Below, in pieces: positions 1 to 29,736 of a DNA stretch of 29,736 nt. Source of the stretch: a virus; IMG/VR virus record IMGVR_UViG_3300035206_000148, positions 1-29,736 of that record; one strand, written 5' to 3'. Positions within the stretch are counted from its first letter, which is position 1, and every line of letters begins with the position of its first letter. The notes beneath the pieces are model-generated. The model saw only the letters and a program-made list of their open reading frames with translations, was not told where the DNA came from and did no database searches. The position numbers were made by a program, and so were the translations under genes.

Positions 1-182
1 GCAGAGAATTGATTAAATCATTAACAAGATTTAGTTACAAGGAGAATACGCTTATTCCTGATAAAGGTGGTAAAAATGATTACTCACATTTTCCAGATGC
101 GTTAGGATATGGGGTTGACTATATGTTCCCAGTATCAAAAGAAGTTGAACCGGATTACACACGTTCTTGGGGCGTATTTTAA
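1..182 (+). CDS. Terminase large subunit, C-terminal end only (copy A, cut by window start)
   Basis: The reading frame beginning at base 3 encodes the last 59 residues of a terminase large subunit and stops with TAA at 180-182. It includes the nuclease-domain end motif HFPDALGYG and matches the end of the complete TerL at 25313-26548. The first 127 bases are identical to 26367-26493, after which the tails differ (…EPDYTRSWGVF here, …EPQTQQVFGLY there). The gene is therefore not broken; only its end lies in the window. The C-terminal tail of TerL is the part that contacts the portal in studied phages, and here the variable tail travels with the downstream portal. The next gene starts 15 bases later behind an AGGAG site, so the two are probably co-transcribed. 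Confidence 0.93.
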   Translation, partial: RELIKSLTRFSYKENTLIPDKGGKNDYSHFPDALGYGVDYMFPVSKEVEPDYTRSWGVF

Positions 183-197
183 ATTAGGAGTGATAGA

Positions 198-1577
198 ATG
201 GAATTAGAAGATAAGCATCCATATTATGAAAAGTATATTAGTAGATGGAATTATTATAATACGTCTTTCAAAGGTGGTGAAGATTATAGACTATCTCATT
301 TGGGATTATTAAGAAAATACCTATTTGAAGAAGATGCACCTGGTGACCAATATGGTCAACGACTTGAATATACTGCACTTGATAATTTAGTTAAGTTAGT
401 CATTGACACTTACAGAAGTTTCTTATTCAGAAACACACCTGTAAGAACATTTGGTGACTTACAGGATAATATTATAGTACAGAGGTTTCAAAACAACATA
501 GATTTTGAAGAACAGAATTTGAACGAATTCATGCGGTCCGCTAATGATGCCGCTATGATATACGGGCACGTATGGATAATGGTTACGAAAGGATGGCAGG
601 AAGGAGTCTCAACAGTAGAACAAGAGATTGCTAATGACATTAGACCATATGCAAAACTGTTTACCCCGGAGAATGTCATTGATTGGAAGTTTCGAAAAGA
701 AACTAATGGTAGTGAAAAATTATCTTATCTAAAAACACAAGAAGAAGTCACAATTGATATAACTCGTTATATTGTATGGACCGAAGAAGAAATATTTACG
801 TACGAGGTTAACTCAGAGAAAGAAACAACAGAGTTAATAGACACACAGAAGAACGATATTGGTGAAATTCCATTCGTTATGTTGAAAGCAAATCGTGGAC
901 CAGTTAAAGGTATTGGTCGTAGTGATATTGCTGATGTAGCCAAGATTCAACAAGCAGTCTTTAATCTACTATCAGAAGCAGAGCAAGGTGTACGTATATC
1001 AAACCATCCAACATTGGTTAAAACAGAAGAGACTTCAGCAATGGCAGGAGCAGGGGCGGTGATTAATATGAATGACCAAACTGACCCAGCATTGAAGCCG
1101 TATCTGATAGAGCCAAGTGGAACAAATATTAGTTCTATTATGACAATGATTAATGCTCATATTGAAGCAATGCTTCGTATGACTCATCTTGGTGCTATTA
1201 TGGCAGCCAAGGGATTATCTGTTAAGAGTGGTATTGCATTAGCAACAGAATTTGAAATGTTGAATACAAGACTGGCAGATAAGAGTTCAAAATTAGAACA
1301 AGCAGAACAAAATGTATGGAGGCTATTCTGGAAGTATTCAGGATTATCCGAACCAAAAGAATTTAACGTTATGTATCATAAGTCATTTGATTTAAGAGAC
1401 CAACATGCCGACTTGGCATTGTATGCTCAAGCGTTATCTCTGAATGTGCCAAGTGAGACATTCAACAAAGAACTTTATAAGCAAATAGCGAAAATAACAA
1501 TAGTTAGTGGTGATTCTATAGACGATATTGATTTAGAAATAGATGATACTGAAGTCAAAACTGACGATATTGAGTAA
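198..1577 (+). CDS. Portal protein, head cassette A
   Basis: This 459-residue protein is the dodecameric portal through which DNA enters the capsid, located at the tail vertex. The identification rests on its place directly after TerL and before scaffold and capsid genes, its typical length, and its clear homology with the 467-residue protein at 26563 (shared blocks NYTALEN/EYTALDN, RPYAxL, DVAKIQQAxFNLxSEAEQ, and the alanine/glycine-rich stretch AMAGAGAVI). The central region (about residues 235-275) and the C-terminal helical part are the best conserved. The ATG follows AGGAGTGATAGA. The protein ends in an acidic tail (DIDLEIDDTEVKTDDIE), also seen in copy B. No protease domain is fused. 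The family assignment is by context and self-comparison, so the exact portal family is unassigned. Confidence 0.88.
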   Translation: MELEDKHPYYEKYISRWNYYNTSFKGGEDYRLSHLGLLRKYLFEEDAPGDQYGQRLEYTALDNLVKLVIDTYRSFLFRNTPVRTFGDLQDNIIVQRFQNNIDFEEQNLNEFMRSANDAAMIYGHVWIMVTKGWQEGVSTVEQEIANDIRPYAKLFTPENVIDWKFRKETNGSEKLSYLKTQEEVTIDITRYIVWTEEEIFTYEVNSEKETTELIDTQKNDIGEIPFVMLKANRGPVKGIGRSDIADVAKIQQAVFNLLSEAEQGVRISNHPTLVKTEETSAMAGAGAVINMNDQTDPALKPYLIEPSGTNISSIMTMINAHIEAMLRMTHLGAIMAAKGLSVKSGIALATEFEMLNTRLADKSSKLEQAEQNVWRLFWKYSGLSEPKEFNVMYHKSFDLRDQHADLALYAQALSLNVPSETFNKELYKQIAKITIVSGDSIDDIDLEIDDTEVKTDDIE

Positions 1578-1621
1578 TTAATGAAACTTATAAATACATA
1601 TAACAATTAAGGAGTATAGCC

Positions 1622-2323
1622 ATGACCGAACAGGGCGTAACAGCGGGACTCGAATCATCGAGTGATAAAGAGAATGATACAGTTACTGGTACTGAGTTAA
1701 ATGAAAAAGAAATAATCCAGGAAGAACGCAATTTTTCACAAGCGGATGTAGACAAAATTGTTCAAGCAAGATTAGAGAAATATAAAAAAAGATTCTCAGA
1801 CATTGATTTGAACGAATATAAGACGTTAAAATCAGCAGAAGATGAGCGTGAGTTAGAGGCGATGAAAAAACGTGAAGAATTTGACCAAGTCCTTGGAACT
1901 CAAAAAGCCAAGTACGAAGAAGAATTAAACACACTTAGAACGGAATTGACAACTATGAAAGTAGATGGTACACTTCTAGCAGCCGCTGGAAATCGTAACG
2001 CTGTCAATCCTGAACAAGTTTCACAATTATTAAGGAATCAGGTTGGACTAGATGAAACTGGTAGACCTGTAGTGTACACTGCTGATAAGCAAGTTGTATA
2101 TGATCCTGATACCTCAGAGCCAAAGACTTTGGAAAGTTTGGTGAACGAATTTTTAGATGCTAATACCCACTTCGTTAGAAGCGGTGCTAGAGGAGTCGTA
2201 AGTTCAGGTTCACAGGGTTCAGATTTAAGTAAAGGCAATAATAATATTGCTGACTTAGATATGAATAAGCCAGCAGACAGAAAAATCTATAAAGAATTGA
2301 TGTCTTCTGGTAAATTAATTTAA
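1622..2323 (+). CDS. Capsid scaffold protein, head cassette A
   Basis: This 233-residue protein probably acts as internal scaffold during procapsid assembly. It is highly charged, with a predicted coiled coil from about residue 40 to 115 (runs of K/E with heptad leucines, e.g. DIDLNEYKTLKSAEDERELE), followed by a conserved block around NAVNPEQVSQLLRNQVGL and a flexible Ser/Gly-rich segment. It lies between portal and capsid genes, the standard scaffold position, and has a paralogous counterpart at 28022-28690 with the same architecture. No serine-protease motif is seen, so it looks like a pure scaffold rather than a protease-scaffold fusion. The start codon follows AAGGAGTATAGCC. Function is inferred from context and architecture, not from a recognised sequence family. 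Confidence 0.8.
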   Translation: MTEQGVTAGLESSSDKENDTVTGTELNEKEIIQEERNFSQADVDKIVQARLEKYKKRFSDIDLNEYKTLKSAEDERELEAMKKREEFDQVLGTQKAKYEEELNTLRTELTTMKVDGTLLAAAGNRNAVNPEQVSQLLRNQVGLDETGRPVVYTADKQVVYDPDTSEPKTLESLVNEFLDANTHFVRSGARGVVSSGSQGSDLSKGNNNIADLDMNKPADRKIYKELMSSGKLI

Positions 2324-2345
2324 TTTAATATAAGGAGTCAGTAAC

Positions 2346-3185
2346 ATGGCACAAGAAGCATATCTATCGGGTATCAATTTAGATGAATTGATGGTCAATA
2401 CAAAAGCCGCAACAGTATACGCGGCACAAGAAAACAGTCTGTATCTATCAGGCGGAATCGTTCCTATGGTATCAGTACCAGCAGGTTCAATGAAAGCACA
2501 AGTTCCAGTTATGGGTGCAGTCACACCTCAAGTTATCTCAGCAGAAGCAGGTACAGGTGTGGATTTAGAAACAAGAACTGTAACAGATGCACAAAACCAC
2601 ATCTCATTAGAACTTCACGCGGCACGCAGTGTTGTTAGAGATTTAGGTGGTATTACACCAGCAGAAATCGGTCGTATCTTAGGTAACGCAGTAGCGAAAT
2701 CAGTAGACACAACTGTAACAGGTGCAATGGTTAACTTAACAGAGCAAGAAATCACGGCAGATAATTTAGACCTTGATGAGATTTTCGCGGCAGTAGCAAC
2801 TATTCGTGGCGCTGGTGAAGGTGGCGAATTATTCGGTATCGTATCAACAGACGCTTACGCACATTTAATGGGTGCAGTTGGTAACGCGGCATTTGCTGGT
2901 GGTGATTTTCAAACAGCGGCTATGAGAAACGGGTTTTTTGGGAAAGTGGCCGGAATAAATTGTTTTATTTCGAGTTACCTGAATAACACATCTTTAGGTT
3001 CAGCAGTTAATCCTAAGATGGCTATATTCTCTGGCGATGCTATGAGAGGTGCTATCTCTGGTGGTGTTAATGTAGAGGTGGAGCGCCGAGCAGCCGCAGT
3101 TGGTTTTGATGTGGTGGCGAGCGCCGCGTTCGGGTGTGCAACTATTGATGCAACTCGTGGTGTTCTAATCATTGACCAGTCGTAA
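2346..3185 (+). CDS. Major capsid protein, head cassette A
   Basis: This 279-residue protein is the likely main shell subunit, presumably HK97-fold. It follows the scaffold gene, has a strong AAGGAG ribosome site, and is the only abundant-structural-protein candidate before the connectors. It aligns along its length with the 284-residue protein at 28727 (shared pattern ENSLYLSG/ESSLYLPG, VPxGSxxAQxP, AAR..xRDLGG/AARALLKDLGG, then DV.AS.xA near the C-terminus), although the two are clearly diverged. No N-terminal delta domain is visible, consistent with a separate scaffold. The stretch from about base 2930 to 3150 uses more GC-rich and unusual codons than the rest of the gene. A hairpin follows the stop codon. 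Confidence 0.85.
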   Translation: MAQEAYLSGINLDELMVNTKAATVYAAQENSLYLSGGIVPMVSVPAGSMKAQVPVMGAVTPQVISAEAGTGVDLETRTVTDAQNHISLELHAARSVVRDLGGITPAEIGRILGNAVAKSVDTTVTGAMVNLTEQEITADNLDLDEIFAAVATIRGAGEGGELFGIVSTDAYAHLMGAVGNAAFAGGDFQTAAMRNGFFGKVAGINCFISSYLNNTSLGSAVNPKMAIFSGDAMRGAISGGVNVEVERRAAAVGFDVVASAAFGCATIDATRGVLIIDQS

Positions 3186-3205
3186 TAATTAGATAATACT
3201 ATAAT

Positions 3206-3231
3206 ATATGAGGGGGTTAAACCCCTCATAT
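3206..3231 (+). terminator. Hairpin after capsid gene A (attenuator or mRNA-stabilising stem)
   Basis: The bases ATATGAGGGG (3206-3215) and CCCCTCATAT (3222-3231) form a perfect 10-bp stem with a 6-base loop, 20 bases after the capsid stop codon. No run of T follows, so it is not a textbook intrinsic terminator. A different stem occupies the same position after capsid gene B (29590-29620). This suggests a conserved role in limiting read-through or in protecting the 3' end of the abundant capsid message. Confidence 0.6.
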
Positions 3232-3237
3232 CACACT

Positions 3238-3336
3238 AGGAGAATAAGATATGGCGATGTCAACAGACGCAAATTTATTAGAATATTTACCAGAGATTCT
3301 TAATTATGGTATTGATGAATTTACTGATTATCACAG
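3238..3336 (+). repeat. Right anchor of the duplicated head region (99-base exact repeat)
   Basis: These 99 bases are identical to 29629-29727. They cover the ribosome site and the first 29 codons of the connector gene. Three adjacent mismatches follow (CCT at 3337-3339 against TAA at 29728-29730), then six matching bases to the window end. To the left, the intergenic sequences are unrelated apart from both forming a hairpin. Confidence 0.97.
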
Positions 3337-3673
3337 CCTGGCTCGAACCGACATCATTCGTAGACTTGGAAAAGACTGGTGGGTTAAATCTGGATGGTCA
3401 AATGAAATGGACGACACACTGTTAGACGAAACTCAATTTACTAAATGTGCTTCGTACTTAGTACTGTCAGAATATGCTCTACCACAACTTACAAAATGGA
3501 ACGCTGAAGGAGATGAAGATAAATTTCAAGTGATGATGAAACATTACAGTCACAAATATGAAGAAGAATTTAACGCAATATTATATGATGGTGTAAGATA
3601 TGATGCCGATGATGACGGTACAGTTACAGCGTCAGAAGAAAGACCAAAACATTTTAGTAGGTTAACAAGATAA
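3251..3673 (+). CDS. Probable head-tail connector (adaptor) protein
   Basis: This 140-residue protein is probably the first head-completion or adaptor protein that docks on the portal. It lies directly downstream of the capsid gene, where connector genes sit in siphoviruses, and its mostly helical, acidic composition fits. No motif identifies the family with certainty. Translation may start at 3251 or at the second ATG (3257); GGAG at 3239-3242 suits the first better. Its stop overlaps the next start as TAATG. A second copy of its first 31 codons closes the window (29642 onward), differing in an SL to SK change at residue 30. Confidence 0.7.
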   Translation: MAMSTDANLLEYLPEILNYGIDEFTDYHSLARTDIIRRLGKDWWVKSGWSNEMDDTLLDETQFTKCASYLVLSEYALPQLTKWNAEGDEDKFQVMMKHYSHKYEEEFNAILYDGVRYDADDDGTVTASEERPKHFSRLTR

Positions 3674-4083
3674 TGTCTGGATTAAATAAAAAACACTTTC
3701 GTAGTCAGATGAAGAAAATGAAGTCTAGACTTAACAAAGGAATGGCTGAAGGAACTGAGGTATTTGCTAAGGAGTTGAAGTCACTTATATTGACACGTAC
3801 AGCAAAAGGTACGGGAGTTAATGGTTCATTTAAGAAGTATACTAAAAAATACGCTGAATTAAAGGGTGATCCCACAGTTAATTTAAGTAATACAGGTAAG
3901 ATGTTAGGCGCAATGAAAGTTAAAAAGATTAATAAGAATACGTACAGAGTTGGGTTCAGTAATAAAAAAGAAGAGACCAAAGCGGGACATGTTGGTAAAA
4001 TTAGACCATTTATGGGATTAAATAAAAACGAAGAGAAGGTCCTTTTCAAAAAGTTTGGTAATACATTTAAGAGGTACGTATGA
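3673..4083 (+). CDS. Probable head-tail joining/neck protein (HK97 gp10-like position)
   Basis: The product is a 136-residue, very basic protein (many K in MKKMKSRLNK and KKYTKKYAELKGD), with a central segment LSNTGKMLGAMKVKK that resembles the 'tail completion/minor tail Z or HK97 gp10' proteins, which typically carry a 'L..TG.L..S' block. Such proteins join the neck to the tail terminator. The gene overlaps its neighbours on both sides (TAATG upstream, ATGA downstream), which places it in the tightly coupled connector operon. The assignment is mainly by position and this one motif. Confidence 0.62.
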   Translation: MSGLNKKHFRSQMKKMKSRLNKGMAEGTEVFAKELKSLILTRTAKGTGVNGSFKKYTKKYAELKGDPTVNLSNTGKMLGAMKVKKINKNTYRVGFSNKKEETKAGHVGKIRPFMGLNKNEEKVLFKKFGNTFKRYV

Positions 4084-4517
4084 GTGATATCAAAATAAGT
4101 TATAGAGAGAATATCGCAAAAGATATAGTTAAGGCGATTAAAAGTATTAAGTCAGTTCGATACACAACTAGAGATGTATTCGAAGTTGACGAATTAAGTG
4201 AGGCACAGTTTCCTGCCGTGCTAGTTCAGACTGGTTCAGAAATAAAGTCTGAATCTAGTATGGGTAATAGAATGGGAACAATTGAATACGAACTGATTGG
4301 ATTTGTTAAAGGGAAGTACTTAGATACTGCTCGAAATAAACTCACAGACGTATTAGAAGAAAAATTGTATGAAGATAGAACGCGGAATGCGTATGCTGTT
4401 GATACAATCGTAACGGAAGTCATTACCGATGGTGGTGTGATATTCCCAATGGGTGCTATTCAAATGATGGTAACCGTTGAATATATTCACCAGTCAGGTG
4501 ATTTAACAAAATCTTAA
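4080..4517 (+). CDS. Probable tail terminator protein (lambda gpU-like position)
   Basis: This 145-residue protein is expected to cap the tail tube and bind the neck. The order connector, gp10-like, this gene, then tail tube protein is the standard one. The sequence has an alpha/beta pattern typical of tail terminators: an N-terminal helix, a Y/F-rich strand (FPAVLVQTGSEI), a long middle strand IEYELIGFVKG, a helix with NKLTDVLEEKLYED and a final strand MMVTVEYIHQ. It starts with an ATGA overlap, implying translational coupling to the upstream gene. Function is inferred from position and fold pattern. Confidence 0.65.
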   Translation: MSDIKISYRENIAKDIVKAIKSIKSVRYTTRDVFEVDELSEAQFPAVLVQTGSEIKSESSMGNRMGTIEYELIGFVKGKYLDTARNKLTDVLEEKLYEDRTRNAYAVDTIVTEVITDGGVIFPMGAIQMMVTVEYIHQSGDLTKS

Positions 4518-4529
4518 AGGAGATTTATT

Positions 4530-4898
4530 ATGGCAGTTATAAAAGGTAAAAACGGAACAGTGTCGGCAGATAGTAGTAATATAGCACTCGTAACTTCATG
4601 GTCCGTGTCACAAGAGGCAGACGTATTAGAAACTTCTGCCATGGGGTCAACTAATAAAACTTATGTCGGTTCATTAACAGGATGGTCTGGATCAGTTGAA
4701 TGTTGGTTAGATAGTACTGGTGGTCAACAATCAGCAATGCCAATAGGCACAGAAGTGACGTTGGTTCTCGATACTGTAGATGGTCTAGCGTACACAGGCG
4801 ATGCTATTATCACTGGATCGAACGCATCATCTGGAATGTCAGATGTAGTGTCAGTTAGTTTCGACTTTCAAGGCACAGGTGCGTTGACAACAGCGTAA
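4530..4898 (+). CDS. Major tail tube protein
   Basis: This 122-residue protein is almost entirely beta-strand in pattern. The segments SWSVSQEADVLETSAMGS, YVGSLTGWSGSVECWLD and SGMSDVVSVSFDFQGTGAL match the layout of siphoviral tail tube proteins, where ET(S/T)xxG followed by GxxxW(S/T)G is a familiar signature. It lies just before the G/GT frameshift pair, exactly where lambda V sits. It has its own strong AAGGAG ribosome site, fitting high expression. It is short, with no C-terminal Ig-like decoration domain. Confidence 0.85.
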   Translation: MAVIKGKNGTVSADSSNIALVTSWSVSQEADVLETSAMGSTNKTYVGSLTGWSGSVECWLDSTGGQQSAMPIGTEVTLVLDTVDGLAYTGDAIITGSNASSGMSDVVSVSFDFQGTGALTTA

Positions 4899-4913
4899 CA
4901 TTAAGGAGTTAGT

Positions 4914-5252
4914 ATGAGTGTATTAGTAAATGCGAAAAAGCATTTTAAGAGTGTTATAGGTGACGATTTAATTTCTATGGATGTTGCTGAATGGGATAGT
5001 AAAGTTTATTTTAAACCCTCAGCAACATTAAAACAAACAGAAGTTGTAGTCGCCTTGCATTCCGAACACAAATTAGCAGAAGCAATGGCTAATGTATTAA
5101 TAATGCGGTGTCTAAATGAAGATGGATCCAAGATGTTCAAGGCAGTAGATTTATATGACCTTATGAATAATGTTGATCCATTGGTAATAACACGAGTTTC
5201 ATCTGAAATATTAGATTATGAACCTAGTGTGGAAGAAATAAAAAAAAAGTAG
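4914..5252 (+). CDS. Tail assembly chaperone, short form (lambda gpG analogue)
   Basis: This 112-residue product is the shorter of two tail assembly chaperones made from one start. It lies between the tail tube and tape measure genes, the invariant position of G/GT. It ends with …EIKKK at a TAG stop (5250-5252) that directly follows a slippery A-run. Ribosomes that slip back one base continue into the T part (see the 4914-5392 entry). In lambda, G and GT coat the tape measure protein and recruit tail tube subunits. The sequence is otherwise unremarkable; the frame arrangement is the strongest evidence. Confidence 0.85.
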   Translation: MSVLVNAKKHFKSVIGDDLISMDVAEWDSKVYFKPSATLKQTEVVVALHSEHKLAEAMANVLIMRCLNEDGSKMFKAVDLYDLMNNVDPLVITRVSSEILDYEPSVEEIKKK

Positions 5253-5392
5253 AAGAGCCAGACCTTTACTTTAAGTTTCAATTGGCTGAGCATCTTAATA
5301 TGACGCTCAATGACATTATGAATATGTCAAATACAGAATATCTAGGTTGGAGTACTTACTTTGACCTTAAAAATGAACGGAGCAAAGACTAA
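4914..5392 (+). CDS. Tail assembly chaperone, frameshifted long form (lambda gpGT analogue)
   Basis: After the slip at 5243-5249, translation continues from codon GTA at 5249 for 47 residues to the TAA at 5390-5392, giving a 159-residue fusion. The T extension reads VEEPDLYFKFQLAEHLN… with the pattern 'LAEHLxMTLxDIMNMSNTEYLGW', characteristic of gpT-type extensions. The T stop overlaps the tape measure start (TAATG). The T part has no good start codon or ribosome site of its own, so frameshifting is the only sensible way to express it. In lambda the G:GT ratio is critical for tail length control. Confidence 0.88.
5243..5249 (+). promoter_or_regulatory. Programmed -1 ribosomal frameshift site (A AAA AAG)
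   Basis: The heptamer A AAA AAG, in frame with the upstream gene, is a canonical -1 slippery sequence, the same as in E. coli dnaX. It lies at the end of a nine-A run (5240-5248) and is followed immediately by the zero-frame TAG. A slip of both tRNAs by one base restores an open frame (GTA GAA GAG …) that runs to 5392. Confidence 0.9.
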
Positions 5393-6810
5393 TGCCAAAT
5401 CAATACACAGCAAACATACAGATAAAGGCTCAAGATAAGGCTTCTGGATCTATCGATAGACTATCGAAGAAGTTTGACCCCCTTAATAGAAAAGCCCAGA
5501 AGTTCGACAAGAATATGTCGAAAGCAGACAAGTCTATAAAGAAGTCATCAAAATCTTTGAGCAAAATGAAGAAGATGATTGGTGCTGCCGCTGTTGCTGG
5601 AGCCGCATTTGCTGCCATCAAGATGGTAGGTAACAAAATCAACGACATGGATGAATTGGCGAAGTCAGCAAGAGCCGCGGGTGCCGCTTCATCTAATGAA
5701 GCATTCGCAGGATTTCAAGTATTAAAACAAGCAATGAGTGAAGCGGGTATTGAAGCCGCGACATATGATAGAGCATTGCTTCAGACTACACAAAGACTAC
5801 AAGCGGGCACAGAAGGACAGAAGTCATACAAGAAAGTAACAGACAAACTTGGTGACTCAATTAGAAACTCAAACGGCGAATTAAAGTCTGGTCCAGAATT
5901 ACTTGTAGCAATGACCAACGCTCTCAATGAGGGTAAAATAACCACTGAAGACTTCGCTAAAGTAGTAGGTGGTCGTGCTGGTCCTTTGATTCAGAATCAA
6001 TTTGCGTCAATTAACAAGACAGCAGAAGAATTACAAGCAACATTAGACGATACAGCAAAACACACAGACATCGTTCCATTGTCTGCTGCCAATAGTGCAG
6101 AGAAATTCAATGATACTATTTCTAGATTAAAACAAGGATTTGGTAAATTAATGACTAATGCTATTCAACCATTACTTCCACTACTTAATAAATTAGTCGA
6201 AGGAATGCTTAAACATATGCCCCCTATTATAAAAAAGATAGGATCAGCGTTCGCGGCTATAGGAGAAGTCTTGGGACCATTAGCAAAAGTATTACTCCCA
6301 TTAATATGGAAGGCATTATGGCCTGTTAGAACAGCATTCAAAGTACTGGGTTTCTATATTAAAAATATAATATTCCCAATATTCAAAGTATTGATAACGA
6401 TAGTGACAAAGGTTATAAAGGTTATTAGTGGCGTAGTTGATGGAATTATAAAGGCAGTTGACACAATTAAAAGTTTCGGCAAGGGGATTCTGAGATTCCT
6501 TGGATTTGATTTTGATGATGATTTGGAAGTAAGTGCGAATAAGAATGTTAATAATCAAGTGAAAGTATTAAGTGAAAAGATGGATGAAAAGGAAGAAGAA
6601 GTAAACGAAGCGGTTGAAAGAAATCTTGGACAAAAAGGTCCAGATAACAGGCTGACATCCTTAACAGTCAATGTCAACAAATTAACTGTTGATGGCGCAG
6701 ACCCAGTAGGAAGTCAAAAAGCATTGGCTCAATTGATTAAGGGTGTTGCGGCTCAAACAGCATTAGATATTATTGTTGAAAATCAGAAGCACGGAGGATT
6801 ATATGCCTAG
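5392..6810 (+). CDS. Tape measure protein (short)
   Basis: This 472-residue protein is predicted to span the tail lumen and set tail length. The N-terminal third is rich in Lys, Ala and Ser with coiled-coil heptads (e.g. FDKNMSKADKSIKKSSKSLS), followed by a hydrophobic alanine-rich stretch (MIGAAAVAGAAFAAIKM, about residues 62-78). Several hydrophobic, membrane-like segments lie at about residues 260-370 (IGSAFAAIGEVLGPL, VLLPLIWKALWPVR, IIFPIFKVLITIVTKV). The C-terminal part is charged and includes a coiled coil. Tape measures are usually longer than 600 residues, so the tail is expected to be short for a siphovirus. The gene begins on the T stop codon and overlaps the next gene by 8 bases. 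Confidence 0.88.
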   Translation: MPNQYTANIQIKAQDKASGSIDRLSKKFDPLNRKAQKFDKNMSKADKSIKKSSKSLSKMKKMIGAAAVAGAAFAAIKMVGNKINDMDELAKSARAAGAASSNEAFAGFQVLKQAMSEAGIEAATYDRALLQTTQRLQAGTEGQKSYKKVTDKLGDSIRNSNGELKSGPELLVAMTNALNEGKITTEDFAKVVGGRAGPLIQNQFASINKTAEELQATLDDTAKHTDIVPLSAANSAEKFNDTISRLKQGFGKLMTNAIQPLLPLLNKLVEGMLKHMPPIIKKIGSAFAAIGEVLGPLAKVLLPLIWKALWPVRTAFKVLGFYIKNIIFPIFKVLITIVTKVIKVISGVVDGIIKAVDTIKSFGKGILRFLGFDFDDDLEVSANKNVNNQVKVLSEKMDEKEEEVNEAVERNLGQKGPDNRLTSLTVNVNKLTVDGADPVGSQKALAQLIKGVAAQTALDIIVENQKHGGLYA

Positions 6811-7159
6811 TCAAAATTTACCATTACCAACTCAATTATCTATAAGCACTTCTTATATTCAAAGTGGCAGAACAAGACTTATAGAATTTGGTGATGGATA
6901 TGTACAAAGAACACCATTAGGAATCAACAACAAGATACGAAGCATCGTTGTAGTACATGAAAATCTAAGTCCAACTGATGCGGCGACAGTATTAACAGTG
7001 TATGACAGTGTACAAGCATCGGGTGATCCGATTGATATCACTGCTAATGAATTATTAACAACTGATGGGTTGTTCTATGTCGAAGATGTAAGTGTTGATA
7101 TGACTGACAACGATAGAAGAACAATTACAGCAAGTATGCGTGAGGTCTTTGATTTATAA
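6803..7159 (+). CDS. Minor tail protein M-like (distal tail/tip)
   Basis: This 118-residue protein matches the lambda gpM family pattern: an early 'SYIQSGRTRLIEFGDGYVQRTPLGIN' region and a late block ending 'NDRRTITASMREVFDL'. In lambda, M joins the tail tube to the tip complex after the tape measure is in place. The start chosen is ATG 6803, behind GGAGG at 6793-6797, rather than an upstream in-frame ATG with no ribosome site. It overlaps the tape measure gene by 8 bases, and its stop overlaps the next start (TAATG). Confidence 0.85.
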   Translation: MPSQNLPLPTQLSISTSYIQSGRTRLIEFGDGYVQRTPLGINNKIRSIVVVHENLSPTDAATVLTVYDSVQASGDPIDITANELLTTDGLFYVEDVSVDMTDNDRRTITASMREVFDL

Positions 7160-7647
7160 TGGCGAATCCAGAAACAGAGGTTCAGAAATTAGTAACTGAG
7201 CCTATAATTGATTTAATTGAATTTGACTTCACATCAATAGGTGAATCAGCACAAGTATACTTAGCATCAAGTCTACAACTTTCTGCAGGACCAGGTTCAA
7301 CACAAGAAAAATTCACATGGCAGACTAATACTTTTGAACATATAGAATTTGAAGCATCTGGTTTCTTATCTGACTTAACAGGTTCAACTGCTGAACCCAC
7401 ATTAAAAGTTTCAGCAGACTTATTATTCGCAATAGCGGCCTGGCCCAACACAGAGTTAATAGAATATCGTGGTGTTATAGTTAAACGTAGACGATTATTT
7501 GAAAATTCAGTGAATGCAGTTCAACCACAGATATATTATATTAAAAAAGTTAATATGTTAAGTGCAACTGAAATCGTTTTCACTTTAACACCCAATCGTA
7601 GTACAGAAAAACTTAACAGACCAAGTTCAAGAAAATTGGATATATAA
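7159..7647 (+). CDS. Minor tail protein L-like, shortened, without cysteines
   Basis: This 162-residue protein fits the N-terminal domain of lambda gpL: 'EPIIDLIEFDFTSIG' at the start and 'ELIEYRGVIVKRRRLF' in the middle, with gpM before it and gpJ after it. Lambda gpL is longer (232 residues) and carries a C-terminal iron-sulphur cluster held by cysteines. This protein has no cysteine at all and ends at the domain boundary (…NRPSSRKLDI). It therefore probably keeps the structural tail-tip role without the metal cluster. Confidence 0.8.
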   Translation: MANPETEVQKLVTEPIIDLIEFDFTSIGESAQVYLASSLQLSAGPGSTQEKFTWQTNTFEHIEFEASGFLSDLTGSTAEPTLKVSADLLFAIAAWPNTELIEYRGVIVKRRRLFENSVNAVQPQIYYIKKVNMLSATEIVFTLTPNRSTEKLNRPSSRKLDI

Positions 7648-7649
7648 TT

Positions 7650-10600
7650 ATGGCAAAAGATTACGGTATAAAAACAAAATTCAATGGAACAATTGACTTA
7701 GACTCTAATAACAACTGGACTCTATTGGATGCCCCAGAAAAGGTGCAGAAAACTGTATTATCTGTATCTAAATTATCAAATAAAGTACACCACAATATTG
7801 ATGCCAAGGGCGCTGTCACTCAAGTCTCAACTTATTCTGCCGCCGTTAATGTTAAAAATGAGAAACCTATTACTGCCAATGGTATAGAAATGGGTGATCA
7901 AGACTTTGACGCAGGAATTATTCCGATTGTATATGGTCATTTCGGTATGACTGGTACACAGTTTAATAAAGGCCAAACTCCAAGTACTATTGATTCAGAA
8001 AAAACAAGACAGACAGTTAGATTTCCGATATCAGAGGGTCCAATTGTTGGTCTTTCTTATCAAGCATCGGGTACTGTTATCACTGATAGCAATATTCATA
8101 TTACACCAAAATTAGATAATCCTCAACTTGCTAAAGCACTTGTTGTTAAAGGAATACAAGTAGTTGACCCTGTAGACGATAAAGCAAAATTCGGAGACAT
8201 TAAATTAGAATTAACAAAAGGCGATGGCACAACTGCAACATATCAGTCATTTGAAATAACTGATGTCGAACCTATTATTACAAATCCAGACACGGGTGCA
8301 TTAGATGTTCCTATAGAGAAAGAAGAAGACAAGACGTACCTAAACGACTTATCAGATGTACAAGCAACAGACAAAGGCACCGACTCTATTATTTATTGGA
8401 ATTCAGATAACGGTCAATGGGAATCAAAACCATTTAGTGATATGATGCGAGATGCGGATGCATCATCTACTGGCGGAACTGGTGGAACTGGTGGAACTGG
8501 CGGTACAGGGGGAGATGCTGGGGATGGTGGTACAGGTGGTGTTGGAGATCAAGTAGATGCTGTGTACTATACTCAATGGAATCCACCACCAACACACGTT
8601 AAAGTTGTTTATACTAATGGAGCATATGTAGAAGTAAGTGATGTAGTCGAAACTACAACAATTACAGCACCACCAGAATTGGCAGCAACCGTTACAAGTG
8701 ATGGTGCTCCATTAAGAAATAAAGACCAAGCGACGCCTGAATTCAAATGTAATCTATCATTTGCTGATGTTGACGAGAAAATAGACGCAATAAGTGTTGA
8801 TATGACATTTCCGGATGGCATATATCAAGAGTTTAGTACTAAAACTGAAACAAAAACTAATCCTAATCCTCACGCTGATTTACACCATGAGATTAAAATA
8901 TGTAACACGATAAGAGAACCTTTTATATCAAATGCCATTGATGGACGTGATGTCACTTGGGATGACGACAGTGGTGATTTAGAATGTTTATCTGATCCTG
9001 AAATAGAAGTATCAGACGACTATCAGAGTGCAACAACAAAAACAAAAACAACAGGTAATGTAACAGTTCATATTGTTATAACTACTGAATTATGTGATAG
9101 AGAATTCGTACTACACGAAACTTCATATCAGATATCAGAGTTAAAACTTGGACGTTATACTCATTCTGAACCATTTCTTTTAAGTGAAATGAATGCTGGT
9201 TCTGGAGCCCTATTAACTGGGCCGAACAAAGGCACACAGAAGATTGGACCATTCGTAGATGGAGTCAATGCAGATTGTGATTCATCAACTGTTGAAAAAT
9301 TCCCATGGAACAATTATGAATTGTCTGATTATCTTAAGATGTATCCTGACCAAATTATCGACAGCGTTAAGGGTGACAGTACAATAAAAGTATATTCTTG
9401 GATTGAAAACAGAGACACTAGTTACGACACCACACTTGATGACACTACTGTAACCGACAACTACACTATATCAACTAATTGTTATTTGAATGCTGTTAAG
9501 GTTGAGCATCCAATCAATGCGTATCAGCAACATTATATTGCTGGTGTCACCACTGCTAAGCCATTCTATCAAGATAAACCTGACCATAATTGGCGATGGG
9601 GTAGAAGATTAGGTAATGCAAGTGACTTGAATAACTTTAAGTCTGATTTAACAGCAGAAGACTATGAGTTAGACGAGAAAAGAATTGCAAAAGGTCTTAC
9701 GGGGGGTGAGTATGGAGTATTCTCGTATCCTGTACCGTTAATTGTATTAAAGAACATTGAACCTGGGAGTAGCGGCGAGGAAGGCGATGATGGTCTTGTG
9801 GGTGACGCTGGGACGGCAGGTAGTCCTGGAACAACTGGTACTATAACAGTACCAGTAGTAGATCCTATACCAACTGTAACTTGTCAAAGAGCAAATTATG
9901 ATAGTTTATTAAATCCACAAGACATTACATTATCTTTCTTTGTTGCAAACACAAATACATCTGAAGTTAACACATTAACAATTAAAGTACCAACGGGTAC
10001 TGGCACATTAGACACTGTAACTTCAAGTGGTGTTAGTGTAAGTGGAGCAGGCACTGATACACTGATATTAGCCGCTACAGCATCTGTATTACAGACTTGT
10101 CTTGACTCAGGAATCGAATACTCGATATTATCCACAACATCAGGAACACAAGAATTAGATTTAAATATTATAGGAACTGTCAGTTCTAAATCAACACAAC
10201 ATTACTGTAATGTGTTCGACCTTCCTACAAAACAAACAAATTTATCTCGCTTACATCATCCGCCAGAACGATACGTAAAAACATTCAATAACACATTAGT
10301 TGACCCCAACATATCTTGGGCAGAATTAATATATCAACCACCAATACAAGATGAAAAAGAAATTAATTTAGAAGAAGTTGCGTTTATTATAGGTGGACGT
10401 GATGATATGGAAGCACCATCAGAAAATGGTATTTCTCTATCATCATGGATTAATAGTGACTACGTTAGTGCAACAAAAACTTGGACTAACAACACTGCTT
10501 GGGTATTCTGGGATTATTTGCAGAATGAAACGTATGGTCTTGGGGCAGATATCATTATGGATGACGACCAAAAAGAAGTACTTTATTCAGAAATCTATAG

Positions 10601-11483
10601 AGCCGCTCAATGGTGCTCACATGTACCATCGGGTTCAACGATTCCAGCGTCAACATTTAATGGCGTAATATATGGTGCTGAATCAAAGATTGAAGTATTA
10701 CAAAAGATAGCAACTAATATGCACAGTAAGTTAGCATTCATTAACGGTAATCCTAGATTAATAAGTGATTTCAATAATCATTCGTGGACAGGCGGAGACT
10801 ATACAAATTATCCAGTAGTTAAAAAGATAATTAACCAGTCAAATGCTCTCAGTATGATTTATGCGGGTGGTACGATGGAGAACATCTTCAATGTAGTCAA
10901 CGTAAGATGGAATAATCCAGACAATTATCACAAATTAGAAACAGTAGAATTTAAAGACGATGACAGTATAGACAAATACAACGAAAGAGAACAAGAATTG
11001 GAGACATTCGGATGTGCAGACGAACAACAAGCGAAATGGACTGGTGCTTGGTACTTCGAAACAAATCAAAGTAATGCTGATACAGTCTCTTATATGGCAG
11101 GCTGGGATCATTATGATCTTATACCGGGTGACTTAATTAGTATAGCAGATGAATATCGACCAGCATCATCAGACAAAGGTGGTCGAGTTGTATCTGACGA
11201 TGGCGGAACAGTAACATTAGATAGAGCCGCGACAACAGGACCAATCGCCATTATGGATACTTTCGGAGTAGTACAATACGGTACAGCATCGGGTACTACC
11301 GCAACAATAAGTGGAACATTTGATGCAGGGGCAGTATGGAATTCATATGTCGGCGATGATGACTTAGATGCGGCGAATTATAGAGTTACTGCAATTGAAG
11401 AGTCTGCTGACGGTATGTACACTGTGGTAGCGAGTAAATTCGACCCAGATAAATACGATAAAGTCTGGACAAACACAATATAG
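7650..11483 (+). CDS. Tip attachment/host specificity protein J-like (central tail fibre)
   Basis: This 1277-residue protein is the main tail-tip protein that binds the receptor. The N-terminus carries the J signature 'ISEGPIVGL' (about residue 128), preceded by IPIVYG. The conserved J core lies at about residues 940-1165: 'NTAWVFWDYLQNETYGLGAD', 'ALSMIYAGG', 'NVVNVRWNNPDNY', 'FGCADEQQA' and 'LIPGDLISIADE'. Between these lie long insertions, including two glycine-rich, collagen-like linkers (about residues 274-300 and 708-733) flanking cysteine-containing beta-rich modules. Lambda J is about 1130 residues. Genes K and I, normally between L and J, are missing. The start ATG is two bases after the L stop. 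Confidence 0.88.
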   Translation: MAKDYGIKTKFNGTIDLDSNNNWTLLDAPEKVQKTVLSVSKLSNKVHHNIDAKGAVTQVSTYSAAVNVKNEKPITANGIEMGDQDFDAGIIPIVYGHFGMTGTQFNKGQTPSTIDSEKTRQTVRFPISEGPIVGLSYQASGTVITDSNIHITPKLDNPQLAKALVVKGIQVVDPVDDKAKFGDIKLELTKGDGTTATYQSFEITDVEPIITNPDTGALDVPIEKEEDKTYLNDLSDVQATDKGTDSIIYWNSDNGQWESKPFSDMMRDADASSTGGTGGTGGTGGTGGDAGDGGTGGVGDQVDAVYYTQWNPPPTHVKVVYTNGAYVEVSDVVETTTITAPPELAATVTSDGAPLRNKDQATPEFKCNLSFADVDEKIDAISVDMTFPDGIYQEFSTKTETKTNPNPHADLHHEIKICNTIREPFISNAIDGRDVTWDDDSGDLECLSDPEIEVSDDYQSATTKTKTTGNVTVHIVITTELCDREFVLHETSYQISELKLGRYTHSEPFLLSEMNAGSGALLTGPNKGTQKIGPFVDGVNADCDSSTVEKFPWNNYELSDYLKMYPDQIIDSVKGDSTIKVYSWIENRDTSYDTTLDDTTVTDNYTISTNCYLNAVKVEHPINAYQQHYIAGVTTAKPFYQDKPDHNWRWGRRLGNASDLNNFKSDLTAEDYELDEKRIAKGLTGGEYGVFSYPVPLIVLKNIEPGSSGEEGDDGLVGDAGTAGSPGTTGTITVPVVDPIPTVTCQRANYDSLLNPQDITLSFFVANTNTSEVNTLTIKVPTGTGTLDTVTSSGVSVSGAGTDTLILAATASVLQTCLDSGIEYSILSTTSGTQELDLNIIGTVSSKSTQHYCNVFDLPTKQTNLSRLHHPPERYVKTFNNTLVDPNISWAELIYQPPIQDEKEINLEEVAFIIGGRDDMEAPSENGISLSSWINSDYVSATKTWTNNTAWVFWDYLQNETYGLGADIIMDDDQKEVLYSEIYRAAQWCSHVPSGSTIPASTFNGVIYGAESKIEVLQKIATNMHSKLAFINGNPRLISDFNNHSWTGGDYTNYPVVKKIINQSNALSMIYAGGTMENIFNVVNVRWNNPDNYHKLETVEFKDDDSIDKYNEREQELETFGCADEQQAKWTGAWYFETNQSNADTVSYMAGWDHYDLIPGDLISIADEYRPASSDKGGRVVSDDGGTVTLDRAATTGPIAIMDTFGVVQYGTASGTTATISGTFDAGAVWNSYVGDDDLDAANYRVTAIEESADGMYTVVASKFDPDKYDKVWTNTI
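8467..8541 (+). repeat. Short tandem GGNGGNACN-type repeat encoding a Gly-Gly-Thr linker
   Basis: Four to five imperfect 9-base units (ACTGGTGGA type) encode repeated Thr-Gly-Gly, continuing into a Gly/Asp-rich tail. The tract lies inside the J-like gene and forms a flexible linker. Such tracts can vary in unit number by slipped-strand mispairing. Confidence 0.75.
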
Positions 11484-11492
11484 GAATAGAAC

Positions 11493-14400
11493 ATGGCATT
11501 AGGAATCAATACACCATATACACCATTTGAAGCAGTATCATTTGGATATCTCGCAACAGAATTAGATACAAATTATACAACAACGGGTGATGTAACAGTA
11601 ACTATCACTTATGATGCTGGGAATTTCGATGACACAGGACATATATCAACACCAGTCAGCGGTAACGCTGTGTCTACCTTTAATAAATCAAATAAAGTTT
11701 GGACAGTAACTGGTACAGAAGCAGAAGTTGATGCTATATTGTTTGACTTAAAATTCTATCCAGCAGATAAGCCTGAGTCACGTACTAAAGACATTGCTAC
11801 TAATACACAAGGTTGGGAGCCAACAACAGTTAAGACAAACGTAACATCCGGTGGATATGGTTCAACTGAAAATCCACCGACAATAGGTGATACAACTTTT
11901 GATGTTGTATTGTCAGATTCAACAGGACAGTTGTCAAGTGAAACTATCACATTTGAGCCAGATGAACCAACATACGGTGTTCAAAGACCATTCTGGTCAA
12001 CTGAACCCGTAACTGAAGATTTATCATCTGCGGCGCACGGTCATTTTGTGGGCGGATTAATTGGCATTGGAACAATTTCACAACTTAGTGACACAGACAA
12101 CCTTAAAATTAATTGTCAATTTAGAGATTATGGCACGTCAACTATTAACACTAGCACTGCTTATGGTGCCTTTATGACTTCGGGTTCATATATTGGTGGT
12201 AGTTTACCAGAAACAGTAAATACCACAGACAGAAGACTTGACTTCACAGGAACAAAAGCAGAAGTTCAAGCATATCTCGACAATGTTAGATTCTATAGAG
12301 GAGCAAGTGGCACTGACAATGAATTAGCATTCGATATGTTCTTCACAATTACAAATGGTGTAGTTGGTTCAACTGTAACTAAAACTTGTTACTTCAGTGA
12401 TGCGATAGTTGGTGTTTCTACTATTCCAAGTCAATCATTTACAGAAGATTCATTAGCAAACTGGGACTTTGATATAACAACATCAAATGTTCAACCAGAT
12501 GCTGACACGTTTAAGGCAGAAATTACATTAGATTCAGTAGGTCGTGGGGGTGTAAGTGATTTTACTACAGGAACAAGTGTTACTTCACAATCATATACAG
12601 CAGGAACGGGTGTATTAGAAATCATCGCTTCATCTGACTCAACTTTAGTTACGGCTTTGCGTAACTTAGTGTTCGAATATGTGGAAGACTTTAACACTAG
12701 TTTCGATATGACTGTTGATTTAACATACTCATCATCGAGTAGTGGCGCAACATATTCAAGCACACAACAGACAGTAACAGTTACGGGTATAGGAGTTGAC
12801 GAAATAAATAATCCAACCACATCCCACACATACACAGAAGATACAGTATATGACTTTAGTAATGGAACATATCCTCAGATTATTCATGCAGGAAATGAAA
12901 ACTTTACTGTAGTATTTACACACGCCGCTAATACGGGCATTGCACCGATTTGGAGACACGGTAATGTTCCATCAACGATTTCAAGCAATTCAACTACATT
13001 TACAATGTCAGGAACCAGAGACGAAGTTAACACAGGATTTCAGAAATTATATTATGCTCCTGCCGCCGATGATGATATTGGAGAAACAATCACGTTCACA
13101 GTAGACAGAACAAGCGGTGATTTAACACACGAAACACAAAGCACTGGTAGTTTAATAATGACAGCAACAGCAGTTGGAGAATATTCAATAACTCAATTAA
13201 CAGGCGTTGATTGGTATGTTGACAATGAAGTTACATTCGACAGCGGATTAGCAATTACAGATACAGCGGCAGATGATCAGTTACTCCCAGCATACGGTTC
13301 AACATACACAGTAGAATGTGCGATGTTCGAAGATGCGGCGAAAACTACAGCATACACAGACGGAACTCTGACTTCAAATACATTAGGTTCAATTACACCA
13401 AGTGGTAATGGACAAGGTAACTCAACAAAATTAGTATTAACAGGAACAAAGATAGATGTAAATAATGCCTTGGCTGATATGAAATTTATTCCAGACTGTG
13501 CTGAAGACACGGGACCATACATCAATTATAAGTTAATTAGAAATTCGTCACCATCAGCAACATTCACTGACCAATCACCATCTACAAGAACAGAATTTAA
13601 TACGGGTGACGCAACAGATTACTCATACACATTTGGTGGATGGACAACTTGGAATGAAGACACTCCTAAAGACTTTGATTGTGGTGTTCGTATTGTTGAT
13701 GGAGCAGGTGTCAACAGTACTTGTGCATTATTTGGCACAGATTACACAGCAACAATTCAAGCATTCTATTGGGATGGCTCAGCAGACCAAAATTTAACAA
13801 CAGCAACTTGGTCAACAACCAGTTCAGGTTCAGCAACAGTTACAGGTGATGGCAAATCAGGAACACCTTTAGTCATTGATGGAACGAAAGCAGACGTAAA
13901 CACAGCATTAGAAAATCTAAGAATGACACCTGATGTGGATTGGACTGATGCACCAAGTGGAGATGATAGATTTTACATTTATGTTGATTTATTACGAAAC
14001 GATGATAGTTTACCAATATTAGATGGTTCTTCTTCTTCTGTTTTTGCTGGTTTTGAAGGTGGAACACCTGTAGACGAATATTACTCATCAGTTACAGGTA
14101 TGACATACACAGAAGACACAGTAACATCTATCTTTAGCGGACGTGACATTGGTATCTTAGATGAAGCAGAAAATGTTACATCAAATGTCACGTATTCAGT
14201 TACAATAACACTTAGTGATAGCGGTGCTGGTGAATTCGTTAGTGCAGGTAGTCATACAATTACACTTGCTACTGATACGAAAACAAATGTCAATGCGGCG
14301 ATACAAGCATTACAATTCTCTCCTACTGGAGATTATGAAACAGATGTAGATATAATTTATTCTCAAACACGTTTCGTTAATGGTTCTTCTGATTCAGTTC

Positions 14401-15488
14401 AAGCAACAACTGTTAACATTGGAACAGTTGCGGCAACAGGAACAGAAGAATTTACATACGGAACAGCAAACAGTAATATCCAATATTATGTTGCGGATGA
14501 TTTTATTAGTGGTATTGATACAACACAATCAGATACAAATATACTCAACGGAACTGCAAATGTGACATTAACACCAAAACGTATGACGTTGAATAAAGGT
14601 CTCACATATGACAGACCAATCACAGTGACAGATGGTTTTGAAGATGGCGGTGCATCACAATATAAAGTTGTTTTCTCAGGTGGAACATTACTTGCAATTT
14701 CAGGTATCAGTTTAAACCTAACTGATACAGGGTGGCAAACAAAAGCAGATTTACACACATTACTAGACAATGGCGTATATGTAACTGGATTCAGCGATGC
14801 GAATGCAAATATTTTAGCACACGATGTTACAAACACTGTCAACTTTACATTACATCGTAAAACTTTTACAGGCACAGAATCACAAATTGCTAATGGTCAA
14901 CTTACTTATAAACATCAAATGGGTTTGCAGATGTGGTTTAGTGATTGCACGGGAACAATAAATAACATCCGACAAAATATCGTTACTACAAGAATTGACA
15001 ATTTAACAAATTCTAGCACAATTACATTGAACACTCAACCAAGCACCAAAGGTCTTGATTATTTAATTGTTAGACCAAACTTTGCATTAACAGGTAGTTT
15101 TGGCACAACTTCAACTGATTACTGGAATTTGACCACACACGGCGAGTTACACTGGGAAGCGTATGATGACTATTATAATGTTTGGAGTTCCAGAAATGTT
15201 AATGGTTATTTAGAATGGACTGGAAATATTCCTACTACCAATGACGCCCCTTGGGCAAGCGGCAACTATTCTTCTGTTGCTGGTCTAGACACCTATAGTG
15301 ATGTATTTAATGCATCAAATTATAAAGGTAGTGTGGTAGCAACCTATGATATTGACGGCTCTCTTTATGGAAGTGATACTAGAGAATTCGGATTTGCAGT
15401 TTGGACTCCGTGGGGTGCTATCTTACGTCTTGGTGATGCTATTGGTGTTGGTCCACATATTGCGATAGATTACGCTACAAATCCGTAA
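11493..15488 (+). CDS. Large repetitive fibre/adhesin-like structural protein
   Basis: This 1331-residue protein has no recognised enzyme motif. It is Thr/Ser/Asp-rich, beta-strand-rich and built from about seven diverged repeats of roughly 110-160 residues. Each carries an early 'TEDT' type strand (FTEDSLANWDF, YTEDTVYDF, WNEDTPKDF, YTEDTVTSIF) and a late 'GTKADVNTALENLRMTP' type helix (also GTEAEVDAILFDLKF, GTKAEVQAYLDNVRF, GTRDEVNTGFQKLYY, GTKIDVNNALADMKF). This resembles the Ig/cadherin-like modules of bacterial adhesins and phage fibres. The final 250 residues do not follow the repeat. It lies right after J, so it is probably a side fibre or receptor-binding extension of the tail tip. 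It could also be a virion decoration protein. Confidence 0.6.
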   Translation: MALGINTPYTPFEAVSFGYLATELDTNYTTTGDVTVTITYDAGNFDDTGHISTPVSGNAVSTFNKSNKVWTVTGTEAEVDAILFDLKFYPADKPESRTKDIATNTQGWEPTTVKTNVTSGGYGSTENPPTIGDTTFDVVLSDSTGQLSSETITFEPDEPTYGVQRPFWSTEPVTEDLSSAAHGHFVGGLIGIGTISQLSDTDNLKINCQFRDYGTSTINTSTAYGAFMTSGSYIGGSLPETVNTTDRRLDFTGTKAEVQAYLDNVRFYRGASGTDNELAFDMFFTITNGVVGSTVTKTCYFSDAIVGVSTIPSQSFTEDSLANWDFDITTSNVQPDADTFKAEITLDSVGRGGVSDFTTGTSVTSQSYTAGTGVLEIIASSDSTLVTALRNLVFEYVEDFNTSFDMTVDLTYSSSSSGATYSSTQQTVTVTGIGVDEINNPTTSHTYTEDTVYDFSNGTYPQIIHAGNENFTVVFTHAANTGIAPIWRHGNVPSTISSNSTTFTMSGTRDEVNTGFQKLYYAPAADDDIGETITFTVDRTSGDLTHETQSTGSLIMTATAVGEYSITQLTGVDWYVDNEVTFDSGLAITDTAADDQLLPAYGSTYTVECAMFEDAAKTTAYTDGTLTSNTLGSITPSGNGQGNSTKLVLTGTKIDVNNALADMKFIPDCAEDTGPYINYKLIRNSSPSATFTDQSPSTRTEFNTGDATDYSYTFGGWTTWNEDTPKDFDCGVRIVDGAGVNSTCALFGTDYTATIQAFYWDGSADQNLTTATWSTTSSGSATVTGDGKSGTPLVIDGTKADVNTALENLRMTPDVDWTDAPSGDDRFYIYVDLLRNDDSLPILDGSSSSVFAGFEGGTPVDEYYSSVTGMTYTEDTVTSIFSGRDIGILDEAENVTSNVTYSVTITLSDSGAGEFVSAGSHTITLATDTKTNVNAAIQALQFSPTGDYETDVDIIYSQTRFVNGSSDSVQATTVNIGTVAATGTEEFTYGTANSNIQYYVADDFISGIDTTQSDTNILNGTANVTLTPKRMTLNKGLTYDRPITVTDGFEDGGASQYKVVFSGGTLLAISGISLNLTDTGWQTKADLHTLLDNGVYVTGFSDANANILAHDVTNTVNFTLHRKTFTGTESQIANGQLTYKHQMGLQMWFSDCTGTINNIRQNIVTTRIDNLTNSSTITLNTQPSTKGLDYLIVRPNFALTGSFGTTSTDYWNLTTHGELHWEAYDDYYNVWSSRNVNGYLEWTGNIPTTNDAPWASGNYSSVAGLDTYSDVFNASNYKGSVVATYDIDGSLYGSDTREFGFAVWTPWGAILRLGDAIGVGPHIAIDYATNP

Positions 15489-15498
15489 TTAACTACAC

Positions 15499-15527
15499 TT
15501 GACTTTAGCAACAGAATGAGTTATAAT
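15499..15527 (+). promoter_or_regulatory. Sigma70-type promoter P1 (TTGACT-N17-TATAAT)
   Basis: The -35 box TTGACT (15499-15504) and -10 box TATAAT (15522-15527) are separated by exactly 17 bases, just after the end of the large fibre gene and 14 bases before the first small accessory gene. It likely starts an accessory transcript independent of the structural operon. Confidence 0.8.
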
Positions 15528-15541
15528 AGAGAGAACTAACA

Positions 15542-15718
15542 ATGCCGGGGAACCAATTGTATAAAATTATCGATATTAAAAAATTTATGAAAATTAAAGA
15601 TGCTAGGGCTACCAGACGACATTGTATGCCTAGAAAAACGAAAGGATTGATTCTGTTCACTGATTCTAGCCTTGATAATATTCCTGGTGGACCATTTACA
15701 CTTCATCTACAGAGTTAA
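15542..15718 (+). CDS. Small unknown protein, paralogue of the next gene (58 residues)
   Basis: I do not recognise this 58-residue product. It starts at ATG 15542, about nine bases downstream of the expected start site of promoter P1, so its leader is very short and lacks a clear Shine-Dalgarno sequence. It shares a block 'CMPRKTxGLIL' and a preceding basic helix with the 82-residue product at 15746. The two are tandem paralogues, this one with a shortened C-terminus (…GGPFTLHLQS). The basic N-terminus (KKFMKIKDARATRR) could bind nucleic acid, but that is a guess. Confidence 0.6.
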   Translation: MPGNQLYKIIDIKKFMKIKDARATRRHCMPRKTKGLILFTDSSLDNIPGGPFTLHLQS

Positions 15719-15745
15719 AAATGATTAGAACCATGGAACAAAATA

Positions 15746-15994
15746 ATGAAGTATAACATTCTCAGTCCAAAAAGAATGATGCAAATAAGAGACCATCGTG
15801 TTTCTAATAAAAATTGTATGCCAAGAAAAACAACTGGCTTGATACTTATAGATTCGAATGACCTTAATAAAATAAATGTAGATGGTGACATCTGTCCTAG
15901 AAAAAATTGCTGGGAGATTTATGTCTACCAAAAAGAAAACATTAAAAAGATAGCAAAAGAAATGGACGCAGTAGGATATATTTCGAGAGCATAA
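15746..15994 (+). CDS. Small unknown protein with conserved CMPRKT block (82 residues)
   Basis: This is an unrecognised 82-residue protein. Residues about 10-38 (MMQIRDHRVSNKNCMPRKTT…) match the upstream 58-residue product. Only this copy has the longer C-terminal half, with CPRKNCWEIYVYQ and a helical end KENIKKIAKEMDAVG. Two cysteines lie in CPRKNC, and a third in NCMPRK, so a metal site is possible but not shown. The start lies 27 bases after the upstream stop with no strong ribosome site, suggesting coupled or weak translation from promoter P1. Confidence 0.6.
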   Translation: MKYNILSPKRMMQIRDHRVSNKNCMPRKTTGLILIDSNDLNKINVDGDICPRKNCWEIYVYQKENIKKIAKEMDAVGYISRA

Positions 15995-16032
15995 ATACTG
16001 TAGTACAATAAATATTGTGTAGCCTACTAATA

Positions 16033-16073
16033 TGTCAATGCCATTTGACATTCCCGAGTAGATATGTTATAAT
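16033..16073 (+). promoter_or_regulatory. Perfect consensus promoter P2 (TTGACA-N17-TATAAT) with inverted repeat over the -35 box
   Basis: TTGACA (16045-16050) and TATAAT (16068-16073) are both exact consensus boxes with 17-base spacing. The -35 box is the right arm of an inverted repeat TGTCAA-N6-TTGACA (16033-16050), a possible operator. The expected start site, about 7 bases past the -10 box, falls at 16080, exactly where the structured RNA begins. Confidence 0.87.
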
Positions 16074-16080
16074 TGTACTT

Positions 16081-16190
16081 AGAATTGATAGGATGGTGGC
16101 GTCAGACGATGTGTTTCATACTCACATCATAAAAACAACGTCGTTGTTTTATATATTATCTTCTTAGAGGGTTCGCCATCCTACAATTCT
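16081..16190 (+). ncRNA. Candidate structured non-coding RNA, three-way junction core
   Basis: No protein-coding gene fits here. A long closing helix pairs 16081-16087 (AGAATTG) with 16184-16190 (CAATTCT), then after one bulged A, 16089-16096 (TAGGATGG) with 16076+100 to 16183 (CCATCCTA, 16176-16183). Inside it are two hairpins: GATGTG/CACATC (16108-16113 with 16123-16128, 9-base loop) and AAAACAA/TTGTTTT (16132-16138 with 16144-16150, loop CGTCG). About 20 unpaired bases remain before the 3' strand. The 5' end coincides with the predicted start of promoter P2. This matches no RNA family I know; a tRNA was considered and rejected. Together the helices and the promoter support an independently transcribed phage RNA. 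Confidence 0.62.
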
Positions 16191-16365
16191 TTCGGATTAT
16201 CCCCACAGAAACCAAAACAATTGCTCTTAGGAATTGCATCGCAATTCCCTCAAGCAAATGTGCGTAGCACATTTCACTATGTCACTAATACTAGTTACTT
16301 TTTACTACTTACTATTACTATTACTAGTATTCGCACACCTAAATCACATTTATAGCCGAAAACGC
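16191..16365 (+). other. Non-coding region with a cluster of three further stems
   Basis: This stretch between the RNA core and promoter P3 has no gene. It holds an 8-bp stem GGAATTGC/GCAATTCC with loop ATC (16230-16248), extended through a symmetric 4x4 internal loop by TTGCT/AGCAA (16221-16225 with 16253-16257). Next is an 8-bp stem AAATGTGC/GCACATTT with loop GTA (16256-16274). A 9-bp stem AATACTAGT/ACTAGTATT (16287-16295 with 16323-16331) closes a pyrimidine-rich 27-base loop. These may be the 3' part or termination region of the RNA that starts at 16080. No clear T-run terminator is seen. Confidence 0.55.
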
Positions 16366-16394
16366 TTGACTTCTATCTCTGATTATGCTATAAT
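16366..16394 (+). promoter_or_regulatory. Sigma70-type promoter P3 (TTGACT-N17-TATAAT)
   Basis: TTGACT (16366-16371) and TATAAT (16389-16394) have 17-base spacing. The upstream flank AAAACGC is shared with promoter P4. It drives the 179-residue gene at 16447, whose ATG follows AAGGAGATAAAGT. Confidence 0.85.
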
Positions 16395-16446
16395 TGATAA
16401 ATATTAAAGTATAATATTAAGAACTATACAATTAAGGAGATAAAGT

Positions 16447-16986
16447 ATGAAAAAAGCAGATTTACTAGAACAAGACGAAGTACTGGCTTATCAAATTGAC
16501 GTATTTGATAATGAAGCGAACAGATTACGTCAAAACAGAGAGAAAAAGCCAAACGCAACAGATTTCACTGTATCATTACGACTGGAAACAGAAAATACGG
16601 ATGGGTGGTTAAATCTTCAATCTCAGATAACAGTTGGAAGAAAACCCAGTCAAACCAAGAGGTCAATAAGAACAAAAGTTGATTTAGACATATTTAAGCA
16701 AATGGTGGCGTACAGAGAAGACTTTCATTTAACGAATAAAGTTGGATTTGATATTAAACCCGTCATATCATCCTTCTATAAGAAGCAGTGCAAGAGCGAG
16801 GGTATGATACCAAGTTTCTATTGTATGTTTCTGAAAGAAACTAATGAAGAACATTCGATTCTGCTTCAATTTGGTAATTGGAGAGAGTACATATTATTAA
16901 CTCAAAAAACAAGTGATACTCACACCATATATTCGGCGCAAGAACGATTTAGATATACGAACGAATTTAAGCGAAGAGGATATTAA
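16447..16986 (+). CDS. Unknown accessory protein (179 residues)
   Basis: I do not recognise this protein. It is hydrophilic, mixed alpha/beta and rich in charged residues, with no signal peptide or membrane segment. The first part is helical and acidic (MKKADLLEQDEVLAYQIDVF), then basic (RLRQNREKKPN), with a later beta-rich portion (SILLQFGNWREYILLTQ). It has its own consensus promoter (P3) and a strong ribosome site, so it is probably an early-expressed host-takeover or regulatory protein. Its stop overlaps the next start (TAATG). No DNA-binding or enzyme motif could be identified by eye. Confidence 0.75.
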   Translation: MKKADLLEQDEVLAYQIDVFDNEANRLRQNREKKPNATDFTVSLRLETENTDGWLNLQSQITVGRKPSQTKRSIRTKVDLDIFKQMVAYREDFHLTNKVGFDIKPVISSFYKKQCKSEGMIPSFYCMFLKETNEEHSILLQFGNWREYILLTQKTSDTHTIYSAQERFRYTNEFKRRGY

Positions 16987-17201
16987 TGATAGGATGTAGA
17001 ATAATCAATGGTACAGTATATGTTATTATTTACGATGATGGTAAATATTTCTTAGAACCAAAAACACGACCAGCCACCAATGCCGAGATAAAGCATATAA
17101 AAGAAAGAGAAGCAAGAAAGAAAATGGATGAAATCATAAAAGAAAGAGAAGCAAGAAAGAAAATGGATGAAATCATAAAAGAATATAAAAATAATCGATA
17201 A
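16986..17201 (+). CDS. Small unknown protein with charged helical tandem repeat (71 residues)
   Basis: The N-terminal half is a short beta segment (GCRIINGTVYVIIYDDGKYF). The C-terminal half is a charged helix containing two exact copies of the 13-residue unit KEREARKKMDEII plus the start of a third. The unit corresponds to a perfect 39-base DNA tandem repeat. The gene starts on the stop codon of the 179-residue gene (TAATG), so it is translated from the P3 transcript. The function is unknown; the helix could form a coiled coil or bind a partner. Confidence 0.7.
   Translation: MIGCRIINGTVYVIIYDDGKYFLEPKTRPATNAEIKHIKEREARKKMDEIIKEREARKKMDEIIKEYKNNR
17097..17174 (+). repeat. Perfect 2 x 39-base tandem repeat inside the 71-residue gene
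   Basis: Units 17097-17135 and 17136-17174 are identical, and nine bases of a third unit follow. The unit length is a multiple of three, so copy-number change would keep the frame. Perfect identity implies recent duplication. Confidence 0.95.
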
Positions 17202-17217
17202 AACGCTTGACTTATGA
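17187..17217 (+). repeat. 31-base promoter-flank repeat, intact copy (partner at 17596-17626)
   Basis: These 31 bases recur at 17596-17626 with one mismatch (A to T in the -35 box). Here they carry the -35 region of working promoter P4; in the partner they carry a start codon and no -10 box. Confidence 0.95.
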
Positions 17218-17235
17218 TAAATAGTAGAGTATAAT
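17207..17235 (+). promoter_or_regulatory. Sigma70-type promoter P4 (TTGACT-N17-TATAAT)
   Basis: TTGACT (17207-17212) and TATAAT (17230-17235) have 17-base spacing. The -35 flank overlaps the last codons of the 71-residue gene. It drives the 84-residue gene at 17285, which has an AAGGAGATATA ribosome site. Confidence 0.85.
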
Positions 17236-17284
17236 AGTAGTATGGATAGAGAAATGATTCCCTACCCATATATAAGGAGATATA

Positions 17285-17539
17285 ATGAAACAACTAAAAA
17301 TGAAAGACCTAAGAAAACTGGTGACGTACAACGAAGTAGCCTCAGTAGACCTATACACCAACGACAACGGTGATATAAGAAACCTAACGGATGAAGAGTA
17401 CACGCTAGAAGGTGTAGACAACCTATACGATGCAGACAACCTATACGCATTAAAATCAGTACCACCACTGGATGAAAATCTACCTGAAAATGTGGACCGA
17501 TATAGTAATGAAATGAAGAAAAAGTACAATATAGCATAA
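17285..17539 (+). CDS. Small acidic unknown protein (84 residues)
   Basis: The protein has a basic N-terminus (MKQLKMKDLRKLV) followed by a strongly acidic body with an internal echo DNLYDADNLYA. There is no membrane segment and no known motif. The acidic surface could mimic nucleic acid or bind a basic partner, which is a common property of small phage inhibitors, but nothing here shows it. It has its own promoter (P4) and ribosome site, and a GC-rich hairpin follows the stop, so it is probably a one-gene transcription unit. Confidence 0.72.
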   Translation: MKQLKMKDLRKLVTYNEVASVDLYTNDNGDIRNLTDEEYTLEGVDNLYDADNLYALKSVPPLDENLPENVDRYSNEMKKKYNIA

Positions 17540-17546
17540 AACAACA

Positions 17547-17564
17547 GGGGGCAGAAATGCCCCC
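17547..17564 (+). terminator. GC-rich hairpin after the 84-residue gene (terminator-like)
   Basis: GGGGGC (17547-17552) pairs with GCCCCC (17559-17564) around a 6-base loop, eight bases past the stop codon. In an AT-rich region this is a conspicuous stem. The following bases (CATAATCC) are not a T-run, so termination would be inefficient or factor-dependent. Confidence 0.55.
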
Positions 17565-17595
17565 CATAATCCAAGGAGAATACATAAAATAATCG

Positions 17596-17626
17596 AAAAA
17601 TAATCGATAAAACGCTTGTCTTATGA
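17596..17626 (+). repeat. Decayed copy of the promoter P4 flank (31-base repeat)
   Basis: The copy reads CGCTTGTCTTATGA where P4 has CGCTTGACTTATGA. The -35 box is weakened and no TATAAT lies 17 bases downstream. The ATG within the copied segment is the only start codon for the 59-residue frame that follows. Confidence 0.9.
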
Positions 17627-17802
17627 AGAAAATTAAAGTCAAATTGAAGGATATTTACATATTAAACGGTATTCATAACGCAAAATGGGTCGTACTTAAC
17701 ACATTCCAGTGCTTTATCAGTAAAAATGAGTTAAAACGCATATATTCGGCAGAAAAGAATGGTAAAGTGTACAAAAAACGACTAATTCATAAAATAAAGT
17801 GA
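17623..17802 (+). CDS. Small basic unknown protein (59 residues)
   Basis: An open frame of 59 residues runs from ATG 17623 to TGA 17802. It is very basic (MKKIKVKLKD… VYKKRLIHKIK). Its start codon lies inside a duplicated promoter fragment and has no Shine-Dalgarno sequence, although GGAG lies much further upstream (17574-17577). Its last codons (…HKIK, TGA) and the following bases are repeated at the end of the methyltransferase gene at 18101. It could be a real small gene, or a gene whose original 5' end was replaced by the duplication. Confidence 0.45.
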   Translation: MKKIKVKLKDIYILNGIHNAKWVVLNTFQCFISKNELKRIYSAEKNGKVYKKRLIHKIK

Positions 17803-17819
17803 AAATAAGTGCTTAAAAA
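17791..17819 (+). repeat. 29-base direct repeat, left copy (partner 18881-18909)
   Basis: The 29 bases are identical to 18881-18909. Both copies span the same last three codons, the TGA and the trailing bases, and bracket a unit holding the 87-residue gene and the methyltransferase. The right copy runs directly into promoter P5; the left copy has only a degenerate TAGACAAC at that point. Confidence 0.95.
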
Positions 17820-17840
17820 TTAGACAACAAGGAGTATTCA

Positions 17841-18104
17841 ATGAAGGTAAAAATAAACAAAGACGAGTTTTCACCAACAATCGTTGTAGAGTTCACATCA
17901 CCACCAAATCAATTAGATCACGACAAAATACATTCATTAGAAAGTATTATCGGTCAACACAATTTGAATACAGAAACAATAGATAAAACAGTCGGACACA
18001 ACCCAACAGCAGGAGCAACAATAAGAAAAATCATCATTAAAGATGTGACAGATGCATTTGAGACCGACTTACAACACTGGGTATTTACAGGAGATATTAG
18101 ATGA
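17841..18104 (+). CDS. Unknown protein X1, paralogue of X2 at 19818 (87 residues)
   Basis: I do not recognise this family. X1 and X2 share the beginning (MKVxIxKDExSPTIVV), the middle (PNQLDH, QHNLNTETID) and an identical C-terminus from IIKDVTDAF to the end (…WVFTGDIR). The C-terminal identity extends to DNA level (75 bases). The alternating pattern suggests a small alpha/beta protein. The start follows AAGGAGTATTCA. Its stop overlaps the methyltransferase start (ATGA), so the two are translationally coupled. Because X is followed by a different gene in each copy, it may be a carrier or helper gene, or a translation-coupling leader. Confidence 0.75.
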   Translation: MKVKINKDEFSPTIVVEFTSPPNQLDHDKIHSLESIIGQHNLNTETIDKTVGHNPTAGATIRKIIIKDVTDAFETDLQHWVFTGDIR

Positions 18105-18105
18105 C
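18031..18105 (+). repeat. 75-base exact direct repeat, left copy (partner 20035-20109)
   Basis: Both copies encode the C-terminus of protein X and the ATGA overlap with the next gene. Identity stops one base after the start codon of the following gene's second codon. Recombination between copies would delete or exchange the 2004 bases between them. Confidence 0.97.
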
Positions 18106-18892
18106 ATACAATAAACAATCACGCAAAGAACATTTCTTAAAGATGATTGATAATAGTGGCGTAGACTTAAACGAAACCACTAGACTTGAATTATTGAATG
18201 ATATGGAAGACTTCCATAAAGAATTAAGACCAAAAAATAAAATACCATGTAAAGACACGAATAGAGTTAAGATATTAGAAAAACAATGGTACGAGTCACT
18301 TCCAAATCCCGATTACAGCGTCTATTCACACGAAAATTATTTCATTGATGTATTCATGTGTTGGGCAATGTATTCAAGGGTGTACATCAAAAAACTATCA
18401 AAAATAGACATATTCAACGATATAGATACAATTGTAGACCTAGGATGTGGTCCAGGGTTCACAACCGATGCTTTGAGTAAAGTTATTGACGCTAAAAGAG
18501 TTGTAGGAACAAACTTAAAGAACACGTGGCAATGGAATCACGCTAAAAACATTGGTATTGAAATAGTGACAGATATTAAAGAAGTAGACACTCGGATTGA
18601 TTTAATTGTAGCATTTGAGTACTTTGAGCATATTGAAGATCCAATACAACACTTAAAAGAAATTCTTTCTTGTAGTCCTAGATTTCTTGTAGTTCGTAAC
18701 GGATTTAATGGTCACGCTATTGGTCATTTCAATGAATATCCAGTAGATACCACAAATGAACTGTTCTTTAATATGATGATTTCAACCAAGAAGATGAATA
18801 GACTTTTCAGTCAGACTATGAGAGACCACGGATATGAATCAACAAAATATTTCTATAATGAAGACCCACAAGTATTTCACAAAATAAAGTGA
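18101..18892 (+). CDS. SAM-dependent class I methyltransferase (263 residues)
   Basis: A Rossmann-type methyltransferase domain lies at about residues 108-215. SAM-binding motif I is DLGCGPG (residues about 113-119), and a motif resembling post-II/IV is FEYFEHIEDP (about 173-182), as in UbiE/COQ5-like or 'Methyltransf_11/23' enzymes. No DPPY motif is present, so it is not a typical DNA amino-methylase. The substrate is unknown: small molecule, tRNA, protein or cell-surface sugar are all possible. The N-terminal 100 residues are helical and charged. It is translationally coupled to X1, and its end shares the 29-base repeat. Phage-encoded enzymes of this kind are accessory. Confidence 0.8.
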   Translation: MTYNKQSRKEHFLKMIDNSGVDLNETTRLELLNDMEDFHKELRPKNKIPCKDTNRVKILEKQWYESLPNPDYSVYSHENYFIDVFMCWAMYSRVYIKKLSKIDIFNDIDTIVDLGCGPGFTTDALSKVIDAKRVVGTNLKNTWQWNHAKNIGIEIVTDIKEVDTRIDLIVAFEYFEHIEDPIQHLKEILSCSPRFLVVRNGFNGHAIGHFNEYPVDTTNELFFNMMISTKKMNRLFSQTMRDHGYESTKYFYNEDPQVFHKIK

Positions 18893-18909
18893 AAATAAGT
18901 GCTTAAAAA
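18881..18909 (+). repeat. 29-base direct repeat, right copy (partner 17791-17819)
   Basis: It covers the last codons of the methyltransferase gene and the stop, and runs directly into promoter P5. See the left copy. Confidence 0.95.
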
Positions 18910-18910
18910 C

Positions 18911-18939
18911 TTGACAACTAATGATAAATATGATATAAT
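18911..18939 (+). promoter_or_regulatory. Perfect consensus promoter P5 (TTGACA-N17-TATAAT)
   Basis: TTGACA (18911-18916) and TATAAT (18934-18939) are exact boxes with 17-base spacing, 18 bases past the methyltransferase stop. It probably drives the 51-residue gene and the following small genes and HNH/DNA methyltransferase run. Confidence 0.87.
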
Positions 18940-18990
18940 AGTATTAAGAAATAGAGAAATAAACCTTAAAACAACAAAACGGAGTATGAA

Positions 18991-19146
18991 ATGAAACAAT
19001 TTGACGAGATAGGATTTAAGAGAATAAAGGAATTAGCCAAAGGGATTCGTAACACAGAATTAATAGAAAGACTGGAGGCATTAGAAGATTCATTGACCCA
19101 TAACTTTTCTTTTGAGTACCAGAAGCAAATGAGAGAATCAAAATAA
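18991..19146 (+). CDS. Small helical unknown protein (51 residues)
   Basis: A 51-residue frame starts at ATG 18991 behind CGGAGTATGAA; the ATG six bases earlier runs straight into a stop. The product is mostly helical and charged (MKQFDEIGFKRIKELAKGIR, then ELIERLEALEDSL). It resembles small phage helical proteins without known function. It lies directly downstream of promoter P5. Confidence 0.6.
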   Translation: MKQFDEIGFKRIKELAKGIRNTELIERLEALEDSLTHNFSFEYQKQMRESK

Positions 19147-19193
19147 TAGTATTAAGAATGAATAATGCCCCCTATAATATAAGGAGAAATAGT

Positions 19194-19388
19194 ATGATAG
19201 ATATTGAAAAAATAAAACAAAGAAGAATAGCAGAAGCACTCCAGAAACGCAGAGACGACAGAGCCGCTGAAAAAAAACGTAAAGAAGAGGTACGAGCAGA
19301 CGAACTTGCCTTATATACTCGCCGCGTAGTAACCTGCATTGAACAGAAAAAGAATTGTCCCACATTAAGACAAACCTGGGAGACTTAA
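19194..19388 (+). CDS. Small basic helical unknown protein (64 residues)
   Basis: The chosen start is ATG 19194, which follows AAGGAGAAATAGT; an upstream in-frame ATG (19158) has no ribosome site. The product is a highly charged helix (KRRDDRAAEKKRKEEVRADE), so probably a coiled coil or nucleic-acid binder. The leader contains a copy of the 'ATGCCCCCnATAAT…AAGGAGAA' block found after the 84-residue gene. The stop codon lies two bases before the next start. Confidence 0.65.
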   Translation: MIDIEKIKQRRIAEALQKRRDDRAAEKKRKEEVRADELALYTRRVVTCIEQKKNCPTLRQTWET

Positions 19389-19389
19389 A

Positions 19390-19821
19390 ATGAAAAAAAT
19401 ATTCACAAAACAAGATTTCTTTGACAAATTAATTCCAAACGGCGATTGTTTAGATTGGTCTGCTGCCACCAATGGTCACGGGTATGGAATCACACGATAC
19501 AACGGACGATTATTCTATACACATCGTCTCGCCCTCATATTAGAGGGAATAGATATAAAAGATAAACAAGTTAATCACAGTTGCGATAGACCTATCTGTA
19601 GTAATGCTAAACACTTATCTGTTGGAACTCAACAGGACAACATGGCAGATATGACGTCAAGACGGCGACAGACTTCAACCATAACAGAAGAGGAATGTAA
19701 AGAGATTAGAGAACTATGCAATACGTCACTGAGACAGTGGGAGATTGCTGAAATGTATGGCATCAGTCAACCCCAAGTGTCTCGTATCAATACTAGAGTT
19801 CACTGGAAGCACTTAAAATGA
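19390..19821 (+). CDS. HNH endonuclease with C-terminal helix-turn-helix
   Basis: This 143-residue protein is an HNH-family (HNH_3-like) nuclease. Visible residues are the helper H45 (THRLAL), the catalytic-type H63 in VNHSCDRP, the zinc/structure cysteines C65 and C70, N72 and H75 (C-S-N-A-K-H-L), and the trailing 'VGTQQDNMADM'. A C-terminal helix-turn-helix (WEIAEMYGISQPQVSRI, about residues 117-133) gives sequence-specific binding. Such free-standing HNH genes are typically homing endonucleases that cut a related phage lacking the gene, though some act in packaging. Its stop overlaps the X2 start (ATGA). The active residues appear intact. Confidence 0.85.
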   Translation: MKKIFTKQDFFDKLIPNGDCLDWSAATNGHGYGITRYNGRLFYTHRLALILEGIDIKDKQVNHSCDRPICSNAKHLSVGTQQDNMADMTSRRRQTSTITEEECKEIRELCNTSLRQWEIAEMYGISQPQVSRINTRVHWKHLK

Positions 19822-20108
19822 AAGTACAAATAATTAAGGACGAGCATTCACCAACAATCGTTGTGAAGTTAAAGTCACAGCCAAATCAATTAGACCACTT
19901 CTTCACATTCGATGTTGAATCTAAGGATATCTTACATTCATTGCACTGTATTATCAAACAACACAATCTGAATACAGAGACAATTGATGAGTCATTCGGA
20001 TTTTATGATAAAGCAGGGGCAATAACAAAAAAACTCATCATTAAAGATGTGACAGATGCATTTGAGACCGACTTACAACACTGGGTATTTACAGGAGATA
20101 TTAGATGA
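19818..20108 (+). CDS. Unknown protein X2, paralogue of X1 at 17841 (96 residues)
   Basis: This is the second copy of the X family, nine residues longer than X1 through an insertion after PNQLDH (FFTFDVESKD). It is followed by an HNH-like gene instead of a methyltransferase. It overlaps the genes on both sides by ATGA, so it is embedded in the P5 operon. The last 75 bases are identical to X1, while the 5' part is only moderately similar. This pattern suggests recent recombination or gene conversion at the 3' end. Confidence 0.75.
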   Translation: MKVQIIKDEHSPTIVVKLKSQPNQLDHFFTFDVESKDILHSLHCIIKQHNLNTETIDESFGFYDKAGAITKKLIIKDVTDAFETDLQHWVFTGDIR

Positions 20109-20109
20109 C
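20035..20109 (+). repeat. 75-base exact direct repeat, right copy (partner 18031-18105)
   Basis: It covers the identical C-terminal coding sequence of protein X and the ATGA overlap with the HNH-like gene. See the left copy. Confidence 0.97.
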
Positions 20110-20557
20110 CATAAAAAATTATGTTAAAGCAATAGAAGAAAGATGTGACAAAGACGAAGAGACAGGATGTTGGAATTGGACAAGAGCAAAACACGTTCAA
20201 GGATATGGATTGATGCGCCACGGTGGTAATATGAAAACTCCACAACGAATAATGGCTATTGAAATGAATCTATTTGACGATATCAACTTCTACACACGCA
20301 TAGGAAATTCGTGCAACAACAAATTATGCTGTAATCCAGACCATATCGTGTCAATGACACATACTGAAGTTAATTATAAAAGATATGACAGACTAGGTAC
20401 TGGAGGTAAATTTGAAGGAATAGAAGAACAAGTACGAAACGAGTACAATGATATGAAGTCTAATAAAATACCTAGAATAATTAACATTCTTGCAAAGAAA
20501 TACGATTGTCATCCAACAATGATATATCGTGCTATAGATAAAGCAAACGGTAAATAA
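20105..20557 (+). CDS. Degenerate HNH-like protein with helix-turn-helix (150 residues)
   Basis: The layout copies HNH_3 proteins: CWNWTRAKHVQGYG at the start, then a Cys/His block with C70, C75/C76, N77 and H80 (CCNPDHI). The two histidines expected in the active site are replaced: the HR pair is QR at 47-48, and the catalytic H position in 'VNHSC' is N68 in IGNSC. It is probably catalytically dead or altered. The C-terminus has a resolvase/AP2-like helix-turn-helix (LAKKYDCHPTMIYRAIDKA). It may act as a DNA-binding regulator. It overlaps X2 by four bases and lies one base before the DNA methyltransferase start. Confidence 0.7.
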   Translation: MTIKNYVKAIEERCDKDEETGCWNWTRAKHVQGYGLMRHGGNMKTPQRIMAIEMNLFDDINFYTRIGNSCNNKLCCNPDHIVSMTHTEVNYKRYDRLGTGGKFEGIEEQVRNEYNDMKSNKIPRIINILAKKYDCHPTMIYRAIDKANGK

Positions 20558-20558
20558 T

Positions 20559-22505
20559 ATGAATTACGAACTCAAGTTAGGCGACAACGCCGAAACACTC
20601 AAGCAATACCCAGACAATCACTTCGACAGCATCGTAACAGATCCGCCGTATGGAATAGAATTTCTCGGTAAAGACTGGGACAAGAACACAGGTGCTATTG
20701 AGACTTGGAATGAATGCTATCGAGTATTAAAACCAGGTGGTCATATTCTAGCATTCAGTGCCGCAAGAACATATCATCATCTAGCAACGAACATAGAGTC
20801 AGCAGGATTTGAGATAAGAGACCAGTTGATGTGGTTGTATGGCAGTGGATTCCCTAAAGCACAAGATATCGGTAAAGCAATAGACAAGAGAGCAGGAAAG
20901 AAAGACCCTAATTATGGCTCGGCAGGTGGACTTAACATTTCTTTCACCGAAAAGGGACCAATTGGGGGTCGTAGATGTATTAAATGTAACAAGGATTCTA
21001 AAGCAGAATATGAATGCAAAGAAGAAGATTGTGGACAGAAATACAAATACCAGACCGAAGAAGCACAACAATGGGCAGGTTGGAAGACAGCACTAAAACC
21101 AGCACATGAACCCATCGTTATGGCAAGAAAACCATTCAAGGGTTCTTGCGTAGATAATGTATTAGAACACGGTGTAGGTGCTATGAACATTGATGAGAGT
21201 AGAGTAGACACTGTTAGCGACAAAGAAATGGCTATGGGTCCAACAAGACATAATATTAAGAATAAATCTGCGACTGGTAACTTTGGAGCAGATGGATTAC
21301 TCGGAACAGAAACACAGCGTTATGATGAACAAGGTCGTTATCCATCTAATGTTATTATGGACGAAGAAGCAGGTCAAATATTAGATGAACAAGCACCGTT
21401 AAAACCAGCACATGAACCCATCGTTATGGCAAGAAAACCATTTAATGGTTCTTGTATTGATAATGTATTAGAACACGGTGTAGGTGCTATGAACATTGAT
21501 GAGAGTAGAATTCCTTATGAGAAAGACGCCCACATATTAAAACACAAAGGATATTGGGATGGCAGTTATGACAAAGAGACTCTAAATCCAGAGGTAGAAA
21601 AGTTTGGTGGGTCAAACAAAATAATAGTAAATGAACAAGGTCGTTATCCAGCAAATGTTATTATGGACGAAGAAGCAGGACAAATGTTAGATGAACAAGC
21701 ACCTAAATCTGGTAATGTTTCAAGTAGTAAACGAACTAAAACAGGTATGACTGGTTCTGGTCATTCACTTGCTTGGCATAAGAATGCTGGTGAGAGTAAC
21801 GGCATATCAGATGGATTAAGTGGAGCATCCAAGTTCTTCTATTGTCCTAAAGTCAGTCGTAAAGAAAGACACATAGGCTTTGAGAAAGACAATGAAAACC
21901 TTGACCATATTCCAACAAAGAAAAGAAAACATAAAGGTGATGCGTTCATTGGCGAAAAGGGTAAGCGTGGTGAGTTGTCTGTCTATGATGGTAAGAAAAA
22001 CCTTGACCATATTGAAACATTCAGTAGAGATAAAACAGACGATTCAAGTAGTGTTCAGATATTAAGAAAGAGAGATGAAAAGTTCAAGGAGAAGAAAAAC
22101 CTTGACCATATTCCAACACCATTTGGTGATGTAAAGGGCGGATATGATAATGGCAAAAGATTTGCGACAAAACACCAAGAATTACAAGCAAATAAACGAC
22201 CAAGAGGTGAAGCATTTGGTGATGGTAATCTATTAACAGACTCAACTAAATCATTAGGCAATAATCATCCAACAGTTAAACCTGTAGAGTTAATGAAGTA
22301 TCTCGTTAAACTCGTAACACCAGCAGGTGGTAAGGTGTTGGATCCGTTTAGTGGAAGTGGAAGTACAGGAATGGCGTGTGTTGAATTAGGTTATGAATAC
22401 ACAGGTTGCGAGTTAGACCCAGATTATATAGAAATAGCAACAAAAAGAATAGAAGGTTGGTATGAACATACAAGACCAGACAATAACTTTGATGAATTGT
22501 TTTAG
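20559..22505 (+). CDS. DNA amino-methyltransferase with duplicated internal domain (648 residues)
   Basis: This enzyme probably methylates an adenine N6 or cytosine N4 in DNA. Motif IV DPPYG is at residues 28-32, followed by KPGGHIL. The SAM-binding motif DPFSGSGSTG is near residues 595-604, preceded by HPTVKPVELM. The order IV then I is that of beta-class methylases. A Cys-rich zinc ribbon (RRCIKC … CKEEDCG, about 137-160) sits in the middle. Residues 179-280 and 281-382 are tandem copies of one segment (LKPAHEPIVMARKPF … GAMNIDESR … DEQAP). A ~34-residue NLDHI repeat follows (about 447-520). There is no restriction partner nearby, so it probably protects phage DNA from host restriction. Confidence 0.9.
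   Translation: MNYELKLGDNAETLKQYPDNHFDSIVTDPPYGIEFLGKDWDKNTGAIETWNECYRVLKPGGHILAFSAARTYHHLATNIESAGFEIRDQLMWLYGSGFPKAQDIGKAIDKRAGKKDPNYGSAGGLNISFTEKGPIGGRRCIKCNKDSKAEYECKEEDCGQKYKYQTEEAQQWAGWKTALKPAHEPIVMARKPFKGSCVDNVLEHGVGAMNIDESRVDTVSDKEMAMGPTRHNIKNKSATGNFGADGLLGTETQRYDEQGRYPSNVIMDEEAGQILDEQAPLKPAHEPIVMARKPFNGSCIDNVLEHGVGAMNIDESRIPYEKDAHILKHKGYWDGSYDKETLNPEVEKFGGSNKIIVNEQGRYPANVIMDEEAGQMLDEQAPKSGNVSSSKRTKTGMTGSGHSLAWHKNAGESNGISDGLSGASKFFYCPKVSRKERHIGFEKDNENLDHIPTKKRKHKGDAFIGEKGKRGELSVYDGKKNLDHIETFSRDKTDDSSSVQILRKRDEKFKEKKNLDHIPTPFGDVKGGYDNGKRFATKHQELQANKRPRGEAFGDGNLLTDSTKSLGNNHPTVKPVELMKYLVKLVTPAGGKVLDPFSGSGSTGMACVELGYEYTGCELDPDYIEIATKRIEGWYEHTRPDNNFDELF
21094..21705 (+). repeat. Tandem 2 x 306-base duplication within the DNA methyltransferase
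   Basis: Unit 1 (21094-21399) and unit 2 (21400-21705) align at a constant offset of 306 bases. Exact blocks include 43 bases from 21094 and 51 bases from 21153, and the last ~70 bases are near identical. The middle of each unit (after GAMNIDESR) is unrelated in sequence but equal in length. Confidence 0.95.
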
Positions 22506-22585
22506 AATTCTGTTGTCATATTTCATTATTTGATAAGTGTATAAATAGATATACGTACGAAACAATTCTCTGGAGACAAAATTCT
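22506..22585 (+). promoter_or_regulatory. Leader before the second fibre module (possible weak promoter)
   Basis: This short gap contains TATAAATA (22540-22547) and a TTGTCA 21 bases upstream of it, which is too far for a good sigma70 pair. AGAATT at 22504-22509 and AACAATTCT near 22561 could form a weak stem around it. The ATG at 22586 follows TGGAGACAAAATTCT. I would call it only a possible promoter for the late fibre genes. Confidence 0.3.
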
Positions 22586-22921
22586 ATGGCAATTCACGAT
22601 ATCGAAATTCACCAAGGTTCCACATTTTCTAAAACATTAACACTAACCGATGATTCTGATGTACCAATAAATGTTGCTGCCGATGATTTTCGGGGGCAAG
22701 TTCGCAAAAGACACAGTTCAACTGATATTCAAGCATCATTTGAATTCGACAACACAACAGCGGGAGCAAGTGGGGTCGTAACTTGGACATTGACTTCCAC
22801 CGTAACAGCAGGAATGACATCTGGTAGTTCTGTATACGATATAGAATGGGTAAAAGAATCAGGAGTCGTTGTTAGATTAGTCGAAGGCGTGGCTGATATT
22901 ACTCCTGAGGTGACACGTTGA
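22586..22921 (+). CDS. Small tail/baseplate-associated protein (111 residues)
   Basis: This 111-residue beta-rich protein has the pattern 'IEIHQGSTFSKTLTL', a turn with FRGQVRKRHSS, and 'VYDIEWVKESGVVVRLVEG', resembling the N-terminal domain of upper baseplate (BppU-like) and similar fibre-anchor proteins found beside phage tail fibres. It directly precedes, and overlaps by four bases, the 580-residue fibre gene. It is therefore probably the adaptor or chaperone for that fibre. The assignment is by pattern and context. Confidence 0.65.
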   Translation: MAIHDIEIHQGSTFSKTLTLTDDSDVPINVAADDFRGQVRKRHSSTDIQASFEFDNTTAGASGVVTWTLTSTVTAGMTSGSSVYDIEWVKESGVVVRLVEGVADITPEVTR

Positions 22922-24660
22922 CACAATTAACCATAAGCGACACAATACATTCTATTACTGTAGATGACCCTGTTTACAATGTTAACGTATCAGTAGATGA
23001 TACGGTATACACTATTGAAATAGCATCGGCAGCCGCAGACACAACTGTCACTACTTCTGGTAGTGGAATTTCCCTTATTAACACAAGTGCAGGTGGACAA
23101 CACGTTCTTAACTCACTTACAGCAGGTGCAAACGTCACATTAACAGATGACGATGCAGGAAATTTAACTATCGCCGCTACGGAAGATAATCTTACCAATA
23201 ACGACACGGATGACTTATCCGAAGGTTCAACTAATTTATATTATACAGATGCTAGAGCAGATGCTAGAGCAGAATTAAAAGATGTAGTTCGTGCAACCGC
23301 GGCAAATGCTTATGCAGATACAGCCGAAGCAGACGCAAAATCATATACTGATACAAGAGAAACAGCAATTACATCTGCATACCAAACATACGCAGATACA
23401 GCCGAAACAGACGCAATCGCAACAGCGGCTGCAGACGCAACTGCTAAAGTGGCAGTATTAACATCAGGTGCAGACGCGGCATGGGATACATTAGTTGAAA
23501 TTAAAAATTTAATGGATTCAGGCGATACAACATTGACTAATTCAATTGCGGCTCTTAATCACGACACATTGTCGGGTTTCGTTGCTAATGAACATATTGA
23601 CTGGACAGTAACTGGTAATACAATTCATGCAGACAACTATACTGATACAGACACAATTTATACTGATGCTGAAGCAATCTCGGCTGTTGAAGGCGAGGAT
23701 ACGTTAAATTTCAGTGAAGTAACAGCAAATGATTTATCGGTTAGAACATCGGGCACAATCGTAACCAACTTTGACACTCCTGCTGAAAACAACGAAACAC
23801 AATATTGGCCATTCATGGAGACTTACAATGAATTTTGTCATCTTCCATTAGCAGTTATACCAGCCGCTTTGGGTGGTAACTCACCAGCAATAACAGGCCA
23901 ATCATACAATGTAACAACAGCATATTTGCTCCGTGATGCTGATAATAGAGATGACAATCCTGGTATTATGACTTTGACTCATCAATATGATATGGACTTA
24001 TCGGGCAATGCAGGCTATGAATTGGAATCACAATTTGCGTTTGATGTAGCAGATGAATTAGGAGAACATCCTGTTGCGGAGGTAATAGGACAGACAAGAA
24101 ACTCAACATATGGTGGTTCAGATAGAAAAACAGTAGAGGGCGTCGCATTAACAGACCCTTGTCAAATAACAAGCACTGGTCATGGATTATCCAACGATGA
24201 TATTATTCGCATATCACAAGTAAACGGAACAACAGAATTAAACGATAGATTATTTAAGGTATCTAATACAGCAACAGACACATTTGAGTTGAAAGAGAAG
24301 CATCCTACACCTACTTACGGATGGCAGGATTGTGATGCGACGGGATATTCAACATACACTGATGATGATGAAGGACTGATTAAGAATTCTTATCTAGATG
24401 AGTTCACTGGTGAGATAGTATTTAAGACTTACAACAAAACAGGGCCCGCTATTAACAATTGGCCATTGGGTAACCTAGACAACCAAGAAGTATTACTAGC
24501 GTCTTCTGATAAAGTTGAAGTCAAATCACCATTCCAACTTGCTTCTTACGACACAACAGAGCGTGATGCGTTGTCTGTATCAGATGGAACAATTATCTAC
24601 AATTCAGAAGATCATGAGGTTCAAGCATATGCTGATGGTTCATGGGTCCCCTTACACTAA
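22918..24660 (+). CDS. Tail fibre protein with TTG start (580 residues)
   Basis: The frame begins with TTG at 22918-22920, sharing TTGA with the upstream stop. The first residues then read MTQLTISDTIHSIT, a plausible fibre N-terminus. A region typical of environmental phage fibres follows: NLYYTDARADARAELKD (about residues 108-125), then an alanine-rich coiled coil with near-duplicate AYADTAEADAK and TYADTAETDA segments. A beta-rich C-terminal half (about 280-580) would form the receptor-binding knob. The end (VQAYADGSWVPLH) resembles common fibre C-termini. It probably forms trimers on the tail. The next ATG overlaps its stop (TAATG). Confidence 0.8.
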   Translation: MTQLTISDTIHSITVDDPVYNVNVSVDDTVYTIEIASAAADTTVTTSGSGISLINTSAGGQHVLNSLTAGANVTLTDDDAGNLTIAATEDNLTNNDTDDLSEGSTNLYYTDARADARAELKDVVRATAANAYADTAEADAKSYTDTRETAITSAYQTYADTAETDAIATAAADATAKVAVLTSGADAAWDTLVEIKNLMDSGDTTLTNSIAALNHDTLSGFVANEHIDWTVTGNTIHADNYTDTDTIYTDAEAISAVEGEDTLNFSEVTANDLSVRTSGTIVTNFDTPAENNETQYWPFMETYNEFCHLPLAVIPAALGGNSPAITGQSYNVTTAYLLRDADNRDDNPGIMTLTHQYDMDLSGNAGYELESQFAFDVADELGEHPVAEVIGQTRNSTYGGSDRKTVEGVALTDPCQITSTGHGLSNDDIIRISQVNGTTELNDRLFKVSNTATDTFELKEKHPTPTYGWQDCDATGYSTYTDDDEGLIKNSYLDEFTGEIVFKTYNKTGPAINNWPLGNLDNQEVLLASSDKVEVKSPFQLASYDTTERDALSVSDGTIIYNSEDHEVQAYADGSWVPLH

Positions 24661-24908
24661 TGAATGCTAAAACTAAAAAGAAAACAAAGGTAACCCTGAT
24701 GGAAGCAAATGCAACACAATTAGATGTGGCGCAAAATACAGCAGATATTATGGTTATGAAAAATGATTTAACAGAGATTAAAACGAACCAGAAACATTTA
24801 GATGGACAGATTGAAAAGTTAGACAAGAAAGTAGAAAAGATTGACTCAAGACTATGGGCTATTATGCTCTTGGTGGTTGGTTCAGCAATAGCAAATTACT
24901 TTATGTAA
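24660..24908 (+). CDS. Small coiled-coil protein with C-terminal membrane helix (holin/XhlA-like candidate)
   Basis: The start at ATG 24660 overlaps the fibre stop (TAATG); an upstream in-frame ATG lies inside the fibre gene. The 82-residue product has a Lys-rich start, a long heptad coiled coil (NDLTEIKTNQKHLDGQIEKL, KKVEKIDSRL) and one hydrophobic helix at the C-terminus (WAIMLLVVGSAIANYFM). This coiled coil plus terminal membrane helix is the plan of XhlA-type haemolysin/holin accessory proteins. It sits between fibre and packaging genes, a common place for lysis genes. No endolysin is adjacent, so the lysis role is a guess. Confidence 0.6.
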   Translation: MNAKTKKKTKVTLMEANATQLDVAQNTADIMVMKNDLTEIKTNQKHLDGQIEKLDKKVEKIDSRLWAIMLLVVGSAIANYFM

Positions 24909-24947
24909 CATTAACCTCACACCAGAGGGCATAAAAGGGAGAAAACA

Positions 24948-25313
24948 ATGAGGGGAAGTAAAAAAGATAAGAAAGGTACAGTAACTAAAGAAGGAATAGT
25001 AGTAGGACGTGACAAAAAAGTAGTAGTACCAAAGGAAGTAGAGAAATTAGCGAAACTATGGTGCACTGATAAAGAGATAGCAGAATGGTTTGGAATAGAT
25101 GCGAACACATTAAAGTACAACTTTAGCGATAATCTATTAAAAGGGAGAGGAGCGACAAAGCAAAGTTTAAGGAAGGCACAACTAAAGAATGCACTAGAAG
25201 GTAATACAGTTATGCAGATATGGCTTGGGAAGCAGATGTTAGGACAAAGCGACCAACCAGTGCGTGACGAAGATAGAAACATATTACCATGGAATGATGA
25301 CTTAGACTTATAA
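24948..25313 (+). CDS. Terminase small subunit
   Basis: This 121-residue protein precedes TerL with a one-base overlap (TAATG). It has a basic N-terminal tail, then a helix-turn-helix (VEKLAKLWCTDKEIAEWFGIDANTL, about residues 29-53), followed by a helical part with 'KGRGATKQSLRKAQLKNAL' and 'NTVMQIWLGKQMLGQ', typical of phage TerS proteins of this type. It recognises the packaging start site and regulates TerL. The ATG follows GGGAGAAAACA. No cos site or direct repeat that could be a pac site was identified by eye. Confidence 0.85.
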   Translation: MRGSKKDKKGTVTKEGIVVGRDKKVVVPKEVEKLAKLWCTDKEIAEWFGIDANTLKYNFSDNLLKGRGATKQSLRKAQLKNALEGNTVMQIWLGKQMLGQSDQPVRDEDRNILPWNDDLDL

Positions 25314-26548
25314 TGCCGTTAACTAAAAATCAAGCGGTAGTTGCTAATTCAAAAAAAAGATTCCGCCTGATTGTAGGCGGTAGAAGATGGGGAAAATCAA
25401 TATTATCTGTTCGTGAACTGTGTAAAGTAGCAAGACATCCAGACAAGAGAGTTATGTACGTCTCGCCAACCTATCAAATGTGTAGAAATATTGTATGGAC
25501 ACCATTAAAGAATAAATTAAGAGATTTAAATTGGATAAAGAAAGTAAATGAATCAAGATTGGAGATACTATTGACGAATAATAGTCTTATAATGCTTAGA
25601 GGTGCCGATAATCCGGACTCACTCAGAGGAATTGGTCTGGATTTTTTGGTATGTGATGAGACGGCTGATTTGAAGCCCGAAGTATGGACTGAAGTACTCA
25701 GACCAACATTATCAGACAGACAAGGCTCAGCACTGTTCACAGGTACGCCAAAAGGTAAAGGCAATTATTTCTACGACTTATTCCAAACGGCGACCACAGA
25801 CGATAGTTGGGGGGCGTGGCAGTTTACAACAGCCGAAGGCGGAAATGTGTCAGAAGAAGAAATAGAAGCGGCTAAGAAAGGACTTGACAAAAAAACATTT
25901 GCTCAAGAGTATTTGGCCTCATTCGAAACATCTACAAATTTAGTGTACTATGCATTTAAACCAAAGAATAATGTAAAGAAATATAAAGAGAACAAACAAG
26001 AATTAAAGTCTATCTATGTTCTAACAGACTTTGGAGTAAGTCCAATGGCTACGTTGATAGCAGTGCCTACAGACACAGGACTATGGGTAATTGACGAGAT
26101 ATGCCTATATTCGAGTAATACTGACGAAATGGTACAAGAAGTGAGGATTCGTTATCCTCATCAACATATAACTTGTTTTCCGGATCCCGCTGGCGTTCAA
26201 CGTCGGTCCAGTGCGGGTGGCAGAACAGATATATCAATATTACAGAACGCAGGATGGGATGTTAGATATAAAAGAAGAGCACCATTAGTGCGTGATAGGG
26301 TCAATGCTACCAATTCTTTACTGCTAAATAGTAATGATGAATGTAGATTGTTTATTGACCCAAAATGCAGAGAATTGATTAAATCATTAACAAGATTTAG
26401 TTACAAGGAGAATACGCTTATTCCTGATAAAGGTGGTAAAAATGATTACTCACATTTTCCAGATGCGTTAGGATATGGGGTTGACTATATGTTTCCTGTG
26501 TCAAGAGAAATTGAACCACAAACACAACAAGTATTTGGATTGTATTAA
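25313..26548 (+). CDS. Terminase large subunit (complete)
   Basis: This 411-residue packaging motor has an ATPase domain with Walker A GGRRWGKS at residues 22-29, Walker B LDFLVCDE at 109-116 with the catalytic glutamate E116, and a coupling motif FTGTPKGKG near 147-155. The C-terminal RNase H-like nuclease has acidic D near 238 (LTDFGVSP), DPAG near 287, and the late HFPDALGYG near 380. It lies between TerS and portal B. Bases 26367-26493 of this gene are identical to bases 1-127 of the window; the last 18 residues differ from copy A. It is a short TerL, within the normal range. Confidence 0.93.
   Translation: MPLTKNQAVVANSKKRFRLIVGGRRWGKSILSVRELCKVARHPDKRVMYVSPTYQMCRNIVWTPLKNKLRDLNWIKKVNESRLEILLTNNSLIMLRGADNPDSLRGIGLDFLVCDETADLKPEVWTEVLRPTLSDRQGSALFTGTPKGKGNYFYDLFQTATTDDSWGAWQFTTAEGGNVSEEEIEAAKKGLDKKTFAQEYLASFETSTNLVYYAFKPKNNVKKYKENKQELKSIYVLTDFGVSPMATLIAVPTDTGLWVIDEICLYSSNTDEMVQEVRIRYPHQHITCFPDPAGVQRRSSAGGRTDISILQNAGWDVRYKRRAPLVRDRVNATNSLLLNSNDECRLFIDPKCRELIKSLTRFSYKENTLIPDKGGKNDYSHFPDALGYGVDYMFPVSREIEPQTQQVFGLY
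26367..26493 (+). repeat. Left anchor of the duplicated head region (127-base exact repeat of positions 1-127)
   Basis: These bases match positions 1-127 exactly, and the first difference is C128 against T26494. The repeat is coding sequence near the end of TerL, not an intergenic terminal repeat. The length equals a k-mer size commonly used by de Bruijn graph assemblers. Confidence 0.97.
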
Positions 26549-26562
26549 AGGAGAAATATAAT

Positions 26563-27966
26563 ATGTCTTACCTAACTAAAGAAACGATAAACGATGTTCA
26601 TCCAGTCTATGCGTCACATCTACCAAGATGGCGGTATTATTGGGCATCATTTAATGGTGGATTCGATTATCGTAAGAGTGGACTAGAGATGCTTCGTCGA
26701 TATATGAACGAGGATCAACAACCTGGTAACCAATATTCAGCAAGATTAAATTATACAGCATTAGAGAATAGTTGTAAACTAGTAATAGAAACTTATAAAG
26801 CATTCTTGTTTAGAAGTCTTCCAGTTAGAACATTAGGTAATCTCAATAAACTTCCATATACAAAGGATTTCATTAATGATGTTGATTTGGATGGAACCGA
26901 CATTGATGCTTTTATGAAAGAAGCAAACACATTGTCAATGATTTACGGACACTGTTGGATTTTAGTAGACAAACCACAATCGCCAACAGCAATAACATTA
27001 GAACAAGAGATTGAACAAGGTATCAGACCATATGCTCAATTGATTTCTCCGGAAAACATACTAGACTGGAAATATGAAAGAATAAACGGTCGTTATATAT
27101 TATCATACTTAAAGCAAAAAGAATTCGAAGATGATGATAATTTAACTATACGTGAATGGACAATGGATTCCGTTGTTCGATACAATTATGATAAAACTGG
27201 TAAAGGAACTGTAACAGTATTAGAAGATTTATCAAACAAAATAACTCAAATTCCATTTGCTATGATAAAGGCAAATCCATCACATATACGCGGAATAGGA
27301 ATGTCTGATTTAGCCGATGTTGCTAAAATACAACAAGCAATCTTTAACTTGATGTCAGAGGCAGAGCAAGCCATACGCATAAGTTCCCATCCATCTCTCG
27401 TAAAAACAGCGTCAACGGACGCATCCGCGGGCGCAGGTGCAATAATCACAATGGATGAGCAGATGCCAGGGGAATTAAAACCGTTCTTATTACAACCCTC
27501 AAGTGCTAACATTGATGCTATTATAAAAGTATTAAAAGAGCACCAAACAATGATTATGAAAACCACACACCTAGAAGCAGTAGTCGGACAAAAGACCGTA
27601 GCCAAATCAGGTGTTGCTCTTCAAACAGAATTTAGTATGTTAAACACACGACTAGGTGATAAAGCAGACTCATTAGAAAGACTAGAATATAAGATATGGA
27701 ATTTATTCCAGTTATGGACTGGAGTTCAGGCAGATGAAGATTTTAGAATTGAATATAAGAAGAAATTTGATTTGCGTGATGAAAATAATGACCTAGCAAA
27801 TTATCAGACAGTCCGTGATATGGGGATCCCAAGCATAAAACTAACACAAGAATTAGACAAGCAGATAGCAATGATTGTCGTTAAGAATGGTGATATTTTA
27901 GATGAAATTGTTGAAGAAATTGACAATTCTAATACAAAGGATATTGACCAAAATGAAATTAAATAA
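26563..27966 (+). CDS. Portal protein, head cassette B
   Basis: This 467-residue portal is a clear homologue of the protein at 198-1577, with conserved SARLNYTALENSCKLVIETY, RPYAQLISPENILDWKY, DLADVAKIQQAIFNLM and the alanine/glycine tract SAGAGAIITMDEQ. The sequences differ throughout, including the N-terminus (MSYLTKETINDVHPVYASHL). Length and architecture agree, so both could be functional. The ATG follows AAGGAGAAATATAAT. The acidic C-terminus (DEIVEEIDNSNTKD) matches the acidic end of portal A. It directly follows the complete TerL by 14 bases. Confidence 0.9.
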   Translation: MSYLTKETINDVHPVYASHLPRWRYYWASFNGGFDYRKSGLEMLRRYMNEDQQPGNQYSARLNYTALENSCKLVIETYKAFLFRSLPVRTLGNLNKLPYTKDFINDVDLDGTDIDAFMKEANTLSMIYGHCWILVDKPQSPTAITLEQEIEQGIRPYAQLISPENILDWKYERINGRYILSYLKQKEFEDDDNLTIREWTMDSVVRYNYDKTGKGTVTVLEDLSNKITQIPFAMIKANPSHIRGIGMSDLADVAKIQQAIFNLMSEAEQAIRISSHPSLVKTASTDASAGAGAIITMDEQMPGELKPFLLQPSSANIDAIIKVLKEHQTMIMKTTHLEAVVGQKTVAKSGVALQTEFSMLNTRLGDKADSLERLEYKIWNLFQLWTGVQADEDFRIEYKKKFDLRDENNDLANYQTVRDMGIPSIKLTQELDKQIAMIVVKNGDILDEIVEEIDNSNTKDIDQNEIK

Positions 27967-27976
27967 ATACTAATAG

Positions 27977-27994
27977 TAGAGTGATTTTACTCTA
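27977..27994 (+). other. Short hairpin between portal B and scaffold B
   Basis: TAGAGT (27977-27982) pairs with ACTCTA (27989-27994) around GATTTT, eleven bases after the portal stop. The stem is AT-rich and weak. There is no equivalent between portal A and scaffold A. It may be a minor mRNA processing or attenuation element, or chance. Confidence 0.35.
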
Positions 27995-28021
27995 ATATTA
28001 ACTACTCCCAAGGAGGATACT

Positions 28022-28690
28022 ATGACTAACATAGACCAACAAGTAGGCACCAGCGAGCAAATAGAAGAAACTGAGACTTCTGCTGAAACTCAAACTCAGG
28101 TAATAGCAAAGACTTTTACACAAGAGGAAGTTGATGGCATCGTAAAAACACGACTTAATAAAGTCAATAAGAAATACGAAGGCATTAACTTATCAGAGTA
28201 TAAGACTTTGAAAGAAGAAAAAGAGAATGCTAAAGTAGAAGAACAAAAAGCAAGAGGCGAGTTCGAATCAATTCTTAACGAACAGAAAGAAAAGTTCGAA
28301 GTACGATTCAATAACTTAACTCAACAACTTCATAAAGAGAAAGTAGAGGGAGCGATATTAAAAGCGGCAGGTAGCAGAAATGCTGTAGATCCGGCGCAAG
28401 TAGCACAATTGCTACAAAATCGTGTTAAACTTTCAGACGATGGAGAAGTTCAAGTTCTCAACGATGGAGGCGAAGTGATGTACGATACTGATTCAGCAAC
28501 ACCAGTTACTATCGACACTTTAGTGAATAATTTTCTTGACTCTTCACCGCATTTCTTAAGAGCGGGTCCGAGTGGTTCGGGTTCAACTGGAAATGTAGGG
28601 GAATCAGCAGATGAAACGGATATTTCTAAGTTAGACTTATCTGACCCGTCTCAGAGAGCGATTTATGCCAAATTAAAGGCAAATCGCTAA
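28022..28690 (+). CDS. Capsid scaffold protein, head cassette B
   Basis: This 222-residue protein has the same plan as the one at 1622: an acidic start, a motif KTFTQEEVDGIVKTRL (compare RNFSQADVDKIVQARL in A), then YKTLKEEKENAKVEEQKARG coiled coil, a conserved SRNAVDPAQVAQLL block, and a Ser/Gly-rich linker before a DLSDPSQRAIYAKLK end. It has a strong AAGGAGGATACT ribosome site. It would serve capsid B assembly. Scaffold and capsid are expected to be matched, which explains why they move together. Confidence 0.82.
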   Translation: MTNIDQQVGTSEQIEETETSAETQTQVIAKTFTQEEVDGIVKTRLNKVNKKYEGINLSEYKTLKEEKENAKVEEQKARGEFESILNEQKEKFEVRFNNLTQQLHKEKVEGAILKAAGSRNAVDPAQVAQLLQNRVKLSDDGEVQVLNDGGEVMYDTDSATPVTIDTLVNNFLDSSPHFLRAGPSGSGSTGNVGESADETDISKLDLSDPSQRAIYAKLKANR

Positions 28691-28726
28691 TTAAATTAAT
28701 ATTATCTAATAAAAGGAGATAAAATT

Positions 28727-29581
28727 ATGGCTACAGTAACAGATACAGATGTAACCAATGCCGGTGATTTAGCAGGCTTGCTCGTAAGTGCTAGACAAGA
28801 TGCCATCTATGCTGGTTATGAGAGTTCGCTTTACTTACCAGGTATCATTATGAACACACATAATGTACCAAACGGTTCAGTAACGGCGCAAATTCCAAAG
28901 TTTACTGCTCTAAGCAACTCGGATGTTTCAACAGAAGCATACAACGAAACAACTAACACTATTAGTGAGTTAGACATTGTTAATATTGCTAACAGTGGAG
29001 TTGATGTAACCGCTAAAACATACGCTGCCAGGGCTTTACTAAAAGACTTGGGCGGTATGAATGCTGGTTCAGTTGGAACAGTTCTAGGACGTGCAGTATC
29101 AGAGAAATTTGATACAGATGTTGCGTCATTATTCACAACAGTGACAGCGAGTGCAGGTACGTCAGGCTCAGCCTTGACTATCGATATGCTCGCCACAGCG
29201 GCACAAACAGTTAGAGCGGCTAGACATACTGGTCAACTTAACGCTGTGCTTCACCCAGGACAAGTAGAAGACATTCTTCAAAACTTGGCAGGTGCAGACT
29301 TTGCCGGTACTGATGCTCTTAACGAAGCATTGGCAAATGGCGCTGTTGGATCTTTGTTCGGTATGAACATATGGCAATCAGCCCTTGTGGATGACGATAA
29401 TACTGACTACACAGGATGTGTGTGGGCAGAGAATGCTTTCGGCATTGCGATGTTTAAGGGGCTGGATGTTCAATCCGCTGCCAATATCGCTGGCTTAGGA
29501 CATGACATAGTTGCATCTTTACACGCAACAGCGGCACTAGTTGATACAACTCGTGCTTGTAAAATCATATCAGCAAGTTAA
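28727..29581 (+). CDS. Major capsid protein, head cassette B
   Basis: This 284-residue capsid protein is homologous to the one at 2346, with shared ESSLYLPG, VPNGSVTAQIP, KTYAARALLKDLGG and GTVLGRAVSEKFDTDV patterns, and it ends …LVDTTRACKIISAS. The identity to capsid A is low enough that the two are distinct lineages, not recent copies. Its codon use is even along the gene. A strong AAAAGGAGATAAAATT ribosome site precedes it, and a perfect 14-bp stem follows 8 bases after the stop. Confidence 0.88.
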   Translation: MATVTDTDVTNAGDLAGLLVSARQDAIYAGYESSLYLPGIIMNTHNVPNGSVTAQIPKFTALSNSDVSTEAYNETTNTISELDIVNIANSGVDVTAKTYAARALLKDLGGMNAGSVGTVLGRAVSEKFDTDVASLFTTVTASAGTSGSALTIDMLATAAQTVRAARHTGQLNAVLHPGQVEDILQNLAGADFAGTDALNEALANGAVGSLFGMNIWQSALVDDDNTDYTGCVWAENAFGIAMFKGLDVQSAANIAGLGHDIVASLHATAALVDTTRACKIISAS

Positions 29582-29589
29582 TCTAATAA

Positions 29590-29620
29590 GATATGAGAGT
29601 GATTAAATCACTCTCATATC
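29590..29620 (+). terminator. Perfect 14-bp hairpin after capsid gene B
   Basis: GATATGAGAGTGAT (29590-29603) pairs perfectly with ATCACTCTCATATC (29607-29620) around loop TAA. The position relative to the capsid stop and the connector ribosome site is like that of the 3206-3231 stem, but the sequence is different. There is no T-run, so partial attenuation or 3'-end protection is more likely than full termination. Confidence 0.65.
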
Positions 29621-29628
29621 TTAGACAA

Positions 29629-29727
29629 AGGAGAATAAGATATGGCGATGTCAACAGACGCAAATTTATTAGAATATTTACCAGAGATTCTTAATTATGG
29701 TATTGATGAATTTACTGATTATCACAG
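29629..29727 (+). repeat. Right anchor of the duplicated head region, second copy
   Basis: These 99 bases are identical to 3238-3336 (see that entry). Confidence 0.97.
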
Positions 29728-29736
29728 TAAGGCTCG
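29642..29736 (+). CDS. Head-tail connector, 5' end only (second copy, cut by window end)
   Basis: This is the first 31 codons of the connector gene, identical to 3251-3336 and then changed at one residue (HSKA against HSLA in the first copy). It follows the same AGGAGAATAAGAT ribosome site. Beyond the window the copy cannot be assessed. The early divergence suggests that the downstream sequence belongs to a related but not identical genome or second locus. Confidence 0.9.
   Translation, partial: MAMSTDANLLEYLPEILNYGIDEFTDYHSKA

Follow-up and report, generated by a model that had tools for sequence, protein, structure and literature searches.

HK022 put RNA consists of two compact stem-loops, about 70 nt in all. 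The packaging RNA (pRNA) of phi29 is a phage RNA of about 110–120 nt, in which a 5'/3' closing helix bounds a junction of hairpins; its sequence conservation is low and its structural conservation high, and it is defined by complementary right- and left-hand loops (GG/CC based) used for ring assembly (PMC12670572). Phage regulatory small RNAs in general have been reviewed elsewhere (PMC12197685).

The element described here comes from a small uncultured marine phage of a group distantly related to the pelagiphages. The window analyzed is the 29,736-nt stretch at positions 1–29,736 of IMG/VR virus record IMGVR_UViG_3300035206_000148, and coordinates refer to this window unless a relative is named.

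Genomic setting, promoter, and fold

The RNA locus lies at the boundary where the tail genes end and small, probably early, genes begin. Its 5' neighbors are a tail J protein and a 1331-aa ORF; on the 3' side follow small ORFs without family matches, HNH-like proteins, a DNA methylase, structural-like genes, TerS, and TerL. TerL matches PF03237 and PF04466, the TerS-like gene matches phrog_309, and among named phages the terminases come closest to those of Pelagibacter phages HTVC111P and HTVC202P (about 47% identity). Of the phage proteins tested, none was recognized as serving replication or transcription. The promoter and the RNA comprise the following features:

16032..16051, no strand assigned: inverted repeat ATGTCAA-TGCCAT-TTGACAT (7-bp arms), overlapping the -35 box (read directly)
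16045..16073, + strand: sigma-70 promoter TTGACA-17-TATAAT with TG before the -10 box (extended -10), predicted start about 16080 (sequence)
16080..16192, + strand: structured RNA domain 1, about 112 nt (fold, stem compared with random positions, model from relatives)
16081..16099, + strand: 5' strand of closing helix P1, with bulged A16088 (fold, covariation with relatives)
16108..16128, + strand: P2 hairpin, loop UUUCAUACU at 16114–16122 (fold and relatives)
16132..16150, + strand: P3 hairpin AAAACAAC-GUC-GUUGUUUU (fold)
16156..16165, + strand: UUAUCUUCUU, putative antisense segment, partly within the mini-hairpin at 16158–16172 (sequence)
16173..16190, + strand: 3' strand of closing helix P1 (fold, covariation with relatives)

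The perfect promoter that the initial annotation saw firing at about 16080 is borne out at the level of sequence: the site scores 12/12 for sigma-70 and carries an extended -10. The 29.7-kb window has two 12/12 sites in all. Six sites score at least 11/12, five of them on the + strand in the 15.5–19 kb module and the sixth on the minus strand within the portal gene. The other + strand promoters of the module (15499, 16366, 17207, and 18911) each have a start codon at most about 80 nt behind them, whereas the 16045 promoter is the exception, with no start codon close behind. The inverted repeat across the -35 box is a possible operator.

Nucleotides 16081–16087 are predicted to pair with 16184–16190, and 16089–16099 with 16173–16183, giving an interrupted 18-bp helix. 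This helix begins where it had first been placed, at 16081, and the 15 bp then assigned to it were an underestimate. The two hairpins and the size of about 110 bases likewise stand. The three-way junction does not, because the minimum free energy (MFE) fold adds a third mini-hairpin at 16158–16172 and makes the window fold strictly a four-way junction; the RNA of one relative, L105, does fold as a three-way junction. The 16080–16192 fold has a z score of -6.0, with 0/200 shuffles as good, and the P1 stem energy was equaled at 0/600 random window positions. The longest uninterrupted Watson–Crick run, 8 bp, is unremarkable alone (p = 0.03); it is the whole interrupted helix that is striking. The structured RNA at 16080–16192 is not a product of chance but a real RNA element.

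Several repeats were observed elsewhere in the window. The terminase end and the portal-to-capsid genes are present twice (1–151 versus 26367–26517, and 198–2987 versus 26587–29395); the two copies of the 151-bp stretch are 97% identical, and beyond them the copies are only about 25–55% identical as protein. L006 and L007 continue the 24.9–26.5 kb stretch straight into window 1–3.9 kb. Judging from these sequences, the contig is probably a genome of roughly 26.4 kb plus a chimeric end from another strain. Close to the window end lies a near-perfect 37-nt palindrome (hairpin, 29587–29623), and the 151 bp around it match window 3201–3345 at 89%. The 71-aa ORF at 16986–17201 contains a 39-bp exact tandem duplication (17097–17174), and the DNA methylase gene (21094–21703) has an internal duplication of about 300 bp with 74% identity.

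Relatives and structural conservation

Rfam has no family matching the RNA (6S, tmRNA, riboswitches, or any other), at the gathering score or at E up to 10, which agrees with the initial annotation that no known family fits. A tRNA/tmRNA search found none, and DNA similarity to 50,697 phage records was absent for the RNA region, the whole window, and L105. The RNA family appears to be new. Direct blastn of the RNA against fetched relatives gave no real match, and the relatives were therefore scanned by structure, the criterion in related contigs being a strong promoter with a transcript whose initial 28 nt can pair with the 50–170 nt that come next. One outstanding site was found in each of the window, L079 (G004), and L081 (G003) (0/600 random). 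L105 (G030) and L106 (G031) were recruited through a small protein whose gene lies immediately 5' of the RNA and have the same arrangement; the promoter-plus-stem test gave 0/500 random for L105 and 0.002 for L106.

The site lies at the end of the tail module and the start of the small-gene module in all four relatives, and in each of them the stem begins with the predicted +1. The fold is far beyond chance in 5/5 RNAs (the window and the four relatives). L081 is assigned by architecture and position, not by sequence, and L095 (G013) may hold a more distant example (p about 0.006). The stem scan turned up nothing convincing of this kind in HTVC111P-type isolates, DSL-LC06, and several other records, and no relatives emerged when related loci were scanned for with the 16447 protein or with the C-terminal half of the 1331-aa ORF.

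MAFFT misaligned the stems of the five RNAs, and covariation was therefore taken from L105/L106 and from hand-aligned stems. The alignment of lower P1 was made by hand from predicted stems, with one bulged window base left out. All 66 of its pairs are canonical and pure Watson–Crick, none being broken, and both sides have changed in 6–10 of the 11–14 pairs compared in each comparison. Compensatory changes in the closing helix, which the initial annotation had proposed as its own test, are thus present in the relatives. Between L105 and L106, 16 of the 63 predicted pairs across both domains are compensatory, and the long stems are unbroken. Higher in the stem and in domain 2, some pairs are G–U. 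The window, L105, and L106 have the segment GUUUCAUAC in common at the P2 hairpin loop. L105, L106, and L079 resemble one another at the top of P1 (AUGRCGA/UCGYCAU), a likeness that is looser in the window.

Further evidence comes from a covariance model built from L105 and L106 only, with an internal L106 insertion of about 48 nt left out of the input. Its top-ranked hit in the window is 16078–16192 (19.7 bits, rough E 0.007), an E-value that is supportive rather than decisive because a pure long hairpin at 29584 comes close to it (19.3 bits). The model also recovers L079, and the best non-family score in 1 Mb of other loci is 14.9. The phage RNA element is conserved in structure, not in sequence.

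In L105, L106, and L079, domain 1 gives way to another long-stem domain, domain 2, which runs directly into the ribosome-binding region of a small ORF; neither a terminator nor another strong promoter separates the RNA from the ORF. The leader measures about 270–310 nt in L105 and L106, where the two stem domains stand directly end to end, and about 240 nt in L079. The window differs from the relatives after domain 1, with other hairpins, a second promoter, and a different gene:

16230..16248, + strand: hairpin GGAATTGC-ATC-GCAATTCC (fold)
16257..16275, + strand: hairpin AAATGTGC-GTA-GCACATTT (fold)
16288..16331, + strand: 9-bp stem AATACTAGT/ACTAGTATT with a TACTA-rich loop (fold)
16366..16394, + strand: second promoter, 11/12, serving the next gene (sequence)
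16447..16986, + strand: first downstream ORF, 179 aa, no match in Pfam or PHROGs

Domain 2 is not recognizable there, and the relatives' small ORF is not seen among the window ORFs. This ORF is also present in another genomic context without the RNA (L111–L116). As a separate observation, promoters at L111 1213, L112 3355, L114 5300, and L115 3022 (minus strand) lead into a GTTGTAGA...TCTACAA stem, then another hairpin, with no obvious ORF, a possible further RNA family.

A proposed cis-acting leader and the alternatives

The element is most likely cis-acting, because domains 1 and 2 form the 5' leader of the small ORF in three relatives. We propose, with about even confidence, that it is a cis-acting, 5'-end-locking regulatory leader on early messages. 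The strong sigma-70 promoter at the boundary between tail and small genes would start a transcript whose first nucleotides become locked into the long P1 stem, closing a multi-hairpin domain of roughly 110 nt. P1 may shield the 5' end from decay, and the exposed loops (P2 with UUUCAUAC, and P3) could set the translation or processing of the early message. Shorter 5' hairpins are predicted to begin other mRNAs of the phage group. The leader role is not direct in the window, because a separate promoter precedes the next gene and the relatives' small ORF is not seen there. The element offers a covariation-backed RNA family candidate for uncultured marine phages, here one with no replication or transcription gene recognized among the proteins tested, and an RNA heading the small-gene module would be a concrete, testable control point for expression timing by host machinery.

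The main rival to a cis leader is a trans-acting antisense RNA, which we regard as possible but not probable. Such a small RNA, freed by processing or by trimming of read-through, would pair with early phage mRNAs at their Shine–Dalgarno or start regions. UUUCAUACU can pair with AGUAUGAAA, and UUAUCUUCUU with AAGGAGAUAA, in collinear order where the next gene starts; the latter pairing, between 16156–16165 and the Shine–Dalgarno region at 16434–16443, can be complete with one G–U. AGTATGAAA occurs twice on the + strand of the window, both times at gene starts (16444 and 18983). Predicted start-region pairing beats that of dinucleotide-shuffled loops (mean p 0.05; for the best five, p 0.01), and the best start-region target in L105 is GGAGATAGTATGAAA (p 0.002), but these statistics are modest and were made after looking, and the whole L105 gene set has no enrichment (p 0.27). 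Shine–Dalgarno regions favor any U/C-rich RNA, and the antisense segment is partly paired in the fold. The window, L079, L105, and L106 show no intrinsic terminator behind the RNA, nor is there one on the + strand of the window across 14.5–18 kb.

The initial annotation described an independently transcribed small RNA. A structured RNA with its own promoter-like sequence is indeed present; since no terminator follows it in the window and the RNA occupies a 5' leader position in three relatives, the small-RNA reading is only partly supported. The decoy role suggested for it found no support. A small RNA, and with it trans action, keeps some probability because the equivalent interval of L097 (G014) holds an ORF-free unit running from promoter to terminator. 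Read in reverse, L097 has structured noncoding stretches at 5568–5775 and 6092–6281 with strong intrinsic terminators (stem plus T8), the second having its own 11/12 promoter and no ORF. Both are likely stand-alone small RNAs, and given these terminated units in the equivalent interval, stand-alone RNAs probably exist in the group.

Two other sets of sites were noted in related contigs. Another promoter-driven RNA is predicted on the minus strand of L038 (about 5231–5070), L039 (about 7029–6868), and L050 (about 1790–1628), with a common TTCCTG..ACAATGTTTA and a CGGGTG hairpin loop whose flanking pairs have changed; it has no match in named phages. L023 carries three 12/12 promoters (2300, 2410, and 2526), 110–116 bp apart, each with TTGACAGTGGCG... 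and no obvious ORF between them.

A broader proposal, which we consider rather doubtful, is a new phage RNA class of fast-evolving sequence and fixed shape. Its 5'-locking stem and bipartite anti-start/anti-Shine–Dalgarno surface would act on early genes in trans and on its own operon in cis.

It is unlikely that the element works like put RNA, with the nascent structure modifying RNA polymerase for read-through of pauses or terminators in the early operon. Its place directly 3' of a strong promoter where a gene module begins would suit this role, as would the end-to-end stem domains of L105 and L106. However, the domains, at 110–160 nt, are far above the size of put RNA, strong promoters of their own serve the module's later genes, and 14.5–18 kb offers no + strand intrinsic terminators to overcome. 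We also think it improbable that the element is an inverted repeat acting at the DNA level, as a protein site, a cruciform, or a replication origin, and folds as RNA only incidentally. Pure Watson–Crick lower stems in 5/5 are what DNA repeats would be expected to have, and with no replication gene recognized among the tested proteins an origin could be sought here; against this, the stem begins at the predicted +1 in every relative, and the upper stem and domain 2 contain G–U pairs. A replication origin is unsupported, since DnaA boxes are not enriched and the GC skew shows no turn.

The statement that no gene fits the element holds. Its sole ATG frame (16093–16167, 24 aa) has no Shine–Dalgarno site, its start is buried in P1, and relatives do not preserve it. 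A gene for a short leader peptide beginning at this ATG is thus very improbable, even though the ATG falls within the stem and its equivalent in L105 opens a frame of 37 codons: a one-base indel separates L105 from L106 inside the frame, and in L079 the product would be only six residues long. A packaging RNA working like phi29 pRNA is hardly credible, since, despite the 5'/3' closing helix, the multi-hairpin junction, and the variable sequence with conserved structure, the phage has an ordinary small and large terminase, the window loops UUUCAUACU and GUC share no 3-nt complement of the right/left type, and Rfam gives no pRNA match.

Comparison with known systems

As an observation, the element is confirmed: it is real, structure-conserved, and unclassified, with a cis leader as the best-supported reading and a mechanism that we infer throughout. 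It resembles phi29 pRNA in having a multi-way junction closed by a 5'/3' helix (four-way in the window MFE fold, three-way in L105), and differs in its conventional TerS/TerL setting, its leader position in relatives, and its lack of a match to Rfam Bacteriophage_pRNA. Like HK022 put, it is a structured RNA directly downstream of a strong phage promoter, with two adjacent stem domains in L105/L106; unlike put, domain 1 of the window alone has about 112 nt and four helices, the L105/L106 leaders reach 270–310 nt, and there are no terminators nearby. Like phage regulatory small RNAs, it is noncoding, is encoded by a phage, and may base-pair with mRNAs of the phage or its host, whereas here no terminator follows, relatives conserve the RNA as a 5' leader, and target pairing is predicted only. 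As in 5'-end-protecting mRNA leaders, the 5' nucleotides are held in a stem at +1, but the domain here is far larger and multi-hairpin, includes a shared loop segment, and is joined in relatives by a second domain.
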